Shown: piece by piece, positions 1-64,000 of the stretch
How the letters are laid out: each line of letters starts with the position of its first letter
How positions within the stretch are numbered: the stretch's first letter is position 1
Source: Archaeoglobaceae archaeon
Lineage (GTDB): Archaea; Halobacteriota; Archaeoglobi; Archaeoglobales; Archaeoglobaceae
Assembly (NCBI GenBank): GCA_027064525.1
Contig: JAMOPJ010000002.1
Coordinates: 1-64,000, forward strand
Direction of reading: 5' to 3'
Length of the DNA: 64,000 nucleotides
Position numbers and translations under genes: made by a program
The notes under the pieces: generated by a model
Databases searched by the model: none
Told to the model about the DNA's origin: nothing
The model's input: only the letters and a program-made list of their open reading frames with translations

Positions 1-385
<385 letters not shown>

Positions 386-463
386 TAAGCCGGCCCCAGG
401 CATAAGCTGGGGACAGATCTCTGCACGGCGGAGCAGAATTTTTATCACATTTTAATTGTTAAA

Positions 464-541
464 AGCTTAGACGGTGGTGTTGCAATACTGTTGATGGAGT
501 ATTTAAATCACACACAATGTGGAGTCACGACCAGCTTAGAC
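464..541 (+). mobile_element. 60-bp IS1-like non-autonomous element, copy 1, with 9-bp target duplication
   Basis: The element is 473-532. It is flanked exactly by the direct repeat AGCTTAGAC at 464-472 and 533-541. Its ends read GGTGGTGTTGCAATACTGTT on the left and, inward on the other strand, GGTCGTGACTCCACATTGTG. It matches 50563-50622 on the opposite strand at 59 of 60 positions (the difference is G/A at 499). From memory, IS1 ends begin GGTGATGCTGCCAACTTACT and GGTAATGACTCCAACTTATT, and IS1 makes 8-9 bp duplications, so I infer an IS1-family MITE. It carries a TATA-like ATTTAAAT at 502-509. It lies between the 23S gene and hypF and may supply promoter sequence to hypF. Confidence 0.85.
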
Positions 542-587
542 CATTACCATAGAATGAGTTATCTAATGTGACCACTAATTTCTTATC

Positions 588-2864
588 GTGTATCGCATTA
601 TCGTTAGAGGTATCGTTCAAGGAGTAGGCTTTCGACCCTTCGTTTACCGTTTAGCCAAGTCCATGAATCTTAAAGGCTACGTCAAAAACACTGGAACTGG
701 CTGTGTTGAAATCGTAATTGACAGCAAGGTTGAAGAATTCGTTAAAAGGTTAAAGGAAGAGAAACCGCCGATGGCTGAGATTTCGAGTGTTGAAGTTGAA
801 GAGATCGAAGATGTTCCTTTAAGCGACTTTGTAATAGAAAAAAGCGGCGGCAAAAAAGGTGGTCTTTCCTTACCACCTCCAGATATAGCGATATGCGATC
901 AATGCCTGAAAGAATTGTTCGATCTCAAAGACCGAAGATACCTTTATCCCTTTATCTCATGCACAGATTGTGGAGCTCGTTTCTCCGTAGCCATAAGGCT
1001 TCCTTACGATAGAGAGAACACGACATTTGCTGACTTTCCACTTTGTGAGGATTGTAGCAAAGAATACTGGAACATTGAAGATCGAAGATACTATGCCCAA
1101 TCGATAGCCTGCCCGAAATGTGGACCGCATTATGAACTCGTTTTGCCAGATAGAATTATCAAAGGATTGGATGCCATAAAAAACACAGCTAAACTCATCG
1201 ATGATGGAAAATTCGTTGCAATAAAGGGAATCGGTGGCTATCATATAGCCTGCATAACCGACGACGATGTCGTATTCAAGCTTAGAAAAAAACTTGGAAG
1301 ACCTCAGCAACCCTTCGCAGTTATGGCGAGAGATCTTGATACGATTAAATCGGTAGCCCATGTTAGCGAAGATGAAGAAAAAGCTATGATAAATTACATA
1401 AGACCAATAACAGTTCTAAGGAAGAAAAATCCAGAATCTTTCTTTGCTGTAGCTCCTCATTTAGATACGATCGGAGTCATGCTTCCGTATGCGCCTATAC
1501 ACTATATCCTCTTCAAATATCTTAAATCTGATTTTATAGTTATGACCTCTGCAAACAAGCCCGGAGAACCAATGTTCATTGATGACGGAGTTTTCAGCTT
1601 GGAGCTCGATGCAGTTTTGAGACATAATCTTAAGATCCACAACCGAGTGGACGATTCCGTGATAAAGTTTGTTGCTGGTAGGAGGCTGATAATCAGAAGA
1701 TCAAGAGGTTTCGTTCCGAAAGTCCTCAAGATAGATGCCAAGCTCAACGGCTTAGCAGTGGGAGCTGAATTATACAACTCAATAACGGTTTTGAAGGACG
1801 GAAATGCGATAATTTCACAATACATAGGAAACACCGCCAACTTTAAAACATTTAACGAGTTCTTCAAGAGGGCTGTGGAATTTTTCACGAGTTTCATCAA
1901 CCTTAAGCCGGACTTCATCGCGTGCGATCTCCATCCCCAGTTCAACACTACATTGTTCGCTGAGAAGCTCGCAGAAAGGTATAACTGCAAGCTAATCAGA
2001 GTTCAGCATCACTTTGCACACGCGATGTCTGTGATGGCTGAAAGAGAGCTTACGAAAGCTTTAGCGATAACCGTCGACGGAGTTGGTTACGGATTTGATG
2101 GCAGGGTTTGGGGTGGCGAAGTTTTGTTCTTAGACTTCGAGAAAGAAGAATTCAGAAGAGTTGGAAGAATCGAAAGCTTCAGACTTATAGGAGGAGATAT
2201 GGCCACATATTATCCCCTAAGGGTTCTTTTTTCTCTAATCTACGAAGAGTATGGAGGTTACGAGATCCTGAAACCCTATGAAAAATATCTGCGTAAAGGC
2301 GAGAGCTTCGAAACCCTTGCGAAGATCTATGACATGGGAGTTGAATCGTCATCTCTTGGCAGGGTGCTCGATGCCGTATCTGCGATGCTCGAAGTCTGCT
2401 TTGAGAGGACTTACGAAGGAGAGCCGGCGATGAAGCTTGAGAGCATAGCTGAGCGATCCGATCTAAACTTTGGAGATCCAATAATAGAAACAGTTGAAGA
2501 AGAATCGATCTATTCGAAACCCTTCGTCGATGAAGATTGGAAGACAAAGACTGGAAAGGTTAAAGTTCTGAGAATAGCCCCAATATTTTGCAAAGCATTG
2601 GAACTCTACCTTGAGAATAAATCACTCAGAGGAGCGATCGCTTACGCTATGATAGACTATCTCGCAAAGGGTTTTGCGGAAATTGCAAAGCGGTTCGACC
2701 TGCCGATTGTAGTGAGCGGGGGGGTTACATACAACTCATACTTCACACCGCTCGTCGAAAGGTATATCGGAAGGAGGATATATTTGAACGAAGAGGTAGC
2801 ATGCGGAGATAACGGTATCAGCTTTGGGCAGATATACATTGGGAGGTTTTTGGATGATCGTTAG
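588..2864 (+). CDS. hypF: Carbamoyltransferase HypF ([NiFe] hydrogenase maturation)
   Basis: HypF uses carbamoyl phosphate and ATP to place a carbamoyl group on the C-terminal cysteine of HypE, the first step in making the CN ligands of the NiFe active site. All family parts are visible in 758 residues: an N-terminal acylphosphatase domain (GIVQGVGFRPF, residues 8-18), four CxxC zinc-finger pairs (C103/C106, C125/C128, C153/C156, C175/C178), a YrdC-like domain at about 190-370, and a Kae1-like C-terminal domain with HHFAHAMSVMAE near residue 475. The start is GTG at 588, the only in-frame start ahead of the acylphosphatase motif. The stop overlaps the hypE start by 11 bases, so the two are translationally coupled. 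Length is normal for the family. Confidence 0.96.
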   Translation: MYRIIVRGIVQGVGFRPFVYRLAKSMNLKGYVKNTGTGCVEIVIDSKVEEFVKRLKEEKPPMAEISSVEVEEIEDVPLSDFVIEKSGGKKGGLSLPPPDIAICDQCLKELFDLKDRRYLYPFISCTDCGARFSVAIRLPYDRENTTFADFPLCEDCSKEYWNIEDRRYYAQSIACPKCGPHYELVLPDRIIKGLDAIKNTAKLIDDGKFVAIKGIGGYHIACITDDDVVFKLRKKLGRPQQPFAVMARDLDTIKSVAHVSEDEEKAMINYIRPITVLRKKNPESFFAVAPHLDTIGVMLPYAPIHYILFKYLKSDFIVMTSANKPGEPMFIDDGVFSLELDAVLRHNLKIHNRVDDSVIKFVAGRRLIIRRSRGFVPKVLKIDAKLNGLAVGAELYNSITVLKDGNAIISQYIGNTANFKTFNEFFKRAVEFFTSFINLKPDFIACDLHPQFNTTLFAEKLAERYNCKLIRVQHHFAHAMSVMAERELTKALAITVDGVGYGFDGRVWGGEVLFLDFEKEEFRRVGRIESFRLIGGDMATYYPLRVLFSLIYEEYGGYEILKPYEKYLRKGESFETLAKIYDMGVESSSLGRVLDAVSAMLEVCFERTYEGEPAMKLESIAERSDLNFGDPIIETVEEESIYSKPFVDEDWKTKTGKVKVLRIAPIFCKALELYLENKSLRGAIAYAMIDYLAKGFAEIAKRFDLPIVVSGGVTYNSYFTPLVERYIGRRIYLNEEVACGDNGISFGQIYIGRFLDDR

Positions 2865-3888
2865 GAGAGAGGACGGAGCGGGCGGAAAGTTCATGGTAGA
2901 TTTTCTTAAGAAACACATAATCTCAAGGTTTGGCGAGTGCAGGCTTGGTGAGATAGCGTTGGCGGATATGGATGACTCATCTGATTTCAACGAATTCGTG
3001 CTGACAACCGATTCCTACGTCGTATCTCCTCCAATATTTAGAGGTGGAAGCATAGGTAGCTTGGCCATCTGTGGGACTTCGAACGATTTGGCTGTGATGG
3101 GAGCTCAGCCTTACGCCTTCTCGCTCTCTCTAATAATTCAGGAAGGTTTTGAAATCGAGAAGCTTGGGAAGATATTGGACGATGTTCAGTTCTGGCTTTC
3201 GAAGCTCGACGCAAATCTGATCACTGGAGACACGAAGGTCGTTGAGGCGAACATCGATATAATCGTAAATACAGCTGGAGTAGGAGTAAGGAACGAGCAT
3301 CTCACAAAGAACCTCGAAGTGGTTCGGGACTTTAGGGATTATCCGTTCAACTGGGTAAGAGATTGTGGGCTCAAGGAGGGAGATGCGATAATCGTCTCTG
3401 GGAACATCGCAGAGCACGGCGTTGCTGTTATGCTTGAGAGAGGCTTTGAATTCGAACTCGATGTCAAATCGGACGTTTATCCAATATGGTTGTTCTTAAA
3501 GGATGTTTTGGATGTCGGAGGAATCACAGCGATGAAAGATCCTACGAGAGGTGGGTTGGCCGCAGCCCTTAACGAGATGGCTGAGAAGAGCGGCGTAGGT
3601 ATAATAATTGAAGAGGAGAAAATACCAATTAGAGAAGATATTAAGGGATTCTGCGAGCTCTTAGGCTTGGATCCGTTGAGCATGGCCAACGAGGGGAAGG
3701 TCGTGATGGGAGTCGTTGCAGATATGGCCGAAGATGTTCTGAAGGCTTTGCACAGAGCTGGACAGAAAAATGCAGAGATAATTGGATATGCTACTTCAGA
3801 ATTCGAAGACGTTGTTATGGAGACGGTCGTCGGAACCAAGAAGGTCATTCCTCCTCCAATGGCCGATCCGATTCCGAGGGTTTGCTAA
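2854..3888 (+). CDS. hypE: HypE, hydrogenase CN-ligand synthesis protein
   Basis: HypE is carbamoylated by HypF on its last residue, then dehydrates that group to a thiocyanate which gives CN to the active-site iron. The protein ends MADPIPRVC, with the C-terminal cysteine that the family needs. AIR-synthase-like motifs are present, including the early glycine-rich DGAGGKFM and DPTRGGLAAALNEMA in the middle. I chose ATG 2854 (MIVRREDGAGG), because the longer reading from 2824 adds residues outside the family and overlaps hypF by more. It overlaps hypF by 11 bases. The other maturation genes (hypA, B, C, D) are not in the window. Confidence 0.95.
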   Translation: MIVRREDGAGGKFMVDFLKKHIISRFGECRLGEIALADMDDSSDFNEFVLTTDSYVVSPPIFRGGSIGSLAICGTSNDLAVMGAQPYAFSLSLIIQEGFEIEKLGKILDDVQFWLSKLDANLITGDTKVVEANIDIIVNTAGVGVRNEHLTKNLEVVRDFRDYPFNWVRDCGLKEGDAIIVSGNIAEHGVAVMLERGFEFELDVKSDVYPIWLFLKDVLDVGGITAMKDPTRGGLAAALNEMAEKSGVGIIIEEEKIPIREDIKGFCELLGLDPLSMANEGKVVMGVVADMAEDVLKALHRAGQKNAEIIGYATSEFEDVVMETVVGTKKVIPPPMADPIPRVC

Positions 3889-3893
3889 TCTTT

Positions 3894-4868
3894 TCAGTGC
3901 TTTTTCTTGAGCTCGCACAACTTTTCGACGATCTTCAAATTCACCTCTCCGATCTCACACCTCTCTTTGAGTTTTTCGGCTATCTCTTTTCCGATTTCCG
4001 TTCGGACTATTACAGTTGAGAATCCTTCAGGACTTCCAACGCTCCCAACGCTTATGTCGCTCTCAACAGCGGTAAAGTCCTCACAAACTTTACATCCTGA
4101 CGGAACGATCGGATTGAGCTCCTTAACTGGGAAAGATCTTTCCCCATCTTCAAGCTTGACTATGAACTTCCCCTTGCTTATTCCGATCCACACTGCATCT
4201 CTTAAATCGATTCCTCTATCTGCTAAAAATCCAACAAGGGAATCGTAATAGAAGTTCTCCATGCAGAACAGCCCGAGCGCAAGCTTGACTTTTCTGAACG
4301 ATTTGATTTTCTGAAGACTCCTCAGTCCAGATATCATGCAAGGAGTTCCCACAAAACCTACTCCGTTCTTGCTTCTAAATACAGCCTTTCTGAGTTCGGG
4401 CATCGAAGGTGCGAAGCTGTATTTCGTCCCTGCACATTTCTCAAGCTGTTCTGGCTTTGTGATCGTTGCAGCTTTAGGATACCAGTTTTCATCTCTTTTT
4501 ACGACCACCGCTCTATCGATTATTCTCTCCTCCAAGGCGATCGCGAGAATTTCCGTAGCTATGCCTCCATCTTGTCCCTTAAACCTCTCAGATTTTGCTG
4601 CGAAAATCTCAAGAAAATTTCCAAGCCCGCTCTTTGGCTTGAAGCCCCATCTTGGGCATACCTTTATGCAGACTCCACAGTCCAAGCAATCCTCTTCCCA
4701 GTTTGGAAAGTCTATCGGCCTGCTTGGGTCTACAACTATGCCGTAAGCTGGGCAAATAGCTGAGCAAGCTCCACAGTGGCTACATATACCGGAATCAATT
4801 ACCCTGGCCTTCAAGCTGGCGAAGAACTTACCCTCAACAACCCTTTGAGGGAGTCTAATTTTTGGCAT
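3894..4868 (-). CDS. FrhB/FdhB-family F420-interacting iron-sulfur flavoprotein
   Basis: The N-terminus has two [4Fe-4S] ferredoxin motifs (CSHCGACSAICP and CLDCGVCIKVCPRW). These are followed by the conserved FrhB body (KCAGTKYSFAPSMPEL, GTPCMISGLRSLQK, CMENFYYDSLVGFL, SGCKVCEDFTAVESDISVG). Family members bind FAD and pass electrons between F420 and iron-sulfur partners. The natural partner here is not known. ATG 4868 is preferred over the longer reading from 4907, because GGAGGTG lies a few bases upstream of it. The upstream ferredoxin gene stops at 4871, two bases before this start, so the pair is one operon. The family is certain; the substrate is inferred. Confidence 0.85.
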   Translation of the reverse strand: MPKIRLPQRVVEGKFFASLKARVIDSGICSHCGACSAICPAYGIVVDPSRPIDFPNWEEDCLDCGVCIKVCPRWGFKPKSGLGNFLEIFAAKSERFKGQDGGIATEILAIALEERIIDRAVVVKRDENWYPKAATITKPEQLEKCAGTKYSFAPSMPELRKAVFRSKNGVGFVGTPCMISGLRSLQKIKSFRKVKLALGLFCMENFYYDSLVGFLADRGIDLRDAVWIGISKGKFIVKLEDGERSFPVKELNPIVPSGCKVCEDFTAVESDISVGSVGSPEGFSTVIVRTEIGKEIAEKLKERCEIGEVNLKIVEKLCELKKKH

Positions 4869-4870
4869 GC

Positions 4871-5353
4871 TCACACCTCCACCAAGCTCAAGGCGTAGTT
4901 CGGGCAATTAACGACGCACATCCCGCAACCCTCGCAAACGTTTTGATCTATTTCGATAGTTCTCATGTCATCGGAATTATCATATCTTATAGCGTTCAGA
5001 GGGCATGTGATAACGCAGAGGAGACAGCCAATACATTCATCGACGAATGCAGACTTTTTCTTTGCAGAAATACCGAGCTTATGCTTCAGATCGATCAGAG
5101 CTTTTAAATCGTAAACGCCGTTTGGTTTTTCTCCATCGACTTCGATGATCGAGTTCCTCCTACACTTCTTAACGCAATCCATGCATGAGTCGCAATTCGA
5201 GTAATCGATAGCGTAAGATTTGAGGAATCGCCTACCGTCAAACTTGACTTCGATATCAATGGCGATGGCATCGTTCGGGCAAACCTTTGCACAAACACCG
5301 CATGCAATGCAATTCTCCATGATGTAGAGGGGATACATGACACATGCTTGCAA
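4871..5353 (-). CDS. Polyferredoxin with four [4Fe-4S] clusters
   Basis: This 160-residue protein is almost entirely iron-sulfur modules. The four cysteine sets are CIACGVCAKVCP, CDSCMDCVKKC, CIGCLLCVITCP and CEGCGMCVVNCP. It presumably acts as an electron wire for the coupled FrhB-like flavoprotein just downstream, giving a small F420H2-ferredoxin or F420-hydrogenase-type module. The second set is followed by RR rather than the usual P, which is a mild variation. Starts at 5353 (MQACVMYPL) or 5338 (MYPLYIMENC) are both possible. The neighbourhood with hypF/hypE suggests a link to hydrogen metabolism but does not prove it. Confidence 0.85.
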   Translation of the reverse strand: MQACVMYPLYIMENCIACGVCAKVCPNDAIAIDIEVKFDGRRFLKSYAIDYSNCDSCMDCVKKCRRNSIIEVDGEKPNGVYDLKALIDLKHKLGISAKKKSAFVDECIGCLLCVITCPLNAIRYDNSDDMRTIEIDQNVCEGCGMCVVNCPNYALSLVEV

Positions 5354-5379
5354 ATCGCTATATTAATGATTTTTGATTA

Positions 5380-6447
5380 TCAATATATCAGCTCCTCAAG
5401 CTTACCCTTCTCTATGCCCATTCTTATTTCTCTTGCTATCCTTCTGCCCATGAACATGTTCTCTCCCCATATGATGTATGAGTATGGTGAATTTGGAATT
5501 CCGACGTTGGTTCCAGCAACTATCCTCGCTGAAATCTCAAACACGAACATCTCAGCGTTGTCGTCGAAGACCGCCTCTACGCAGAAAGGCCCGACCATTC
5601 CTGGAGGTGCAATTTCCTTCGAAACTTCTACAACGCTCTTTCCAACCTTAAGGACTTTAGCCAGCAGGCTCTCCCTTAACACAACTGGAAAGTTCCCAAT
5701 TACCGTGTATGTTGGATGAATTCCAGCGTTCAGCTGAACGTCAGCAGGAATCCTCCCAAGCCCATCGACCGGTTCATACCTCCTATCGATCGCTATGAGT
5801 TCAACCCTGTTGAGAATTGGGGAGTAGAAGAACGAGAAGTAGACATTCGCTCCGACCACATACTCTTGAATCTCAGCGTTCTCGATATCTTTATTACTTA
5901 TCACACCACTCTCTACAAGCCTTTTTGCCTTCTCATAGAAATCCTCCGGACTTACGGCTAAGAAGTATCCCCTTCCACCCATAGCGCCGGGGTATTTGAC
6001 TATCACGAGTCTGTCGATTTCTTCCGGCCTTTCGAACCTTTTAGGCATTTTCAATCCAGCCCTCTCGAGCCATTCTCTTTGCTTAACCCTGTCCGTTTCC
6101 CAGAGCATCAGCTCTCTGTTTCCAAAGAGAGGAATCATTATCTCATCCAGTTTTCCAATGTAAGCGTTGAACGAGCCGTGGGGAATCATTATCACGTTCT
6201 TTTTTCTCAGCTTCTCCTGAAGCTTCGGATCGAGCAGTTGTGGGTAGTCAGCTATTTCTACAATCTCATCAGCAACTCCGAAGCTCTCGTAGATTATTCT
6301 CTCTCTCGCTCTACAAACGCAGATCGTCCTAAAACCTTCATCCTTCGCCCCTCTCAGGATGTTCAAGGCGGAATGGCTTCCGAGGGTTCCAATAGTAATC
6401 TCATCGTAATCGTAATCCTTAAGGAGCTTCAGAATCTTCTCCCTCAT
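5380..6447 (-). CDS. purP: FAICAR synthetase PurP (formate-dependent)
   Basis: PurP is the archaeal ATP- and formate-dependent ligase for step nine of purine synthesis, converting AICAR to FAICAR. The protein shows the family run GTLGSHSALNILRGAKDEGF near its start, the ATP-grasp body (VIVKYPGAMGGRGYFLA), and late acidic metal-site residues (PFCVEAVFDDNAEMFVFEIS). The open frame extends upstream to 6630, but the family begins near MREKILKLL. I chose ATG 6447: a TTTATG box near 6473 would start a nearly leaderless mRNA there. ATG 6471 is an alternative. Length from 6447 is 355 residues, normal for PurP. Confidence 0.93.
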   Translation of the reverse strand: MREKILKLLKDYDYDEITIGTLGSHSALNILRGAKDEGFRTICVCRARERIIYESFGVADEIVEIADYPQLLDPKLQEKLRKKNVIMIPHGSFNAYIGKLDEIMIPLFGNRELMLWETDRVKQREWLERAGLKMPKRFERPEEIDRLVIVKYPGAMGGRGYFLAVSPEDFYEKAKRLVESGVISNKDIENAEIQEYVVGANVYFSFFYSPILNRVELIAIDRRYEPVDGLGRIPADVQLNAGIHPTYTVIGNFPVVLRESLLAKVLKVGKSVVEVSKEIAPPGMVGPFCVEAVFDDNAEMFVFEISARIVAGTNVGIPNSPYSYIIWGENMFMGRRIAREIRMGIEKGKLEELIY

Positions 6448-6504
6448 AGCCTTGCGTTGAGCAAAATGCATAAAGATTTTATTCTTCCAGTTGAATCGTA
6501 TTAT
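6448..6504. promoter_or_regulatory. Divergent promoter region between purP and the 6505 gene
   Basis: Only 57 bases separate two outward starts. On the minus strand a CTTTATGC box is centred near 6473, about 26 bases before the purP ATG. On the plus strand an ATTTTATT box lies near 6476-6483, about 25 bases before ATG 6505. Both spacings match archaeal TATA boxes for leaderless mRNAs, and the two boxes nearly overlap. The boxes are seen; transcription is inferred. Confidence 0.5.
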
Positions 6505-6786
6505 ATGCCGACGTATCTTTTCAGCAAGGATGCGTTTTTGGAATTCATAAAAAAGTATCTTGAAGACGATACGGTCGTAATAGTTTCCAGCGACGTCACC
6601 GATGTTGAGCTTGAGAAGATGGAGTCGCATTTGGGTGTTAAGGACTACTTCAAGGTTGAGTTTACGATCTCCGCAGATGTGCTGAAGAGTAAGGATGTTG
6701 ACGAGTTCGATGAGAAGTTCAAGTATGCGATAGTCTTTGTCAAGAAGGACGAGCTAACAGACGAAGCTCTAAAGGCCGTGAGATGA
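6505..6786 (+). CDS. Small conserved hypothetical protein, 93 residues
   Basis: I do not recognise this protein. It starts MPTYLFSKDAFLEF, is acidic and lysine-rich with alternating helix and strand character, and has no cysteines or membrane segments. ATG 6505 is chosen because a TATA-like box lies about 25 bases upstream and because the longer frame upstream overlaps purP on the other strand. Its stop overlaps the next start as ATGA, so it is co-translated with the phosphodiesterase. A small soluble partner or regulator is possible, but nothing in the sequence names a role. Confidence 0.7.
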   Translation: MPTYLFSKDAFLEFIKKYLEDDTVVIVSSDVTDVELEKMESHLGVKDYFKVEFTISADVLKSKDVDEFDEKFKYAIVFVKKDELTDEALKAVR

Positions 6787-7310
6787 AGATCCTGGTTCTT
6801 TCGGACACCCACCTCTACAGGCTTGAAGATCTACCGAATGGCGTGCTCAGAAGACTTGAGAATGTGGATATGGTCATCCATGCCGGCGATTTCGACACAT
6901 ATGAATTCTACAGCGAGCTTAAGGATGCCGTAAAACTTGAGGCTGTTGCCGGAAACAGCGATGACTTTGATATAATTCAGGAACTGCCCGAAACTGCGAA
7001 GCTTGATGTAGAAGGCCTGAGAATTGGAGTTACGCACATGCCGATATTCGATGATTTCTCGGATTTGGTTTACAGGGCAAGGGAGCTTGAAGTTGACGTC
7101 ATGATCTTTGGGCACACACATTGTCCCTTTCTTAAAGAGGTTGGTGGAATAGTCTTGCTCAACCCCGGAAGCCCTACTCTGCCGAGGTTTAGCGTTCCGA
7201 GCTTTGCGGAGATAGTTGTAAACGATATCGTTGAGATTACGATCGAAGGTGTCGGAAATGAAGATATTGCCCGATTCAAGCTTGACCGAAGGAAGGACTG
7301 CCGTTGTTAA
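6783..7310 (+). CDS. YfcE/MJ0936-family metallophosphoesterase
   Basis: The calcineurin-like metal motifs appear in order: SDTHLY near residue 7, HAGDFD near 38, GNSDD near 58 and GHTHCPF near 111. These ligate two metals in the MJ0936/YfcE phosphodiesterase family, which hydrolyses phosphodiesters; the cellular substrate is unknown. Its 175 residues are typical of the family. It overlaps the upstream gene by ATGA and its 3' end overlaps moaE by 53 bases, so the three genes form one unit. Confidence 0.9.
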   Translation: MKILVLSDTHLYRLEDLPNGVLRRLENVDMVIHAGDFDTYEFYSELKDAVKLEAVAGNSDDFDIIQELPETAKLDVEGLRIGVTHMPIFDDFSDLVYRARELEVDVMIFGHTHCPFLKEVGGIVLLNPGSPTLPRFSVPSFAEIVVNDIVEITIEGVGNEDIARFKLDRRKDCRC

Positions 7311-7848
7311 GGATTCGGGTGATTTCTACGAAGTTTACGAAAACGGTGAAATGATACTTAGCATTAGGAAAGATTTCGACGTTTTTGAGATCCTCGCAGA
7401 CTTGGGGTTCGATTCAGTCGTTTACGATAAGGTCGAGCATCCGGAGGAGATCGAAACCTTGAGGTCTCTGATCAGGAAGGTAAAGTCTGCCAAGGGTGTT
7501 GAGAGATGTGGAGCGATAGCGATCTTCATCGGATTCGTTAGAAGGATATCGGACGGCAAGGAAGTAGTTCGACTCGAATACGAGAGGTTTGACGAACTGT
7601 ATTGGCAAAAGCTGAAGGAGATCGAGAAAAGGATAAAGGAGAAGGAGGGTGTCGTGGACGTCAAGATATACCACAAGATCGGATCTCTGAAGCCGGGTGA
7701 GGATATACTCTACGTCATCGTTATGGGCGAAAGCAGAAAAGATGTTTTCAAACCACTTGAGGATTGCATAGAAATGATAAAGAGAGAGCTCCCGATATGG
7801 AAGAAGGAAGTCTACGAAGATGGAGCAATATGGGTTCACGATAAGTAG
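7258..7848 (+). CDS. moaE: MoaE-like molybdopterin synthase large subunit with N-terminal extension
   Basis: The C-terminal 120 residues match MoaE: GAIAIFIGFVRR, then a LEYERFDELYW segment, HKIGSLKPGEDILYVIVMGESR, and a late KREVP-like IWKKE motif. MoaE takes sulfur from MoaD thiocarboxylate to build the dithiolene of molybdenum or tungsten cofactor. About 75 residues precede the core, whereas plain MoaE lacks these; this extension is of unknown role. ATG 7258 overlaps the phosphodiesterase end by 53 bases. No MoaD gene is adjacent. The stop codon touches the 3' end of an opposing C/D sRNA at 7848. Confidence 0.85.
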   Translation: MKILPDSSLTEGRTAVVKDSGDFYEVYENGEMILSIRKDFDVFEILADLGFDSVVYDKVEHPEEIETLRSLIRKVKSAKGVERCGAIAIFIGFVRRISDGKEVVRLEYERFDELYWQKLKEIEKRIKEKEGVVDVKIYHKIGSLKPGEDILYVIVMGESRKDVFKPLEDCIEMIKRELPIWKKEVYEDGAIWVHDK

Positions 7849-7905
7849 GGCTCAGAGCAGATCCGTGTCATCACATTTCAGTCCGTCAGCTCGTCATCAT
7901 AGCCC
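7848..7905 (-). ncRNA. C/D box sRNA A
   Basis: Read on the minus strand, the order is a GGGC stem end, C box ATGATGA (7900-7894), a 12-nt guide, D' box CTGA (7881-7878), AAT, C' box GTGATGA (7874-7868), a 12-nt guide, D box CTGA (7855-7852) and GCCC, which closes the stem. Two equal 12-nt guides and a terminal stem are the archaeal standard for 2'-O-methylation guides. The D' guide CGAGCTGACGGA is complementary over ten bases to CGTCAGCTCG, a universally conserved stretch of small-subunit rRNA helix 34-35. Its 3' end abuts the moaE stop codon. Confidence 0.88.
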
Positions 7906-7938
7906 ACTTTTATTTGTCCGATGTAGTATCTAACTTTT

Positions 7939-7996
7939 GCCACGATGATGATAGGGGATCACTGAGCGGTGATGAGGATAGCCCCTCCTGAGTGGC
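7939..7996 (+). ncRNA. C/D box sRNA B
   Basis: The terminal stem is GCCAC (7939-7943) with GTGGC (7992-7996). Inside are C box ATGATGA (7945-7951), a 10-nt guide, D' box CTGA (7962-7965), C' box GTGATGA (7969-7975), a 12-nt guide GGATAGCCCCTC and D box CTGA (7988-7991). All four boxes are consensus. The guide targets could not be settled from the window. It lies only three bases from the 3' end of sRNA C on the other strand. Confidence 0.88.
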
Positions 7997-7999
7997 TTA

Positions 8000-8056
8000 A
8001 GCCTCAGTAAGGCGCTTTCATCATGACTCAGCAAGGGGTTCGGATCATCATCGGCT
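8000..8056 (-). ncRNA. C/D box sRNA C
   Basis: Read on the minus strand: AGCC stem end, C box GATGATGA (8052-8045), a 13-nt guide TCCGAACCCCTTG, D' box CTGA (8031-8028), C' box ATGATGA (8024-8018), a 10-nt guide AAGCGCCTTA, D box CTGA (8007-8004) and GGCT closing the stem. Its 5' end overlaps the last two bases of the stop codon of the permuted GTPase gene on the same strand, so it may be processed out of that mRNA. Targets are unresolved. The tRNA-Arg(TCG) anticodon arm resembles the complement of the first guide but needs a one-base bulge. Confidence 0.85.
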
Positions 8057-8807
8057 ACAGCCACCACGCTGTCAGCTTACAGTTATTCCAATCGTTTATC
8101 AACCTTGTAGCTGCTCTATGCGTGTCGGGTTCACCACCCTTTCTTAGAAATCCGAACTTTAACGCTATTTTTTCAAGAGTTTCCTCGCTCGGCTCAGGCT
8201 CAACTCCATAAAGCTCTTTGAAGTTCGAGCCTTCGGCATTCTTTATCTTCTCAAGGAGTATGAAAGCCGATTCCTCTACATCATCCGGAAACAGAATCTT
8301 TGCCCAATCTTGGCTTGCGAACTCCTTGGGAATAACTCCGGGCGTGTCCGAGAGCAGGAGCTTACCGCTTATCCTTATCCACTGCTTTCCTTTAGTATGT
8401 CCCGGGATTGGGGCTGTAGAGACGACGGTGCATTGGGCGAGCATGTTGATTATACTTGACTTGCCGACGTTTGGGAATCCCACAACCACGAGCTTAGCCT
8501 TTCTGTCTCTACCAAAGTAGCTTTTAAGACTTCTTCTGAGTATCCAAAATCCGTAGAATTTCTTGCTAGAGACGTGAACAACATCAACGGCATTGCTTTG
8601 CTCTTTCAAAACCCTTTTACATCTGTCAGCAAACTCTTTTGGCACGAGATCAACTTTATTGATGATTATCCAGAAAGGCTTGTTGAGTTCTTCAAAAAGA
8701 TCTTCGAGCTTCTTACTTCTGAACTCGTTCGGACATCTGGCATCGACTACCTCCAAAACACCATCGCTACTCTTGATCTCGCTGATAACAGTCTTCCACG
8801 AACTCAT
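8055..8807 (-). CDS. Circularly permuted GTPase, YlqF/YawG family
   Basis: The GTPase motifs come in permuted order: NKVD (G4) near residue 50, then GFPNVGKSS (G1) near 109, then DTPG (G3) near 153. That order defines the YlqF/RbgA/YawG family of ribosome assembly GTPases. The length of 250 residues suits the archaeal branch. It probably helps large-subunit maturation, an inference from the family. The tRNA gene 33 bases upstream lies on the same strand and may be co-transcribed, and the stop codon overlaps a C/D sRNA, which also puts it in an RNA-processing setting. Confidence 0.9.
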   Translation of the reverse strand: MSSWKTVISEIKSSDGVLEVVDARCPNEFRSKKLEDLFEELNKPFWIIINKVDLVPKEFADRCKRVLKEQSNAVDVVHVSSKKFYGFWILRRSLKSYFGRDRKAKLVVVGFPNVGKSSIINMLAQCTVVSTAPIPGHTKGKQWIRISGKLLLSDTPGVIPKEFASQDWAKILFPDDVEESAFILLEKIKNAEGSNFKELYGVEPEPSEETLEKIALKFGFLRKGGEPDTHRAATRLINDWNNCKLTAWWL

Positions 8808-8840
8808 AGATCTGTTTTATTTCAGGAGAATAAAACAGTA

Positions 8841-8915
8841 TGGGCCCGGAGGGATTTGAACCCTCGACCGCCCGGTTATGAGCCGGGCGCTCTGACCTGG
8901 CTAAGCTACGGGCCC
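8841..8915 (-). tRNA. tRNA with CAT anticodon (Ile2 favoured, elongator Met possible)
   Basis: On the minus strand a 75-nt cloverleaf folds with acceptor GGGCCCG, anticodon stem GCCCGG/CCGGGC enclosing CTCATAA, and a GGTTCAAATCC T arm. The anticodon is CAT. The initiator-specific A1-U72 pair and GGG/CCC anticodon stem are absent, so it is not the initiator. The GGGCC acceptor start resembles archaeal tRNA-Ile2, where C34 is modified to read AUA. No CCA is encoded. An AAGCTTAAAT box lies about 25 bases upstream. Confidence 0.93.
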
Positions 8916-9025
8916 TAAGGTAAAATCTTAATTGAATGAATTTAAGCTTTATGCTATCCAACCATATCAGTTTTTAACATATTTATGGAAGTAATAAAGC
9001 TTGCACAGCGTAATTTTTTAGATCA

Positions 9026-9376
9026 CTACATATAGCTCTTTAATTTTTCAACGCTTTCGTATACTTCCTCTAATATCTCTCTTTCAAGTGTCTTCACGAG
9101 CTCATCTCTGCCCTTCTCTTCTAGAATCTTTATCAATCTTGAAAAGTCCGCAACTATTGCTCTCGCTTTTTCTGGATCTTGAAGAGCAAATGACATTCCT
9201 ATTAGCCTACCGACCATCAATATTGCAAAGTATAGTTTATTTCCCTCGTATCTGCTTTTTAGGAATTCTATAGCCTCTTCATCGCTTAGTCTTTTTCTTA
9301 TTATCTCAACTACATCTGCGGTAATTTCAGCAGCTTCCTTTGCCGTAAGTCCGAACTCTCTATATAGCACGCTCAT
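9026..9376 (-). CDS. Hypothetical alpha-helical protein, 116 residues
   Basis: I do not recognise a family. The protein is rich in Glu, Lys, Ala and Leu, seems all-helical and soluble, and has no cysteine or metal motif. It starts MSVLYREFGLTAKEAAEI. A middle segment (LYFAILMVGRLIGMSFAL) is hydrophobic enough for a buried helix. It sits 24 bases downstream of the CooC-like ATPase on the same strand, so it may be co-transcribed with it and act as a partner. Confidence 0.65.
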   Translation of the reverse strand: MSVLYREFGLTAKEAAEITADVVEIIRKRLSDEEAIEFLKSRYEGNKLYFAILMVGRLIGMSFALQDPEKARAIVADFSRLIKILEEKGRDELVKTLEREILEEVYESVEKLKSYM

Positions 9377-9400
9377 TGTGTCTAATTCGGTATTTACGAA

Positions 9401-10108
9401 TTAAGACTTTATCTTTTGCCAAAGCTCTTCGATCTGTGGTATAACTTCTACTTCCTTTCCCTCCAAGCTGCCGTAGATCAGAGCTTGATCAAATGGAATT
9501 ACAACATCTGGCTTAATTTTTTCCAGAATATTGGGCAGTGCTTTGTTCAGCAGAAGTATATGCTTCAATTTGGACTTTTCAGCCAACTTTCTAATCTTGT
9601 TTGAAAGTTCGAGCGATTCTATAGATGGTTCGGCAACGTTTACTATTACATCAGCCTCTAAATCAATCCCCCTCCCAAAATGCTCGATTCCGGCTTCTGT
9701 GTCCACTATGACTATCTCCCCCTCTTTTAGCTTTAATCCTTTTATAAACTCCTTCGCTAAAACTGCATACGGGCAAGCGCAGCCTTCGCCGGCATCTTCA
9801 ATTTTTCCAATGCTGATTACACTTAAGTTGCCTTTAGCAGATAGAATTTCACTTGGAATTTCATCTATACTTTTGGGCAAGCTTATACGATCCTTAATTG
9901 CTTTCTTCACAGATCTTCTACCTCCTAAATATTCTGCCAGAGTTTTTGCCTTTTGTAATCCTAGCATCCTATACAGCCCGGGATTTGATTCGTCTATGTC
10001 AACGACGAGAACTCTGTAACCTTCATTTACCAGATATTTTGCCAGCATAGCTACTATCGTGCTCTTCCCACATCCTCCCTTTCCACAAACCAAAACTTTC
10101 ATCCGCAT
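9401..10108 (-). CDS. CooC/MinD-type ATPase, likely nickel insertion accessory
   Basis: A deviant Walker A, GKGGCGKST (residues 9-17), opens the protein and DIDESNPGLYRMLG follows. VDTEAGIEHFGRGID in the middle is typical of CooC. In that family the ATPase inserts nickel into CO dehydrogenase/acetyl-CoA synthase. A cysteine pair (EGCACPYA) also fits CooC-type metal binding. At 235 residues it is about normal length. ATG at 10102 (MKVLVCGKGG) is as likely as 10108. No CODH gene lies in the window, so the target is inferred. Hydrogenase maturation and nikR elsewhere in the window give nickel a recurrent role. Confidence 0.82.
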   Translation of the reverse strand: MRMKVLVCGKGGCGKSTIVAMLAKYLVNEGYRVLVVDIDESNPGLYRMLGLQKAKTLAEYLGGRRSVKKAIKDRISLPKSIDEIPSEILSAKGNLSVISIGKIEDAGEGCACPYAVLAKEFIKGLKLKEGEIVIVDTEAGIEHFGRGIDLEADVIVNVAEPSIESLELSNKIRKLAEKSKLKHILLLNKALPNILEKIKPDVVIPFDQALIYGSLEGKEVEVIPQIEELWQKIKS

Positions 10109-10163
10109 CCTTATTATTCATAGCGACCTAAAAACTTTTGTTAGCGTTAGTCGATGTTCTTCT

Positions 10164-10574
10164 ATGATCAGGGAAATCTACGTCGATCTGGATGCACACG
10201 GTGATATGGCTGACATTACTGACGAAGTCAGAAAGTTCGTAAAGGAGAGCGGAGTTAAGGAAGGGGCGGTTCTGGTTTTCAACGTCGGCTCAACCGGAGC
10301 CATAACGACCATCGAATTCGAGCCCGGACTGAGGAAGGACTTTCCCCGCATAATGGACAAGATAGCCCCTTATGGTGAACACTACGAACACCACAAAACT
10401 TGGGGAGACGACAACGGCTCAAGCCACGTGAAAGCTTCGATCGTCGGCCCAAGCATCGTAGTTCCCTTCAAGGATGGAGAGCTCTTACTCGGCACTTGGC
10501 AACAGATAGTCGTAGTCAACTTCGATACCCGCCCAAGAAGGAGAAAGGTGATCTTGCAAATATTGAAAGCATAA
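10164..10574 (+). CDS. YjbQ/UPF0047 family protein
   Basis: The protein has the family signatures VFNVGSTGAITTIEFEPG, YGEHYEHHKTWGDDNGSSHV with clustered histidines, GTWQQIVVVNFDTRPRRR, and 136 residues. Family members are trimeric with a metal-binding histidine site and carry a TIGR00149 annotation as a secondary thiamine-phosphate synthase; real cellular function is unsettled. ATG 10164 is chosen because homology begins there, while the longer frame runs into the opposing CooC gene. It converges on the DUF2207 gene, with three bases between stops. Confidence 0.9.
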   Translation: MIREIYVDLDAHGDMADITDEVRKFVKESGVKEGAVLVFNVGSTGAITTIEFEPGLRKDFPRIMDKIAPYGEHYEHHKTWGDDNGSSHVKASIVGPSIVVPFKDGELLLGTWQQIVVVNFDTRPRRRKVILQILKA

Positions 10575-10577
10575 GGC

Positions 10578-12371
10578 TTACCAACCTCCAGCACCACCTC
10601 CACCGCTTCCACCACCACTACCAAAGCCTCCTCCGCTTGAAGAACTCGTAGTCTTTGCGAAGCTGTGAAGAGAGTGAAGGCCTCCGCCATAAACGTAAAC
10701 GTCCGTTTCGGGCAATCTGATGTTGAGATCCTTCATAGCCTTAGACACGTTCTCACCGACGCCCAAAGCTGTTCCGTAAACGAGCCAGTCCTTCCAGATC
10801 GAGATATCCTCAGGTGCATACTTCTTTATCATCGCCATGTCCGAAAGGAATCTCCTGAATGCAACCCACTCAAGCTTCTCCTTATAGTGATCTCCCCTCC
10901 ACCTTCCGAAGAGTTGCGAAGGAGCAACGACGCATGCGAGTGACTGTAGGAAGAACGCCAAACTTGGAATTGGAGAGATCCAGCCGAACACGATCACGAC
11001 TATTATCGATGCTAAGAACAGGCGTATCAAAATCTTTCTGCCGGTTGTATCAACAAAATCCTTGGCGATGTTCGTCTTCGGCGGTCTGAGCAAAGACTGC
11101 CATTCCCTTGCGATCTTCCACTCTCTGTTCTTTCTCACCCTATCTCTAATCCTCTTAATATCGAACACGCCGTTCTCGGAATACTTCTCGAAGAACATGA
11201 CCACTTTCCTCTCGTATTCGTCCAAATTCCCACCAGTTCTAAGAACCCTTACGATGAGATTCTTCCCCTCACTTTTGATTTCGAGGAATCCTCTCATGCT
11301 CAGATCCATTATCGTCGCCATCAGTCCGTTCAGATCGAACTCTTCCACATCCTTACTGAAGACCAAGTTGACGAACCAAGGCTTTCTCTTTTTAGGAACG
11401 TAGCTTAAAAATTCGGGAACTGTGAACTCCTTCTCGGTGCCAAACCTTCTGTAGATGAACAGGACGATTGCCGGATAAATCAAGACGATTCCTAAGATCG
11501 CCTTCTCGACGATGTCCTTGGAAAAGCCCATCTCCATTCTGTTGGCTTCCAGAGTTCTCTTCATAACGTCATCGACTCTAACGTAGTATCCCGTAAGCTT
11601 GTCGTGCTTGAGAATAGCTTCAATCTCTATAAGCCCGTTTTCGGGAGAGCTCCCGGTTATTACGTATCCATCTTCCGTTTTCTCAACCCTGCATCCCTCG
11701 AAATGCGGTATCAGCTTGACTATCAAATGTTTCGGATCTCTGACGAGGATCCTCACCTTATCATAGGGAACATGCTCGTCCGCCAACTTTATGTTGAAGT
11801 GATCGAACTTGCCGTCGGTGTGTATGGGCGAATATATTCGGAAAACATATCTAACCCTGTAATCTCCGGGACTAAATCCGCCGGAACTTACGATTCCTAC
11901 TTCATTGGGTTTGGCATGCTTTCTAACGAGCTTCTCCTCTGCTGGCCCTCCATACCAAACGAAAACTCTTCCCAAGTAATCTCGAACGTAGTATGGATAG
12001 CTCGATTCGACTCCGAGCAGGGTTACGTTCGGCTTAACGTTTTCATGCCATTCGATTGTGAGAGGAATTTTCCACCTCCTGTATAGGCCGTGGAACTCGC
12101 CGAACTTAACGTGATAGACGTAATTCTCTTGTAGGTTCATCGATGGAACATCTAAGGTTGCGTAATAATCGCAAGTGAGCTGATTAATTTCAACTCCGAC
12201 GCATGATATCGCAAGGGCAGCAATCCCTACAATCAGAACGAATACAATTATGAACACGAGCGCCTTCGATTCGCCATATCTGTCGTATATTTTGGCCGTT
12301 CCAACGTGAGCTATTATTAAAGTGAGGATGGCCGAAATTATTCCGAACCACACGATCAGAAAGACATCCAT
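10578..12371 (-). CDS. DUF2207 family membrane protein
   Basis: This 597-residue protein has two membrane segments near its N-terminus (about residues 5-23 and 38-58), a large extracytoplasmic beta-rich domain to about residue 285, a third segment near 290-310, a soluble region, paired segments around 450-495, and a very glycine- and serine-rich tail (GSGGGSGGGGAGGW). This layout with the Gly-rich ending is the mark of DUF2207, a widespread membrane family of unknown role. The tail is natural for the family and not a frameshift product. Confidence 0.82.
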   Translation of the reverse strand: MDVFLIVWFGIISAILTLIIAHVGTAKIYDRYGESKALVFIIVFVLIVGIAALAISCVGVEINQLTCDYYATLDVPSMNLQENYVYHVKFGEFHGLYRRWKIPLTIEWHENVKPNVTLLGVESSYPYYVRDYLGRVFVWYGGPAEEKLVRKHAKPNEVGIVSSGGFSPGDYRVRYVFRIYSPIHTDGKFDHFNIKLADEHVPYDKVRILVRDPKHLIVKLIPHFEGCRVEKTEDGYVITGSSPENGLIEIEAILKHDKLTGYYVRVDDVMKRTLEANRMEMGFSKDIVEKAILGIVLIYPAIVLFIYRRFGTEKEFTVPEFLSYVPKKRKPWFVNLVFSKDVEEFDLNGLMATIMDLSMRGFLEIKSEGKNLIVRVLRTGGNLDEYERKVVMFFEKYSENGVFDIKRIRDRVRKNREWKIAREWQSLLRPPKTNIAKDFVDTTGRKILIRLFLASIIVVIVFGWISPIPSLAFFLQSLACVVAPSQLFGRWRGDHYKEKLEWVAFRRFLSDMAMIKKYAPEDISIWKDWLVYGTALGVGENVSKAMKDLNIRLPETDVYVYGGGLHSLHSFAKTTSSSSGGGFGSGGGSGGGGAGGW

Positions 12372-12420
12372 TATAAGCGAATGAGAATAGAAGTATTAAA
12401 AAATTTCGAATAAAGCAAAA

Positions 12421-12963
12421 TCATTTTTTGGCCAAATATCTAAACAGTTCTTCCAAAGCTCTCCTTCTATGCGAAACCTCGTTCTTCTCATCTCCCATCT
12501 CCGCAAACGTCCTTCCGTCGTATTCGAATATGGGATCGAATCCGAAGCCCTTATCGCCCCTCATCTCTTTCGCTATCCTTCCGTCCACCCTACCTTTGAA
12601 CGTGAGAATCTCCTTGCCATCGAAAAATGCCACAACGGCTAAGAAGTATGCTCTTCTATCTTCCACGCCATCCATCAGCTTCAAAATTCCCTCATTCCCT
12701 ATCGTCTTGAAAACGAACGAAGAGTATGGCCCTGGAAACCCCTTCAAAGCGGGGATGAACAGACCACTGTCCTCTATGAAGAAGGGCTCTTTTATCTTCT
12801 TAGATAGCATCTCAGCGCTTTTCCTTGCGATCTCTTCCAAATCGTTTCCCTGAGGCTCAAGGTATTCTTCCTTTCTCCATTCGACTTCGATACCGTATTT
12901 CTCGCCTATGCTCTTAGCTTCTCTGAACTTACCCTCGTTGGACGTTATGAATATAACCTTCAT
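12421..12963 (-). CDS. rdgB: Non-canonical purine NTP pyrophosphatase (RdgB/HAM1)
   Basis: This enzyme hydrolyses ITP, dITP and XTP to keep deaminated purines out of nucleic acids. Motifs match the family: [13 protein letters not shown] at the start, [19 protein letters not shown] in the middle, [11 protein letters not shown] and a terminal [10 protein letters not shown]. The length of 180 residues is usual. It stands alone between divergent or convergent neighbours, and the next plus-strand gene (cofC) starts 77 bases away. Confidence 0.95.
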
Positions 12964-13039
12964 ACATGCCGGAACGTTCGGAAGTATTTAGATCATTCGA
13001 TTCAAAAACGGTAAAAATTCGCCCGTTCTTCATACCGTG

Positions 13040-13666
13040 ATGAAAGTGATGATACCGTTCAAGCTGAAGAATCCCAAATCGAGGCTATCTTCAATATTGA
13101 CTTTGGATGAACGCATACATCTCGCAAAGCTTATGCTAAAGGATGTCGTGGATGTCGTGTCGAAGTTCACAGATGATATCTTGATTCTCGTTCCACCGAA
13201 CACTGAAGTGGAAATAGATGCCAAGATAGAGGAGGATTCAAGAGATCTCGATTCTGCGGTAAATGCCCGAATTGTAGGAGATACAGCCATAATAATGTCC
13301 GATCTTCCACTGCTGAATGTCAAAACGCTCAAACGATTCTTCGATTGCGATGGCGACATTGTGATAGCTCCGGGGAGGAAGGGTGGAACTAACATGCTTC
13401 TGATTAGAGATGAGAGGTTTAGAGTCTCCTATCACTACGGAAGCTTCTTCAAACACATCGCAATCGCCGAGAGGTTGGGTTTGAAGGTGGAAATCTTTGA
13501 TTCATTCTATGCAAGCTTGGATATCGACGATGAGAGCGATCTGCTTGAGTTGCTCATGCATGGAAAGGGAAAGAGATCGTGCGAGTATCTGAGATCGATC
13601 GGGTTCGAAGTCGATTTCTCAAAGAAGGATCCTACTTTGGTTAGGAGATCAAATGATCGGTTTTGA
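13040..13666 (+). CDS. cofC: 2-phospho-L-lactate guanylyltransferase CofC
   Basis: CofC activates 2-phospholactate (or phosphoenolpyruvate) with GTP to make the precursor of coenzyme F420. The protein has the family start MKVMIPFKLKNPKSRLS, a SDLPLLN motif, the GRKGGTNMLLIR substrate segment and VSYHYGSFFKHI. The 208 residues fit. I prefer ATG 13040 over GTG 13037. Its presence shows an F420-making cell, which suits the FrhB-like protein at 3.9-4.9 kb. Confidence 0.93.
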   Translation: MKVMIPFKLKNPKSRLSSILTLDERIHLAKLMLKDVVDVVSKFTDDILILVPPNTEVEIDAKIEEDSRDLDSAVNARIVGDTAIIMSDLPLLNVKTLKRFFDCDGDIVIAPGRKGGTNMLLIRDERFRVSYHYGSFFKHIAIAERLGLKVEIFDSFYASLDIDDESDLLELLMHGKGKRSCEYLRSIGFEVDFSKKDPTLVRRSNDRF

Positions 13667-13680
13667 TCCAGTTTCAAGCG

Positions 13681-13869
13681 TTATTCCAACCTTTTATAAG
13701 CTTCTTCGAGGAATCTTTCCCCTTCTCTAAACTTCTCAACGGCCTTAACTATCAGCTCCGCAACGTCGGGCCTTTCATCCCTAATCTTCTTAGCCCACTC
13801 TAAGTATTTGGAATTATGCTCTCTGCTGTGTTCGATCCAGTGCTCTAAGAGGTGCTTCAACCTATCCAT
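13681..13869 (-). CDS. Small histidine-containing helical protein, 62 residues
   Basis: The protein is a short helical hairpin, MDRLKHLLEHWIEHSREHNS and so on, with five histidines (H6, H10, H14, H18 or nearby) on one helical face. That spacing could bind a metal. I have a faint memory of similar short domains beside nickel or cobalt transport proteins but cannot assign a family. The stop lies 15 bases from the cofC stop on the other strand. Coding is supported by an uninterrupted amphipathic pattern and a reasonable start. Confidence 0.6.
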   Translation of the reverse strand: MDRLKHLLEHWIEHSREHNSKYLEWAKKIRDERPDVAELIVKAVEKFREGERFLEEAYKRLE

Positions 13870-13916
13870 GCCTTGTAACTCTTCGATGGTAACTTAAAAT
13901 TTTCCACGATAAATAC

Positions 13917-14444
13917 TTATAAATTCGGAGTGATACGGCAGTTTTCTTCACATTCATTCGACAAACGTTCAACCCTCTCCAAAAACTTGATCATGTTTCT
14001 CCAATGGCTTCCCATCCAGTATAGCTTTTTGCATTTCTCGCAATACCAGAGCTCATATCTTTGTCTTAGATCTTCCCTAATGCCTTCTCTTTTCATGACT
14101 TCCAATGCCTCCTCATCGCTCGGCTTTCGCAGAGGTGTGTTGCAAACGCTACATCTGTCCATCTTCAGCTCGAATTTGACACCCAATCTCATCACTTCCG
14201 CCATCTGCTCAGCCACATCATCAGCCTTAATTAGAAAAACCGGCCTTCCTACTGCCTTCGATCTCTTGAAGAGCTCCTTGTCTTTAGTAAGCAGAATTCT
14301 ATCTGTGTGGTTGTAAACCATATAAGTATCCTCATCTCCATCGAATTCCAAATCTGCGACATATAGCGTGTCGTAACCAGCAATTCTAAGCCAGATTGCA
14401 AGTTTTTTCAGCATCCGATCGCAGATAAACTTAAGCTCGCTCAA
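13917..14444 (-). CDS. Mut7-C RNase-domain protein with zinc ribbon
   Basis: The N-terminal half is the PIN-like Mut7-C fold: FICDRMLKKLAIWLRIAGYDT, DRILLTKDKELFKR and a late aspartate pair give the acidic nuclease centre. The C-terminal half is a zinc ribbon, CSVCNTPL at about 119-126 and WYCEKCKKLYWMGSHW at about 152-167. The family is presumed to be RNA-cleaving or RNA-binding. The gene overlaps the HD-domain gene upstream by 14 bases, so they are coupled. Confidence 0.88.
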   Translation of the reverse strand: MSELKFICDRMLKKLAIWLRIAGYDTLYVADLEFDGDEDTYMVYNHTDRILLTKDKELFKRSKAVGRPVFLIKADDVAEQMAEVMRLGVKFELKMDRCSVCNTPLRKPSDEEALEVMKREGIREDLRQRYELWYCEKCKKLYWMGSHWRNMIKFLERVERLSNECEENCRITPNL

Positions 14445-14961
14445 GTTTGAGCCACCACCTGTGATCCGATTTCCTTATCAGTTCAGCCAGCTTTCTTGCC
14501 GTTTCGGTCTTGAATTTTAGGTTTTTTGTGTATTCCATCGCCGAAGGATAGACTTCAGAATACTCCTTAGCCTGTAAGAGGAGTTCGAGCTTGTCGGCAT
14601 CCTTCACAAAATCCTTCAGATCCTCAAGCCTTTCGATTTCCTTCGTAAGCACTTCGGGCAACATATCAAGTTGCTCCTTCAAAACCTCATCGAAATCTGC
14701 TTCGACGTATCTTCTCGAAAGCTTGTGCAAATCCAAAGTCCTCGCCTCATTCAGATCGTGGATCAAACCCAAAAGACAAGCTTTGCACGCCTTGTCGAAG
14801 TCCTTGGTTTCTAGGAAGGCGACGATGAATGCGATCAGTGCCGTTCTGAAGCTGTGCTCAGCTACGCTCTCCGGCTCTTTTATCCCTATCTTGAACCAGC
14901 CAGATCGGGGAATGAGCTTGAGTATTCCGGATTCGAATAAAAAATCGACGATCTCCTGCAT
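14431..14961 (-). CDS. HD-domain phosphohydrolase (YfbR/HDDC2 type)
   Basis: The HD metal motifs are plain: AEHSFRTALIAF (first His), LLGLIHDLNEARTLD (HD pair) and KDADKLELLLQAKEY (last Asp). Members act as 5'-deoxynucleotidases on dNMPs and related nucleotides. The 176 residues are typical. It is the first gene of the pair with the Mut7-C protein and may share a nucleotide or RNA turnover role with it, which is only an inference from coupling. Confidence 0.88.
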   Translation of the reverse strand: MQEIVDFLFESGILKLIPRSGWFKIGIKEPESVAEHSFRTALIAFIVAFLETKDFDKACKACLLGLIHDLNEARTLDLHKLSRRYVEADFDEVLKEQLDMLPEVLTKEIERLEDLKDFVKDADKLELLLQAKEYSEVYPSAMEYTKNLKFKTETARKLAELIRKSDHRWWLKLERA

Positions 14962-14985
14962 GAATGAAGGAAGATGGGTGTGAAG

Positions 14986-16479
14986 TTAACGCTTTCGGCC
15001 AATGGCGTATCCGACGGTTACAACTGCAAGTATTCCAATTGCAGATTCAAACCCTGGTATCTTCGGCAAGGATATCGGTAACCAACCCTTATTAGGTGTC
15101 GGAGTTGGTGTTGGTTTTGGTGTTGGCTTGGGATTCGGGTTGTCCTTCTTCGGATTGGCTATCGCTTTAACTACTATTACCTTGCTCGTTGAATTGGTTA
15201 AACCGTCTTCACTTCTAACGGTAAGTTTAATGATGTAACTTCCCGGCTTCGAATATGCATGCGTAACTGTTGCGTTGCTTGTCTTGATGATATTGCCATC
15301 TCCAAAATCCCATATATATTCGGATGCTGAGCTCTTTGCCACAAAGGTCACTTTCTCACCGACTTTTGGATTCTTCGGGCTGAATTCGAAATCTGCCACT
15401 GGCTTAACCTTAGATCTGAAGAAGCAAATTAATCCGTTCAAGCTCCCAGCTACAACCCTTCCGTTGTTTGAAACTGCTACGAAATCTATTTTGTCGTCGA
15501 AGTTGTCATATATCCACAGCACTTTTCCATCTCTATCAAATAAAAAGAGTTTTTTAACACTACTCGCAACAACGAATTTTCTGTTTGGAGAGATGTCTAC
15601 CAAAGCTGGTCCAAACATTAGATTGACTTTCCATAGAGTATTGCCGATCCTATCAAATACGCAAACTTTTCCATTATCACAACCAACAGCTATCGTATCT
15701 ATGTTAGAGGTGGTAGCTACGGAAATTGGTAATCCATCAGCTATTTCCTTCATTATTAGGTATCCAAACTTGTTGAATATGTATATAGCTCTCATCTCTC
15801 CACCGTTAACTAGAATGTAGTTACCATCATCGGAAATCTTTATAATAAATGGATAAGCCGAATTAAGCTTAGTAAATCTTCCAATATACCATCCATTCCT
15901 ATATTCCCACGTCCAATCTTTTTGGCAGAAGAAATGTCCGCATACGTCCTTACTACATTTAACAAATAAATATAGATTACCAAGCATGTCTTCAGCTACA
16001 GCAACATTTCCGTTATTACATATAGCAACCTTAGCTACGTAACCCACCGTTTTGTATTCCCACAACTTTTTACCCTCATCGAAGTAGTGTATCTTTTTGT
16101 CCCCACATACAACTACACATCCATTTGAAGAGACTGCAACGGACGAGACTTTCGAATCAACTTTTCCTTTCCAAACCAATTTACTGTTATCCTCGTAGAG
16201 ATAGACATTTCCATTTGTGTCACCTACTGCAATGTATTTACCGCAAATATCTATGCAGATTGCACGGATCTCTTTCTTCCAGAGTATCTTACTCGAATTG
16301 AAGACGTATAGATAACTACCATCGCAACAAACAGCAAACGTCCCGTTCTCGGAAATCTTCAAATCTTTAATCCAATGATTTACTTTAAACTTAAAACTTG
16401 GCTCGTTGATCATGAGGGCGTTGACCGGGATTAAAGCGAGCAGAAGTATGGCGAATGTGAGCAGTTTTCTCATAATCAC
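14986..16479 (-). CDS. Secreted beta-propeller/PKD surface protein with PGF-CTERM-like anchor
   Basis: The 497-residue protein starts with a signal peptide (hydrophobic run at about 5-20). It is followed by repeated WD/PQQ-type blades (NGNVYLYED, SSNGCVVVCGD, SNNGRVVAGS) to about residue 355, a PKD domain (VADFEFSPKNPKVGEKVTF to about 440, including YIWDFGDGN), a Pro/Thr/Asn-rich linker, and a C-terminal PGFESAIGIL hydrophobic segment ending GRKR. The last part resembles the PGF-CTERM tag that archaeosortase A cleaves for lipid attachment. It should sit on the cell surface. Start at ATG 16479 or 16473. Confidence 0.85.
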   Translation of the reverse strand: MIMRKLLTFAILLLALIPVNALMINEPSFKFKVNHWIKDLKISENGTFAVCCDGSYLYVFNSSKILWKKEIRAICIDICGKYIAVGDTNGNVYLYEDNSKLVWKGKVDSKVSSVAVSSNGCVVVCGDKKIHYFDEGKKLWEYKTVGYVAKVAICNNGNVAVAEDMLGNLYLFVKCSKDVCGHFFCQKDWTWEYRNGWYIGRFTKLNSAYPFIIKISDDGNYILVNGGEMRAIYIFNKFGYLIMKEIADGLPISVATTSNIDTIAVGCDNGKVCVFDRIGNTLWKVNLMFGPALVDISPNRKFVVASSVKKLFLFDRDGKVLWIYDNFDDKIDFVAVSNNGRVVAGSLNGLICFFRSKVKPVADFEFSPKNPKVGEKVTFVAKSSASEYIWDFGDGNIIKTSNATVTHAYSKPGSYIIKLTVRSEDGLTNSTSKVIVVKAIANPKKDNPNPKPTPKPTPTPTPNKGWLPISLPKIPGFESAIGILAVVTVGYAIGRKR

Positions 16480-16535
16480 GTCCTAATTTTTCAAAAATAT
16501 AAAGATTGAGTGTATATACATATGCAGATACACAA

Positions 16536-16609
16536 CGGACCCGCCGGGATTTGAACCCGGGTCAAGGGGTCCGAAGCCCCTTAGGATATCCAGGCTACCC
16601 CACGGGTCC
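16536..16609 (-). tRNA. tRNA-Arg (anticodon TCG)
   Basis: On the minus strand a 74-nt cloverleaf has acceptor GGACCCG pairing with CGGGTCC, anticodon stem AGGGG/CCCCT around loop CTTCGGA (anticodon TCG, reading CGA and relatives), and a T arm CGGGTTCAAATCCCG. The discriminator base is G and no CCA is encoded. It lies between two protein genes on opposite strands. Confidence 0.95.
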
Positions 16610-16669
16610 TCCATAGCCATTATTCGAAAGGTATTTATAAGGTTTTGTGGCGGTTTTTAGGGGTCAATC

Positions 16670-17959
16670 ATGACGTTAGACGTTCTTCTCGATGAGGGCA
16701 GTTTTTCAGAAATTGGGAAGGATGCTGGCTTTGGCACGATCGATGGCCGACCTGTTTGCGTTTATTATTTCAAGGGATTGTTTGAGGGATGTTCGACCGA
16801 AGTTGTAGACCTCGCCTTAAAGACGGGAACGCCTTTAATAACGATATTCGACTGCGAAGGAATTAAGATATCTCACAACGCCTTAGCAGATTTGGCCAAC
16901 CTTCTCTCAAAGCTCTCAATCGCGAGCGGAGTGATTCCAAGGATATCGATAATCTTGGGTAACTGCCACGGAGCGTTCTGCTATGCAGAGACGGACTTCG
17001 TAATCGCCACCAAATCATGCAAGCTGAGCGTGGTAATGCCGGACATAATAAAGCTCGTGACTGGAAAGGATGCTGAAGTTGAAGGGATCAAGCATGTGAA
17101 GGGCGAAAACGTTCATTTCGTCGTTGAGAGCGATGAAGAGGCGATGACACTCGCAAGGAGAATCCTAAGCTATCTACCGCTGAACAACATGGAGGATCCG
17201 CCTATCACTGAAACGAGCGATGAACCTTCGAGGCAGACTGATCAGATAGCAAGCATAATTCCAGAAGATCCTCAGAAGGTTTACAACGTCAGGGATGTGA
17301 TCACGGCAGTTGTTGACGACGGAGACTTCTTGGAAATTCAGCCAGAGTTTGCACAGAATGCCGTCGTAGGTTTTGGGAGGATGGATGGCGTTACGGTTGG
17401 AATCGTGGCCAACAATCCGATGATATACGCTGGATGTCTGGATCTGAACGCTGTAAAAAAGATCGCGAGGTTCGTCAGGTTCTGCGATGCTTTCAACATA
17501 CCCATCGTAACGTTCGTCGATACTCCCGGATATCTGCCAGATAACGAGCAGGAGCTTTCTGGATTGCCTTATTACGCGACGAAGCTCATGCAGGCTTATG
17601 TAGAGGCTACAGTTCCGTTGGTCACAGTTATCCTCAGAAAAGCATACGGAGCTGCTTATTTAGCCATGGGTAGCAAGTTCGTTGGAGCTGATGTTGTTTA
17701 CGCCTATCCCAATGCAGAGTTCGCCGTAACAGACATAGACACGGACGTTAGACTTTTGCATGGGGAGCTGAGTGAGGAAGAGAGAAAGAGGAAGCTTGAG
17801 GAATACAGAAGATGGGAGGCAAACGCAAACAAGGCTTTGGAGAGGAGGCATGTGGATGCGATAATCGATCCGAAGTGGACGAGAAGTAAGATAATAAACG
17901 CTCTGAGAATGCTCGAAACGAAGAGAAGAAAGCTTCCACCTAAGAAGCACGGGACGTGA
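16670..17959 (+). CDS. Short biotin-dependent carboxyltransferase (propionyl-CoA carboxylase beta / MmdA type)
   Basis: The C-terminal part matches the carboxyltransferase beta subunit: ITAVVDDGDFLEIQPEFA, NAVVGFGRMDGVTVGIVANNP, FVDTPGYLPDNEQE, YGAAYLAMGSK, and PPKKHGT at the end, as in family members. The N-terminal half is present but shrunken (residues 1-180), and the total is 429 residues compared with about 515 usual. The early oxyanion-type glycine motif is altered (ILGNCHGAFCYAETDFVI). The ORF may be a methylmalonyl-CoA decarboxylase or an acyl-CoA carboxylase core. Two micro-ORFs follow at once, so this looks like an operon. Confidence 0.85.
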   Translation: MTLDVLLDEGSFSEIGKDAGFGTIDGRPVCVYYFKGLFEGCSTEVVDLALKTGTPLITIFDCEGIKISHNALADLANLLSKLSIASGVIPRISIILGNCHGAFCYAETDFVIATKSCKLSVVMPDIIKLVTGKDAEVEGIKHVKGENVHFVVESDEEAMTLARRILSYLPLNNMEDPPITETSDEPSRQTDQIASIIPEDPQKVYNVRDVITAVVDDGDFLEIQPEFAQNAVVGFGRMDGVTVGIVANNPMIYAGCLDLNAVKKIARFVRFCDAFNIPIVTFVDTPGYLPDNEQELSGLPYYATKLMQAYVEATVPLVTVILRKAYGAAYLAMGSKFVGADVVYAYPNAEFAVTDIDTDVRLLHGELSEEERKRKLEEYRRWEANANKALERRHVDAIIDPKWTRSKIINALRMLETKRRKLPPKKHGT

Positions 17960-17968
17960 GGTGGTTGT

Positions 17969-18097
17969 ATGTCGCCTGAGGAATTCTTAGCTGCAATCGC
18001 CGCAATTCACAAGTATTTAAAAGACAGGAAGGAGATGCCGAACGATGTGGTTAGAGGAGTCAGCTACTGGAAAGCAATAGCGAGGGTTAGGCTATGA
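17969..18097 (+). CDS. Micro-ORF, 42 residues, possible small carboxylase subunit
   Basis: ATG 17969 to TGA 18097 encodes MSPEEFLAAIAAIHKYLKDR and then a segment ending SYWKAIARVRL. A helix rich in Ala and Ile followed by a Trp-Lys-Ala-x-x-Arg end looks like the small accessory subunits of acyl-CoA carboxylases or methylmalonyl-CoA decarboxylases. The pattern is suggestive, and I have no database match. It lies nine bases after the carboxyltransferase stop and its own stop overlaps the next ATG by four bases, which supports real translation. Confidence 0.62.
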   Translation: MSPEEFLAAIAAIHKYLKDRKEMPNDVVRGVSYWKAIARVRL

Positions 18098-18222
18098 AGT
18101 ATATCGTCAATGTCCTCGGGAAGAGCTACGAGGTTGAAGTTGAGGAAGTTGAAAGAGGAATTTTCGAAGTGGTCATCAATGGAAAAAGGGCGATTATAAA
18201 ATTAGAAAAATTAAAAACATAA
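18094..18222 (+). CDS. Truncated biotin carboxyl carrier protein N-terminus, 42 residues
   Basis: The reading frame gives MKYIVNVLGKSYEVEVEEVE followed by GIFEVVINGKRAIIKLEK and a stop. This matches the beta-strand N-terminal part of biotin carriers next to carboxyltransferases (xxVxVNGKxYEVEVEEV). The biotinyl domain with its AMKM lysine, normally after an Ala/Pro-rich linker, is missing. The gene overlaps the previous micro-ORF by ATGA and has no later frame that could restore the carrier. It may be a relic, or a docking subunit used with a carrier encoded elsewhere. Confidence 0.6.
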   Translation: MKYIVNVLGKSYEVEVEEVERGIFEVVINGKRAIIKLEKLKT

Positions 18223-18263
18223 TATCGAAATTTAAATAAACATTAATAATCGTTCTGGATAGG

Positions 18264-18800
18264 GTGGTAGCTTTGCTGGAGATCATGATTCTGAGCTTTG
18301 GTGGGCAGGGTGGTGTAACGGCGGCAAGGTTGCTTGCAATAGCGGCTTTGAATGAGGGGAAATTTGCTCAAGCAATTCCTCAATTCGGAGCTGAGAGGAG
18401 AGGGGCTTTAGTTAGATCCTTTCTGAGGATTTCCGATAATCCGATAAGAAGACATTCGTCCGTAAAAAACCCCGACATCACAGCGGTGTTTTCGGAGAAG
18501 ATACTCAATATCGCTGATGTTAGGGCTAAAACGGTTGTGATTAACTCTAAACAGCCAAAGCTTGAGAATGAAGAGGTTTACTACGTGGATGCATCCTCGA
18601 TAGCACTCGAACTGGGCTTGATATCCGCCGGCTGGCCGATCGTCAATACTGCGATGGCTGGAGCTATGGCGAAGGTTTTAGGATTTAACTTCGAATCTCT
18701 AAAGCTGGCGATTGGGGAGATCTTTTCGGGTAGGTTGGCGGAGCTCAACGTTAAAGCAGCTGAGAAGGCTTACGGGGGGGTAAAGAGATGGAATGCATGA
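18264..18800 (+). CDS. porG: 2-oxoacid (pyruvate) ferredoxin oxidoreductase, gamma subunit
   Basis: The N-terminal SFGGQGGVTAARLLA and FGAERRGALVRSFLRIS segments are the gamma-subunit signature. The complex oxidises pyruvate (or a branched 2-oxoacid) with CoA to acyl-CoA, CO2 and reduced ferredoxin. A TTG at 18273 has AGGGTGGT just before it and may be the true start; GTG 18264 is the long form. The gene overlaps the delta subunit by 13 bases. It heads a four-gene operon, gamma-delta-alpha-beta. Confidence 0.9.
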   Translation: MVALLEIMILSFGGQGGVTAARLLAIAALNEGKFAQAIPQFGAERRGALVRSFLRISDNPIRRHSSVKNPDITAVFSEKILNIADVRAKTVVINSKQPKLENEEVYYVDASSIALELGLISAGWPIVNTAMAGAMAKVLGFNFESLKLAIGEIFSGRLAELNVKAAEKAYGGVKRWNA

Positions 18801-19039
18801 TCGCAAAGCCCTCTAAGGGCTCGGCAGGAAAGACTGGATTGTGGAGAACCTTTAAACCTGTTTACGATGTAGAGAAGTGTAACCTTTGCCATCTCTGCTG
18901 GCTTTATTGTCCCGAAAACGCGATAGATGTTCTTGAGGATCGAATTGTAATAGATTACGATTACTGCAAGGGTTGTGGGATATGTGCCAAGATCTGTGCT
19001 AAGAAGGCGATAGAGATGGTTAGGGAGGAGGAAACATGA
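18788..19039 (+). CDS. porD: Pyruvate ferredoxin oxidoreductase, delta (ferredoxin) subunit
   Basis: The 83-residue protein has two [4Fe-4S] motifs: CNLCHLCWLYCPENA and CKGCGICAKICAKKA. The second motif has Ala in place of the usual Pro after the last Cys, a tolerated change. It carries electrons from the TPP centre to free ferredoxin. Its ends overlap both neighbours (13 bases with porG, ATGA with porA). Confidence 0.92.
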   Translation: MECMIAKPSKGSAGKTGLWRTFKPVYDVEKCNLCHLCWLYCPENAIDVLEDRIVIDYDYCKGCGICAKICAKKAIEMVREEET

Positions 19040-20136
19040 AGAAGATTTTAACGGGAAATTATGCTGTTGCTGAAGCTGTAAAGATGGCGAGAACTGAATT
19101 CATTGCCGCTTATCCGATCACACCTCAAACTACCATTGTGGAAAGGCTTGCGGAAATGGTGGAAAGAGGGGAACTCAGCGCTGAGTTCGTTAGGGTTGAA
19201 TCTGAACATTCGGCATTGGCAGCTGTTTACGGAGCTTCTGCTGGAGGTTTGAGGGCCTTCACGGCCACATCGAGCCACGGTTTATTGTATATGTATGAGA
19301 TGTGTTGGTGGGTTGCGAACTCCCGTTTGCCGGTAGTTATGGCTTTGGTTACGAGAACTATCGGTCCTCCTTGGAATATCCATACAGACCACACTGATCT
19401 GCTCACGCTCAGAGATTCGGGCTGGATTTTGGCCATGTCCGAAAACGCGCAAGAAGCGTTCGACCTAACGCTCATAGGTTTTAAGGTTGCGGAGCGGATC
19501 GATTTACCCTTTGCAGTTGGACTGGACGGTTTTCAGGTTAGTCACACCGCTGAGGTTGTTGACATTCCGGAGCAGGAGGAAATCGACAGATTTTTGCCTG
19601 AGAGGAGGAGAGATAGACCGTTCGTAATCGAGCCAGGAAACCCGATCACGGTTGGTGGGCTTACGACGAACGAGTGTGCGATGATGCTGAGGCACGACAT
19701 GATGAGGGATATTGAGAAGGTTGGTGATCTCGTTCGGAACTCTGGTTACATCAGGGATTACGATTTGGTTGAGAAGTATAGGCTTGAGGATGCCGAATAC
19801 GTCGTTGTGATGATGGGCGCTTGGTGCGGGGATGCGAAGGATGCGATAGATATTCTCAGAGATGAGGGCGTCCAGATCGGGATGCTCAGGCTTAGGTTCG
19901 TCAGACCTTTCCCAGCGAAGGAGATTGCGAAAATAGATTGTAAGAAGATTTTGGTCGTTGAGAGGGACAGTTCGATAGGGAAGGGAGGGATAATTGCAAC
20001 GGAGGTCAAATCTGTAGCGGACTCTCCAGTTCAGAGCGTCATGGCTGGGCTCGGAGGAGTTGATGTCGGAGTTGAGGACTTCGTAGCGATGTTTAGAAGG
20101 TTCGTGGAAGGAGATTTGGGAGAGTGGTGGATGTGA
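19036..20136 (+). CDS. porA: Pyruvate ferredoxin oxidoreductase, alpha subunit
   Basis: The alpha subunit bears the pyrimidine/CoA-binding domain: AAYPITPQTTIVERLAEMV near residue 20, VESEHSALAAVYGAS, and PPWNIHTDHTDLLTLRDSGWI. The His-Asp and RDSGWI segments fit pyruvate and not indolepyruvate enzymes. At 366 residues it is slightly shorter than the roughly 390 of many homologues. It starts by ATGA overlap with porD and ends over the porB start. Confidence 0.9.
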   Translation: MKKILTGNYAVAEAVKMARTEFIAAYPITPQTTIVERLAEMVERGELSAEFVRVESEHSALAAVYGASAGGLRAFTATSSHGLLYMYEMCWWVANSRLPVVMALVTRTIGPPWNIHTDHTDLLTLRDSGWILAMSENAQEAFDLTLIGFKVAERIDLPFAVGLDGFQVSHTAEVVDIPEQEEIDRFLPERRRDRPFVIEPGNPITVGGLTTNECAMMLRHDMMRDIEKVGDLVRNSGYIRDYDLVEKYRLEDAEYVVVMMGAWCGDAKDAIDILRDEGVQIGMLRLRFVRPFPAKEIAKIDCKKILVVERDSSIGKGGIIATEVKSVADSPVQSVMAGLGGVDVGVEDFVAMFRRFVEGDLGEWWM

Positions 20137-21020
20137 AGATAAAGGATCTTTCGAAGGAGAAGTATCTCCTGCCCGGAACGACCGCATGCCAAGGATGTCC
20201 TCACGCTTTGGGATTGAAGACTTTGGGAATGGCCTTAGGAGATAGGTTTGTTCTTGTAGTTCCAGCAGGATGCACGACGATAATAGCTGGAAGCAGGGAT
20301 AAATCAGCTTTCAAGTTTCCATGTTTGCATGTCCCATTTGCTTCCGCTCCGGCAGTAGCGACGGGCTTAGGTTCAGCGTTCAAGAAGCTCGGCAAGAACG
20401 GGATACCGGTTGTATGGATGGGAGACGGAGGCTCTGACATAGGCTTTGCAACCCTCAGCGGTGCTTGCGTCAGGAAGGACGATATGATAGTCATAGTCAG
20501 TGACAACGAAGCTTACATGAACACTGGAATTCAGACGAGCGGGACGACATTTTGGAAGGCCAAAACGACAACTTCGCCGAAGGGGAAGAAGGAGGAGAAG
20601 AAAGATCTCGCTTTGATAATGCTAATGCATAAGGCCGATTACGTCGCCACTGCGAGCGTTGGATATCTGCAGGATTTCATTGAAAAGCTCAAGAGAGCGA
20701 GTGAGATCGAAGGATTTAGATTTATCCACCTTCACAGCCCATGCCCGCCGGGATGGGGTTTCGACAGTAGCGAGACTGTAGAGGTGGCGAGGATGGCCGT
20801 CAAATGCGGAGCATGGATTCTGTGGGAGTTCGATGGAAAATTCAAAATCTCCACTCAGAGCAAGCCTTACAAGGATAAAAAGAGAAGACTACCGTTAGCG
20901 GATTATCTCAAAAGGCAGAGGAGGTTTAGACACCTAAGCGATGAGGATATTGCCGAAATCGAAAGGAGGATTGACGAGCAGTGGAAGATTATTTTGGCTT
21001 TGGAGAAAGTCTTCAGCTGA
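20124..21020 (+). CDS. porB: Pyruvate ferredoxin oxidoreductase, beta (TPP-binding) subunit
   Basis: The beta subunit holds thiamine diphosphate and a [4Fe-4S] cluster. The ligating cysteines are seen in GTTACQGCPHALGLKT (C17/C20 or so) and later VPAGCTTI and SPCPPGWGF. The TPP motif is GDGGSDIGFATLSGA with DNEAYMNTGIQTSG. The GTG start at 20124 overlaps porA, and GTG 20127 or 20133 would also serve. At 298 residues the length is right. Confidence 0.9.
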   Translation: MVDVKIKDLSKEKYLLPGTTACQGCPHALGLKTLGMALGDRFVLVVPAGCTTIIAGSRDKSAFKFPCLHVPFASAPAVATGLGSAFKKLGKNGIPVVWMGDGGSDIGFATLSGACVRKDDMIVIVSDNEAYMNTGIQTSGTTFWKAKTTTSPKGKKEEKKDLALIMLMHKADYVATASVGYLQDFIEKLKRASEIEGFRFIHLHSPCPPGWGFDSSETVEVARMAVKCGAWILWEFDGKFKISTQSKPYKDKKRRLPLADYLKRQRRFRHLSDEDIAEIERRIDEQWKIILALEKVFS

Positions 21021-21075
21021 CCTCGGAGCTCCGATCTCATCACACTTCAGAGGGCAAGGGTATCCTCATCGGCAT
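21013..21075 (-). ncRNA. Candidate C/D box sRNA with degenerate C box
   Basis: On the minus strand there is a CCGATGA C-like box (21072-21066), CTGA D' box (21050-21047), a perfect GTGATGA C' box (21043-21037), and either CCGA (21026-21023) or CTGA (21016-21013) as D box. The CTGA-AGT-GTGATGA core matches sRNA A closely. The first guide would be 15 nt, and the C box lacks its first two consensus bases. The palindrome TCGGAGCTCCGA at 21023-21034 overlaps the guide and could instead be a terminator stem for porGDAB. Confidence 0.35.
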
Positions 21076-21295
21076 CTAACGTTTATCGGTCTGAGTATTT
21101 ATCGTATTAACTATTATTTGAATCTTCATGCTAAGCTCGTCCATAAGTGTTTTGTTATTTTATCATGTCCTGATCTCTGAAAAACTTGAGCAATTTTAGA
21201 TATCTTGTCTTCCAAACTAAATTCTTGTCGTGGAATTCAGGCATCGTTTTTGGATTGCAAAAGGGTCATAAATCAAAAACGTTCACGACGTTTCG

Positions 21296-22723
21296 ATGCG
21301 AATCAGAGATAGACACATGCTAATCATCGTGTTGGCCTTAGCAATAGCCACGCGACTGTTCATGCTCACTGCAAGGCCGATGGATCACGACGAGAGCATC
21401 CATGCGTATCTCAGCTATATCCTGCTCAAGGATCACGCATACAGATATGATCCAGCTTTTCATGGACCCTTCCTTTATTTCGCAACAGCTGGATTATTCG
21501 GGGTTTTTGGCGATTCTGAATTCGTCGCAAGGCTAACTCCGGTCATCTTTAGCCTCGTTGCAATAGTCGTTGCCTTCAACTTCAAAAGATGGATCGGAAA
21601 GGGAGCTTACGTTTTCACGTTTGTGATGCTCTTCTCACCTTCGATCCTCTACTATTCGAGATACATGAGAAACGACATGATACTGGTCGGCTCGTTCTTG
21701 ACGGTGGTTTACTGCTATTTCAGATATTTGGAGAGCGGAAAGGAGAGATTCGTGTATCTGGCCACTCTATTCTTCAGCATAATGATCTGCTCGAAAGAGA
21801 ACGCATACATATACCTTTTCATCTTCATCAGCTTTTTGCTCCTGCACGGACTTCTGTCGGAAGGTTTGAGTTATTTGAAAACCAAGCTCCTCAACTGGAA
21901 CGTTAAGAAAGTTAGGATGATCGTAATCTCTTCGATCGTGTTTCTGTCCGTATTCGTATCGCTATATTCGGCCGGATTCACGGATTGGGCAGGCTTGGAG
22001 AGAGCAACCGTTGGAGCAGTAGAGCATTGGGTAAAGATGCATGAGAACAGAGATCACTGGAAGCCGATATACTACTATTCTATTCTTCTACTTTCCTACG
22101 AGTTCATGCCTTTGGCTTTGGCAATAATTTCGATTCCCGAATTTGTGGAGAGATTCAAGACAAGAAAGATGAATAAATTCGAGTTGTTCGTGCTCTACTG
22201 GATGTTCATGACTCTAATAGCTTATCACGTTCTCTCCCATAAAGTTCCTTGGCTTCTCGTTCATCTCGTCACTCCGATGGCTCTCTTCGGCAGTCTTTAC
22301 GTTGAGGAACTCGATAAGAAGATCACACTTCGAAACTTCAGAGCGTTTAGAGTTATGTTGGCCGCTCTAATGATTTTAACTATTTACACTTCCTTCTACG
22401 TTACTTACGTCGATTATAACGATGCGGTCAACGAGATGCTCATTTACATTCAAGTTCAGCCTTCAGCCGTTGAGCTCGCCAACAAAATAATCGATCTATA
22501 CGAGCACAATCACAGCATAGTCATCTTCGAGCCTACGAACGACTATTGGCCTCTTCCATGGTATCTGAGGCACTATCCAATCCCCTTCATGAGCAACGGA
22601 AACTTCAGGAGCTTCGAATATGTCGTGACTTCGGAGAGGGAAATCGGTGTCGTTAAGGGAGAAGTGCTGGGTAAATATGAGATAAGACCATTCTACTACA
22701 TGGTCCTAATCAAGATGCATTGA
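21296..22723 (+). CDS. Agl23-like multi-pass membrane protein (TIGR03663 / GT39-like)
   Basis: The 475-residue protein has about ten membrane segments and an early acidic motif MDHDESIHAYLSYILL, which matches the Agl23/TIGR03663 family of proteins tied to flippases and N-glycosylation. A DXD-like pair after the first helix suits GT-C glycosyltransferases such as Pmt/GT39. It likely acts at the membrane on lipid-linked sugars. ATG 21296 is clear. Its 3' end overlaps the opposing DUF483 gene by 18 bases. Confidence 0.82.
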   Translation: MRIRDRHMLIIVLALAIATRLFMLTARPMDHDESIHAYLSYILLKDHAYRYDPAFHGPFLYFATAGLFGVFGDSEFVARLTPVIFSLVAIVVAFNFKRWIGKGAYVFTFVMLFSPSILYYSRYMRNDMILVGSFLTVVYCYFRYLESGKERFVYLATLFFSIMICSKENAYIYLFIFISFLLLHGLLSEGLSYLKTKLLNWNVKKVRMIVISSIVFLSVFVSLYSAGFTDWAGLERATVGAVEHWVKMHENRDHWKPIYYYSILLLSYEFMPLALAIISIPEFVERFKTRKMNKFELFVLYWMFMTLIAYHVLSHKVPWLLVHLVTPMALFGSLYVEELDKKITLRNFRAFRVMLAALMILTIYTSFYVTYVDYNDAVNEMLIYIQVQPSAVELANKIIDLYEHNHSIVIFEPTNDYWPLPWYLRHYPIPFMSNGNFRSFEYVVTSEREIGVVKGEVLGKYEIRPFYYMVLIKMH

Positions 22724-23614
22724 GATGTAACCGTTTTCGAAATCGAGTGGATCGATGGCCATGAGTTTCGAGATTTTTTCCAATCTGCTCAGCTCATCGG
22801 ATGATAGTTCGTCGAAGAATCCCAAAACAGCTTTGCCGAATTCGGTCTTAGCTCCTCTCTCCTTAACGAATCTGTAACTGTTGTAGGCCGAAACGAGAAC
22901 GTTTAGAACGTTCAAAATGAGCTTGCATCGGTAGATCTTTCGCTTTTTTGCATTTAATTGTTCGTAAATTCTCATTCCAATCGATATGGCCTCTGAGCAG
23001 TTCACGCTGCAAGGATAGAAGTTCGAGGTGAAGAATGCGAAGAACTCTTGGGGTAACTCCTCTGGAGGATTGGAGAAGTGCTTCAAAACATTGAAGAATC
23101 CGAACTCTAAGCACTCCAGAATCGTGGCGGTTTCTGGAGGGCTCGATCTTCCAAAAAAGCTGTTCCTCTTTAGTTCGACGAATTTGGATACGCAACACTT
23201 CGGGTAGCCTAACAGAGATCCTTCGATCTCGCTTATCTTCAGCCTATCGTCGATCGAACCTTTCCTCAAAGCTTTGACTTCGAGCGAAGCTAATTTTTCA
23301 AGCCTTTTCTCTATCGATCTCCTCTTGCTCGACCTACACACGTAAACGATCAGATCTGGGGAAATCTCGAACGTCAGAACTCTGCTCAGGATTGTAGGGG
23401 ACACGATAGCATCCAGTCCCATCTCCATCAGCTTTGAGTAATCTTCTGCTCTCCTTACATCAGCTTCAGCAAATCTCTTAGCAAGCTTAGGATTTTCGAG
23501 AACGAGTGACCTATACTTGGCAATTTCCTTAAACGGATGGATTGGCATGACGCAATCCGTGAGATTTGCCTTTATCCTTTCGAGTTCGATGTAAAAGGCC
23601 GGATTCCTCTCCAC
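22706..23614 (-). CDS. DUF483 family protein
   Basis: The 302-residue protein has the DUF483 signature LLGYPKCCVSKFVELKR near residue 150 and other cysteines (PCSVNCSEA, YRCKL). The paired cysteines hint at a metal or Fe-S site, but no function is established for the family. It is soluble and mixed alpha/beta. It starts at ATG 23614, 52 bases from the adk start on the other strand, so a shared divergent promoter is likely. Confidence 0.85.
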   Translation of the reverse strand: MERNPAFYIELERIKANLTDCVMPIHPFKEIAKYRSLVLENPKLAKRFAEADVRRAEDYSKLMEMGLDAIVSPTILSRVLTFEISPDLIVYVCRSSKRRSIEKRLEKLASLEVKALRKGSIDDRLKISEIEGSLLGYPKCCVSKFVELKRNSFFGRSSPPETATILECLEFGFFNVLKHFSNPPEELPQEFFAFFTSNFYPCSVNCSEAISIGMRIYEQLNAKKRKIYRCKLILNVLNVLVSAYNSYRFVKERGAKTEFGKAVLGFFDELSSDELSRLEKISKLMAIDPLDFENGYISMHLD

Positions 23615-23666
23615 TTTTCGGGATTAAAATCAAAAGATTTAAAACTTTTTTAGATAATTTTGAATC

Positions 23667-24320
23667 ATGAACATAATTTTACTGGGTGCTCCGGGAGCTG
23701 GTAAGGGAACCCAAGCGAAGAAGATCGTCGAGAAGTATGGTATTCCGCACATCGCAACGGGAGACATCTTGAGAGAGGCTGTGGCTAAGGGAACCGAATT
23801 AGGAAAGAAAGCTAAAGAGTATATGGATAGAGGCGAGCTCGTTCCAGATGAGATCGTTATCGGAATCGTTAAGGAGAGGTTGCAGCAGCCGGACTGTGAG
23901 AAAGGTTTCCTGCTCGATGGATTCCCGAGAACGCTCAAGCAGGCTGAGGCATTGGATGAGATGCTGAAGGAGCTTGGCAAGAGCATAGATGCGGTGATCT
24001 ACATTGATGTTCCTGAAGAAGAGGTAGTGAAGAGGATAGTGAATAGAAGAACATGCAAGAACTGTGGTGCCGTTTATCACCTCATCTATGCTCCTCCAAA
24101 GGAGCCGAACAAGTGCGACAAGTGCGGTGGGGAGCTATACCAGAGAGATGACGATAAGGAAGAAACGGTAAGACAGAGATTTAAGGTTTACATGGAGAAC
24201 ACAGCTCCGCTCATCGATTATTATGAGAAGAAGGGAATACTATACAAGGTGGATGGAACGAAGAGCATCGACGAGGTTTGGGAGCAGATCGATGCTATTT
24301 TGCAGAAGATCGCCAAATAA
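23667..24320 (+). CDS. adk: Adenylate kinase
   Basis: Adk interconverts ATP + AMP and 2 ADP. The protein has the P-loop GAPGAGKGTQ (residues 7-16), AMP site FLLDGFPRT, and a zinc-bearing LID with C130/C133 and C150/C153 (CKNCG, CDKCG). The long LID form with 217 residues is the bacterial-type enzyme, also found in Archaeoglobales; many other archaea use a different short trimeric type. It is alone, with a separate gene following on the same strand. Confidence 0.96.
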   Translation: MNIILLGAPGAGKGTQAKKIVEKYGIPHIATGDILREAVAKGTELGKKAKEYMDRGELVPDEIVIGIVKERLQQPDCEKGFLLDGFPRTLKQAEALDEMLKELGKSIDAVIYIDVPEEEVVKRIVNRRTCKNCGAVYHLIYAPPKEPNKCDKCGGELYQRDDDKEETVRQRFKVYMENTAPLIDYYEKKGILYKVDGTKSIDEVWEQIDAILQKIAK

Positions 24321-24380
24321 TTTTTTAAATATTTTTGATCAAATAAGAAAGCTTAAATTAGACCTCAACCTATTAAACGT

Positions 24381-24572
24381 ATGCCCGGAATCGTTCCTCA
24401 CAGGCACTGCATCGTTTGTGGAAAGGCTATAGAGCCAGATCAGACGTTTTGCAGTGATGATTGTAAGGAAGCATGGGAAAGAGAGAAGAAAAGACAGAGA
24501 AACTTCACGATATTCATGTTCTTGATATTCTTGGGACTTCTCTTCATACTGATGTTTTCCGCACCGCACTGA
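24381..24572 (+). CDS. DUF2116 zinc-ribbon membrane microprotein
   Basis: The 63-residue protein starts with a zinc ribbon (HCIVCGKAI, then TFCSDDCKEAWERE) and ends with one membrane helix (about 42-58, FMFLIFLGLLFILMF). This is the archaeal DUF2116 form. Function is unknown; it may be a small membrane-bound zinc protein. It converges with Hsp20, whose stop begins one base after its own. Confidence 0.85.
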   Translation: MPGIVPHRHCIVCGKAIEPDQTFCSDDCKEAWEREKKRQRNFTIFMFLIFLGLLFILMFSAPH

Positions 24573-25109
24573 TCATTCGACCTTTATCTTTTTGCCTTTC
24601 TTTTCAGGATATTTCTTTTTGAATACTACCTCAAGAACTCCGTTATTGTATCTTGCCTTTGCTGACTCTGGAATAACCTCGCAAGGCAATTCGACGATCT
24701 CGTGGTATCTCCTGTTCTCACCCTCAGCTCTGATTTCGAGCGTTTTCTCAGTTGCATTGAGATCTATGTCTTCCTTCTTAACTCCCGGCATCTCTGCAAT
24801 AACCTGAACTTCATCATCGGTCTCGATGACGTCTATCAAAGGTCTTCTTTCTTCAACTCCTTCTACTATCGGTTGTTTGGTTCCAAACTCCTTTATTTCG
24901 GGCTTTCCATCTGGTCCAATCCTTATCGAGAATCCTCTGACTATCGGTTTGATTTCTCCCTTCTCTGCCATTCTGAACATCTCCTCTATGTCTCTCATCA
25001 TCCTCTCGAATATCTCGTCGAAAACTTCGAATTCTCTACCGAAGAACTCTTCGAAGAAATCGTCCCATTCTCTATCTTTCCTTCTCCTCCACCAAACCAA
25101 TACGATCAC
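24573..25109 (-). CDS. Small heat shock protein, Hsp20/alpha-crystallin
   Basis: Residues 85-178 form the alpha-crystallin domain (PLIDVIETDDEVQVIAEMPG, NNGVLEVVFKKKYP). The N-terminal part is rich in Phe, Glu and Met (FEEFFGREFEVF). It acts as an ATP-independent chaperone holding unfolded proteins. A TTG at 25100 (then WWRRRKDREW) has AGGGGGTG at a good distance and may be the true start rather than GTG 25109. It lies 16 bases after the Cdc48 gene on the same strand, which fits a joint protein quality-control role. Confidence 0.9.
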   Translation of the reverse strand: MIVLVWWRRRKDREWDDFFEEFFGREFEVFDEIFERMMRDIEEMFRMAEKGEIKPIVRGFSIRIGPDGKPEIKEFGTKQPIVEGVEERRPLIDVIETDDEVQVIAEMPGVKKEDIDLNATEKTLEIRAEGENRRYHEIVELPCEVIPESAKARYNNGVLEVVFKKKYPEKKGKKIKVE

Positions 25110-25125
25110 CCCCTAAAAAGTTAAA

Positions 25126-27630
25126 TTAAGCATACATCTTGTGGAACGTTTCCATTATCTCCTCATACTTCTTCAAGTCCTCCTTCGTTAGGCTCGGCTT
25201 TATTCTCTCAACCGCCTGCTTGAGGTGTTTTTTGGTGATCCTTATCTTTTTCGCTATCTCTTTGGCCTCCTCCTTGGTCATACCCGGTTTGACTGCCTCT
25301 CTTATGGCAAGCATTCCCGCCTCTCTGCAAACGGCCTCGATGTCAGCTCCGGTGTATCCTTCCGTGAGCTCTGCAAGCCACTCGCATATAACATCCCTAA
25401 TCTTATCCTCCAAAGCTTTCCTGAGCTCGTCCGGCAACTTATCGATATCGCTCACACTCTTAACCTTCTCGAGCTCCTTCTCATCCACCTCGCCCTTAAG
25501 CCTTTCCACAGCCTTCTTTACATCTTCATCGTCGTAAGCCAATGGTTTTCCTCTCAGGTGTATCTTGAAGATCTCCCTTCTGCTGTTCTTGTCCGGTGGC
25601 GGAATGTAGATGTGTCTCTCTATTCTACCCGGTCTCAGCAAAGCTGGGTCGATCATGTCCGGTCTGTTCGTCGCTGCTATAACGAACACATCCTTCAGCT
25701 CTTCGATGCCATCCAATTCCGTCAACAGCTGGCTGACGACCCTCTCCGTCACATGGCTGTCAGCTCCCATACCTCTCCTCGGAGCTAAGGCATCGATCTC
25801 ATCGAAGAACAATATGCAAGGAGCGACCTGCTTGGCCTTTCTGAACATCTCCCTAACATGTTTTTCGCTCTCTCCAACCCACTTGCTGAGCAACTCTGGC
25901 CCCTTAACGCTTATGAAGTTTGCATTGGCTTCGTTTGCAACTGCTTTAGCAAGCAGAGTTTTTCCAGTGCCCGGTGGGCCGTAGAGCAGAACGCCTTTCG
26001 GCGGTTTTATACCCGTAGCTCTGTAGATGTCAGGATACTTGAGTGGCCACTCTATCGCCTCCCTCAACTCCTGCTTCGCATGCTCCAATCCACCGACATC
26101 GTTCCATGTGACTTTAGGAACTTCTACAAGCACTTCTCTCATAGCAGAAGGCTCTATTAGCTTCAAAGCCTCTAAGAAGTCTTCTCTTGTTACTTTCAAG
26201 TTCTCAAGAACTTCCTCTGGTATCTCCTCCGCTTCGACGTCAATTTCACCGCTCTCGATCCTCTTCCTCAACGCGTGCATCGCCGCTTCTTTAGCTAAAG
26301 CGGCCAAATCCGCACCGACGAATCCCACCGTTAGATCTGCCAATTCTTCAAGCATCAGATCGATAAGCCTGTTTCTGACCTCGTTGAAGATATCCTCATT
26401 CTCCTTTAGGATCTTGACTATCTCATCCTCACTCACAGCTTTTTCGATCCTCTCGATAATCTTATCGACGTTTTTTCCTTCTTCTTTCATCTGCCTCAAC
26501 ACCTTTAGAACATCGTTTCTGTTGTAATCAGGTTCGATGGGCATTCCTCTGGTGTGAATCTGGAGGATCTCCTTTCTACCCTCTCTGTCTGGAACTCCGA
26601 TCTCTATTTCTCTGTCGAATCTTCCCGGCCTTCTCAAAGCCGGATCTATAGCATCTGGCCTGTTCGTGGCTCCGATTACTATAACATCTCCCCTCGCCTC
26701 AAGACCGTCCATCAAAGCCAAGAGCTGAGCTACAACTCTTCTTTCGACTTCTCCTGTAACTTCCTCTCTCTTTGGAGCTATTGCATCGATCTCATCTATA
26801 AATATTATCGAAGGAGCATTCTCCTTAGCTTCTTCGAATATCTCTCTCAACCTCTGCTCGGATTCACCGTAATACTTGCTCATAATCTCTGGCCCGCTTA
26901 TGCTTATGAAGTGAGCGTCAACTTCATTCGCAACCGCTTTGGCTATGAGCGTCTTACCTGTGCCCGGTGGGCCGTAGAGCAGAACGCCTTTCGGCGGTTC
27001 TATGCCCAAGCGCTGGAACAGCTCTGGATGCTTGAGTGGGAGTTCTATCATCTCTCTGACGAGCCTCAGCTCTCTCTTCAGTCCACCGATATCTTCATAG
27101 GTAACGTTTGGAACGTTCCTCTTAACTTCCTCGACCGGTTTCTCCTTTAGATCGATTTCGGTATTTCTGTTAACTATGACGACGCCCGTAGGCTTTGTCG
27201 AAACTATTACGAACGTCAGAACGTGACCGAAAACTTCAACCCTTATCTTCTGACCTCTCTTAACAGGTCTTCCCTCCAACAGCCTTAAAAGGTAAGCTTC
27301 ACCACCCATCAGTCTAACTGGCTCTGTCGGAGCTATGACAAGCTTTTCTGCCGGCTTAGCGTCTACCTTTCTTATTCTGACCTTGTCGTCTATGCTGACT
27401 CCGGCATTGCTCCTAAGGCTGCCGTCTATTCTTATTATCCTCTTACCCCTGTCCTCTGGATAACCAGGCCATACTATTGCTGGAACTGAATTTTTGCCAA
27501 TGATCTCGATGATGTCTCCGCTCTGAAGACCGAGCTCTTCCATCACTTCTGGATCGATCCTCGCGATGCTTCTACCCACATCTCTGTAATAAGCTTCAGC
27601 GACCCTCAACACGGCCTCTTTTTTCGTCAT
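25126..27630 (-). CDS. Cdc48/p97 AAA+ ATPase with two unusual inserts
   Basis: This is a double-ring AAA+ unfoldase. An N-domain (1-170) precedes D1, with Walker A at 220-227 (GPPGTGKT) and Walker B IIFIDE near 275-280, and D2, with Walker A at 551-558 and Walker B ILFFDE near 606-611. It pulls proteins apart, often with the proteasome. At 834 residues it is about 100 longer than the usual 730-740. The extra parts are charged helical inserts at about 372-428 in D1 and about 702-752 in D2, at the same place in both rings. It is followed by hsp20. Confidence 0.93.
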
Positions 27631-27680
27631 AACACATCACCTCACAACAATTATCATAATAACGCTTATAATATATATAA

Positions 27681-28343
27681 CTACCTGATCCTCCAAATTA
27701 CCTCTCCATCAACCACAACCCTTTCAACCAAACCTCTTTTCTCCAAACTTTCAAGGGTCTTCTCAACTTCGACGTAGGGTAAACCGAGCTCGTCAGCTAA
27801 CTGTGGAACCCTATTAAGCCCCTTAGCGAGTCCAAGCAAAATCAGCCTTTCAAAGCAGTTATCTGACACCCTCTCGATCTCGTCTATTATAGCCTCGAAC
27901 AGCTCGTTTATCTTGGAATTGATCGCACTCTGGAGTCTTGAGAATGTCTTTTGGAGTTCTTCAATCTTGCTGAGCATCCTGTTAATGTCAGACAAACCTC
28001 TTACACTAAAATCGAAGCTCTTGACTATTTCGGAGAGCTTCTCGAAGGTTAAATCAAATTCAGCTCCGTTTTCTGTCGTCATATTCGCGTAGAATCTATG
28101 CGGGGTTATCGAGATCTCGAGTCTAACGCTCTTGTCGATGTAATAGTATCTTCTTCTTCCCTCCTCAAAGCTCTTAATCAATCCAGCCTTTTCGAGCTTC
28201 TCCAAGTGCTCGAGAACGGCCTTTGGAGCCATTTTTAGGGAGTAGGATATTTCGCTGACGTAGCACGGTTTCTTGGCTAAGAGTGACAAAATCCTTCTCC
28301 TGCTTTCGTTCCCAAGCACCTCTAAGACCAGATCGATGTTCAT
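27681..28343 (-). CDS. ArsR-type winged-helix regulator with second C-terminal HTH
   Basis: The N-terminal winged helix (NESRRRILSLLAKKPCYVSE to about residue 75) matches ArsR-type regulators. A coiled-coil-like middle follows. The C-terminal part (LADELGLPYVEVEKTLESLE and so on) is another winged helix. It resembles other archaeal heat-shock or stress regulators in build, but its signal is unknown. Upstream lies a perfect inverted repeat at 28372-28392 that overlaps its likely transcription start, so it probably represses itself. Its neighbours are cdc48 and hsp20, which may be targets. Confidence 0.8.
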   Translation of the reverse strand: MNIDLVLEVLGNESRRRILSLLAKKPCYVSEISYSLKMAPKAVLEHLEKLEKAGLIKSFEEGRRRYYYIDKSVRLEISITPHRFYANMTTENGAEFDLTFEKLSEIVKSFDFSVRGLSDINRMLSKIEELQKTFSRLQSAINSKINELFEAIIDEIERVSDNCFERLILLGLAKGLNRVPQLADELGLPYVEVEKTLESLEKRGLVERVVVDGEVIWRIR

Positions 28344-28371
28344 ACGATCACCTTAGATTATCATTGTAAAG

Positions 28372-28392
28372 TTACTAACATCTAGTTAGTAA
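28372..28392. promoter_or_regulatory. Palindromic operator TTACTAAC-5-GTTAGTAA
   Basis: The perfect 8-bp inverted repeat TTACTAAC / GTTAGTAA has a five-base spacer (ATCTA). It sits between a minus-strand TATA-like ATTTATATAATC (about 28395-28406) and the regulator start at 28343, so binding there would block initiation. A further half-site GTTAGTAG lies at 28466-28473. The symmetry is seen; that the adjacent ArsR-type protein binds it is inferred. Confidence 0.7.
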
Positions 28393-28493
28393 TTGATTAT
28401 ATAAATGTTTCGCTAATCAGAGTGTGATCGTATGGGGAATCTTGGATATCATGTAGTAAGAGTATGTTAGTAGTATTAAATATAAAAACATTA

Positions 28494-28931
28494 TTATTTA
28501 ATGTAAATATTCTTCCTTTCGTCCTTGATTTTCTCTACGAGCTTCTTGACGAAATCCACGACATCCAACGAATCTACATCGTTCAGAGGAACCCATTTAG
28601 CGTCGAGTGCATCGCTGTTCGGTTTTAGATATCCACCCACTACCTCAGCAAAGAAGTCGATTATGACGTAATGGAATCGGATTCTTCCGTTCTCTTCGAT
28701 TATCTCCTCGCTAACGCAGGCTACATCTCCAACCTCAACCTTCAGCCCGACCTCCTCTTCCACTTCTCTCTTCAGAGCTTCGATGAGGCTCTCACCAACC
28801 TTTACGATTCCTCCGGGAATCGACCACATGTATTTGTTAGGTTCGTTGCCCCTTTTGACGAGTAAAATCTTTCCGTCTCTGATTATCACAGCTCCAACGC
28901 CTACAACTGGCTGTGTAGGATATTCGCGCAT
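28494..28931 (-). CDS. Nudix hydrolase
   Basis: The Nudix box (G41-x5-E-x7-REVEEEVG) lies in GGIVKVGESLIEALKREVEE. The protein starts with PTQPVVGVGAVIIRDGKILL, like the ADP-ribose or nucleoside diphosphate hydrolases. Its 145 residues are usual. The substrate cannot be told from the motif. It stands alone between the regulator and secG, transcribed from the opposite strand. Confidence 0.9.
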   Translation of the reverse strand: MREYPTQPVVGVGAVIIRDGKILLVKRGNEPNKYMWSIPGGIVKVGESLIEALKREVEEEVGLKVEVGDVACVSEEIIEENGRIRFHYVIIDFFAEVVGGYLKPNSDALDAKWVPLNDVDSLDVVDFVKKLVEKIKDERKNIYIK

Positions 28932-29006
28932 CCGAATCGATGTCGATTTTGAAATATAAAACGATTTTTCAGCAAACGTTAAATATTCCTAAGCCTACCT
29001 ACGGCT

Positions 29007-29183
29007 ATGGCAAAGAAGAGAGACGTTAAAACACCGCCTTTGATGTCCTCAGCTGGTATAATGAGATACTTTGAAGAGGAAAAAGCCCAGATAAAGATCA
29101 GCCCAAAGAGCGTCGTTGCGTTTGGACTCGCAACAGGATTCATTGTGATTCTGCTGAACGCGTTCTACGGATTATGGCCTTAG
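29007..29183 (+). CDS. secG: Protein translocase Sec61-beta (archaeal SecG)
   Basis: A 58-residue reading frame, MAKKRDVKTPPLMSSAGIMR and on, matches archaeal Sec61-beta: the PLMSSAGIMRYFEEE cytosolic motif, KISPKSVVAFG, then one membrane helix (about 38-55) ending in YGLWP. It is the small tail-anchored subunit of the SecYE translocon. It stops two bases before the engB start, so they are co-transcribed. It is short enough to be missed by ORF length filters. Confidence 0.93.
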   Translation: MAKKRDVKTPPLMSSAGIMRYFEEEKAQIKISPKSVVAFGLATGFIVILLNAFYGLWP

Positions 29184-29184
29184 C

Positions 29185-29787
29185 ATGCCGGAAATAGTCT
29201 TCGTTGGAAGATCGAACGTTGGCAAATCTACTCTCTTTTCTCAGCTTTTTGGTGTGAAGGTTAGAAAGGGGAAGAGACCCGGGACGACAATAAAACCGAA
29301 CCAGATAAAGTTTAAGGATCTTATCATCACAGATCTTCCGGGCTTTGGTTACATAGCTGGAGTTAGCAGAGAGTTCAACGAGAAGGTTAAGGACTTCATA
29401 GTTCACTACATCGAAGAAAAAGCAAACGAGATAATGGTTGCAGTTCAGGTTATAGATGCAAAGTCGTTCTTGGATGTAGTTGAGAGGTGGGAGAAGAGGG
29501 GGACGATCCCCATAGACATCGAGATGTTCGAGTTTTTAAACGAGTTCGGATTCGATGTTCTCGTAGCTGCGAATAAGATGGACAAGGTAGAAAATCCAGA
29601 TGAAACTTTGAACGGAATCGTTGAAAAGTTGGGAATGCAACCGCCTTGGTATCTCTGGAAGCATGTGATATATCCGATCTCAGCCAAGAAGGGGGAAGTT
29701 GAGAATCTGCGAGAAGGCTTGAAAAAGATCTTTATAAAATATAAGAGACACGATCTAATTCCAGTTTTGAAGAAGAGGAGAGCATGA
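29185..29787 (+). CDS. engB: GTP-binding protein EngB
   Basis: The G motifs are GRSNVGKST (residues 8-16, G1), the DLPGFGY G3 motif at about 50, and NKMD (G4) near 131. EngB/YihA GTPases act in large-subunit ribosome assembly and division-linked processes. It has 200 residues. ATG 29185 lies one base after the secG stop, and its stop overlaps the nuclease start by ATGA. Confidence 0.92.
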   Translation: MPEIVFVGRSNVGKSTLFSQLFGVKVRKGKRPGTTIKPNQIKFKDLIITDLPGFGYIAGVSREFNEKVKDFIVHYIEEKANEIMVAVQVIDAKSFLDVVERWEKRGTIPIDIEMFEFLNEFGFDVLVAANKMDKVENPDETLNGIVEKLGMQPPWYLWKHVIYPISAKKGEVENLREGLKKIFIKYKRHDLIPVLKKRRA

Positions 29788-30416
29788 GGAGGATTTTGCT
29801 TTTAGCACTTGCGATCGCCCTAATTCTATGCATCCAGCTTCAGCATCACGGGATTGAAGCCAAAGTCGTCAGGGTTATCGACGGAGATACAATAGTGGTG
29901 AGCATAGACGGAAAGCTTGAGAAGGTCAGGCTCGTAGGAATAGACTGTCCCGAAATCGAAGCTCACAGAAACAAGCCTTTCGAATATGATGCGATTACTA
30001 ACCTGACATATTTAGCAGAATGGGGGTTAAAGGCTAAGGAATTCACCGAGCGCTACTTGGATCACAAAACTATCGAACTTGAATTCGACGAAATTGCTGG
30101 ATATAGGGACAGATACGGAAGGCTTTTGGCTTACGTCTACGTGAATGGAACGGATTTCAACGCTCTGCTTATTGAAAAGGGATTGGCAAGAGTTTACGTT
30201 GAAGCTAAGTTCAAGAAGAAGTCTGAATACTTAAAACTTGAAGAGATTGCAAAGTCGAAGGGTTTTGGACTGTGGAAACTCGAAAAGAATGTAAAAACAA
30301 ATTCAAGCGTTCAATTAATGCCCATTCTTACGAACAAAAATGTTAAGATATGTTGCATAGATCTATCATGGGATGCTTGCAGACAAGCTTGCGGAACTCA
30401 AGTTCGAGTTGGCTGA
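29784..30416 (+). CDS. Secreted or anchored thermonuclease (SNase-like)
   Basis: A signal peptide or anchor (LLLALAIALILCIQLQ, ending in a Cys at residue 16) leads to an SNase domain: VVRVIDGDTIVV, RLVGIDCPE, RDRYGRLLAYVYV and GLARVYVEA. The metal and Arg residues of the nuclease site are in place. It should cleave DNA or RNA outside the cell or at its surface. Whether the Cys is a lipid site is not certain. Its 3' end has extra cysteines (ICCIDLSWDACRQACG) and overlaps the MoxR gene by 44 bases. Confidence 0.85.
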   Translation: MRRILLLALAIALILCIQLQHHGIEAKVVRVIDGDTIVVSIDGKLEKVRLVGIDCPEIEAHRNKPFEYDAITNLTYLAEWGLKAKEFTERYLDHKTIELEFDEIAGYRDRYGRLLAYVYVNGTDFNALLIEKGLARVYVEAKFKKKSEYLKLEEIAKSKGFGLWKLEKNVKTNSSVQLMPILTNKNVKICCIDLSWDACRQACGTQVRVG

Positions 30417-31512
30417 GACCTTCGTGCAAAGAGAAGCTGAGATTACGGCTGTGTTATCGGGTTTACTTTCTGGTGAGCCCGTAATATTGGTCGGAGAGGT
30501 TGGAACAGCTAAAACCGCTCTAATAGAAAGATTAGCCAAGATGATCGATGCTAGATACTTCTACTATCTCCTAACCCGTTTCACAGAGCCAGATGAGCTT
30601 TTGGGCACTTTAGACATAAACGCGCTTAGGGAGGGTAAATACGTCCGAAGAACCGAAGGCAAGCTTCCACAGGCTGAGATAGTTTTCTTAGATGAGATAT
30701 TCAAAGCCTCTTCAGCTATCAGGAACATACTGCTCGACATAATCCTCAACAAGCGTATCTTCAGCGACGGAGTATACATCCAGCTCCCGATGCTCGCGTT
30801 ATATACAGCAAGCAACGAGATAAGCACGGACATAGAAGACATGGCTTTCTACGACAGGCTTACCATCAGATGCTTCGTAAAGAGCGTTTCAGAAGACTCA
30901 TGGGAAGAGTTGATCGAAAAGGGAGTTTTGTTAGATGGTGGGCTAGAAACACCGATCTTGCTAAGCGTTGAGGACGTAAAAGAGCTTCAGAGGATCGTGA
31001 ACGAGAGATTCAAAAATATAACTCAGAACACAACTCTAATCAGAAAATACATAGAAGCTTTAGCTGTTTTGAGGCAGAGGGGTGTTAGGATTTCCGATAG
31101 GAGAAAGATTAAGGTTTTGAAGACCGCTTCAGCAATCTCGGTGGTTTACGGTGAAGAAAACGTAAGCTTAGATTCTTTGGCTGAAGCTCTGAAGTTCTCA
31201 GCGGTGCACGATGAGGATGAGCTAAAAAAGGTAGATCAAGTGATATTGGAGCTTGGATTGAGCAGTTTCTATCAGCACGTTCAGAAGATTCAGGTTATGA
31301 CTGCGGAGCTTCAAAATGCATTGAATGCGAGTGTTACAGGGGGGATGGAGGAGCTCAAGATGCTTTCCGCCGTTTACAAGCGAGCTTCGACCGTGATGGC
31401 CGAAATTCCACAAAATCCTCGTCTCATTCCATACACGAGACAGCTAAGGCAGGCGATAAGTAGGGCTAAAGACGTTTTGGAGAAGAAGAAGGCCGAGCTA
31501 TTTGGAGAATGA
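30373..31512 (+). CDS. MoxR/RavA-type AAA+ ATPase
   Basis: The MoxR family is seen in Walker A GEVGTAKT (about 41-48), the RFTEPDELLGTLDI segment, and Walker B VFLDEI near 106. Members work with a VWA-domain partner to load metals or fold complexes. It has 379 residues with a C-terminal helical part. ATG 30373 overlaps the nuclease end, and its stop overlaps the next VWA gene by ATGA. The pair looks like RavA-ViaA. Confidence 0.88.
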   Translation: MLADKLAELKFELAETFVQREAEITAVLSGLLSGEPVILVGEVGTAKTALIERLAKMIDARYFYYLLTRFTEPDELLGTLDINALREGKYVRRTEGKLPQAEIVFLDEIFKASSAIRNILLDIILNKRIFSDGVYIQLPMLALYTASNEISTDIEDMAFYDRLTIRCFVKSVSEDSWEELIEKGVLLDGGLETPILLSVEDVKELQRIVNERFKNITQNTTLIRKYIEALAVLRQRGVRISDRRKIKVLKTASAISVVYGEENVSLDSLAEALKFSAVHDEDELKKVDQVILELGLSSFYQHVQKIQVMTAELQNALNASVTGGMEELKMLSAVYKRASTVMAEIPQNPRLIPYTRQLRQAISRAKDVLEKKKAELFGE

Positions 31513-32831
31513 TGCTCCAGAACAACCTCATCAACATAACGAATAAGGACTTTATCTATTCTCTTGTGTCTCAAAGGATAGGGGGTCATCTGCCCAAGGA
31601 TATCCGGTCGATCTACGACACCTGCGAACATATACAGATAATAGCCACGGACTGCTACTTCCTTCACTACTCCCTCTACCCGTTTCTGAGGAATAGGAAC
31701 GATGATGATGTTCTTGAAGAGGTTAGGAAGTTTCTGCAGGATTATATGAGCGATGAGAGATATCAAAGGATAAAGATGCTAACCACTTTGGATGACGAGA
31801 TGAGTTTAGTTTACAGCATAGCTTTGGCCAAATCGATCATAGGTAAGATAATGGGGAAGTTGATCGGTGAACTTGAGATCGCTCAGCTTATGAATCCTGA
31901 CAACAAGGTTAAATCCAAGATCGTCAACGCAGTCTATGCGCTGGTTGATGCGGGAGAGTTGGGCTTAATATTGGATTACGCCACTGAAGAAGCGGAAGAG
32001 GTTACGAAGAACGCGAACGAGATCAGAGAGCTCATCGGTGGAAAAAAGGCTGGAAAGGAGGCTGGAACCTTCAAGAAGGTGCTCGATTTGGCAGAGCACA
32101 TGCTTTACGTTAAATTCATGAAGGAGATAGTTACGATGTCAAAGAGGCTTTCCGAATACGTTCCAAAAGCTTCTAAGATACTGAAGAAGAAGGGAAGATT
32201 TGGTGATGAGCTCTCAGGATACACCATGACGAAGAGAATTGAGAGAGCTCTTCCAAGAGAGATCGCTCTTCCAGATGAACTTTTCTTCAAGAAGCTTACG
32301 AGCGAAGGATTTCTGATGAGAGAGAAGCTGAGCGTTGCTGAAGGGGCATACTATTTACTTATAGATAAATCGGGAAGTATGTATGGGGAGAAGACGATCT
32401 GGGCTCGTTCGGTTGCCATGGCTCTATATCGAATGTCGATGACGAAGAAGAGAAGGTATTTCCTACGATTCTTCGATACAAGAGTATATCCTCCAGATAC
32501 ACCGCTGAACGATCCTGAAGATATCGTCGATGCGATTCTGAAGGTTAAGTCGAACGGAGGAACCGATATAACGAATGCAATCTCCACCGCACTGAGGGAT
32601 CTTATGGAAAGGGGGCTCTCGGAGTTCACGAACACGATCGTGATTATCACGGATGGTGAGGATGTCGTTCAAGATTTGTCTAAGGAATTAAGAAGGGCTA
32701 ACGCTTCGCTAATATCCGTTATGATCCAAGGGGACAATGAAACTCTAAAGGCTTTAAGCGATCAGTATATGAAAGCGGAGCTAAGCGAAATTGGTGGTGC
32801 TAAACTTTTGAAGATCGTTGAAGTTAGCTGA
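31509..32831 (+). CDS. VWA-domain protein, ViaA-like partner of MoxR
   Basis: The C-terminal VWA domain has the MIDAS start LIDKSGSMYG at about residue 285 and TDITNAISTAL and ITDGEDV later. About 280 helical residues precede it, as in ViaA. It starts by ATGA overlap with the MoxR ATPase, so they form a coupled pair. The chain from secG to here is a five-gene operon by spacing. The client of this pair is unknown. Confidence 0.88.
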   Translation: MMLQNNLINITNKDFIYSLVSQRIGGHLPKDIRSIYDTCEHIQIIATDCYFLHYSLYPFLRNRNDDDVLEEVRKFLQDYMSDERYQRIKMLTTLDDEMSLVYSIALAKSIIGKIMGKLIGELEIAQLMNPDNKVKSKIVNAVYALVDAGELGLILDYATEEAEEVTKNANEIRELIGGKKAGKEAGTFKKVLDLAEHMLYVKFMKEIVTMSKRLSEYVPKASKILKKKGRFGDELSGYTMTKRIERALPREIALPDELFFKKLTSEGFLMREKLSVAEGAYYLLIDKSGSMYGEKTIWARSVAMALYRMSMTKKRRYFLRFFDTRVYPPDTPLNDPEDIVDAILKVKSNGGTDITNAISTALRDLMERGLSEFTNTIVIITDGEDVVQDLSKELRRANASLISVMIQGDNETLKALSDQYMKAELSEIGGAKLLKIVEVS

Positions 32832-32876
32832 TGAATTGATCTTGTTGCTCAAAGTATAGAGACTTTTTTTGATATT

Positions 32877-33638
32877 TTACCTCTGCGATATTTCATCAGC
32901 TTTTTCAGTCAGATAATCTCTAATTGCTTCTATCGCTCTTCTTAAAATTGTCTTGTTGTCATAGTTATTTACGATCTCAACAAGTTCGTTCTTATCAGCA
33001 TCTCTCAATTCTTCGGCAATTTTAATCATGTTCGGAACCGCTCTAATGACATTATCAACGATCGTTACATCGGCCATCCTTGCCGTCCTCGATAGAGGAT
33101 TCAAATCGATTGCTATGACCTTTTTTCCATGCCTCTTGAGAATTTCACATCTATCTCCATCTTCCAAAGGCACAAGGACTACATCTGCAATCAGAATACC
33201 CCTGCTATCTACGATCCTCCTGCCATGCTCCAGTCCCTTAAGTTCTGCATCACAACCAGCTAAAACTTTGGCTCCGAAGCTCTCTAAATATTCAGCAATC
33301 CTGCGAACTCTCTCTTTGCTGAAATGAAATACGTTTACCTCAAGCGGGGCGTTCAAAATCTCCGACAGCTTAACCAACTCCTCCGGCACGAGCACGGCTG
33401 TATTTCCATTTACAGATATAACTGGATGATCGGCAAGAAGCATCATAGCCACAGCCACTCTTTCAGCCTTCCATGCAAAGTCGTGCGTCTTCTCACCGAG
33501 CACGTAGTCGAACATCTCTCCCCTTCCATGTGCGATTAACCCCTGCAATACAGTTACACCTATCTTAACGCCCTCCACAAGTTTCTCTCTAGTCATTAGC
33601 GATTCATAGCGAGGATGCGATTTTGGAATCATAATCAT
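32877..33638 (-). CDS. 4-phosphopantoate--beta-alanine ligase (archaeal CoA synthesis)
   Basis: The protein matches the archaeal phosphopantothenate synthetase family (formerly DUF137): HPRYESLMTREKLVEGV, GLIAHGRGEMFDYVLGEKT, ISVNGNTAVLVPEELV, and DLNPLSRTARMADVTIVDN. It joins 4-phosphopantoate with beta-alanine using ATP on the way to CoA. The start may be MIPKSH at 33632. It has 253 residues, as usual. It stands alone, with the AT-rich region behind its start. Confidence 0.93.
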   Translation of the reverse strand: MIMIPKSHPRYESLMTREKLVEGVKIGVTVLQGLIAHGRGEMFDYVLGEKTHDFAWKAERVAVAMMLLADHPVISVNGNTAVLVPEELVKLSEILNAPLEVNVFHFSKERVRRIAEYLESFGAKVLAGCDAELKGLEHGRRIVDSRGILIADVVLVPLEDGDRCEILKRHGKKVIAIDLNPLSRTARMADVTIVDNVIRAVPNMIKIAEELRDADKNELVEIVNNYDNKTILRRAIEAIRDYLTEKADEISQR

Positions 33639-34372
33639 GCCCTAAACAAGACGACTAAAAGCATTTTTCTTGACAATGTTTTTATCAATAGGACATTATT
33701 TATATCATCTAACTCTCCCACTTTTTAGGTTTAGCATTAATTCAATGAGACTATAATTATAAATTATATTTTATTTAAACTATTTTTAAAAAATTTTAAT
33801 TAAACTTTAATATTAAATTTTTAAATAATTTATGTTATAAAATAAATATAGTGTCAAAATTAAAATCCTTCAAAAATTTATTATAAAGAATAATTAATCT
33901 AGAAAACAAAAATGAAGATTAAAATAATTTATAAATTTATTGAAATTTCAGAATTCCAAATTATTTGGAATAAATTTAGAGTCAAGATTTAGCATACTCA
34001 TGACTCCAAGCAATTTTTGCAATGAAGGAAGGCTATAATCACAACAATCTTCATATTCCTATAATTTTTGGAATAGCTGAGTGAGCGAAATTAGCGATTT
34101 TCGGCTAACCGAAAAATTTTGATTCCATAAATTTTGGAATGAATTTTTACGAGAATTATAATAAATTTGCAAGATTTAATTTTAAAAATTTATCTGCTCT
34201 GAAGAATATTTTGAAAATATTTTAATTATGTTAAATAAATCTTTAAAAATTAATTATATTACTAAATTTATTTTAAAAATTAATTTAGATAAATTTTAAA
34301 TTTAATATTAAATTTAATTTATTAAATCTTACAAATGTAAAATAATATCTACAGAGGGTCAAACCAAAATTT
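33639..34372. other. AT-rich intergenic region with repeated ATTCC/GGAAT palindromes
   Basis: No gene is visible in these 734 bases. The region is strongly AT-rich and holds three inverted repeats ending in ATTCC and GGAAT: 33953-33971 (perfect 9-bp arms ATTCCAAAT/ATTTGGAAT), 34055-34074 (5-bp arms) and 34122-34140 (6-bp arms). It also has TTTTCGG-CTAA-CCGAAAA near 34098-34115 and a GAGTCA/TGACTC pair at about 33979-34007. The set could be a replication origin, a partition site or an operator array. I saw no cdc6/orc gene in the window, so an origin is only a candidate. Confidence 0.6.
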
Positions 34373-35086
34373 GTGAGTTATAAAAGATTCAGATTTAAGC
34401 ACAAGGAAACGATGGTGACGATCATAGCCGAAGATGAAAAATTCTACAAAATTGCCGTTGATGCTATACTTGAAGCAAGGAAATATATTGAAGATATGAT
34501 TAAAAAAGAACCTTTCTTTTATGCAACGCTCGAACCGATGGATTGTAATGGAAAAATCGTTGGTAGAATGTGTCATGCATCGAAGCTTGCCAACGTTGGA
34601 CCTATGGCCACCGTAGCTGGAGTCATAGCTCAATATGCAGTTGAGAAGATGGTTGAAGCTGGAGCAAACTTTGCAGTCGTTGACAACGGCGGAGACATCG
34701 CGATGTTTTTAGATAGACCGATAACTGTTGGAGTATTCACGTATTCAACAACTTTAAGCTTCAAAATTGAGGAGAAAGGGTTCTATGCCGTTTGCACATC
34801 AAGCGGTACAATAGGTCACTCGATAAGCTTTGGCTTCGCTGATGCGGCAACGATCTTTGCAAGGGATGCCTGCATTGCGGATGCTTTTGCAACGGCCTTG
34901 GGCAATATGATAAAGCAGGAGTTTGGCAAAGAGGAAATCGAAGAAACTTTGAAAATTTTCTGGAATAGGGCAAAAGATCACATAGAGGGAGCGATCGTAA
35001 TCAAAGGTGATGTGGTTGGCTTCGCTGGAAAGATTCCAGAGTTAACTAAAGCTGACGTAAAGCCCGAGCTAATAACTAGAGGCTGA
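34373..35086 (+). CDS. UPF0280 family protein (ApbE-like fold)
   Basis: The protein matches UPF0280: AKLANVGPMATVAGVIAQY type motif (here ASKLANVGPMATVAG), NGGDIAMFLDRPITVGVF, GTIGHSISFGFADAATI and ARDACIADAFATALGN. The family has an ApbE-like fold and is common in methanogens and Archaeoglobales; the reaction is not established. It starts at GTG 34373, just after the AT-rich region, and has 237 residues. The stop lies 6 bases from the opposing membrane protein gene. Confidence 0.85.
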   Translation: MSYKRFRFKHKETMVTIIAEDEKFYKIAVDAILEARKYIEDMIKKEPFFYATLEPMDCNGKIVGRMCHASKLANVGPMATVAGVIAQYAVEKMVEAGANFAVVDNGGDIAMFLDRPITVGVFTYSTTLSFKIEEKGFYAVCTSSGTIGHSISFGFADAATIFARDACIADAFATALGNMIKQEFGKEEIEETLKIFWNRAKDHIEGAIVIKGDVVGFAGKIPELTKADVKPELITRG

Positions 35087-35092
35087 ACACGT

Positions 35093-36031
35093 TCAAAATC
35101 CAATTAGGTATCCAAACGAGGCAAATACAATTGTACCCACGACGTATATGGCAAAATAGTTAATCAACGCCGATTCCATAGCTCTTAATGCATTTTTGGT
35201 AAGTAGATACGTTGATCCTGCTGATAGTGCGAGCACGACCACAGCTTCTGGAGTTATTATAACGGGCCATTCAGCAATTATTGGATGTGCAATTATATCG
35301 TAGATGTAGTCTGATGGAGTGTACCACGGCACCGAAAACTCTATCACCTGCTGCACGTAAGGAGTAAAGAGAGTAATCCCAATTGATTTAAATAAGCAGG
35401 AGAATAAATCTGGAAATACCAAAGTGGCAGTTAGTTTAAACATCAAAGCCAAAAACATAGAAAGAGCAAATACTCTGTTTTCATCTTTCGAAATAAATTT
35501 TAATGGAATAGAGAAAATGATCGATAAAATGAATGCTACAACAAGTAGCCATACGTAGTTTGTACCCCAAAATGGTTTGTAAAATCTCATCTCTGGCGAT
35601 AATACAGCAACGTTAAATGGAGTAGATTGAATAAAACCCGGTAGAATGAAAATTACCAAAAATACACCTGAAATAGTCGCTTCCTTTAATTTCCCACGAT
35701 GGCACATTAAATAACTTGATATCCATACAGAAATCGCTAACAAACCAAGATTGAAGAGGTCAAAGGGTTTTATCGTGCTGTAGTATACCCTCCTCAATAG
35801 AGCGCCATCATCTGGACTAAGAAATATCAGGATCGTCAATAAAAATACAGAAACTGTGCCAAGATATAGAATTCTTAAATTGTCAAGGATTTTTCTCGGA
35901 TATTTTTTAACAAAGTAGTGTATGCATAAAACAAACAGAAGCAGTAGTAGATACGTTAAATGTGCTGGAGCACTCAGCCAATCGAACTGTGGTTCGGGTA
36001 TATATCGTTTATACATATTAAGTAACCTCAT
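35093..36031 (-). CDS. Polytopic membrane protein of unknown function
   Basis: I do not recognise the family. It is 312 residues with about eight or nine hydrophobic helices and short loops, for example YLLLLLFVLCIHYF and LLVVAFILSIIFSI. There is a charged turn (FISKDENR) in the middle and an aromatic-rich loop FSVPWYTPSDYIYD. No transporter or enzyme motif is obvious. It lies 25 bases downstream of the C39-like peptidase gene on the same strand, so it may be its export or anchoring partner. Confidence 0.7.
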   Translation of the reverse strand: MRLLNMYKRYIPEPQFDWLSAPAHLTYLLLLLFVLCIHYFVKKYPRKILDNLRILYLGTVSVFLLTILIFLSPDDGALLRRVYYSTIKPFDLFNLGLLAISVWISSYLMCHRGKLKEATISGVFLVIFILPGFIQSTPFNVAVLSPEMRFYKPFWGTNYVWLLVVAFILSIIFSIPLKFISKDENRVFALSMFLALMFKLTATLVFPDLFSCLFKSIGITLFTPYVQQVIEFSVPWYTPSDYIYDIIAHPIIAEWPVIITPEAVVVLALSAGSTYLLTKNALRAMESALINYFAIYVVGTIVFASFGYLIGF

Positions 36032-36056
36032 TACAAAAACAAAAATAATTAAAAAA

Positions 36057-37181
36057 TTAGGAGGATGGTATGACTTTAGTGTACATTTCCAAGTTTACAG
36101 CTCCAAGGGCCCACCATAGGTAATATTCACAGTTCGGGTCATTAACGATGTAGTACTCATTCCACGTAACTACTCCATCAGTAGTATACTGATATCCCAC
36201 ACCAACGACTGAATGCCCTTGACTGTATCCTGGAAATCCATAGGGTGGAGCACTAATCATTACTGGACGGCCTGCATCAATTTCTGGGATATAATCACCG
36301 AAGTAACTGGCACCGTAAACGTTTACAGCATCGAAGCTGTAACCATGATTAGACGCCACAGTTTCAATCCCGTCATCAAAGTTCCACCACCAAGTAAGTC
36401 CAGTCTCATTGTCTGTTCCCATTGCGTAATGTAGCTCTTCTGTTAGATCCGTATGCTCGTTAGGTGGATCATCAAATTGAGTTCCATCATTCACATCTGT
36501 TGGCTCACTATACCACCAATCGGCATAGTCGAGATTAGAATACCCATTTTCACCCCAATATTCCAATATCATGGCAGCTGAAGTTGGAGAACATCCATCA
36601 TCCCACGCAATGTGGTCAACCCACAATATCTTACCCCTAACTGATGGGGTAGATGCAAAAGGTGTTATAATATCTGATACTCTACCCTTCAATAGTTCTA
36701 CATATCGTTTCCACAAATTCTTCCTTTTTTCAGCAATCGTTTTACCAGGTATTTTATGCTGTTTAAGGTACCTTTCAGACGCATCGAAAAGCGGCAGATA
36801 TTTTGTTTTTCCAAATGATACATTTTTATTCAGGCTGTACTCAACTATTGGAACACCAGTTTTTCTGCCATTGACAAGAATTTGACCTACGATTTTATCA
36901 TCTTTTACAACTTTGAAATCGTACGCTGTTAGAATGCCATCTGATGTATATTTTTTCTCCACATCTCCGATTTTTGCCCCTTTCCATACTTTAAAAGGCA
37001 GAAAATCAATCTCGTCACTAAGTTTTACAAGATACTTCAACTGATACTCTGCAAGCATCCTTGCCTCTTTTTCCGTCACCTTTTCAACAACTGAACACTC
37101 TATGGCCACTGTCGGCGTAATTAAGCTCATAGATACAGCTACAATTAGCAACACACCAAATATGTTTTTCCAAACTTTCAC
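36057..37181 (-). CDS. Secreted C39-like cysteine peptidase
   Basis: A signal peptide (residues about 5-27) leads a propeptide-like region to about 180, then a papain/C39-type domain: catalytic Cys in DGCSPTSAAMILEYWG (C197), His in GHSVVGVGY (H323), and an Asn/Asp in YIVNDPN (347-348). The region has many Asp, Trp and Tyr residues. It is likely exported and self-processed. It starts GTGAAAG after GGAAGTGG. Its promoter shares 51 of 55 bases with that of the anchored protein at 38.1-39.2 kb. Confidence 0.85.
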   Translation of the reverse strand: MKVWKNIFGVLLIVAVSMSLITPTVAIECSVVEKVTEKEARMLAEYQLKYLVKLSDEIDFLPFKVWKGAKIGDVEKKYTSDGILTAYDFKVVKDDKIVGQILVNGRKTGVPIVEYSLNKNVSFGKTKYLPLFDASERYLKQHKIPGKTIAEKRKNLWKRYVELLKGRVSDIITPFASTPSVRGKILWVDHIAWDDGCSPTSAAMILEYWGENGYSNLDYADWWYSEPTDVNDGTQFDDPPNEHTDLTEELHYAMGTDNETGLTWWWNFDDGIETVASNHGYSFDAVNVYGASYFGDYIPEIDAGRPVMISAPPYGFPGYSQGHSVVGVGYQYTTDGVVTWNEYYIVNDPNCEYYLWWALGAVNLEMYTKVIPSS

Positions 37182-37207
37182 TCTACCACTTCCTTACGTT
37201 TTTTCTA

Positions 37208-37262
37208 TTTAGACATTATTCTATAAGTAATTTCTGACCATATAATGAAAATAATATATTTA
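37208..37262 (-). promoter_or_regulatory. Shared promoter element, copy 1
   Basis: This 55-base stretch matches 39207-39261 at 51 positions. On the coding (minus) strand it contains ATATGGTCAGAAA followed by a TTATAGAA TATA-like box near 37226, about 25 bases before a likely transcript start ahead of the peptidase gene. The conservation outside the TATA box suggests a regulator site as well as a promoter. The match is seen; the regulator is unknown. Confidence 0.7.
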
Positions 37263-37321
37263 GAAAAATTAATGAAATCGGATAATACATAAAAAGCAAA
37301 AGAAACATAGGTTTTTCTTAA

Positions 37322-37954
37322 TCATTTAGCGTTTATTATTTGCCATATATCCTCATCACCTATAACCACAAGTATAGAAGCTCTATTGTAGTTCAATCTA
37401 AGCAGTTCGACATATATGTATCTATTTTGAGCCTTGAACAGTGAATTTCTTGAATCTACAAAACTATTTCCACACCACGAGTGTGCATTCTCCTTAAGAG
37501 TAACATTTTCTTTTATGATTATGTATTTTCTTTTTAATATTAATATAAAATCATCATAACATTTCAGAGCTTTCGTGTGGTTCGTGTAGTAGAATGATGC
37601 GAAGTAGTAATTCCGAACCTTGATCGCACAAACACAGTCATAACCTTCCGGCTTCTCAAATGTCCAGTTGATTTTCTCACAAAATAACGGACATACGTGC
37701 TTCCCGTCAATCCTAAAATCCCTTAAATTCATCAGCAGAGCTACATTTTGTTCACATGTGTAGTTACCCACTATAATTGGCTTTGGTGGTAAATCTTCAC
37801 ACCCGGTATCGGTATGACTTCTGTTAATTATTATTTTATCGCTTACGTCCTCCTCATTATTGTTCATCCAGTTCTGTGTCCATACGAATATTAAAATCAA
37901 GAGAAAAATTATAGAAATTAGTATTATTTCCAGAGTCTTCCTCATAGCTTTCAC
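37322..37954 (-). CDS. Membrane-anchored hypothetical protein
   Basis: The 210-residue protein has an N-terminal membrane helix (about 9-27) and an external domain with nine or so cysteines in pairs (CEDLPPKP, CEQNVALL, CPLFCEKI, YDCVCAI, KCYDDF, WCGNSF). The cysteines may form disulfides outside the cell. I do not recognise a family. The start is GTG at 37954 (GTGAAAGCTATG) after TTAAGGA. Base use is AT-rich compared with the housekeeping genes. Confidence 0.7.
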   Translation of the reverse strand: MKAMRKTLEIILISIIFLLILIFVWTQNWMNNNEEDVSDKIIINRSHTDTGCEDLPPKPIIVGNYTCEQNVALLMNLRDFRIDGKHVCPLFCEKINWTFEKPEGYDCVCAIKVRNYYFASFYYTNHTKALKCYDDFILILKRKYIIIKENVTLKENAHSWCGNSFVDSRNSLFKAQNRYIYVELLRLNYNRASILVVIGDEDIWQIINAK

Positions 37955-37968
37955 TCCTTAAGTTGGTT

Positions 37969-38043
37969 TTAGGAGTATTGAGGTGGTAATCCCTTATCCT
38001 TGTATAGCATTACAAGTGGTGCATAGTTCTTTGTAGTTCTCAC
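37969..38043 (-). CDS. Possible 24-residue small ORF
   Basis: A GTG at 38043 opens a 24-codon frame reading MRTTKNYAPLVMLYKDKGLP and then PQYS. GAGGTAG lies upstream, in a leader that resembles those of the neighbouring anchored genes (ACTCTACTACCTC against ACTCTACCACTTCC on the plus strand, followed by TTTAGAC). It could be a real small peptide or the stub of a deleted gene. The leader match is the only support. Confidence 0.3.
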   Translation of the reverse strand: MRTTKNYAPLVMLYKDKGLPPQYS

Positions 38044-38126
38044 TCTACTACCTCTTCCTCAATAGATGTTTAGACCTTGATCTTATTAATATTATTTTAA
38101 TAAAATAAAAATATATTAATAAAAAG

Positions 38127-39182
38127 TTAAATCCAGTTGGAGTAGCTTTCGAGAAAACCGTCAAAGCCGACTGTTTTCACCCATCCAGAACTTCTCGTGC
38201 TCGTTATGCTGAGCGTCGCAACTGGGGAAGGAATCTTGCCTACACCTAGGGATACCGAGATTCCGGTCGGATAGGAGAACGTTACCGATACCGAGAACGT
38301 ATAGTCGTGTCCTCCAGTAATTGGTATGGCTCTCGTATTTCCGGCGTAGGTTAGACGATAATCGTCATAATCTGTAGGCAGGTGACCGTCCCAACTAACA
38401 TAATCTCTATAATCTTGGATCGGATCGGAATTCGTATCGACGGCATACACTCTTTCGTAATATATTTTCTCATCACCCATTTCAAGCTCCGTTATTGCAT
38501 ACACATACTTTATTTTGAAGTATGCTGTATAATTGTATCTTCCAGTTAGATATGGACTTGAAAGCCCATCGTCAAGAGTTACCTCGGTATAGCCAGAGGT
38601 CCATGTTGGAGAGCCGTAGGGGCGGGCTTTACTTTCAACTTTAATTTTAGCTCCAATGGGGTAGCAGTATTTAATGAATATATCATCCCATGTCGCGAAC
38701 TTGAGCACTGGAGTCATCTTGTAAGTTGTCCACACGCCCGGTGTTGGTTCGGATTCGACTTTGGGAATGTCTCTTAAAACGATTTTCACGGTTTTCGGCT
38801 TAGCTTCAGCGGGGTCTACAGAGAAGATAGCTACACCCATCTTTCCTTTGGTGTAAGCCACGACTTCGAGGTTTATACTTCTGTAGACCTTCATCCTTTT
38901 ACCTTCTACTTCTAACGTTGTAATTTCTCTTTTCGGTAATAAGAGGTTCGCTGATACGATTCCAACTCCAGAACCCTTCCAAATTCGTCTCGGTCCATTC
39001 TCGGTCAGCTCGTTTATCAGAACATTCGCCGAAATTGGTCTCCCTTTCTCATCAACGACATGAACTGTTATTTGTTGGATAAACTTATCCTTCAGGTATG
39101 TGTCTATTGCTATCCCTACTATACTCCCTACTATTACTAAAACCAACAACAATCCAATTAACAACCTAATTCGTTTCATCAT
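38127..39182 (-). CDS. Membrane-anchored surface protein with transthyretin-like start
   Basis: From ATG 39182 (after GAGGTGG) the protein has an N-terminal membrane helix (about 5-25), then a carboxypeptidase-regulatory/transthyretin-like strand motif (TVHVVDEKGRPISANVLI), and a beta-rich body with many Thr, Ser, Tyr and Trp residues to the end. I do not know a function. It belongs to the AT-rich group of secreted proteins and shares its promoter with the C39-like peptidase. The open frame upstream to 39218 is less likely, because the ribosome site is inside it. Confidence 0.75.
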   Translation of the reverse strand: MMKRIRLLIGLLLVLVIVGSIVGIAIDTYLKDKFIQQITVHVVDEKGRPISANVLINELTENGPRRIWKGSGVGIVSANLLLPKREITTLEVEGKRMKVYRSINLEVVAYTKGKMGVAIFSVDPAEAKPKTVKIVLRDIPKVESEPTPGVWTTYKMTPVLKFATWDDIFIKYCYPIGAKIKVESKARPYGSPTWTSGYTEVTLDDGLSSPYLTGRYNYTAYFKIKYVYAITELEMGDEKIYYERVYAVDTNSDPIQDYRDYVSWDGHLPTDYDDYRLTYAGNTRAIPITGGHDYTFSVSVTFSYPTGISVSLGVGKIPSPVATLSITSTRSSGWVKTVGFDGFLESYSNWI

Positions 39183-39206
39183 ACCACCTCTATCCTCCAA
39201 ATTACA

Positions 39207-39261
39207 TTTAGACTTCATTCTATAAGTATTTTCTGACCATATAATGAGAATAATATATTTA
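39207..39261 (-). promoter_or_regulatory. Shared promoter element, copy 2
   Basis: It matches copy 1 at 51 of 55 bases and lies in the same place, about 25 bases ahead of the coding start region. On the minus strand it reads ATATGGTCAGAAA then CTTATAGAA. A third, shorter match, ATATGGTCAGAAA followed by TTTATATATG, runs on the plus strand at about 39293-39316, facing the other way, so this spot may control both directions. Confidence 0.7.
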
Positions 39262-39534
39262 AGAAAATATTTATTAAATTATAATTCTCAAGATATGGTC
39301 AGAAAGTTTATATATGAAACAATCATAAGATAAAAGTATATTATTTTATCATTCAAATCAAATAAACTTACTAAATCCTTTGGCAGTCCTTCAGCTTAAT
39401 TTGGAACGCTTTGCACTTACCTCTCAGATTTCGTGTAATAATTCCCGATTAATTAAGAGTATCATCGACTGTTGCTCGTAAGGGTGTTCCAATCGATGAC
39501 CACAAACGTGATATAGTTATTGTTCGAATTTAGC
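39262..39534. other. Intergenic region with outward copy of the ATATGGTCAGAAA motif
   Basis: No gene is visible. It holds the plus-strand ATATGGTCAGAAA-TTTATATATG motif at 39293-39316 and an inverted repeat TCATCGA (39462-39468) with TCGATGA (39493-39499). A GTGATATAG TATA-like box at 39508-39516 lies about 25 bases before the next gene's ATG 39535. Confidence 0.5.
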
Positions 39535-40983
39535 ATGATGGATATTGATTACATATTCGAGGATGTAGTCGTAAAACCCTCAAACGCTCCGAAATTCGTT
39601 TTGAATGGTGAAGAAATCGATCTCTGGAGTGATGAATTTCTTCCATATCACTCCAAGAGCATCGTCGATTACGTTAGGGAAGCACTGCTTGAATACGAAA
39701 GGAGAGGAGAGGATCCGTTCCCAGAGATTGTAGGCAAGTCCGTAGAGAAAGAGATGGTTAAAAATGCCTTGATGAGCGGTTCGAATATACTATTCAAGGG
39801 CAGAAAAGGTTATGGAAAAACTACGTTCAGCAAAGCCATAGCAAAGCTTTTGCCGGAGAAGCTTTTGGCGATAAAGGGTTGTAAGATTCACGATGATCCT
39901 ACCCGTCCTACATGCTTCGCATGCAAGAAGAAAGTGTTAGAGGAAAACGTAGTAGAACTTACGTGGGTTCCGAGAAAGTGGATTCGAATCCCCGGAGACC
40001 CGATGATGACCACTCGTCAGCTCATAGGCGGTATAAGCATTCAGAAGATTAGAGAAGGTTACGATTTGGATCATCCCGAAGTTTTTACTCCGGGTAGAGT
40101 TCTCAAGGCACATAGAGGAATAGCATACTTCGACGAGCTTGGTGCAATCCCTTCAGCGCTGCAAACCCTTCTACACGAGCTTTTGGAAGAGAAGCAGATA
40201 ACGACTCCGGAAGGAGATATAGTTCCGATGAAAATAGACACGATCTTCATAGCCTCAACGAATCCGGCCAACTACAAGGGTGTTGCAGATATCAAAGAGC
40301 CCTTGATGGATAGAGTCGAGGAGATTCCGATAGGACCTCCAGAAACGCTCGAGGAGGAGATAGAGATTGGGCTGAGAAATATGAGCTTAAAGGAGGGAGC
40401 TATTCTTCCAATCTGGCATCTCAAGATCTTAGCGAGGATAGTTAGGCTTGCAAGGAACAGGAACGAGTGTAGGATTGCGAGCAGGATAGAGCTTGAACCT
40501 TCATGCAGAGCGACGATAAAGCTGTTCGATCATCTTAGAGCTTCAGCAACGAGGAAAGGGCATAGGTGTGCGATGCTGATAGACTACGGAAAGAGCTACG
40601 AGATAGTCAAACTCGGGCTGAGAAGTAGGATCGAATTGGATTACGAGGACGACATGACAAAGGATGATGTAATAGTCAAGCTTACTGAGGAGGCTATAAA
40701 CAAGACGTGCACCGAAATTTATGGCATGATTCCTCGTGATTCCTTTGGCAAGCTCATGGAAGATCTATCGGATCTTTGTGGAGAACCCATAAGTGTCGAT
40801 GAGGAGATAGACTTCAGGAGGTATGAGAATCTATACAGAATCCTCGTTCTGTTTGCTAAATCGCCTGATGAGCTAAATTCGGCCTTCGAAATTTTACTCG
40901 AAGCTATAAAGCGTTGCACAGGCTTGATAGATAAGGTAGATTTCGGAAGGTATGTCTATGCCGGCTATGACTGGGAAGCCTGA
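39535..40983 (+). CDS. Magnesium chelatase I/MoxR-like AAA+ ATPase with Cys insert
   Basis: The protein has Walker A GRKGYGKTTF at about 89, Walker B IAYFDELG near 200, and sensor residues in IFIASTNPANYKG. A four-cysteine-type insert (GCKIHDDPTRPTCFACKK, with C-x-C spacing) lies after Walker A, a possible metal site. This matches the archaeal ChlI-like ATPases paired with VWA proteins. I chose ATG 39535 (MMDIDYIF); the frame begins at TTG 39520. It overlaps the VWA gene by 32 bases. Confidence 0.85.
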   Translation: MMDIDYIFEDVVVKPSNAPKFVLNGEEIDLWSDEFLPYHSKSIVDYVREALLEYERRGEDPFPEIVGKSVEKEMVKNALMSGSNILFKGRKGYGKTTFSKAIAKLLPEKLLAIKGCKIHDDPTRPTCFACKKKVLEENVVELTWVPRKWIRIPGDPMMTTRQLIGGISIQKIREGYDLDHPEVFTPGRVLKAHRGIAYFDELGAIPSALQTLLHELLEEKQITTPEGDIVPMKIDTIFIASTNPANYKGVADIKEPLMDRVEEIPIGPPETLEEEIEIGLRNMSLKEGAILPIWHLKILARIVRLARNRNECRIASRIELEPSCRATIKLFDHLRASATRKGHRCAMLIDYGKSYEIVKLGLRSRIELDYEDDMTKDDVIVKLTEEAINKTCTEIYGMIPRDSFGKLMEDLSDLCGEPISVDEEIDFRRYENLYRILVLFAKSPDELNSAFEILLEAIKRCTGLIDKVDFGRYVYAGYDWEA

Positions 40984-42202
40984 GTGTAGGTTGTGCGAGG
41001 AAGAGGTTGGGATAGATCAAAACCTCGCGAAAGATCTACTTTACTCCATCTTTAATCCGTATTACAGGGAGAAGGGAAAGATCGATCTGACGGAGTTTAT
41101 AAAGAAACATCTGAGCAACGAAGAGCTGAAACAGTCTTTTGACATGTTCTCAAGCTTATTTAACGAGATTCTGAAGAACTTTAGCTACGTAAACACCTTT
41201 TGGATGGACAAAATCGAAGACTATAGAAAAGCGAGGCAAAGGGCTTGGGAGGAGATAAAAGACATGCTTAAAAGTGGTGAACTTAGCAGGGAAGATGTCA
41301 GTGCAAGCGAGCTCGTGAACTACTTCTACGAGGAGATAGTTCAGGATCTGATGAAGGAGGGCTACATTGAGGGAGTAATAGAGAGAATACACAGAAGGGT
41401 TTTGCTTTTCAGTAGTCAGGCGGAGAAACTGTTGGGAGAGAAAGTTCTTCAGCTTTCTCTTCAAGATTTGGGCAAAGGCGACTTCGGAGAACACGAGACG
41501 GAAAAGGAAGGTATGTCGATATTTTTGGGCTACGAAATCGTCGAGTTTGATCCGTTCGTTCACACGTTTGACATGATTGACATACAGGAGACGTTAGTCA
41601 AATCGGCCTTGAGAGATCCGGAGATCAATTTGGATGAGAAGGATTTGGTCGCGAGGATGCCTAAGCACGCTGAGAAGTGCGTATACGTTATGCTCATAGA
41701 TGTGAGCGACTCGATGAGAGGTAAAAAGATCATCGGGGCCATCGAGGCTGCCTTAGCTTTAAAGAGCGCTATCAGAAAGAACAGCTTCGACGAGCTACAC
41801 GTAGTTGCGTTCAACCACAACGTTCGAACGATTAAAGAAAACGAAATCCTAAATTTGGATGCGAGGGGAAGGACAGACATAGGTTTAGCTCTAAGAAAGG
41901 CGAGGGAGATACTGAAGGGTAGAAGGGGCAGCAGAATTGTTTTTCTGATCACCGACGGAGAGCCAACTTCGAGCTACAATCCTTATCTTACACCTTGGAG
42001 ATGCGCCGTTAAGGAGGCGGAGAATTTGAGAAGTGTCGATGCTCATCTAACGATAATAATGCTCGGTAAGGACAGGAAGTTCTTAGAGCTCTGCAATAGA
42101 ATGGCTAAAGCCAGTGGGAATTCGCACATACTCTTCTTTGCGGATCCTCTCGATCTGAAGCGTTACTTCGTGAGGAGCTATATGAGGAGAATCGGTAGAT
42201 AG
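40952..42202 (+). CDS. VWA-domain protein, partner of ChlI-like ATPase
   Basis: The C-terminal VWA domain starts VYVMLIDVSDSMRGKK (MIDAS near residue 250) and has GRTDIGLALRKA and FLITDGEP. A zinc-like pair CRLCEE lies at the start (residues about 12-15). The start could be 40952 or 40961. It is the second ATPase/VWA pair in the window, unlike the first in sequence. Such pairs load metals or remodel complexes in known systems, but the client here is unknown. Confidence 0.85.
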   Translation: MSMPAMTGKPECRLCEEEVGIDQNLAKDLLYSIFNPYYREKGKIDLTEFIKKHLSNEELKQSFDMFSSLFNEILKNFSYVNTFWMDKIEDYRKARQRAWEEIKDMLKSGELSREDVSASELVNYFYEEIVQDLMKEGYIEGVIERIHRRVLLFSSQAEKLLGEKVLQLSLQDLGKGDFGEHETEKEGMSIFLGYEIVEFDPFVHTFDMIDIQETLVKSALRDPEINLDEKDLVARMPKHAEKCVYVMLIDVSDSMRGKKIIGAIEAALALKSAIRKNSFDELHVVAFNHNVRTIKENEILNLDARGRTDIGLALRKAREILKGRRGSRIVFLITDGEPTSSYNPYLTPWRCAVKEAENLRSVDAHLTIIMLGKDRKFLELCNRMAKASGNSHILFFADPLDLKRYFVRSYMRRIGR

Positions 42203-42207
42203 GTATT

Positions 42208-42699
42208 TTAGACCAACTCCTCAAGAACTTCTATAACTTTAACAAGAGGAAGTCCAGTCAAATCTGCGATGTCTTTCGGATTGCATTCCCGGGGAAGCTT
42301 TCCCAAAACCTTCAGAGCCCACATAACAGCTTCTTTTGGCGTTGCATAGGCAATCTCCCTTCCAATCTTTATCCTTCCAATCAGTCCTTTATCGACGAGG
42401 GAGTTCATTATTGCACTTGCGTGACTACGATACTTGAAGCTCGCAAATCTATCCGCCAATACCTTAAGATCTTCAAACGTTGCGATTCCCAATCTTTTTA
42501 CGAGTTCGTAAGCATGTCTTTCCGCTTGAGTTAGTCGGACACAACCATAGGAATCAACTTCTCTCTTTAATGATGCAAGTGTTGCCGTTAAAACGTTGCT
42601 CAATTTTTCGTCGGATAGAAACTCAAGTAAGATGATCGCTAGCCTCTCACCATTCTCCAATCTCTTTAGCATTTCGCATAAATCTTCTATTGCCCCCAT
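42208..42699 (-). CDS. Winged-helix regulator-like protein
   Basis: The 163-residue protein has a helical start and a winged-helix type core (ERHAYELVKRLGIATFEDLK to about residue 115), then a second short HTH-like part ending GLPLVKVIEVLEELV. It could be a DNA-binding regulator. ATG 42699 overlaps the upstream PGF-type protein gene by 13 bases, so it is the last gene of the operon 44701-42208. A self-regulating operon is possible, through the palindrome at 44713. Confidence 0.75.
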   Translation of the reverse strand: MGAIEDLCEMLKRLENGERLAIILLEFLSDEKLSNVLTATLASLKREVDSYGCVRLTQAERHAYELVKRLGIATFEDLKVLADRFASFKYRSHASAIMNSLVDKGLIGRIKIGREIAYATPKEAVMWALKVLGKLPRECNPKDIADLTGLPLVKVIEVLEELV

Positions 42700-43526
42700 C
42701 TTCTCAGTCCCAGCAATATTATTGGAACTATTCCAATCCATTCGAATCCCGGAGACCTCGGAATTTCTTTCGACTTTACAACTATTGGAATCGATATCTC
42801 CCTAGAGGTTGCGTTTCTTTTATCGTTTCCAAAGTAGTAAACTATTATACCCCTTATGGTGAAGTTTCCCGGCTCGTTTGGTAAAACGCTAATCTTTATC
42901 GCCCGCATCTCTCCCGGATTAACTTTGAACACCCCTACGAACTGTCCTACTCCGGATTTGGTAAAATATGCGGATGTGACCGACATTCCCGAAGGAGGAA
43001 TAAGTATGACTTGGAGTGTCATGTTGGGATTGTTGATCAGGTTTACCACAGACAGCGTTAAGCTGAACTCTTCTCCTACAATTGCTTTGGTTACATCGCT
43101 TCTCAGATCAATCGAAATGTCGGCAAATCTTTTTACGAAGATCGTCTTCTCGACGGCATAAGAATAATCTGGTGATTCCAAGGATATCTCGATCGTAAAG
43201 GTTCCACACCTCTTGGGAACGACCGGAACTTCGATCGAAACGTTGCTATTAGGTTCGATCTCTCTTATCTCTTTGTAACTATCTATTGGAAGATCGGATT
43301 TAATTCTGATCTTAAGATCCCTTACAGGTAGATCGCCCATATTTTTCAACGTTATTCTCAAAATGTTCATCTTTCCAGCTTTAAGATCGCTCGGACAAAT
43401 ACTGACATCCAAATTCGCCTGATGGGGTGGATGAGGTGGTTCTGGTGGTGGCGGAGGAGGTGGATGAGGCTTGGCCTGAACGGGCAAAATTAAGAGGAGG
43501 AATATCAGCACAGTTAACCTGACCAT
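42687..43526 (-). CDS. Secreted Ig-like (CARDB) protein with PGF-CTERM-like end
   Basis: A signal peptide is followed by a low-complexity Pro/His run (PHPPPPPPPEPPHPPH), two Ig-like/CARDB domains (LKAGKMNILRITLKNMGD and VGEEFSLTLSVVNL) and a C-terminal SPGFEWIGIVPIILLGLRRW. The end fits a PGF-CTERM sorting tag with a short basic tail. It should be attached to the cell surface. It overlaps the JAMM gene by 13 bases and the regulator by 13 bases, so the three are tightly coupled. Confidence 0.82.
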   Translation of the reverse strand: MVRLTVLIFLLLILPVQAKPHPPPPPPPEPPHPPHQANLDVSICPSDLKAGKMNILRITLKNMGDLPVRDLKIRIKSDLPIDSYKEIREIEPNSNVSIEVPVVPKRCGTFTIEISLESPDYSYAVEKTIFVKRFADISIDLRSDVTKAIVGEEFSLTLSVVNLINNPNMTLQVILIPPSGMSVTSAYFTKSGVGQFVGVFKVNPGEMRAIKISVLPNEPGNFTIRGIIVYYFGNDKRNATSREISIPIVVKSKEIPRSPGFEWIGIVPIILLGLRRWGQ

Positions 43527-44101
43527 ATCTCTACCACCACCGGTTTTCCGTTTTCGTCGAATATCGCGACTTCATGTTCTCTCGTTATGGATCTCCATCT
43601 TATTCTGTTGCCAATTGCGACTGGCTCCATTCTTCTTCCAAAATTTTCCTCCGAAAAAGCGTGGACGCCAAAATAAACCCTAACTCCGGGAATCTTCTCC
43701 TTGAATATCTCTGCAACCTTTCTCATAGTCTTTTTATCTTCCTCGGACAGCTCCGCAACACCCAATGGATGCGTGTGAATGTCGACGACTATGTTTGGTT
43801 TTTCTTCTCTCTCCTTTAATATATGTTCGATCTTTCTTTCGGTTACAGTGTAAACCTTCGTAGGTGTCGCGGACACTATCACGTCCGAAGAGGAGAGCTT
43901 ATGTAACATATCCACAACGTCAACACCGCTGAGAATGTATGCGGTTTCGAGTTCGTTCATCGGACTTTCAACCCTAATTTCCATCTGATCTATTACACGC
44001 CTCAAAAAGATTAGATTAACGTTTGAAGCTTTAATGATTCTTTTTCTACCTCTCCTTATGGTTACATCGCACTCACCCTCGATGAATATCTTTATTCCCA
44101 T
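43514..44101 (-). CDS. JAMM-motif (JAB1/MPN) metalloprotein
   Basis: The JAMM pattern H-x-H-x7-S-x2-D is complete in IHTHPLGVAELSEEDK (H109, H111, S119, D122), with a Glu (E50 or E52) in MNELETAYILSG. Family enzymes are zinc peptidases that cleave ubiquitin-like tails or process small carrier proteins. This one has 195 residues, no signal peptide, and sits between two exported-protein genes, six bases from the first. A role in processing or sulfur-carrier release for surface proteins is possible only as a guess. Confidence 0.8.
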   Translation of the reverse strand: MGIKIFIEGECDVTIRRGRKRIIKASNVNLIFLRRVIDQMEIRVESPMNELETAYILSGVDVVDMLHKLSSSDVIVSATPTKVYTVTERKIEHILKEREEKPNIVVDIHTHPLGVAELSEEDKKTMRKVAEIFKEKIPGVRVYFGVHAFSEENFGRRMEPVAIGNRIRWRSITREHEVAIFDENGKPVVVEIWSG

Positions 44102-44107
44102 TCAGAA

Positions 44108-44701
44108 TCACTCCTCTATTCTTATTTGGGGCGGTTTTTTCCTTATTGCAAATATTATGGCGATTCCACCCAACACCACCGCAACAAATATTATTAGCAT
44201 GGGATCGACGCTCGGAAGCTTAAATGAATCTATCGGTTCCACGATCTTGAATGGATGTGTTAGGCTTATCTGTCTGTAGTCATCCTTGTCATCATCTGGA
44301 TAATACATCGCCATCGCATGAACGAAGTATTCTCCTGACTTTGCACCGATCACTTCAGCCTGAATCAATCGGCTGTTTCCCGGCGGAACCACAAAATGAC
44401 CATGCAAAGTGCCAGCTCCGGAATCGGAGGAGAAACCTTCAGCGTAGATGTGAACTCCCGATGGAACTGAAATGTAAGCCTCGACCGTAAGTGGAACATC
44501 GTTTAAGGCGGGATTACTAAAATAGAACTCTACGAGCGTTGGTTGATCCTTCTTGATAATGTCGTTCAGCGGTCTAACCTTCACCACGGGTGGAACTCTG
44601 AACTTTCCAGTGGTTACGTTCATCTGCGTCGTATTTTCGGCGAGTGCACAACCAACGTTCAGCAACAGCAAAATGACTACAATAAAGAATTTTGTTCTCA
44701 T
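44108..44701 (-). CDS. Secreted Ig-like protein with C-terminal membrane anchor
   Basis: The 197-residue protein has a signal peptide, an Ig/CARDB-like domain (DQPTLVEFYFSNPALNDVPL and on) and a C-terminal helix (about 166-186, MLIIFVAVVLGGIAIIFAI) with a basic tail. The domain resembles those of the gene at 42.7-43.5 kb (PSGVHIYAEGF against PSGMSVTSAYF), so the two are likely paralogues. It is the first gene of the operon. The palindrome at 44713-44730 lies ahead of it. Confidence 0.8.
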   Translation of the reverse strand: MRTKFFIVVILLLLNVGCALAENTTQMNVTTGKFRVPPVVKVRPLNDIIKKDQPTLVEFYFSNPALNDVPLTVEAYISVPSGVHIYAEGFSSDSGAGTLHGHFVVPPGNSRLIQAEVIGAKSGEYFVHAMAMYYPDDDKDDYRQISLTHPFKIVEPIDSFKLPSVDPMLIIFVAVVLGGIAIIFAIRKKPPQIRIEE

Positions 44702-44712
44702 ACCATACCACC

Positions 44713-44730
44713 AACCGTAATTTTACGGTT
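44713..44730. promoter_or_regulatory. Palindromic operator AACCGTAA-TT-TTACGGTT
   Basis: A perfect 8-bp inverted repeat with a two-base spacer lies 12 bases ahead of the start codon at 44701, between it and a TATA-like TTTTAAATATTTTAAA (minus strand, about 44731-44745). The position suits repression of the anchored-protein/JAMM operon. The palindrome is seen; the binding protein is unknown, though the operon's own winged-helix protein is a candidate. Confidence 0.65.
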
Positions 44731-44867
44731 TAAAATATTTAAAAATTTTGGTTGAGTGTGGTAGTATTGCGATGATAATATTATATAAGTAAACTTTTAA
44801 TACTAAATTAGGTCAATCAATTTTACCAAAAAGTATAAATGTTGATTAACTAGATACAGCGGCACAA

Positions 44868-46055
44868 ATGATAGAATTCATCATCTTTGCGATCACGTAT
44901 CTGCTGATTGCGTTTCAAAAGGTTAACCTCAGGTTGGACAGGGCTTCGATTGCACTCATTGGAGCAACAGCGATGATCGCAAGCGGCGTTTTATCGCTTA
45001 GAGAGGCCGTAACGAGTGTCGATTATGACACGATAATTCTGCTCTTCGGAATGATGGTCGTAAGCTCTTACTTGGGTAGATCGGGCTTCTTTGATTTTGT
45101 CGCAAGCAGGATAATTCTAAAGGCCAAAAATGGAAGAAGATTACTTTTAATAATAGTTTTAACGTCTGGAATCCTCTCGGCATTTCTCGTAAATGATGTT
45201 GTCTGTATATTCATGACGCCTATCGTGGTCAGGATGGCCCTGATATCCGAGCTGAACCCAATTCCGCTCTTGCTTGCTCTATCCACATCTGCAAATATCG
45301 GAAGCTGTGCTACGATAGTTGGAAATCCACAAAACATGCTCATTGCGATGAAGTTCGGAATACCTTTTTTGGAATTCGTAAGAGTTCTGGCACCTATATC
45401 TGCCGTATCTCTTCTGATCTGCTACATTATTTTATATTCGCTGTTTAAATCTGAAATCTCCAAGTTTAAGCCAAAAACTTTCGATTTCAAGCTCGACAGA
45501 TCTCTCATGGTTAGAATGCTGATCGTTCTGAGCGTAACCATATTTCTATTCGTTACTGAAATTTATCCTATCCCAGTTTCTGCGCTGATTGGAGCTACGC
45601 TGGCGTTTATATTCGGAGGACAGAGGCCCAAGGACATATTGAGAAACATCGACTGGTCTTTGCTCATATTCTTCGCTGGATTGTTCGTTGTCATTGCGGG
45701 ATTTGAGAAAGGTGGATGGACGAGCTACCTGGGCGATTTAAACGTCAAGACGTTGAAGGACTACATAATCTTCAGTGGAATTGCCACAATTCTAAGTAAC
45801 GTGATCAGCAACGTTCCATTCGTCATGGTTACCCTTCCAGTTTTGAAGACGAGAAAGTTGGCTTTCGTGTTGGCCATGGCATCTACATTCGCGGGGAATT
45901 TGACACTCATCGGCAGCGTCGCAAACATCATAGTCGCTGAGATGGCCGATTCGTTGGGGGTGAGGATTTCCTTCCTCGACTACCTCAAGATCGGCGTTCC
46001 CTTAACGGCAGTAACAGTTCTCCTAGGAACGGTTATGATATTTAACTCAATTTGA
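44868..46055 (+). CDS. ArsB/NhaD/CitMHS-superfamily permease
   Basis: The 395-residue protein has about ten to eleven membrane helices and family motifs LVNDVVCIFMTPIV and STSANIGSCATIVGNPQN in the first half, and LSNVISNVPFVMVTLPVL and NLTLIGSVANIIVAE in the second. These are the paired re-entrant regions of the ion transporter superfamily. The ion (arsenite, Na+/H+, or a carboxylate) cannot be told from this. A promoter region with a TATA box lies behind it, divergent from the anchored-protein operon. Confidence 0.88.
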   Translation: MIEFIIFAITYLLIAFQKVNLRLDRASIALIGATAMIASGVLSLREAVTSVDYDTIILLFGMMVVSSYLGRSGFFDFVASRIILKAKNGRRLLLIIVLTSGILSAFLVNDVVCIFMTPIVVRMALISELNPIPLLLALSTSANIGSCATIVGNPQNMLIAMKFGIPFLEFVRVLAPISAVSLLICYIILYSLFKSEISKFKPKTFDFKLDRSLMVRMLIVLSVTIFLFVTEIYPIPVSALIGATLAFIFGGQRPKDILRNIDWSLLIFFAGLFVVIAGFEKGGWTSYLGDLNVKTLKDYIIFSGIATILSNVISNVPFVMVTLPVLKTRKLAFVLAMASTFAGNLTLIGSVANIIVAEMADSLGVRISFLDYLKIGVPLTAVTVLLGTVMIFNSI

Positions 46056-46123
46056 CCATTTAGTAACTGCACAAGTAAGAAGCTTTATATGCTAAATATT
46101 CAATTTTATCTTCGGTGGTTTCG

Positions 46124-46336
46124 ATGGAGCTTAAAGAGGTTAAGATCCCAGCAGATATCTACGAAAAGATCGAAGAGAGGATTAAGGAAACGGAATTTGA
46201 GTCAGTAGACGAATACGTAACTTACGTTTTGAGAGAGGTCTTGGCGAGCTTGGAGGAGGAAGAGGAACAAGTCTTCAGCGAGGAAGAGGAGGAGAAGGTC
46301 AAGGAGAGACTTAGGGCTTTGGGTTATCTGGACTGA
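46124..46336 (+). CDS. CopG-like ribbon-helix-helix protein with acidic tail
   Basis: The protein begins MELKEVKIPADIYEKIEERI, a ribbon-helix-helix pattern, then ESVDEYVTYVLREVLASLEE and a Glu-rich tail to RALGYLD. Similar small proteins stand beside phosphodiesterase and APS-kinase genes in other archaea. It may regulate the operon, but the acidic tail also suggests protein binding. ATG 46124 has GGTGG just ahead of it. It overlaps the DHH gene by one base (TGATG). Confidence 0.75.
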   Translation: MELKEVKIPADIYEKIEERIKETEFESVDEYVTYVLREVLASLEEEEEQVFSEEEEEKVKERLRALGYLD

Positions 46337-47289
46337 TGACGACGCTCATAATCCATCACTGGGATACCGACGGAATTACTTCAGCGTCGCTCGTCGCTCT
46401 CGTCTTGGATTACTTGGGCGAAAGCTGGAAGAACATCACTCCTCCAATAGGCAGATTCGAGTTCGACGAGCGAATTTGGAAGGAGATAGATAGGGCTACG
46501 GATGTCTTCGTAGTGGATCTTAACGTTCCGGAGCTCGTTGAGAGGATTGATAGAAAGGTCACGTTCATAGATCACCACATCCAGCCTAAGATAGAGAAGC
46601 CGAACGTCGAGCACATAAATCCGATAATAGAAGGAAAGAGTGAAAAGGATTATCCTTCCGCGAGTTGGGTGGTTTCGGATCACTTTTCAGTCTGGAGCTA
46701 CCTCTCAACACTTGGAGCCATTGGAGATGTTGGAAGGAGGGTTTTTGATTGGAGCAGGAAGGCGATGGTGTTATTGGCTGAGTTCGGATTGAGGAAAGAA
46801 GATGCGATGAAACTCGTCTCTCTGCTCGACTCCAACTACATAGTGATGGACAGGGAGGGTGTGGAAGATGCTGTGCAGACCATTCTAAGCTCAGAACCTA
46901 AAGAATTGCTTGAGAACAAGAGGTGGCTAAAAAATATGAGTATCATAGAGAGGGAGATCTGGAGAGCTTTGAACAACGTAGAGAACGCTGGAAGATTCAC
47001 GAAAATCGAGTTCAGCAGCGATTTCAACATAATCTCAAAAGTAGTGAGGAAAGCTGTGTGGGTGATGGGCTACGATGTCGTTTTGGCTGTGAATAGAGGA
47101 TTTGGTGGAAACGGACAGATCTATCTGAGGATTAAACCTGAATTAGCTGAGGATGTGAACGTTCCCGCGATAATCAAAATGCTGAAGCTGAGGGGATTCA
47201 ACGCGGGAGGTAAGAAGGATGTTTTGGGACTGATCTGCCCGAGGGAGAGGATAGATGAAGCATTGGGAATTATCGAGGGGATGTTATGA
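46336..47289 (+). CDS. DHH-family phosphoesterase
   Basis: The N-terminus has the DHH metal motifs HHWDTDGITSAS (residues about 6-17), FVVDLNV and FIDHHIQ near 80. Members cleave nucleotide phosphodiesters or phosphates, such as RecJ, NrnA (pAp phosphatase) and cyclic dinucleotide enzymes. The C-terminal DHHA1 part (FGGNGQIYLRIKPE, GFNAGGKKDVLG) suits the NrnA-like type, which would clear PAP made when PAPS is used. It lies in a four-gene operon with APS kinase. Confidence 0.85.
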   Translation: MTTLIIHHWDTDGITSASLVALVLDYLGESWKNITPPIGRFEFDERIWKEIDRATDVFVVDLNVPELVERIDRKVTFIDHHIQPKIEKPNVEHINPIIEGKSEKDYPSASWVVSDHFSVWSYLSTLGAIGDVGRRVFDWSRKAMVLLAEFGLRKEDAMKLVSLLDSNYIVMDREGVEDAVQTILSSEPKELLENKRWLKNMSIIEREIWRALNNVENAGRFTKIEFSSDFNIISKVVRKAVWVMGYDVVLAVNRGFGGNGQIYLRIKPELAEDVNVPAIIKMLKLRGFNAGGKKDVLGLICPRERIDEALGIIEGML

Positions 47290-48665
47290 AGGTTTTCGTG
47301 ATAGGTTTAGATTCCGCACCGCCAGAACTGCTGTTCAATGAATTTTTGGACGATCTGCCGAACATTCGAAGGATCTTGCAAAGATCGGTATATGGGCCTA
47401 TGAGAAGTTGCATTCCAGCCATAACCATTCCGGCGTGGATGGTGATGGCAACCGGCAAAACACCGGGCGAATTGGGTTTATACGGATTCAGGCACAGAAA
47501 GGGAAACAGCTACAAGGACATCTGGATCGCCCACAGCCTGATGGTTAAGGAAAAGGCTGTATGGGATTACGCTGGGGAGAGAGGACTCAAATCTGTTGTC
47601 TTGGGAGTTCCACCTTCCTATCCACCGAAGAAGATAAACGGATGGATGGTTGGCTGTTTCATCACCCCTGATTCGAGCACGAACTATACCCATCCTCCGG
47701 AACTCAAGAGGGAGATCGAAAGAGTGGTTGGGGATTATATCTTCGACGTGGTTTTCAGGAAGGAGGAGAGGGATGAGGTTAAGGAGAAGATCTGGGAGAT
47801 GACGGAGAAGAGGTTCGAACTCATCCGTTACCTCATCGAGACGAAGGACTGGGATTACTTCGAGTTCGTCGAAATAGGACTCGACAGGATTCACCACGCC
47901 TTCTGGAAGTATTTCGATGAGAATCATCATTTGCACGAGCCGAACAGCCCATACAAGAACGTGATCCCCGACTATTACAAGCTACTCGACAGAGAGATCG
48001 GAAAAACTCTCAAGCTCTTGGATGAGGAAAATACAGCCATTATAATAGTCTCGGACCATGGGATAAAGAGGATGAAAGGTTGTTTTGCCATAAACCAGTG
48101 GCTGATAGAGGAGGGGTTGCTTAAGGCTAAAGCCGATGGAGTGAAGCCGGGAACGAGGTTAGAACAGGTCGAGGTGGACTGGAGTGACACCACAGCTTGG
48201 GCTTGGGGTGGATACTACGCAAGGATCTTTCTGAACGTTAAGGGAAGGGAGCCGAAAGGGGCTATCAGGCTATCGGAATACGATAAGGTTAGAGATGAGA
48301 TTGCGGAAATGATAAGGAGCATAAGAGGGCCGAACGGGGAGAGGTGGGATACGAAGGTCTTCTATCCGGAGGAGATCTATCCCGTTGCTAGGGGGGATAA
48401 GCCGGACATGATGGTCTACTTCGACGATCTTTACTGGCGTTCAGCCGGAACTCTCGGCTGGGAGACGAACTACCTTTTGGAGAACGACACCGGGCCGGAT
48501 GATGCGGTTCACTCCGAATACGGAGTATTTGCACTTCACACGCCGGATATGGAGGAAAGTAAGCACATCCAGTGCACGATATACGACTTCGCTCCGACTG
48601 TGCTGAACCTCTTGGGTTTGAAGGATGTTTCGAATACGCTTAGAGGATATCCTTTGATAGCATAG
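47286..48665 (+). CDS. Type I phosphodiesterase / alkaline-phosphatase superfamily enzyme
   Basis: The N-terminal GLDSAPPELLFNEF, catalytic Thr/Ser region PAITIPAWMVMATGKTPGEL, and late SDHGIKRM and DDAVHSEYG metal ligands match the type I phosphodiesterase/nucleotide pyrophosphatase family. It may cut nucleotide pyrophosphates or sulfate/phosphate esters. It has 459 residues and starts by ATGA overlap with the DHH gene. The order CopG, DHH, AP, APS kinase is probably a unit for phosphoadenylyl metabolism. Confidence 0.88.
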   Translation: MKVFVIGLDSAPPELLFNEFLDDLPNIRRILQRSVYGPMRSCIPAITIPAWMVMATGKTPGELGLYGFRHRKGNSYKDIWIAHSLMVKEKAVWDYAGERGLKSVVLGVPPSYPPKKINGWMVGCFITPDSSTNYTHPPELKREIERVVGDYIFDVVFRKEERDEVKEKIWEMTEKRFELIRYLIETKDWDYFEFVEIGLDRIHHAFWKYFDENHHLHEPNSPYKNVIPDYYKLLDREIGKTLKLLDEENTAIIIVSDHGIKRMKGCFAINQWLIEEGLLKAKADGVKPGTRLEQVEVDWSDTTAWAWGGYYARIFLNVKGREPKGAIRLSEYDKVRDEIAEMIRSIRGPNGERWDTKVFYPEEIYPVARGDKPDMMVYFDDLYWRSAGTLGWETNYLLENDTGPDDAVHSEYGVFALHTPDMEESKHIQCTIYDFAPTVLNLLGLKDVSNTLRGYPLIA

Positions 48666-48702
48666 TAAAAGTTATATCTAAACTTTTTTGAGGTTATATT
48701 AG

Positions 48703-49221
48703 ATGTTCGTGATCTGGCTCACCGGGCCGAGCGGTGCTGGAAAAACTACTCTCGCAAACGCTTTGGCAAAGAGGCTTGAGGAGATGGGTTACAGAGTCGA
48801 GACGCTTGATGGGGATGGAATTCGAAGCAAGCTCTACCCAGATCTGGGCTTCAGCAAGGAAGAGAGGGAGATGCACAACCGCGTTGTGGTTGAGATGGCC
48901 AAGCTCTTGGCGAAGAACGGTGTGATCACCATCGTTTCCGTGATAGCTCCCTATAGAGAATGGAGGGAGTATGCGAGGAAAGAGATAGGTAAGTTCGTAG
49001 AAGTTTATCTGCGATGTCCAGTGGAGGTTAGGATAGAAAGGGATCCGAAGGGGCTCTACGCCAAGGCTTTGAGAGGGGAAATAAAGGGTCTGACGGGGCT
49101 GGACGGGGAGTATGAGGAGCCTGAGAATCCGGAGCTGATCTTGGACACGGACAAGATGAGCGTCGAGGAGGAGGTTGATGCTGTCATAAGCAAGGTTAAG
49201 GAGCTGGGTTATTTGGAGTAA
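48703..49221 (+). CDS. cysC: Adenylylsulfate kinase
   Basis: APS kinase makes PAPS from APS and ATP. The P-loop GPSGAGKTT (residues 8-16), the DGDGIRSKLYPDLGFSKEER motif, and the later KGLYAKALRGEIKGLTGLDG fit the family. It has 172 residues. It is 37 bases after the AP-superfamily gene. A sulfotransferase is not visible nearby, so the user of PAPS is unknown. Confidence 0.93.
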   Translation: MFVIWLTGPSGAGKTTLANALAKRLEEMGYRVETLDGDGIRSKLYPDLGFSKEEREMHNRVVVEMAKLLAKNGVITIVSVIAPYREWREYARKEIGKFVEVYLRCPVEVRIERDPKGLYAKALRGEIKGLTGLDGEYEEPENPELILDTDKMSVEEEVDAVISKVKELGYLE

Positions 49222-49355
49222 AGTAATGCCCCATAAGATCTGTCTTCGATTTCTGGCAATGATTTTTCAATAATGTCTAATACTTGTTTTATATTTCATA
49301 AAATATAATATTAAATTAAAGTAATTTAAATAATTGTTGAAACTTCAAGATCTAA

Positions 49356-50399
49356 TTAAGGTAAATATCTTGCAATAATCTCCTTCATGATTTCCGATGT
49401 TCCTTCTCCAATATCCAATGCTTTGGCATCTCTGTATGCTCTCTCAACTGCAGAGCCTTTTATTAATCCATGCCCACCGTAAATTTCAACGGCCAAATCA
49501 GCCGATTTTTTTGCAACCTTTGCAGTCAGAAGCTTGCACATTGCACTGAGCTTGGTAATGTCCTCTTTCTCAGCAAGCTCAGCTGTTCGGTATATGAGCG
49601 ATCTAACGGCTTCGATCTCAGCCGAAACTTCTGCGAGCATCCATCTTATTCCTTGAAACTCAGCGATACTCTTTCCAAAAGCTTTTCTTTCTTTGGCAAA
49701 CTTTACGGCCAATTCCAAGCATCTTTCTGCGATTCCCAAGCCTAAAGCCGAGAAAACCACCCTACTCTTCGAGAGCGTTGCCAAGATAACTTTAAGACCC
49801 TTCCCTACTTCGAGCAAAACGTTCTCAGCCGGAACCTCGGCATCTTTGAATCTTATTGACGCTATTCCACTACCTCTCATTCCCATGAGTTCGAGCTTTC
49901 TGAATTCCATACCATCGCATCTTTCAACGATAAATGCAGTGGGTTTGTCCTCTACCTTTGCAAGGACTATGAATACATCCGCAAAGAGAGCGTTCGTTAT
50001 TAGAGTTTTGTTTCCGTTCAGGACGAAGACATCACCTTTCCTTTCAGCTTTGAGCTTTATCGATGCAACATCACTTCCGGCGTGAGGCTCGGTAACTGCA
50101 AAGGCTCCGGCACTCTTAGTTAGCTCTTTCAGCCAATCTTCATTTCCAAACGTTTTTATGCAGTTTACGGCCATATGATGTGCTGCTACCGTTAAGGCTA
50201 AGCCTGAATTGACCTTTGCAAGTTCTTCGACGATCTCGCAGAGCTTTGGGTATCCTTCACCCATACCACCCAATTTCTTTGGAATGGTGACAGACATCAG
50301 GCCTTTCTCGAATGCAAGTTTCAGCAGTTCTGGATCAATCTCATCCCTTAAGTCCATCTCGTAGGCTTTTGCTGAGGCGAGCTTTAGGATCTCTTCCAT
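49356..50399 (-). CDS. Acyl-CoA dehydrogenase, short form
   Basis: The protein has the acyl-CoA dehydrogenase motifs GAFAVTEPHAGSDVASIK, NGNKTLITNALFADVF, and the late DIGEGTSEIMKEIIARYL with the catalytic-type Glu. FAD-linked oxidation of an acyl-CoA to an enoyl-CoA is expected. At 347 residues it is about 30 shorter than the usual 380, mainly at the N-terminus. No partner ETF gene lies next to it. It stands alone, facing away from the LAGLIDADG gene. Confidence 0.9.
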   Translation of the reverse strand: MEEILKLASAKAYEMDLRDEIDPELLKLAFEKGLMSVTIPKKLGGMGEGYPKLCEIVEELAKVNSGLALTVAAHHMAVNCIKTFGNEDWLKELTKSAGAFAVTEPHAGSDVASIKLKAERKGDVFVLNGNKTLITNALFADVFIVLAKVEDKPTAFIVERCDGMEFRKLELMGMRGSGIASIRFKDAEVPAENVLLEVGKGLKVILATLSKSRVVFSALGLGIAERCLELAVKFAKERKAFGKSIAEFQGIRWMLAEVSAEIEAVRSLIYRTAELAEKEDITKLSAMCKLLTAKVAKKSADLAVEIYGGHGLIKGSAVERAYRDAKALDIGEGTSEIMKEIIARYLP

Positions 50400-50525
50400 G
50401 TATTCTTGTCAGCTTGGATCTATTTAGTCGTTTGCCCGACGATAATCTAAAATTTTCGAACAAATTTTTGGTAAAATATATTTAACAGTGATCGATAAAA
50501 CAGATCACTAAGAAAAGAATAGAAA

Positions 50526-50537
50526 AATATTTAAATC
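50526..50537 (+). promoter_or_regulatory. Original TATA box of the LAGLIDADG gene, cut off by the insertion
   Basis: A strong AATATTTAAATC box lies here. Before the 60-bp element entered, it would have been about 27 bases ahead of the ATG at 50559-50561, the right spacing for a leaderless mRNA. The element now separates it from the reading frame. The box is seen; its old role is inferred by joining the two target-site copies. Confidence 0.5.
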
Positions 50538-50554
50538 ACGGTAGTGATATGTTA

Positions 50555-50630
50555 ATTAATGAGGTCGTGACTCCACATTGTGTGTGATTTAAATATTCCA
50601 TCAACAGTATTGCAACACCACCATTAATGA
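50555..50630 (-). mobile_element. 60-bp IS1-like non-autonomous element, copy 2, with 8-bp target duplication
   Basis: The element is 50563-50622, inverted relative to copy 1 and 59/60 identical. ATTAATGA stands on both sides (50555-50562 and 50623-50630). The left copy has ATG followed by two codons and a stop; the right copy has the ATG that opens the LAGLIDADG frame. The insertion thus went into the start codon region and the duplication rebuilt the start. The element's own GATTTAAATATTCC box at 50586-50599 is placed to start transcription near 50617, ten bases before the ATG. Confidence 0.88.
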
Positions 50631-51439
50631 TAGATTTTGAAAAACTTATCGATGAGGTAAGGATGCTAAGGAATAAAGGTTTGAGCTACTCCGAGATTGC
50701 AAGAATGCTCGAAGCAAATGGAATTAAGGTTTCGAGGGTCACGGTTATGAGGTGGTGCAAGGGGTTGCACGATCCTCGAAACAGGCTGAATTTGGTTAGG
50801 CTTGAACCCTCTCCAGAGCTCGCATATATAATTGGCGTCATATTTGGAGACGGAAGTGTAAGCTTCAGGAAGTCTGGTAGATCGTATAACTATCGCATCA
50901 GGCTTAAAGTTGTGGATAAAGAGTTCGCAGAAGAATTTTATGAATGTCTAAGATCAATCGGACTAAAGCCATCGTTTAGGCTTGAGAGGGATAGGACGAG
51001 ATGTGACAGGTGGTGTGTTGAAGCTAACGGTAAGCTCCTCTACGAATTCTTAAAGCAACCGAAAGAGAAGCTGTTTGATGTTGCAAGACAATTTCCCACC
51101 GAGTTTTTAAGGGGTTTCTTCGATAGCGAGGGTTGTGTATACTGGAACGAGCGTAGGAAAAGACTATTGATCACTGCCAGCAATTACGATTTAGAGCTAC
51201 TCCAATTCGTTCAGAAACTACTGGCATCGCTGAATATTCACTCGAAGATATATCTGCAAGCATACGAAGGTAAAAGCGTAAGAATCAGAGACGAATACTA
51301 CGAATATAAGCAAGACTTTTACAGGTTGGATATATACAGATTATCTGCAGTTGCGGAATTCGCAAAGAGCGTTGGCTTTACGATTCCAAGAAAAGCCGAG
51401 AAACTTAGAGACAAACTTAGATTTTTGGGTTCATTTTAA
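50627..51439 (+). CDS. Free-standing HTH-LAGLIDADG homing endonuclease-like protein
   Basis: An HTH (LSYSEIARMLEANGIKVSRV, residues about 20-39, then TVMRWCKGLHDPRN) leads two LAGLIDADG-type helices: ELAYIIGVIFGDGSV near 63-77 and FLRGFFDSEGCVYW near 161-174. Acidic residues stand at the end of both helices (D, E), so the nuclease could be active. No intein or intron surrounds it. Its start codon is in the target duplication of the 60-bp element. The cleavage site is unknown. It may be an active homing gene or a gene taken over as a DNA-binding protein. Confidence 0.88.
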   Translation: MIDFEKLIDEVRMLRNKGLSYSEIARMLEANGIKVSRVTVMRWCKGLHDPRNRLNLVRLEPSPELAYIIGVIFGDGSVSFRKSGRSYNYRIRLKVVDKEFAEEFYECLRSIGLKPSFRLERDRTRCDRWCVEANGKLLYEFLKQPKEKLFDVARQFPTEFLRGFFDSEGCVYWNERRKRLLITASNYDLELLQFVQKLLASLNIHSKIYLQAYEGKSVRIRDEYYEYKQDFYRLDIYRLSAVAEFAKSVGFTIPRKAEKLRDKLRFLGSF

Positions 51440-51487
51440 TTAGCAACCCATTATTTTTAATTTGTTTTTATAAAAATACTAGGATAG

Positions 51488-51562
<75 letters not shown>

Positions 51563-51589
51563 TCAGTTATATTTTATTAGATGCTGTAT

Positions 51590-52156
51590 TTAAATTTTTT
51601 TGTCCACCCTGATAATGTATTTGAGCTCTCCGACTTTGAATATCGTTCCTCTGACACTTTTTACCTTTACGAGCGTCTTTATGATTCCATAAAAGTCTCC
51701 GGACGAACTTGCAAAATTTAAAATTGCGGACAAAATGAGAAGTGCTCCGAATGTATTCTTTGCAAAGTAAGCTGTGAATATGAAAACTATGGTTAAAGCC
51801 TGTGGGGAAAGAGCCGTTACAAAATATTGCCAAATCTTGATCTCCTCGTAGTCCACCTGAATCATAATAGGTAACCTAAACAACGTTACAGGTTTGAGTT
51901 TGAAGTTTACTCCTACCATTTTCAACGTCATCAGATGTAGAAATTCGTGGAGTGCTATCGTGCTAATGGCCATGAGTAGAACTGCGATCGAACTGAGCAA
52001 CGAGAATGAACCGTCTAAAAATCTAACGAACGTGTAGCCATCTTCGAAGGATATCGATTTTACACATAACAGCGGCGGGGCGATTAAAAGTAGAAGTAAA
52101 CTCAACACGATTACCGCACATAGATCTCTTTGGGAAAATACCAAATAAATTTCCAT
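51590..52156 (-). CDS. DUF3267 membrane zincin-like peptidase
   Basis: The 188-residue protein has four or so membrane helices and a zinc-peptidase motif HEFLHL near residue 70, as in DUF3267. It may cut other membrane proteins within the lipid. No later Asp ligand is certain (SSSGDFYG may serve). The gene is just after nikR on the same strand, eight bases from it, and just before the initiator tRNA. It could be part of the nikR operon. Confidence 0.82.
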   Translation of the reverse strand: MEIYLVFSQRDLCAVIVLSLLLLLIAPPLLCVKSISFEDGYTFVRFLDGSFSLLSSIAVLLMAISTIALHEFLHLMTLKMVGVNFKLKPVTLFRLPIMIQVDYEEIKIWQYFVTALSPQALTIVFIFTAYFAKNTFGALLILSAILNFASSSGDFYGIIKTLVKVKSVRGTIFKVGELKYIIRVDKKI

Positions 52157-52164
52157 ACAGAATG

Positions 52165-52578
52165 TTAATCCCTCAAAGCGGTAATCAACTTCACGTTCGT
52201 GACGCCTTTGAGCGTCGTTATCTTATCGACGAGCCTCTTCACCTTCTTCATGTCGCCCTTCACGAGTATCATCTCAAGGCAGTAGTCCTTGTTAAGGTGG
52301 ATGTGCAACGTTGTCGTTATGATGTCCAAGAAGTCGTGCTGGAGTGAGATTATTGCGTCGCTGACTCCTTTAACATGGTGATCGTAGATGACATTCACAA
52401 CGCCGACGATTTCTCCCTCTTCTCTTTCGAGCCATTTATATTCCATGATGTAATTTCTTATTGCATCTCTGATAGCTTCGCTTCTCGAGGAATAACCTCT
52501 CGTCTTGATAATACTGTCGAACTCTTCGAGCAGATTTCTTGGCAAGCTAACTCCAATTCTTGTAATATTTTCTTCCAT
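52165..52578 (-). CDS. nikR: Nickel-responsive regulator NikR
   Basis: An N-terminal ribbon-helix-helix ([20 protein letters not shown]) leads an ACT-like nickel domain. From ATG 52578, H81, H92, H94 and C100 have the same spacing as the known square-planar nickel ligands (H76, H87, H89, C95 in E. coli). It represses nickel uptake genes when nickel is high. The open frame up to 52629 adds 17 residues not usual for NikR, so the shorter start is better. It lies 20 bases after the ASCH gene. Confidence 0.93.
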
Positions 52579-52598
52579 GTTTTCGTCTTCGATATACT

Positions 52599-52952
52599 CT
52601 ATAAAAATCTTTTCTCGACTTTTACCCAAACTTGAGCGCCCTTCGGAATTCTAATCTCTATCGGCTTTTCGAACTCCTCTGCATCCTCCAAAACCCATAC
52701 GAAAAGCTTACAATCTCCAGCATAGCTTTTAAGATCTTCGTAACTTACTTTATGCTTGTCGGAATGCTCGACAAGTTCTTCTGCCGTGAAGGGGCCCAAA
52801 ACGTCCACGAGCTTAACCTTACCCAATATCTTGCCGTTCGAAATTATGAATATCTCTCCTCTGACGTTCGTCCTTCTCTTCCTAATCTCCCACACCTTCT
52901 CCCCCTTTACTATAAGGGATGCATATGGTTCTTTGACTATTAAACCTCTCAT
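52599..52952 (-). CDS. ASCH-domain protein
   Basis: The 117-residue protein matches the ASCH fold: [40 protein letters not shown], then [13 protein letters not shown]. The ASCH fold binds RNA or acts on nucleosides, as in some RNA-modifying or amidohydrolase members. Its job here is unknown. It lies first in a possible operon ASCH-nikR-DUF3267-tRNA. The start ATG 52952 lies 72 bases from the plus-strand GNAT-ABC gene. Confidence 0.85.
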
Positions 52953-53024
52953 AAACGCATTTGAGATTTCTCTGATTATTAGAGCTACGACAAATTAAAA
53001 AACGTTCGTCCAAAAGTATTACGG

Positions 53025-54923
53025 ATGATCGGTAAGATCGTTGCGAGAGAGATACCGAAGTTCAAACACCGCTGGTTTGGAACCCTCGACATCGAAGTCA
53101 ACGGAACTATTTACACAGTCTATACGGCCGGAGTCGCGAAATGGCTCTTCGAAGAAGATAATGTGGAACTCGTGATAATATCCAAGCCCAAGGAGATCAA
53201 GGGATCTCTCGTCCTATTCTTCGACGATTACGAGCTCTACAGGTTTTACGGGAAGGATAAGATAAAGGTTTGGCCTTACTGGTGTAAAGAGGTGCGATCT
53301 CCCCGTTACAGCCCCTTCGGAAACATTTTGTATGAATACAGGATTAGAGCGAGGGAGGCCGTGTTCGAATCCGATTTCGAAGCTATTGCGGAGTTGGAGC
53401 AGTATCACTACGCATCGGAGAAGGAGAAGATTGCGTTATGGCGTTGTGACAGCTGTGAGGAACTGTTTGAAGCAAACGTAAAGCAGAACTGTCCGAAGTG
53501 CGGAAGCGATGACGTTCACATAGTAGAGATAAAGGGATCTACTCCCGCCTCAAGGTTCTTGATCCTCGAACTTTTAGATAGAGAGGAGTTCGAGCCGAGA
53601 ATAGTTGCTTACGTTCGAGTGGATCCTCCCATTCCTCTGATGCACCGAAGGTTGCCAGATGGAAGAATCATTAGGAACATAAGGGAGAAGGTCTTCCCAT
53701 ACGGCTGGTTCCATCCTGTCTATAGCCCGGAGCTCGTTATGAAGCAACTCTTCAAGGAGCTTAGGCAGAAATTTAGCAAGAAGGTTGCGAGGCAGAAGCT
53801 TTGGGAGATCGCGAGCTGGGAGGCAATGAGAAGGAGCAACACAGCATGTGCGAGAATTGCGAGGGTAGTAGTCCATCCAGATTACAGATCCGACGGCTTG
53901 GGTGTTTTGGCTGTGAGGCTTGCGATAGAATGGATCGAAGAGAGGAGAATTCCGGAAATGAAGAAGAGAAAGCATCTGGTCGAGACAATAGCTCAGATGG
54001 CCCGATTCAATCCGTTCTTCGAGAAGGTAGGGTTCAAGTATGTCTGGGATACAGCTTCCGGCAGACCCGTTTTGTATTATCCGCTAACGGAGCAGGCTGA
54101 AAGATATTTGCAGAGGTTCTTTGAGAAGGATGAGATAGCGAAAAAGCACAAAGGAAGGCTGTGCGTATCTAAATACGGAAAAGTTGAGCTTTTAACCGAG
54201 CCCATAGTTTTCAGGAACGTTTCCAAAGTCTTCGAAAGCCATTTGGACATATCGAAGCTTGAGAAAGAAGTTCAGGAACTTCTATCCGCTTTCGGAGTTA
54301 GGCATAGGGTGATAGAGAGGCAGGTGATAAGGAACGCCACGTTTGAGATCAAACCGGGAGATGTTGTAGTAGTCGTTGGAGCGAGCGGTGCCGGAAAGAC
54401 CACTCTGCTCAGGCTGATCCTTGGAGCGGTATCCGATATCGAAGGTGAATCTTTTAAGCCTACTTCAGGCGAAATAGAGGCTCCGAAGGCGAAGGTTGGA
54501 GTTCTAATCCCGCAAGAGTTCGAGCCGGAGTTTGGAGAGGAAAGCATCCTTGAGCATGTATATGCCAAAGCCGGAGATCTGCACGTTGCAGTTGAGATTC
54601 TGAATAAAGCAGGGCTTTCGGATGCCGTCCTTTACAGAGCAAAATATCGGGAGCTTTCTACTGGCCAGAAGGAGAGGGCGAAGTTGGCCTCTATTTTGGC
54701 AGAAAGACCGAGCTTAATTCTAATTGACGAGTTTGCGTCACACTTAGACAGCCTAACTGCGATGAGGGTTGCGAGGAAGATCGGAGAGATAGTCAGACAG
54801 GCTGGAATTACGCTTATAGCTGTGACCCACAGAAGGGAGGTCATAGATGCTCTCGAGCCGAACAAGGTGATATACGTAGGATATGGTATAACTAAGGTTG
54901 AAGAACGCAGTCAATCCAAATAA
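53025..54923 (+). CDS. Fusion of zinc ribbon, GNAT acetyltransferase-like and ABC-type ATPase domains
   Basis: The 632-residue protein has an N-terminal domain (1-135), a zinc ribbon with C141/C144/C156/C159, a GNAT-like part at about 195-360 (CARIARVVVHPDYRSDGLGV), and an ABC ATPase at about 385-632 with Walker A GASGAGKTT (about 452-460), signature LSTGQKERAKLA (about 543) and Walker B LILIDEF. This build matches COG2401, a predicted ABC ATPase fused to an acetyltransferase. The ATPase has no membrane partner and is likely soluble. The substrate is unknown; RNA or ribosome targets are possible. Confidence 0.85.
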   Translation: MIGKIVAREIPKFKHRWFGTLDIEVNGTIYTVYTAGVAKWLFEEDNVELVIISKPKEIKGSLVLFFDDYELYRFYGKDKIKVWPYWCKEVRSPRYSPFGNILYEYRIRAREAVFESDFEAIAELEQYHYASEKEKIALWRCDSCEELFEANVKQNCPKCGSDDVHIVEIKGSTPASRFLILELLDREEFEPRIVAYVRVDPPIPLMHRRLPDGRIIRNIREKVFPYGWFHPVYSPELVMKQLFKELRQKFSKKVARQKLWEIASWEAMRRSNTACARIARVVVHPDYRSDGLGVLAVRLAIEWIEERRIPEMKKRKHLVETIAQMARFNPFFEKVGFKYVWDTASGRPVLYYPLTEQAERYLQRFFEKDEIAKKHKGRLCVSKYGKVELLTEPIVFRNVSKVFESHLDISKLEKEVQELLSAFGVRHRVIERQVIRNATFEIKPGDVVVVVGASGAGKTTLLRLILGAVSDIEGESFKPTSGEIEAPKAKVGVLIPQEFEPEFGEESILEHVYAKAGDLHVAVEILNKAGLSDAVLYRAKYRELSTGQKERAKLASILAERPSLILIDEFASHLDSLTAMRVARKIGEIVRQAGITLIAVTHRREVIDALEPNKVIYVGYGITKVEERSQSK

Positions 54924-55489
54924 TCTTTTAACTTCTCCAAGCAGAATGAGATTCTATATTCCAAACTTTCATCGGGCACGTCGATCACATTTTCTCTATC
55001 TACGAGCAATCTTATAGCCAGATCTTGAATCTCCACACAGCTTAGATCGTAATCTCTGAAGCCGTCCTTCGCGTTACTGCTCAAAGGCTTGCAGAAGAAT
55101 ATCAGATCGTATCTCCTCTCACCTAAACTCCTGAACAAGTTTACGTATTCTTTCAAGGTTTTCCAATCCATGGAATTCCAGAAGATCGTGTAGAATAGGT
55201 TATCATATACAGTTCTATCGCTTAAAACTATTTCAGCTCGATTCAATGCGGAATTTTCCCTCTCTATCTGGGTTTTCAGCACCTCAAGCTGGAACTGGAA
55301 ATGATGCTTGCTCTCTCTGAGCTCCTTCAGATCTCTAAAACCGTGTCTCCTCTGAAACATCCTGAATACATCTCTCACGACTTCACCGACTAGCTCAACA
55401 TCGTATCCTTTATTTCTCAGCTCTTCAGCTAAAGCGTTGGCTAAAGTCGTCTTTCCTGAATTGCAAGCTCCAGAAAAACCTATCAGCAT
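54911..55489 (-). CDS. P-loop nucleotide kinase-like ATPase (AAA_28 / NadR-like)
   Basis: A P-loop GACNSGKTT (residues 6-14) and a later VLSDRTVYDNLFY acidic motif fit the AAA_28 or NadR-kinase-like type. It has 192 residues. Members phosphorylate small molecules or act as nucleotide-binding regulators; the substrate is unknown. Its 3' end overlaps the GNAT-ABC gene by 13 bases in a convergent layout. It stands by itself on its strand. Confidence 0.75.
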   Translation of the reverse strand: MLIGFSGACNSGKTTLANALAEELRNKGYDVELVGEVVRDVFRMFQRRHGFRDLKELRESKHHFQFQLEVLKTQIERENSALNRAEIVLSDRTVYDNLFYTIFWNSMDWKTLKEYVNLFRSLGERRYDLIFFCKPLSSNAKDGFRDYDLSCVEIQDLAIRLLVDRENVIDVPDESLEYRISFCLEKLKDYLD

Positions 55490-55560
55490 CCGGTTTATAG
55501 CTTTGCAATTCAGAATAAAAGCTTAGCTCGATTAAGATATATATTTAAAAAAATATAAAA

Positions 55561-57021
55561 TTAACCATTTCTTATAAATCTCTTGTATAACTCTCCGTTC
55601 CAGTAGATGTCCACTACGAGCGGCATACTTCCCGGCAAAGCGTGGCTCGCACAAGCTAAGCAAGGATCGTATGCTCTTACTGCCATCTCGATCATGTTGA
55701 GGATCTTTCCGTCAACCTTTCCGTTCTTAATAAGATTTTGAGCCGCCTTCTTTATGGATAGATTTATCGCTGGGTTGTTCTGAACCGTCGCAACTATAAG
55801 ATTAACCTTCTCGACGACTCCATGGCTATCCGTAACGTAATGGTGGATCAGAACGCCACGAGGAGCCTCCACAACCCCAACTCCCTCGCTCGGTTTCTTC
55901 TTCGGAATGTTCCTCACGTCTTTGCTCGTAACTTCCTCATCCTGCACCAACTCAAGAATTCTCTCCGCCCCATACAGAATCTCTATCAGCCTTGCCCAGT
56001 TGTAAGCGAGGATGTTGTGAACAGGCTTTTTGCCAAAGAACTCGAACATCGCTTTGTAAGCTTCGTTGGCCAAAGGCGTTGCCATTCCATCTGCAACGTT
56101 CAACCTTGCGAGAGCGTTGACCCTATATATTCCGCTGCCCTTTCCTTCTACAAGCCCCTTCCAGCCGATCTGCTTGAGGTATGGGAACTTAACGTAGCTC
56201 CAGGGCTCTACATGCTCTGCTATGTAATCCAAGTAATCCTTTGCTTCGAAGGTGCATATGATGTTTCCTTCTGGATCCACGGCCTTCAAAATTCCATCGT
56301 AGAAGTTCACGCATCCGTTTTCGTCGACCAACCCTAAGTAGTTTGTCTCCTGATAATAGACATCCCTCTCCTTTATAAGCTCTAAGATTTCTTCGTTCTT
56401 CAAAACGTGATTCTCAAAGATCTCCAAACCTTTCTTCCCAAATTCAACGAGCTTCTTGGCCATCTCCTCGATCTTCTTTCTGTCTTCCTCCTCAAGAGGC
56501 TTGGAAACCCCACCGGGCAATCCAAAGACAGGATAGATCGGATGTCCGGCCAGCATCTCCTGAATCTTCTGAGCATATCCTCTGCACTCTATAGCCTCAG
56601 CGACTACCTCCTTTCCCAAAACGTTGAGGAGTCCAAAGATGTTCCTCTCCTTTGCATCGGCGGACATCAGAAGGAGATCTGGAAGAGAGAGTGCATAGAA
56701 GTGGAGCATGTGGCTATGAATCACGTGGGCGTTGTAGAATATCTCCCTGAGCTTCTTTGCCGTTTCGGTTGGCTCGACTTCGAAAACTGCATCGCAAGCC
56801 TTCGTCGATGCCATGTGATGAGCTCCGGGACAAACACCGCAAATCTTTGGAGTTATCCTCGGCAACTCCTCAACGTGCCTACCTTCGCAGAACTTCTCGA
56901 AACCTCTGAACTCTACAACTTGGAAGTAAGCGTCCTTAACGTTGCCATCATCATCTAAGATTATCTCGACCTTTCCATGTCCTTCGAGTCTCGTATTGGG
57001 ATCTATACTAATCTTCCTCAT
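55561..57021 (-). CDS. mvhA: F420-non-reducing [NiFe] hydrogenase large subunit (MvhA/VhuA type)
   Basis: The large subunit holds the NiFe centre. The N-terminal ligands lie in PKICGVCPGAHHM (C61, C64) and the C-terminal ones in DPCLACASH (C454, C457). A 26-residue tail (ALPGSMPLVV and on to FIRNG) follows H460 and should be cut off by a maturation protease after nickel loading; no such protease gene is in the window. It has 486 residues. It is the last gene of the operon hdrA-mvhD / mvhG / mvhA and overlaps mvhG by four bases. Confidence 0.94.
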   Translation of the reverse strand: MRKISIDPNTRLEGHGKVEIILDDDGNVKDAYFQVVEFRGFEKFCEGRHVEELPRITPKICGVCPGAHHMASTKACDAVFEVEPTETAKKLREIFYNAHVIHSHMLHFYALSLPDLLLMSADAKERNIFGLLNVLGKEVVAEAIECRGYAQKIQEMLAGHPIYPVFGLPGGVSKPLEEEDRKKIEEMAKKLVEFGKKGLEIFENHVLKNEEILELIKERDVYYQETNYLGLVDENGCVNFYDGILKAVDPEGNIICTFEAKDYLDYIAEHVEPWSYVKFPYLKQIGWKGLVEGKGSGIYRVNALARLNVADGMATPLANEAYKAMFEFFGKKPVHNILAYNWARLIEILYGAERILELVQDEEVTSKDVRNIPKKKPSEGVGVVEAPRGVLIHHYVTDSHGVVEKVNLIVATVQNNPAINLSIKKAAQNLIKNGKVDGKILNMIEMAVRAYDPCLACASHALPGSMPLVVDIYWNGELYKRFIRNG

Positions 57022-57962
57022 TTCAGATCCCCCAATCTCGATTTCGGCAAGCTAAACTGATAGATCAGTCCTACAACGTCCTTAATCTTATCAACAGCCT
57101 CTGTGATCCTCATCGGAGGCAAATAATCTTCTCCGGTTCCTGCCATCGCTATTGCGGTGATAGCTTCAGTTCCAAAGTCGAATGCGTTCGGAACCTTTCC
57201 GTAGCAACCTCTGCAAGGCATGTTCGCCTTTATGCACCTCGCTCCGCAACCACCCCTCGTGACGAAGCCCAAGCAAATTATCCCCTGCTCCAAGAAGCAT
57301 TTCTCCTGATCCGCAACGATTTCGTGCGGACGGTTAACGGTTGGAGGCCTGACCAACGACTTGAACCTCGGACAGTCGTAGCAGAGCGATTTGTCCGAGG
57401 CTAAGACCTTCTTCTCTGGTTTTTCTCCCTTCTTCAGCTTGAGCATCAGATCTACCATCTCCTCTATAGTCGAAGTCGAAGGTGGACAGCCCGGAACGTA
57501 GTAATCCACCTCAACGACGTCATCCAACGCCCTAACCTTATCCAAAAACTTCGGAAGGGTGAGCTCGAAGCCATCCATCTTCGTTACCTCTTGCGGGATC
57601 TTACCTTCAGTCGTGGATGGAGTTTCGACGTATGCTCTCTTCAGGATCTCCTCCGAGCTGAATTGGTTGCCCAAGCCTGGAATACCGCCGAAGCATGCAC
57701 AAGATCCGTAGGCGATGAGAACATCGACTTTATCCCTTATCAACTTCAACTGCTCCTCCTGTTCAGAAGTCCTGACAGCTCCGTTGACTATCGCTATATC
57801 CGCCTTTTCGAGGGCTTTGAGATCTTCCTTCTTGAAATCCAACGCGACTGGCCAATAGACTATCTCAAACTCTTTTATGACGTCGAGGATCTTGACACCC
57901 AAGTCCAAGATCGAGACGTCACAACCTCCGCATGAGGCTAACCAATCTATAATTACCTTCAT
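57018..57962 (-). CDS. mvhG: F420-non-reducing [NiFe] hydrogenase small subunit (MvhG type)
   Basis: The small subunit carries Fe-S clusters that take electrons from the NiFe site. Ligands are seen in LASCGGCDVS (C11, C14), YGSCACFGG, YVPGCPPSTS, and the C-terminal YDCPRF, CFLEQGIICLG and CGARCIKANMPCRGCYG. It has 314 residues and no Tat signal, so it works in the cytoplasm. It overlaps hdrA and mvhA by four bases each, the mark of one tightly coupled unit. Confidence 0.94.
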   Translation of the reverse strand: MKVIIDWLASCGGCDVSILDLGVKILDVIKEFEIVYWPVALDFKKEDLKALEKADIAIVNGAVRTSEQEEQLKLIRDKVDVLIAYGSCACFGGIPGLGNQFSSEEILKRAYVETPSTTEGKIPQEVTKMDGFELTLPKFLDKVRALDDVVEVDYYVPGCPPSTSTIEEMVDLMLKLKKGEKPEKKVLASDKSLCYDCPRFKSLVRPPTVNRPHEIVADQEKCFLEQGIICLGFVTRGGCGARCIKANMPCRGCYGKVPNAFDFGTEAITAIAMAGTGEDYLPPMRITEAVDKIKDVVGLIYQFSLPKSRLGDLK

Positions 57963-60256
57963 GATCTCAACCTCTCAGTCATCTCCTTAATCGCCTTCGC
58001 AAGTGGTCCCCACATAGCAACTCCTATAAACTCCCACCTGAGCCTGTCCGGGTTGATTCCAAGCTGCTTCATCGCCTCGTTCATGAGCTTAACCCTCTTT
58101 GCAGTGACATAGTTGCCCCAACCGTGATGGCAGTTCTTAGGCGGACAGCCGGCGATGAGAACTCCGTCGACCTTCTTGAGGATCTCCAGCAACGTGCCAG
58201 CGTTGACTGAAGAAGAACACCTTATCCTGATCGTTCTGAAGTTGGGTGGGAGCTTGATACCCTTCATACCCATGAGATCTGCAGCAGCGTAGGAACACCA
58301 GTAGCAGAGCAAGGCAAGAATCCTCGGCTCTCCCTCCTTTGCGTGCTTGAAAGCCACTTCAGCCTGATCCAACAACTGCTTGTCCTCGAAGTTTATCAGC
58401 TGGATCGCATGGTTCGGACAGACCGACATGCACAGTCCGCATCCTCTGCAGAAAGCCGAATCTACTTTAGCTCCATCTTCCTCCATCTTTATTGCATCGT
58501 GTGGGCACATCGAGGCACAAATTCCACATTTGGAGCATAGGTCTTTGTTTACGTATGAGACGAACTTCTGAAGTTTCTTTTCACCATCTTTGAGAATTTC
58601 GACTATCCTCATCGCAACTGCACTACCGGATTCCACGCTGTTCTGAACGATCTCCGGGCCTTTTGCCGCTCCTACGACAAAGACTCTATCAACGTAGGTC
58701 TCGTTCGGGTTGATTACCCTCGGCTGGAACTCTATCGGGAATCCGAATTTATCGGTGACAACTCCGAACTTCTTGAGTAGCTGAACTTCAGCGGGAACCA
58801 AAGCCTCAGCCAGAACGACCATATCCGCTTCGATCTCCTCTTCTCCGCCGTCCTCCTTGAAAACTGCAACCTTTAGCCTTCCGTTATCTGAGGTAATCTC
58901 GTCCACCTCTCCTTTGATGAACTCGACACCTTTCCTCTCTACCATCTTGTAGAAGTCCTCAAGCTTTCCGGGAGTTCTGATGTCCTTATAGACTACCGCT
59001 ACCTCCGTTTCTGGGAATAGGGTTGTAATCCTATTGGCAAGTTTCATTATGACGGAGCAGCAGATCTTGGAGCAATATGGAACTCCGTTCTCACTCCTCG
59101 AACCACTACACAGAACGAAAACCAAGCTCTCTGGAGTTTTGCCATCGGATGGTCTCTTAAACCCCTTCGTCAGCAGCCTCTCGAACTCCAAGCTCGTGAC
59201 GACATCTGGATGAGCGTAGTTGAGCTCTGCTATCCTGTTGAGGTCAAACCTACTGAAACCCGTAGCTATTACTACTGCTCCGAAGGTGTAGGTGTGTTGG
59301 ATCGGTTTGGCATCCAAGTTAATGGCGTTGGTTGGGCAGACCTTAACGCATTCACCGCATTTATTACAATACTCTTCCAAGATGTTATAAGTATCTGGTA
59401 TAGCGAGTGAGAAATCCTTGTCGATAGCTTTTCTCTTGCTAAAACCTAGATCGAACTGGTTAGGGACTTCGATAGGACATACTTCTGCACATTTTCCACA
59501 GCTGACACATTTATTGGGATCTACGAATTGAGGTTCCTGCTCTATAGTCACTGAGAAGTTGCCGTTAACTTTCTCCACATCTTTGACCTCAGCGTTTGTG
59601 ATCACCTTTATCTTATCGTTAAATGTTGTTTCTCTTGCTATAACTGGCACGATACATTCGCTCGTGCACATCGAGCTCCAGCCCTCACATTGGAAGAGCA
59701 GAGGAATCTGAGCGGTGTGCCCTCCCAAATATGGCTTTTTCTCCACCAACACCACTTCAATCCCAGCCTTCGCCAGATCGATAGCACACTGCATCCCTGC
59801 AACTCCTCCACCCACCACAAGAACTCTCTTCTCCAGCTTTATCGGATCACCAGTAGGCCTATTCGACCTCAGCTTGACGTAGGCCATCATCAGCTGATCT
59901 AACGCTTTCCTCGTTGCTCCATCTCTGTCCTCGTGGACCCATGCACACTGCTCCCTAATGTTCGCCACTTCAAACATCGCTCTATCCAGACCGATCTCTT
60001 CGAGAATCTGAGCTATCTTATCTTCATTGAAAGTTAACGAACTTCTCTCCGAACACCCCACAAATAATAGCCTGTCGATCTTACCCTTCAACTCCTGAGC
60101 GACTTGCTTGTAGTCTTTACAGAGAAGTTCCACTCTCTTAACAATCGAAACGTCCTCAAGGCTCTTGGCAAAATCTACGAGTTTGTCGATGTCTATTTTA
60201 TCGTTTAGAGTATTACCACACGTGCAAATAATAACACCGACGCTCATTTTGATCAT
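57959..60256 (-). CDS. hdrA: HdrA-MvhD fusion, electron-bifurcating flavoprotein
   Basis: The 765-residue protein has an HdrA body: N-terminal GVIICTCGN, FAD-binding VLVVGGGVAGMQCAID at about 144, and four or more ferredoxin-type cluster motifs (CVSCGKCAEVCPIE, CNKCGECVKVCPTN, CSKCGICASMCPHD, CRGCGLCMSVCPNH). Its C-terminal about 125 residues are an MvhD domain (ALLCYWCSYAAADLMG, RIRCSSSVN, AGCPPKNCHHGWGN). In methanogens these are two proteins linking hydrogenase to heterodisulfide reductase; fusion is known in some archaea. HdrB/C are not here, so the acceptor is unknown. A GTTATATAC box suggests a nearly leaderless start. Confidence 0.94.
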   Translation of the reverse strand: MIKMSVGVIICTCGNTLNDKIDIDKLVDFAKSLEDVSIVKRVELLCKDYKQVAQELKGKIDRLLFVGCSERSSLTFNEDKIAQILEEIGLDRAMFEVANIREQCAWVHEDRDGATRKALDQLMMAYVKLRSNRPTGDPIKLEKRVLVVGGGVAGMQCAIDLAKAGIEVVLVEKKPYLGGHTAQIPLLFQCEGWSSMCTSECIVPVIARETTFNDKIKVITNAEVKDVEKVNGNFSVTIEQEPQFVDPNKCVSCGKCAEVCPIEVPNQFDLGFSKRKAIDKDFSLAIPDTYNILEEYCNKCGECVKVCPTNAINLDAKPIQHTYTFGAVVIATGFSRFDLNRIAELNYAHPDVVTSLEFERLLTKGFKRPSDGKTPESLVFVLCSGSRSENGVPYCSKICCSVIMKLANRITTLFPETEVAVVYKDIRTPGKLEDFYKMVERKGVEFIKGEVDEITSDNGRLKVAVFKEDGGEEEIEADMVVLAEALVPAEVQLLKKFGVVTDKFGFPIEFQPRVINPNETYVDRVFVVGAAKGPEIVQNSVESGSAVAMRIVEILKDGEKKLQKFVSYVNKDLCSKCGICASMCPHDAIKMEEDGAKVDSAFCRGCGLCMSVCPNHAIQLINFEDKQLLDQAEVAFKHAKEGEPRILALLCYWCSYAAADLMGMKGIKLPPNFRTIRIRCSSSVNAGTLLEILKKVDGVLIAGCPPKNCHHGWGNYVTAKRVKLMNEAMKQLGINPDRLRWEFIGVAMWGPLAKAIKEMTERLRS

Positions 60257-60701
60257 TCTATTTTAGAAATTGTAGTATATAACATTATCTATTTTTATGC
60301 TTTTAAATATCTTTTCATAAAATTTAATAATAATAATTTATAAGCTTTAACAAAATCTTGTTCTAGTATTTGTTAAAAGAAAAACAAAATAAATAATAAT
60401 TAAACTTCACGTGTAGATGGTTTGAAATACATAATTAAATGTTAATATTAAAAATTTATACAATTATTAATATAAAATTAATAGTATTATTAACTTTCTC
60501 TGTTTCGTATCGTAATTAATAGATAGAGCTTTGGATATTAGATACTAGTTTATCGTTGACTCATAATCCGGCTTAGTTCTCTTATGTTCTTTATTTTCCT
60601 TTAGGCTTCTTTTTTGGAGATCAGGTTACTTTTACAGAAATTTACGATAAATTTCAGAGATCCGTAGGCTTCTAATTTTAGGAAATTTCTAACTTGAAAA
60701 G
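60257..60701. other. AT-rich intergenic region without a gene
   Basis: These 445 bases hold no convincing frame. There is one perfect inverted repeat, GAAATTTA-CGA-TAAATTTC, at about 60637-60655, and poly-A/T runs. It looks like decayed sequence joining the hydrogenase operon to the toxin-antitoxin remains beyond it. Confidence 0.6.
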
Positions 60702-60779
60702 ATGGCCAAGGCCTGCGAGGAAGGCATGATGAAAACCTATAGCATTAAGGAAGCTAAGAAGATTTTAGGGCTTGATTAA
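60702..60779 (+). pseudogene. Antitoxin remnant or micro-antitoxin, 25 residues
   Basis: The frame from ATG 60702 gives MAKACEEGMMKTYSIKEAKK followed by ILGLD. The tail resembles the C-terminal end of small antitoxins that precede RelE toxins (SIKEAKKILGL). The stop lies two bases before the toxin-like ATG 60781, the spacing of a TA pair. The N-terminal DNA-binding part is missing, so I call it a remnant. Confidence 0.5.
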
Positions 60780-60780
60780 C

Positions 60781-61035
60781 ATGAGAGTTGAGCTATCTGA
60801 AAAGTTTCTAAGGGAGCTAAAGTAGCTTAGCAAGCAAGATCAAGAAAGGATAATGAAAGCCGTTGAAAGGCTTGAAGATCTTTTTCTATGGATATTAGAA
60901 AGGTTAAAGCAACTAGAGACATTTACAGAGTAAAAGCTGGCAAGTGGAGAATTTTCATAAAGATTAACTTCGAAAAAGATAGTAGTTTACGTTCTAAAAT
61001 TCGATTGGCGAGAAAGAGCTTATGATAGATTATAG
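60781..61035 (+). pseudogene. RelE/ParE-type toxin, broken
   Basis: The frame starts MRVELSEKFLRELK and meets TAG, then continues LSKQDQERIMKAVERLEDL. A shift near 60878 leads to DIRKVKATRDIYRVKAGKWR and IFIKINFEKD, and a second shift near 60982 leads to VVYVLKFDWRERAYDRL and a stop. Joined, these give the RelE pattern (RxYRVKxGxWRIxxxID, then VVYVLxxxxRxxAY). One stop and two shifts mean a dead gene. An error in the sequence could explain one break but hardly all three. Confidence 0.75.
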
Positions 61036-61256
61036 CCATAGCTTTTTTCTTAGCTTTAAATCTCTTAGCTATAGCCTTCTCTTAAGGAAATAGTATGTAA
61101 AAAATTGTTTAGGCTTAAGTTAAAATTTCGCAATGGCTCAATTCTACTAAATAGCTTATGCTATTGCTAAATCTATAGATTATAGCTTAACTATTATTGT
61201 ATCTGTAAAATTATAATAGCCTAAGTTAAGTTATAAGCTACATTTAGAAAAATTTT

Positions 61257-61395
61257 ATGAAAACAATAAGACAAAATTAACACTATGGGTAGATAAAAAT
61301 CTGGTAGAGTTAGCTAAGCGAAAAATCGGCAATCTATCGGCTTTTTTTGAAATAAAGGTTTTAGAACATCTAAAACTCGGAAATAACAGCTATAA
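61257..61395 (+). pseudogene. CcdA/RHH-type antitoxin remnant against the tRNA-Val 3' end
   Basis: After an ATG at 61257, a shifted frame reads TKLTLWVDKNLVELAKRKIG then NLSAFFEIKVLEHLKLGNN and runs into the tRNA. The KLTLWVDKxLVELAKxKIGNLSAFFE pattern is the antitoxin type with a short ribbon-helix-helix. The start is out of frame by one base, and the C-terminus is replaced by tRNA sequence. It is the second TA-type relic within 600 bases. Confidence 0.6.
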
Positions 61396-61468
61396 TGGGC
61401 CCGGAGGGACTCGAACCCTCGACCTCCGCCTCGTGAGGGCGGCGTCATAACCCCTAGACCACGGGCCC
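61396..61468 (-). tRNA. tRNA-Val (anticodon CAC)
   Basis: On the minus strand a 73-nt cloverleaf has acceptor GGGCCCG/CGGGCCC, anticodon stem CCGCC/GGCGG around CTCACGA (anticodon CAC), and T arm GAGGGTTCGAGTCCCTC. The discriminator is A and no CCA is encoded. Its 3' end meets the decayed TA zone directly, a place where elements often integrate; no second copy of the 3' end was found in the window. Confidence 0.95.
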
Positions 61469-61504
61469 TAAAGGTATATTCAAAAAATTGTTAAAAAAAT
61501 TTCG

Positions 61505-61897
61505 CTAAACTCCGCCAACACGAGATGCCTTCATTACATCCATCAGCGTAATCATGCCTATGGGCTTGCCCTTTTCTACCACGACGAGCCTCGCGAGGTT
61601 TTTATCGACCATAATCTTTATCGCATCTTCCAAGCTTTTATCAGCTTCAATCGTGACTACCGGCTTAGAGCAAACCTCAGAGACCTTAACATCCTTCGGT
61701 TTTATATTTTTGGCTATGACTTTGAACACAACATCCCTCACCGTGAGTATGCAGTATTCATCGCCTTCCATCGGCTCTACGAGCAACGACCTAATTCCCT
61801 TCTGAAGCATGAGGTCTATAGCTTCCTCAACACTTGCATCCGGCTTTATCGTTACCAACTCTCTCCAAATCAACTCCCTAACCTTCAAATCTATCAC
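61505..61897 (-). CDS. CBS-domain pair protein
   Basis: The 130-residue protein is two CBS motifs: IKPDASVEEAIDLMLQKGIRSLLV then LTVRDVVFK, and IEADKSLEDAIKIMVDKNLARLVVV then MITLMDVMKASR. CBS pairs bind adenosyl nucleotides and regulate partner proteins. It overlaps the DUF47 gene upstream by ATGA, so it is part of the same unit and may control phosphate-related transport. Confidence 0.9.
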   Translation of the reverse strand: MIDLKVRELIWRELVTIKPDASVEEAIDLMLQKGIRSLLVEPMEGDEYCILTVRDVVFKVIAKNIKPKDVKVSEVCSKPVVTIEADKSLEDAIKIMVDKNLARLVVVEKGKPIGMITLMDVMKASRVGGV

Positions 61898-62547
61898 CTC
61901 TCGATCATGATCTTGAACATCTTTGCGGCGTTGACTATATTCTCAACTATTCTTGAAAGGTATATTATCAACTCTCTAAGCAAAACTAACTCCGCGGGCT
62001 TCAAACCTTCAAAAACCTCCTGACAGATCTTTAGATACTCGCTCTCGAATTTATCACCGATCTTAACTATTCTGTCCACATGCTCAAGGGCTTCATTTAC
62101 CTCCGATTTTACGAAGGCCTTGGCCAAAAGAGGTTTTATGTGTTCGTAAAGTTCGGAATACTCGTCGGCTATCTCGACGATCTTACCGACGAGTCTCATA
62201 ATCTCATCAGGGACTCTAAAGTCTCTTATGGTGAGCAAGACCGCCAAGTCTCTGCATAGATTGATCACGTTATCCTGAAGGACTATGAGATTGAAAACAG
62301 CATATTTATCGACCGGCAAAACGATAGGATCGGAAAGATACTTTCTAATCCTATCTTTAATGTTATCCGCCTTCTTCTCAATTTCATCGATCTTTTTAAC
62401 GAGTTTTGAAATATCTTCTCTTCCGTAAAGTTCGAACATTCTCTTAACGAGATGCATACACTCAACGCAGAGGTTAGCGTGTTCAGATAAGTCTGGAAAA
62501 GGAGAATAGCCGAATACATCGAATACGTGCCTGATAAATTTAACCAT
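61894..62547 (-). CDS. PhoU-like DUF47 (TIGR00153) protein
   Basis: The 217-residue protein is all-helical and has the DUF47 pattern: DLSEHANLCVECMHLVKRMF, EIEKKADNIKDRIRKYL and LQDNVINLCRDLAVLL. The fold is PhoU-like with metal-binding acidic residues. Family members often work with phosphate permeases. No PitA gene is in the window. Its start ATG 62547 lies 71 bases from apgM on the other strand. Confidence 0.88.
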   Translation of the reverse strand: MVKFIRHVFDVFGYSPFPDLSEHANLCVECMHLVKRMFELYGREDISKLVKKIDEIEKKADNIKDRIRKYLSDPIVLPVDKYAVFNLIVLQDNVINLCRDLAVLLTIRDFRVPDEIMRLVGKIVEIADEYSELYEHIKPLLAKAFVKSEVNEALEHVDRIVKIGDKFESEYLKICQEVFEGLKPAELVLLRELIIYLSRIVENIVNAAKMFKIMIER

Positions 62548-62617
62548 GGATCATTTATAAGTCCGTCGTATTTAAAGCCTTCGAAAAGATTTGAATACCC
62601 AACGACATCCTCACGTT

Positions 62618-63760
62618 ATGAAATATCTCCTTCTCATTCCCGATGGAATGGCCGATTGGAGAGTTGAGGAGTTGGGCAATCGAACACCCTTGGAGGTTGC
62701 CGACACACCAAATATGGATTTTCTCGCCAAAGAGGGTGCCTGTGGAATGGCTAAGACTGTTCCAGAAGGTTACGAGCCGGGAAGCGATGTCGCAAACCTG
62801 ACGATTTTGGGTATTGACGTGCGAAAATATTACACCGGTAGAGGGCCGATCGAGGCTTTGGCGAAGGGAATCAAGGGAAAATTGGTGTTTCGGTGTAACC
62901 TCGTGTTCGTTGAGAACGGGATAATGGTAGATTACAGTGCGAATAGGATCGGGGATGACGAAGCAAAAGAAGTTATAGAAGCTTTGAACGAGGCATTGGA
63001 ATACGATTTCGTTCGATTTCATCACGGAACGAGCTACAGAAACCTCGTAACGATCGATAGGGATTTCGATGAAGATGTAAAAACTACCCCTCCGCACGAC
63101 ATTCAAGGAGAGCCGATCTCCAAATATCTACCCAAAGACAAGGAATTGGCAAAGCTTCTGATCGATCTGATGGAGCTTTCCAAGAGAGTTGTGCCAGAGG
63201 TAACGAAGAAGGCGAACATGGTCTGGATCTGGGGGGGAGGAAAGATGCCAAACTTTCCGAAGTTCAAGGAAAGATGGGGCGTGAAGGGAGTCATGATCTC
63301 CGAAGTGGATCTGCTTAAAGGAATAGGGAGGGGCTTGGGTTTTGAAGTCGTAGAGGTTGAAGGCGTCACCGGCTACATTGACACGAACTACAAAGGATTG
63401 GCGAGAGCCGTGCTGAAAAGTTTGAAGGACAAGGATTTCGTCGTTCTGCATACGGAAGGAATAGATGAGGTCGGACATGAAGGTGATGCGGAGAAGAAGG
63501 TTGAGGCAATCTCAATCTACGACGAAAAGATCGTAGGTTATCTCATCGATAGGCTCGATTTGGAGGAGACGAGGATAATGCTTCTGCCAGACCATCCCAC
63601 TCCCGTCAAGGTGAGAACACATGTGGCTGAGCCTGTTCCGTTCCTCATCTACGGTTTAAAGAGGGATGAAGTCAAGAGGTTCGACGAGTTCAGCTGTAGG
63701 AAGGGGAAGTTTGGGCTGATCGATGGGCTCAAGCTGATGAACCTTATGTTCTCCAAGTAG
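62618..63760 (+). CDS. apgM: Cofactor-independent phosphoglycerate mutase, archaeal type
   Basis: The protein matches the archaeal 2,3-bisphosphoglycerate-independent enzyme: [57 protein letters not shown] and the late [16 protein letters not shown] with LLPDHPTPV. Metal ligands Asp/Ser/His are in place. It moves phosphate between C3 and C2 in glycolysis and gluconeogenesis. ATG 62618 is right, since the upstream frame from 62591 has no homology. It has 380 residues. Confidence 0.93.
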
Positions 63761-63764
63761 AGCT

Positions 63765-64000
63765 ATGGAGACGATGGACGTTTCTCTGATGGAGAAGTTC
63801 TACTCGAAGCTCTTCAGCACACCGAAGGAGTTCGTATCCGCCGGAGTCATAGCCATCTCCATAGCCCTCGCCTCGTTTCTGAACGGGAGCGGATCGTTCT
63901 TCGGCATGAGATATCTCTTCCTCAGCTTGACAACTCTCCTCGTTCTGCTCATTTATCAGAGGTTTTTGAGGCTTGCGGTCAATAAGAGGAGGCTACTGTT
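63765..64000 (+). CDS. Membrane protein, partial at the window edge
   Basis: ATG 63765 opens a frame METMDVSLMEKFYSKLFSTP then two likely membrane helices (FVSAGVIAISIALASFL and FLSLTTLLVLLIYQRF), open at base 64000. It could be the start of the archaeal DUF2070 family, which has this start, but so little is seen that the family is only a guess. It lies four bases after the apgM stop and is likely co-transcribed with it. Confidence 0.6.
   Translation, partial: METMDVSLMEKFYSKLFSTPKEFVSAGVIAISIALASFLNGSGSFFGMRYLFLSLTTLLVLLIYQRFLRLAVNKRRLL

Follow-up and report, generated by a model that had tools for sequence, protein, structure and literature searches.

The question that this locus raises is whether the short stretch between the 3' ends of two convergent protein genes of a heat-loving archaeon encodes genuine guide RNAs and, if so, how these would be made and what they would guide. 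The window, by which we mean the whole 64,000-nucleotide stretch of DNA that was analysed, comes from an Archaeoglobaceae MAG of 1.89 Mb in 53 contigs. A preliminary description had proposed three C/D box sRNAs, here A, B and C, packed between moaE and a GTPase gene, and the features of this junction are the following.

7231 to 7848, plus strand: moaE, molybdopterin synthase large subunit (Pfam PF02391, E 8e-26); 7231 is the ORF start and the true start codon may differ.
7848 to 7905, minus strand: C/D box sRNA A, 58 nt, with D' guide CGAGCTGACGGA and D guide CACGGATCTGCT.
7906 to 7938, no strand: A/B spacer, 33 nt between the 5' ends of A and B, holding candidate back-to-back core promoters with the TATA-like elements TTTTATTT for B and GTTAGATA for A.
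7939 to 7996, plus strand: C/D box sRNA B, 58 nt, with D' guide TAGGGGATCA and D guide GGATAGCCCCTC.
7997 to 7999, no strand: B/C gap, 3 nt between the 3' ends of B and C.
8000 to 8056, minus strand: C/D box sRNA C, 57 nt, with D' guide TCCGAACCCCTTG and D guide AAGCGCCTTA.
8055 to 8807, minus strand: 50S-binding-type GTPase (Pfam PF01926, E 2e-17).

Read from 5' to 3', A (minus strand, 7905 to 7848) is GGGC-T-ATGATGA-CGAGCTGACGGA-CTGA-AAT-GTGATGA-CACGGATCTGCT-CTGA-GCCC, B (plus strand, 7939 to 7996) is GCCAC-G-ATGATGA-TAGGGGATCA-CTGA-GCG-GTGATGA-GGATAGCCCCTC-CTGA-GTGGC, and C (minus strand, 8056 to 8000) is AGCC-G-ATGATGA-TCCGAACCCCTTG-CTGA-GTC-ATGATGA-AAGCGCCTTA-CTGA-GGCT. Boxes C (RUGAUGA) and D (CUGA), close to the termini, as well as the internal C' and D' boxes, are exact in the three RNAs, and the consensus boxes and closing stems of the preliminary description can thus be read directly. 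Each RNA has a terminal stem of 4-5 bp and a single unpaired base 5' of box C, which fits the k-turn requirement. When both strands were scanned with the strict pattern RTGATGA-N9-14-CTGA-N2-8-RTGATGA-N9-14-CTGA, three matches were found in the 64 kb, all of them within 7848-8056 and at the coordinates first proposed, against none in 300 dinucleotide-preserving shuffles of the window. C/D boxes are short, and A, B and C might be imagined as chance consensus matches in the DNA flanking moaE and the GTPase gene; we consider this extremely improbable, given three strict matches within 209 bp where 300 shuffled windows held none, and given the conservation of the boxes of this locus in sibling genomes (counting this one, those of C in four genomes and those of B in three). 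Since the boxes are kept in the siblings while the guides drift, A, B and C are real but ordinary additions to a known class of sRNAs.

A covariance model trained on six sRNAs scored A at 62 bits, A being itself in the training set, and recovered B, which had been left out of training because MAFFT alignments misplaced its box C or split its box D. Rfam at gathering thresholds gave no family match to 7848-8056; archaeal C/D sRNAs are described as under-annotated (PMC7994747), and the locus contributes guide RNAs without previous annotation from a group that has been little studied. The class comprises RNAs of 50-70 nt whose guides, about 10-13 nt long, are complementary to rRNA or tRNA; as members of it, A, B and C would each bind L7Ae, Nop5 and fibrillarin and guide 2'-O-methylation 5 nt upstream of box D or D'. 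Overall, we judge it quite probable that the locus holds three C/D sRNAs with guide roles, made from promoters or by readthrough, at a junction that has changed stepwise.

C/D sRNAs are abundant and their clusters common in this genome. With the covariance model, five genomes of the genus yield 20-32 candidates each, and the box scanner, applied to selected stretches, counts about 29 here. Genome-wide numbers, obtained by the model search and from targeted stretches, are lower bounds. Other clusters were seen in the genus. One of three or four sRNAs (in the order -,-,+,+ where there are four) occupies about 280 bp at G035:C39:9018-9297 and recurs on G038:C23, G036:C26 and G037:C195. In G035, G037 and G038 its co-directional pair lies 5-6 nt apart, from D box to next C box, and shares closing-stem bases, so that one precursor could yield only one of the two sRNAs. 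At G000:C51:11112-11731, in this genome, about 600 bp of AT-rich DNA stand between two sRNAs, against those 5-6 nt from box to box in the three relatives. At G036:C10:54245-54348 two candidates converge with touching D boxes (0 nt) and terminal stems that would overlap; of the two, the second has a low score and is possibly spurious.

The junction itself differs among close relatives. In G036 only C is present, and moaE enters it antisense with its stop inside C (...HDKPQ*). G035 and G038 carry B and C, convergent and one or two bases apart by covariance-model ends, and there moaE ends at a TGA that is part of box C of B (...HDKSSPR*). Here the order is the moaE stop TAG, A on the minus strand, the 33-nt spacer, B and C. 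The orthologue of C thus lies at the same place in G035, G036 and G038 with drifting guides, and that of B at the same place in G035 and G038 with intact boxes; the GTPase DNA is 75-95% identical across the four genomes in which the boxes of C are conserved. No copy of the D' guide of A and no A orthologue were found in the sibling genomes, and in G015 and G017, which have the GTPase gene, the box scan of those loci gave no sRNA. In the GTPase tree this genome groups with G035 and G038, with G036 outside. A stepwise history would follow, with C common to four relatives, B to three and A found in this genome only; most simply, C came first and B second, and the unit of A and spacer was acquired in this genome or lost by deletion in the G035/G038 line. 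A weak lead that would fit the deletion is the sequence 5' of B in G035/G038 (AAATCTTC), which resembles the spacer end of another divergent pair (AAATATCTTTA).

Regarding biogenesis, the preliminary description had suggested processing from mRNA 3' ends for these RNAs, and none of A, B and C is followed in the sequence by a T run like that of a terminator. The GTPase stop codon (8055-8057) has two bases within C in sense orientation, as had been reported. For the moaE stop TAG (7846-7848), said to be abutted by A, the account was nearly right: the two overlap, the final base of the codon (7848) being also the last base of A. Overlaps at 3' ends, stop codons within box C and small clusters (two or three sRNAs) are already documented for archaea (PMC7994747), and sRNA genes at gene borders and in clusters were also described in PMC3491384. 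The proposal that A, B and C all come from mRNA 3' ends and have no promoters of their own, the convergent B and C precursors meeting as regulatory antisense RNAs, draws on the sense overlap of C with the GTPase stop and its weak or absent TATA-like element, on the sibling B that has the moaE stop in its box C and no such element, on the missing T-run terminators, and on the description of most archaeal C/D sRNAs as promoterless (PMC7994747). Against it, A is antisense to moaE, which excludes an origin from moaE mRNA, and lies head to head with B at 33 nt, an arrangement absent from the preliminary description; a TATA-like element precedes B in this genome; for such an element, 65% of the remaining sRNAs in the genus score above the 95% background level; and mature B and C do not overlap. 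We therefore consider an mRNA origin for all three unlikely, and retain mRNA 3'-end processing for C and for B of G035/G038 and not for A.

The TATA-like elements were assessed with a TATA-type matrix, built from the remaining sRNAs of the genus and compared with random positions. B here scores 5.68 (reached by 3.7% of random positions), A a weak 3.56 (9.8%) and C 1.22 (22.6%), with 0.07 for B in G035/G038 (31.6%) and -5.61 for C in G035, G036 and G038 (80.7%). These scores suggest that in this genome B, and possibly A, would be promoter-driven, and that C and the sibling B would be mRNA-derived. B at least may have its own promoter here, owing to the TATA-like element in the spacer that it shares with A. 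In this sense, C would be trimmed from the 3' end of the GTPase mRNA, and A and B would arise from back-to-back promoters in the 33-nt spacer or, alternatively, by readthrough (GTPase-C-A on the minus strand, moaE-B on the plus strand); protein protection and trimming, instead of terminators, would define the ends of the sRNAs. One junction in one genus thus offers a natural series at converging gene ends, from a stop in an antisense C (G036) through a stop in box C of B (G035/G038) to a separate head-to-head pair (this genome), which makes promoter-driven versus mRNA-derived sRNA biogenesis directly testable in relatives.

Head-to-head pairing is found three separate times in the genus, with 40-44 bases between the C boxes.

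Pair 1: A and B, at this locus.
Pair 2: G000:C42:26782-26920 in this genome, with relatives in G036, G037 and G038.
Pair 3: G000:C51:10976-11112 in this genome, with relatives in G035, G036, G037 and G038.

Upstream of the 20 members of these divergent pairs, positions -26 and -25 are A or T in every case. Bidirectional archaeal promoters are known from Pyrococcus (PMC6640164), and a limited literature search found no description of recurrent head-to-head sRNA pairing with a spacer of ~30-33 nt. The G000:C42 pair had appeared as a BLAST match to the locus (70% over 148 nt) and was rejected as a copy of it: it is really the second divergent pair, and the similarity is due largely to shared boxes. 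Its minus member shares the stem GCCAC/GTGGC and the guide lengths 10/12 with B, and the two may possibly be paralogous.

The antisense contact that had been raised for the precursors of B and C is a different matter. Their 3' ends do lie three bases apart on opposite strands, and the D boxes with the 3' stem arms of both (CTGAGTGGCTTAAGCCTCAG, 20 bases) form a hairpin of -5.4 kcal/mol on each strand. If a B or C precursor passed 7997-7999, antisense pairing with the 3' end of the other RNA would be possible, and readthrough from moaE or the GTPase gene would carry the full antisense of A or B.

For the targets, guides were scored by the number of uninterrupted pairs running over the fifth base from the box, a G-U pair counting 0.3, and 16S and 23S sequences were taken from siblings because this MAG holds rRNA fragments only. 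The contig start (window 1-391) lies inside the 3' end of a 23S rRNA, the rRNA operon being fragmented in this MAG. Of 58 guides of this genome, 38 score at least 9 on 16S/23S, compared with 9 of 58 shuffled guides, so the method detects real signal (mean score 9.4 versus 7.8); taken singly, most guides do not reach significance, 2-24% of shuffles being as good. The D' guide of A fits 16S 1035 with 10 Watson-Crick pairs and one G-U, its D guide fits 16S 1177 with 9 pairs and two G-U, and only 1 of 400 shuffled guide pairs is as good within 200 nt. By homology we take these sites to lie near 1060 and 1193 in E. coli numbering, on the two strands of helix 34; A may methylate 16S 1035 and 1177 and also bring these strands together. 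A chaperone role has been suggested for guides that reach across the two strands of 16S helix 28 or helix 30 (PMC4644070). Two facts count against this target of A: the base next to the box in the D' guide is unpaired at 16S 1035, and this position is already covered by the D guide of another sRNA, G000:C17:38612-38660. We also discarded the idea of A as a relocated family-wide 16S-1035 guide: in G015, G017, G023 and G024 a different sRNA carries that guide in the D position, together with a D' guide similar to the one that fits 16S near 1084, and this combination matches G000:C17:38612 and not A. The sRNAs of these four genomes with guides like those of G000:C17:38612-38660 sit at other loci.

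Both guides of B are predicted to pair with tRNA-Cys. The D guide forms 10 pairs with the D loop (predicted site G18), the D' guide 8 pairs and one G-U with the 3' strand of the anticodon stem (predicted C40), and none of 1500 shuffled pairs was as good. C40 is a doubtful site: ribose methylation there has been argued to be impossible because its 2'-OH contacts 16S A1339 (PMC7668247), in which case the D' pairing may only anchor B, or the tRNA-Cys assignment is wrong. The 71-nt tRNA-Cys query of this genome has an identical gene in each of G035-G038, and B was not found in G036 and G037 despite that identity, which counts against the target. Pyrobaculum tRNA guides use only one of their two guides (PMC7994747); no description of a free-standing dual guide on tRNA-Cys was found in our limited literature search. 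A wider reading, in which head-to-head sRNAs on two fully interleaved core promoters within ~30-33 bp are a genus-wide trait, B has switched between mRNA-derived and promoter-driven forms, and B is a dual guide of tRNA-Cys, is put forward as a whole only tentatively; a promoter-bearing unit of A and spacer would then have come or gone beside the moaE-mRNA-dependent B of the siblings.

Regarding C, its guides jointly fit tRNA-Leu best in this genome (0 of 300 shuffled pairs as good); siblings do not retain the D part of this fit. The T-loop C56 of tRNA was rejected as a target, since the fifth-base rule points elsewhere. Some of these sRNAs, C in particular, could be decayed or orphan copies kept by neutral turnover and devoid of a working target: the D guide of C is different in every sibling, the closing stem is broken in G035, G036 has CAGA at D', and the D' guide fits 23S 2661 in G036 and elsewhere only with a mismatch. 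However, the boxes of C are conserved in four genomes across GTPase DNA of the identity given above, and its guide pair fits tRNA-Leu better than 300 of 300 shuffled pairs here. We regard decay as rather doubtful and prefer working guides, with tRNA-Leu possibly the target of C.

In comparison with known systems, A, B and C are like the archaeal C/D box sRNAs described in the work of Omer/Dennis, Gaspin and Randau (review PMC7994747) in boxes, spacing, closing stem, two guides, length (57-58 nt), overlap with gene 3' ends and small clusters. TATA-like elements are found for 65% in this genus with our own matrix and for 20% in the six species of the cited study, by a different method. The mobile C/D box sRNA genes of Nanoarchaeum equitans (PMC3491384) likewise sit at gene borders and were proposed to move, whereas here there is presence or absence at one junction in one genus, with no mobility mechanism seen. 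N. equitans sR15 and sR17 pair with both strands of 16S helices 30 and 28 (PMC4644070), as A is predicted to do with a different helix, 34. The Pyrococcus sR50 / pre-tRNA-Trp intron sRNA (PMC7994747) directs two guides to one tRNA (Cm34, Um39), as B is predicted to do, although B is a free-standing gene that would act on tRNA-Cys, with G18 and C40 as predicted sites. A further difference from the archaeal C/D sRNAs reviewed in PMC7994747 is that sRNAs paired head to head recur in this genus, their spacer varying little, at about 30-33 nt.

Follow-up and report, generated by a model that had tools for sequence, protein, structure and literature searches.

The window analysed here comprises 64,000 nt of the draft genome of an Archaeoglobaceae archaeon (contig JAMOPJ010000002.1, positions 1 to 64,000). 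At 50627-51439 on the forward strand it holds an intact frame of 270 aa for a LAGLIDADG endonuclease-like protein (Pfam LAGLIDADG_3, E=1.3e-23). The protein shows two LAGLIDADG-type motifs, IIGVIFGDGS and FLRGFFDSEG, and judged by its sequence likely carries an HTH at the N-terminus. Its relatives in named organisms are all distant and mostly thaumarchaeal, and the solved structure nearest by sequence, I-DmoI, is a distant match as well (E=7e-5). Beside the gene a tRNA-Met (CAT) was called by ARAGORN at 51487-51562, below the Rfam gathering score. At the start of the LAGLIDADG gene two direct repeats of 8 bp, ATTAATGA, are located at 50555-50562 and 50623-50630, which are identical in 8/8 positions. 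Between them lies an element of 60 bp (50563-50622, forward strand) with the ends GGTCGTGACTCCACATTG... and ...ACAGTATTGCAACACCACC.

The left repeat, of which the empty sites described below have the single copy, contains the original start codon, ATG 50559-50561. Read from this codon, only a residual leaderless mini-frame is left, ATG AGG TCG TGA (50559-50570, forward strand), which stops after two further codons, whereas the right repeat supplies ATG 50627 and this opens the 270-aa LAGLIDADG frame. The first-pass annotation had interpreted this arrangement as a transposable element inserted into a start region of the leaderless type, with the 8-bp duplication rebuilding the start codon, and had predicted an empty site in relatives. 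The former is borne out by the sequence, the additional copies of the element and their target-site duplications (TSDs). The empty site exists, too. In two congeneric genomes, G001 (contig C55) and G002 (contig C1), the site is found without the 60 bp and without the second repeat copy and reads ...CATCGAAAAATATTTAAACTTTAGAAATATATATTAATTAATGATTGATTTGAAAAACTT... and ...TACCGAAAAATATTTAAACTTTAGAAAGATATATTAATTAGTGATTGATTTAAAAAACTT..., respectively. There the gene starts with ATG (G001) or GTG (G002), in both cases 22 nt past the TATA sequence TATTTAAA; the corresponding spacing in the window is 23 nt.

The element belongs to a family of 60–61 bp sequences with 43 dispersed copies in the genome. 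By sequence, these divide into five or more groups, and some have undergone small deletions in their interior. The copy number was obtained by sequence search and from inspected stretches of the draft assembly and may miss a few degenerate copies. The TSDs are perfect for 27 of the 43 copies (7–9 bp) and show at most one mismatch for 34. The terminal inverted repeats GGTCGTGACTCCACATTGTGTATG and GGTGGTGATGCAACACTGTTGATG are imperfect, their arms agreeing at 19/28 positions, a value equalled by 1–4 of 1000 shuffles. With its short length, multiple copies, TSDs, imperfect inverted ends and an empty site in relatives, and without a coding frame, the element has the characteristics of a MITE. Diverged copies with an identical layout are present in G001 and G002. 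A second copy in the window (473-532, reverse strand, 98% identity) is flanked by a 9-bp duplication, AGCTTAGAC (464-472 and 533-541); it is located just 3' of the end of the 23S rRNA (rRNA match 1-391). According to simple ORF calls, which make individual assignments rough, 14 copies are found in convergent, 10 in divergent and 16 in tandem intervals, and three inside frames. Thus, the MITE family as a whole is not positioned as a set of promoters.

Three contigs of the same genome (C10, C12 and C51) start within one shared insertion sequence, the last letters of which are ...ATTCATCAACAGTATCATAACACCACC and the frame of which ends with ...RFARKTIKFSKSFEMLEISLRLWIHYYNSSTVS and a stop; its opposite terminus, GGTAATGCTACAGTAATG..., was found at the end of C51. 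A near-complete homologous element in G001 encodes an IS1-family transposase (PF03400, E 2.4e-12). In the own genome, a draft of 53 contigs, no match to PF03400 was obtained, while left and right IS1 ends and the C terminus of a transposase do occur at contig ends; the absence is probably explained by IS1 copies falling into assembly gaps. The right arm of the MITE matches the right end of the own IS1, and its left arm the right end of the IS1 from G001, at 20/28 positions each without gaps, which for both arms was reached by none of 1000 shuffles. Furthermore, the IS1 elements of G014, a relative from the same family, have 8-bp TSDs. From the arms and these TSDs, an IS1-type MITE is the best interpretation of the element, which probably became mobilised in trans by an IS1-family transposase. 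An IS6 parentage, at first suggested by the string GTTGCAA in the right end, was rejected as IS6-like ends fit the arms worse than do the IS1 ends. The sole IS6-like remnant (L039, G000:C45:57568) is a decayed element with the ends GGTAGAGACTGTCAAGA (also recorded as GGTAGAGAATGTCAAGA); contig C12 carries a related element at its end (L153).

The element at 50563-50622 does not differ at any position from the copy C38:66939 and its TSD is perfect, indicating that the insertion is recent. In the 464 kb scanned for a chance estimate, 323 starts face intergenic DNA, which amounts to 65 kb in total. Among 43 gene-sparing insertions one would expect approximately 1.2 cases in which the TSD holds a whole start codon, and one was seen. 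The landing on a start codon is unremarkable and an ordinary MITE event, and it was by chance that the 8-bp duplication restored the ATG. Start-region cases such as 50563 and C8:127319 are survivors of selection, not products of a targeting system. The latter copy (L128, G000:C8:127319-127379) lies immediately 5' of a Shine-Dalgarno sequence and start (AAAAGGTGAGAAGATG), and its TSD duplicates that Shine-Dalgarno. Among the papers covered by the literature search, none describes a duplication that restores the start codon of an archaeal gene.

To describe the promoters of this genome, a matrix was derived by EM from 140 ATG genes with clear intergenic upstream regions; it supersedes an earlier one built on noisy starts. 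MITE-bearing upstream regions were left out, so that the LAGLIDADG gene's own box is not part of the training set either. The resulting motif, CGAAAAATTTATATAC, peaks 36–40 nt upstream of the ATG. In Thermococcus kodakarensis, TATA is found ~23 and BRE ~33 nt before the transcript start (PMC4247193), so the peak is at the position expected of leaderless mRNAs. Shine-Dalgarno sequences precede 32 out of 255 genes with intergenic starts and 47 out of 138 operon-internal genes, compared to 8 out of 405 in the control; their scarcity in the first group indicates that the genome favours leaderless first genes. The native BRE/TATA box of the LAGLIDADG gene, AGAAAAATATTTAAAT (50521-50536, forward strand), reaches a score of 8.75, the 76th percentile of genes, at 38 nt before ATG 50559, and the centre of its TATA-like part AATATTTAAAT (~50526-50536) is ~28 nt from this ATG. 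Within the box, GAAAAATATTTAAA is kept in both congeners, the sister boxes scoring 11.46. Judged by matrix score and conservation the native box is intact and in place, contrary to the earlier proposal that it had been replaced.

The same proposal had the element supply the new promoter: its string ATTTAAATAT (50587-50596, forward strand) would start transcription near 50617 and drive a near-leaderless mRNA from ATG 50627, so that the promoter was swapped and the gene kept. At 7.4 bits, the TATA half of this string outscores that of the native box. It also lies at almost the proper distance from ATG 50627, which would give a leader of ~6–10 nt, and the core TTTAAAT is preserved in most MITE copies, also in the congeners. 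A strong TATA half at fitting spacing means that even a BRE-poor promoter could still work. However, at the position of the BRE the element has TGTGTG where the promoters of this genome have CGAAAA, and with a BRE half of -9.5 bits the full motif scores -2.0 bits. This is the best gene-directed score within the element and ranks at about the 21st percentile among shuffled control sequences; the TATA half is present, the BRE half absent. For the majority of copies, the score resembles that of shuffled MITE sequence (medians of the best scores 2.8 forward and 0.55 reverse, 1.7 for the shuffles), the copies are not positioned so as to drive genes, 14 of 43 being found between convergent genes, and the native box persists. 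We therefore consider a promoter swap unlikely. Slightly more doubtful still is the idea that the TATA core as a working promoter without BRE, together with the rebuilt start codon, re-promoted a leaderless gene in a single step. A few copies (group d, C48) score 7.6–8.3 in one orientation; a full BRE-TATA motif with these values is present, forward, in L128 (C8:127319), L129 (C22:8092) and L032 (C48:15397). With regard to promoter donation, these three are a better place to look than 50563. The leader RNA containing the element folds no better than its shuffles (z +1.36), hence a hairpin joining the two ends is not indicated.

Compared to its counterpart in G002 over 171 codons, the LAGLIDADG gene shows a dN of 0.14 and a dS of ~1.8, the latter near saturation; for the adjacent acyl-CoA dehydrogenase gene the values are 0.10 (dN) and 1.9 (dS). 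It has evolved under purifying selection against G002. Nevertheless, neither congener has an intact version of the gene, which thus, from the sequences, looks dispensable in the genus: in G002 (C1, L041) a one-base frameshift is located in a run of seven A, where G001 has six, and the gene in G001 (C55, L042) is frameshifted, with the promoter and the first half inverted relative to the second half. This inversion may be true or an assembly fault; the neighbouring acyl-CoA dehydrogenase and tRNA-Met genes are found in their usual order. Since the insertion is young, the intact frame in the window says little about retention of the gene.

A possible fallback start lies within the frame, with GAGGT (50654-50658) in front of the in-frame ATG 50663, which encodes Met13 (GAGGT-AAGG-ATG, 50654-50665, forward strand). 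The native transcript might therefore cross the element and become translated from Met13, yielding a protein shorter by 12 residues, and operon-internal genes in this genome do use such Shine-Dalgarno-like sites. But codon 13 is not Met in G001 or G002, short strings of this kind occur by chance in coding sequence, and the loss of 12 residues would probably cut into helix 1 of the predicted HTH, which makes a rescue by read-through improbable. That repeat and insert arose without transposition, as an assembly or chance artefact of a draft in 53 contigs, is hardly conceivable in view of 43 dispersed copies with differing, mostly exact TSDs and of the corresponding empty sites in both congeners.

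Altogether, we favour with reasonable confidence a recent insertion of a non-autonomous, 60-bp IS1-type MITE at the start codon of a LAGLIDADG gene of the leaderless type, with reduced expression as the most likely consequence. The element, probably of IS1-type ancestry and mobilised by a transposase of that family acting in trans, entered the region of the start codon. The native promoter presumably still fires at ~50555-50559, and its transcript would now open with a leaderless frame of three codons (M-R-S-stop). The true start lies 68 nt downstream, in another frame and without a Shine-Dalgarno sequence, and the TATA-like core of the element, lacking a BRE, should act as a weak promoter at best. 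Lower expression of a dispensable gene appears to be the most likely effect, with some residual expression possibly due to weak initiation within the element (~50617-50621) or to downstream re-initiation. Two points count against reduced expression, namely the strong TATA half of the element with its fitting spacing and the purifying selection against G002, from which a loss of expression would have been costly over most of the gene's history.

The locus, for which two sister species supply empty sites, is a clean and recent example of a small transposon inserting where a leaderless gene begins. Its consequence is that the duplication preserves the frame while the native promoter becomes separated from the start codon. 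Moreover, a very short archaeal MITE family of 60 bp is documented and tied to IS1. If promoter donation were demonstrated, the locus would exemplify gene rewiring in minimal form.

Among known systems, the MITEs of Sulfolobus (SMN1, SM1–SM4) are short and frameless, have inverted ends and direct repeats, occur in tens of copies and rely on a resident transposase acting in trans (PMC10969869, PMC3718332). The family described here shares with them the short, frameless structure, the inverted ends, the flanking direct repeats and a copy number in the tens, but differs in sequence, host lineage and length, which is 60–61 bp compared to 164 bp for SM3A and 320 bp for SMN1 (PMC3718332). With the IS1 family (PF03400) it has in common the ends starting GGTRRTG, the 8-bp TSDs seen in a relative and the match of both arms to the right end of the insertion sequence. 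In contrast to an IS1 element, the MITE has no transposase gene and its two arms are both right-end-like instead of one left and one right. Finally, like the Correia element and other promoter-bearing bacterial MITEs it is a small MITE beside a gene and contains a promoter-like string (PMC10969869). For the Correia type, the promoters have been tested and the elements are upstream of genes, whereas the motif found here has no BRE and the copies show no preference for the upstream regions of genes.
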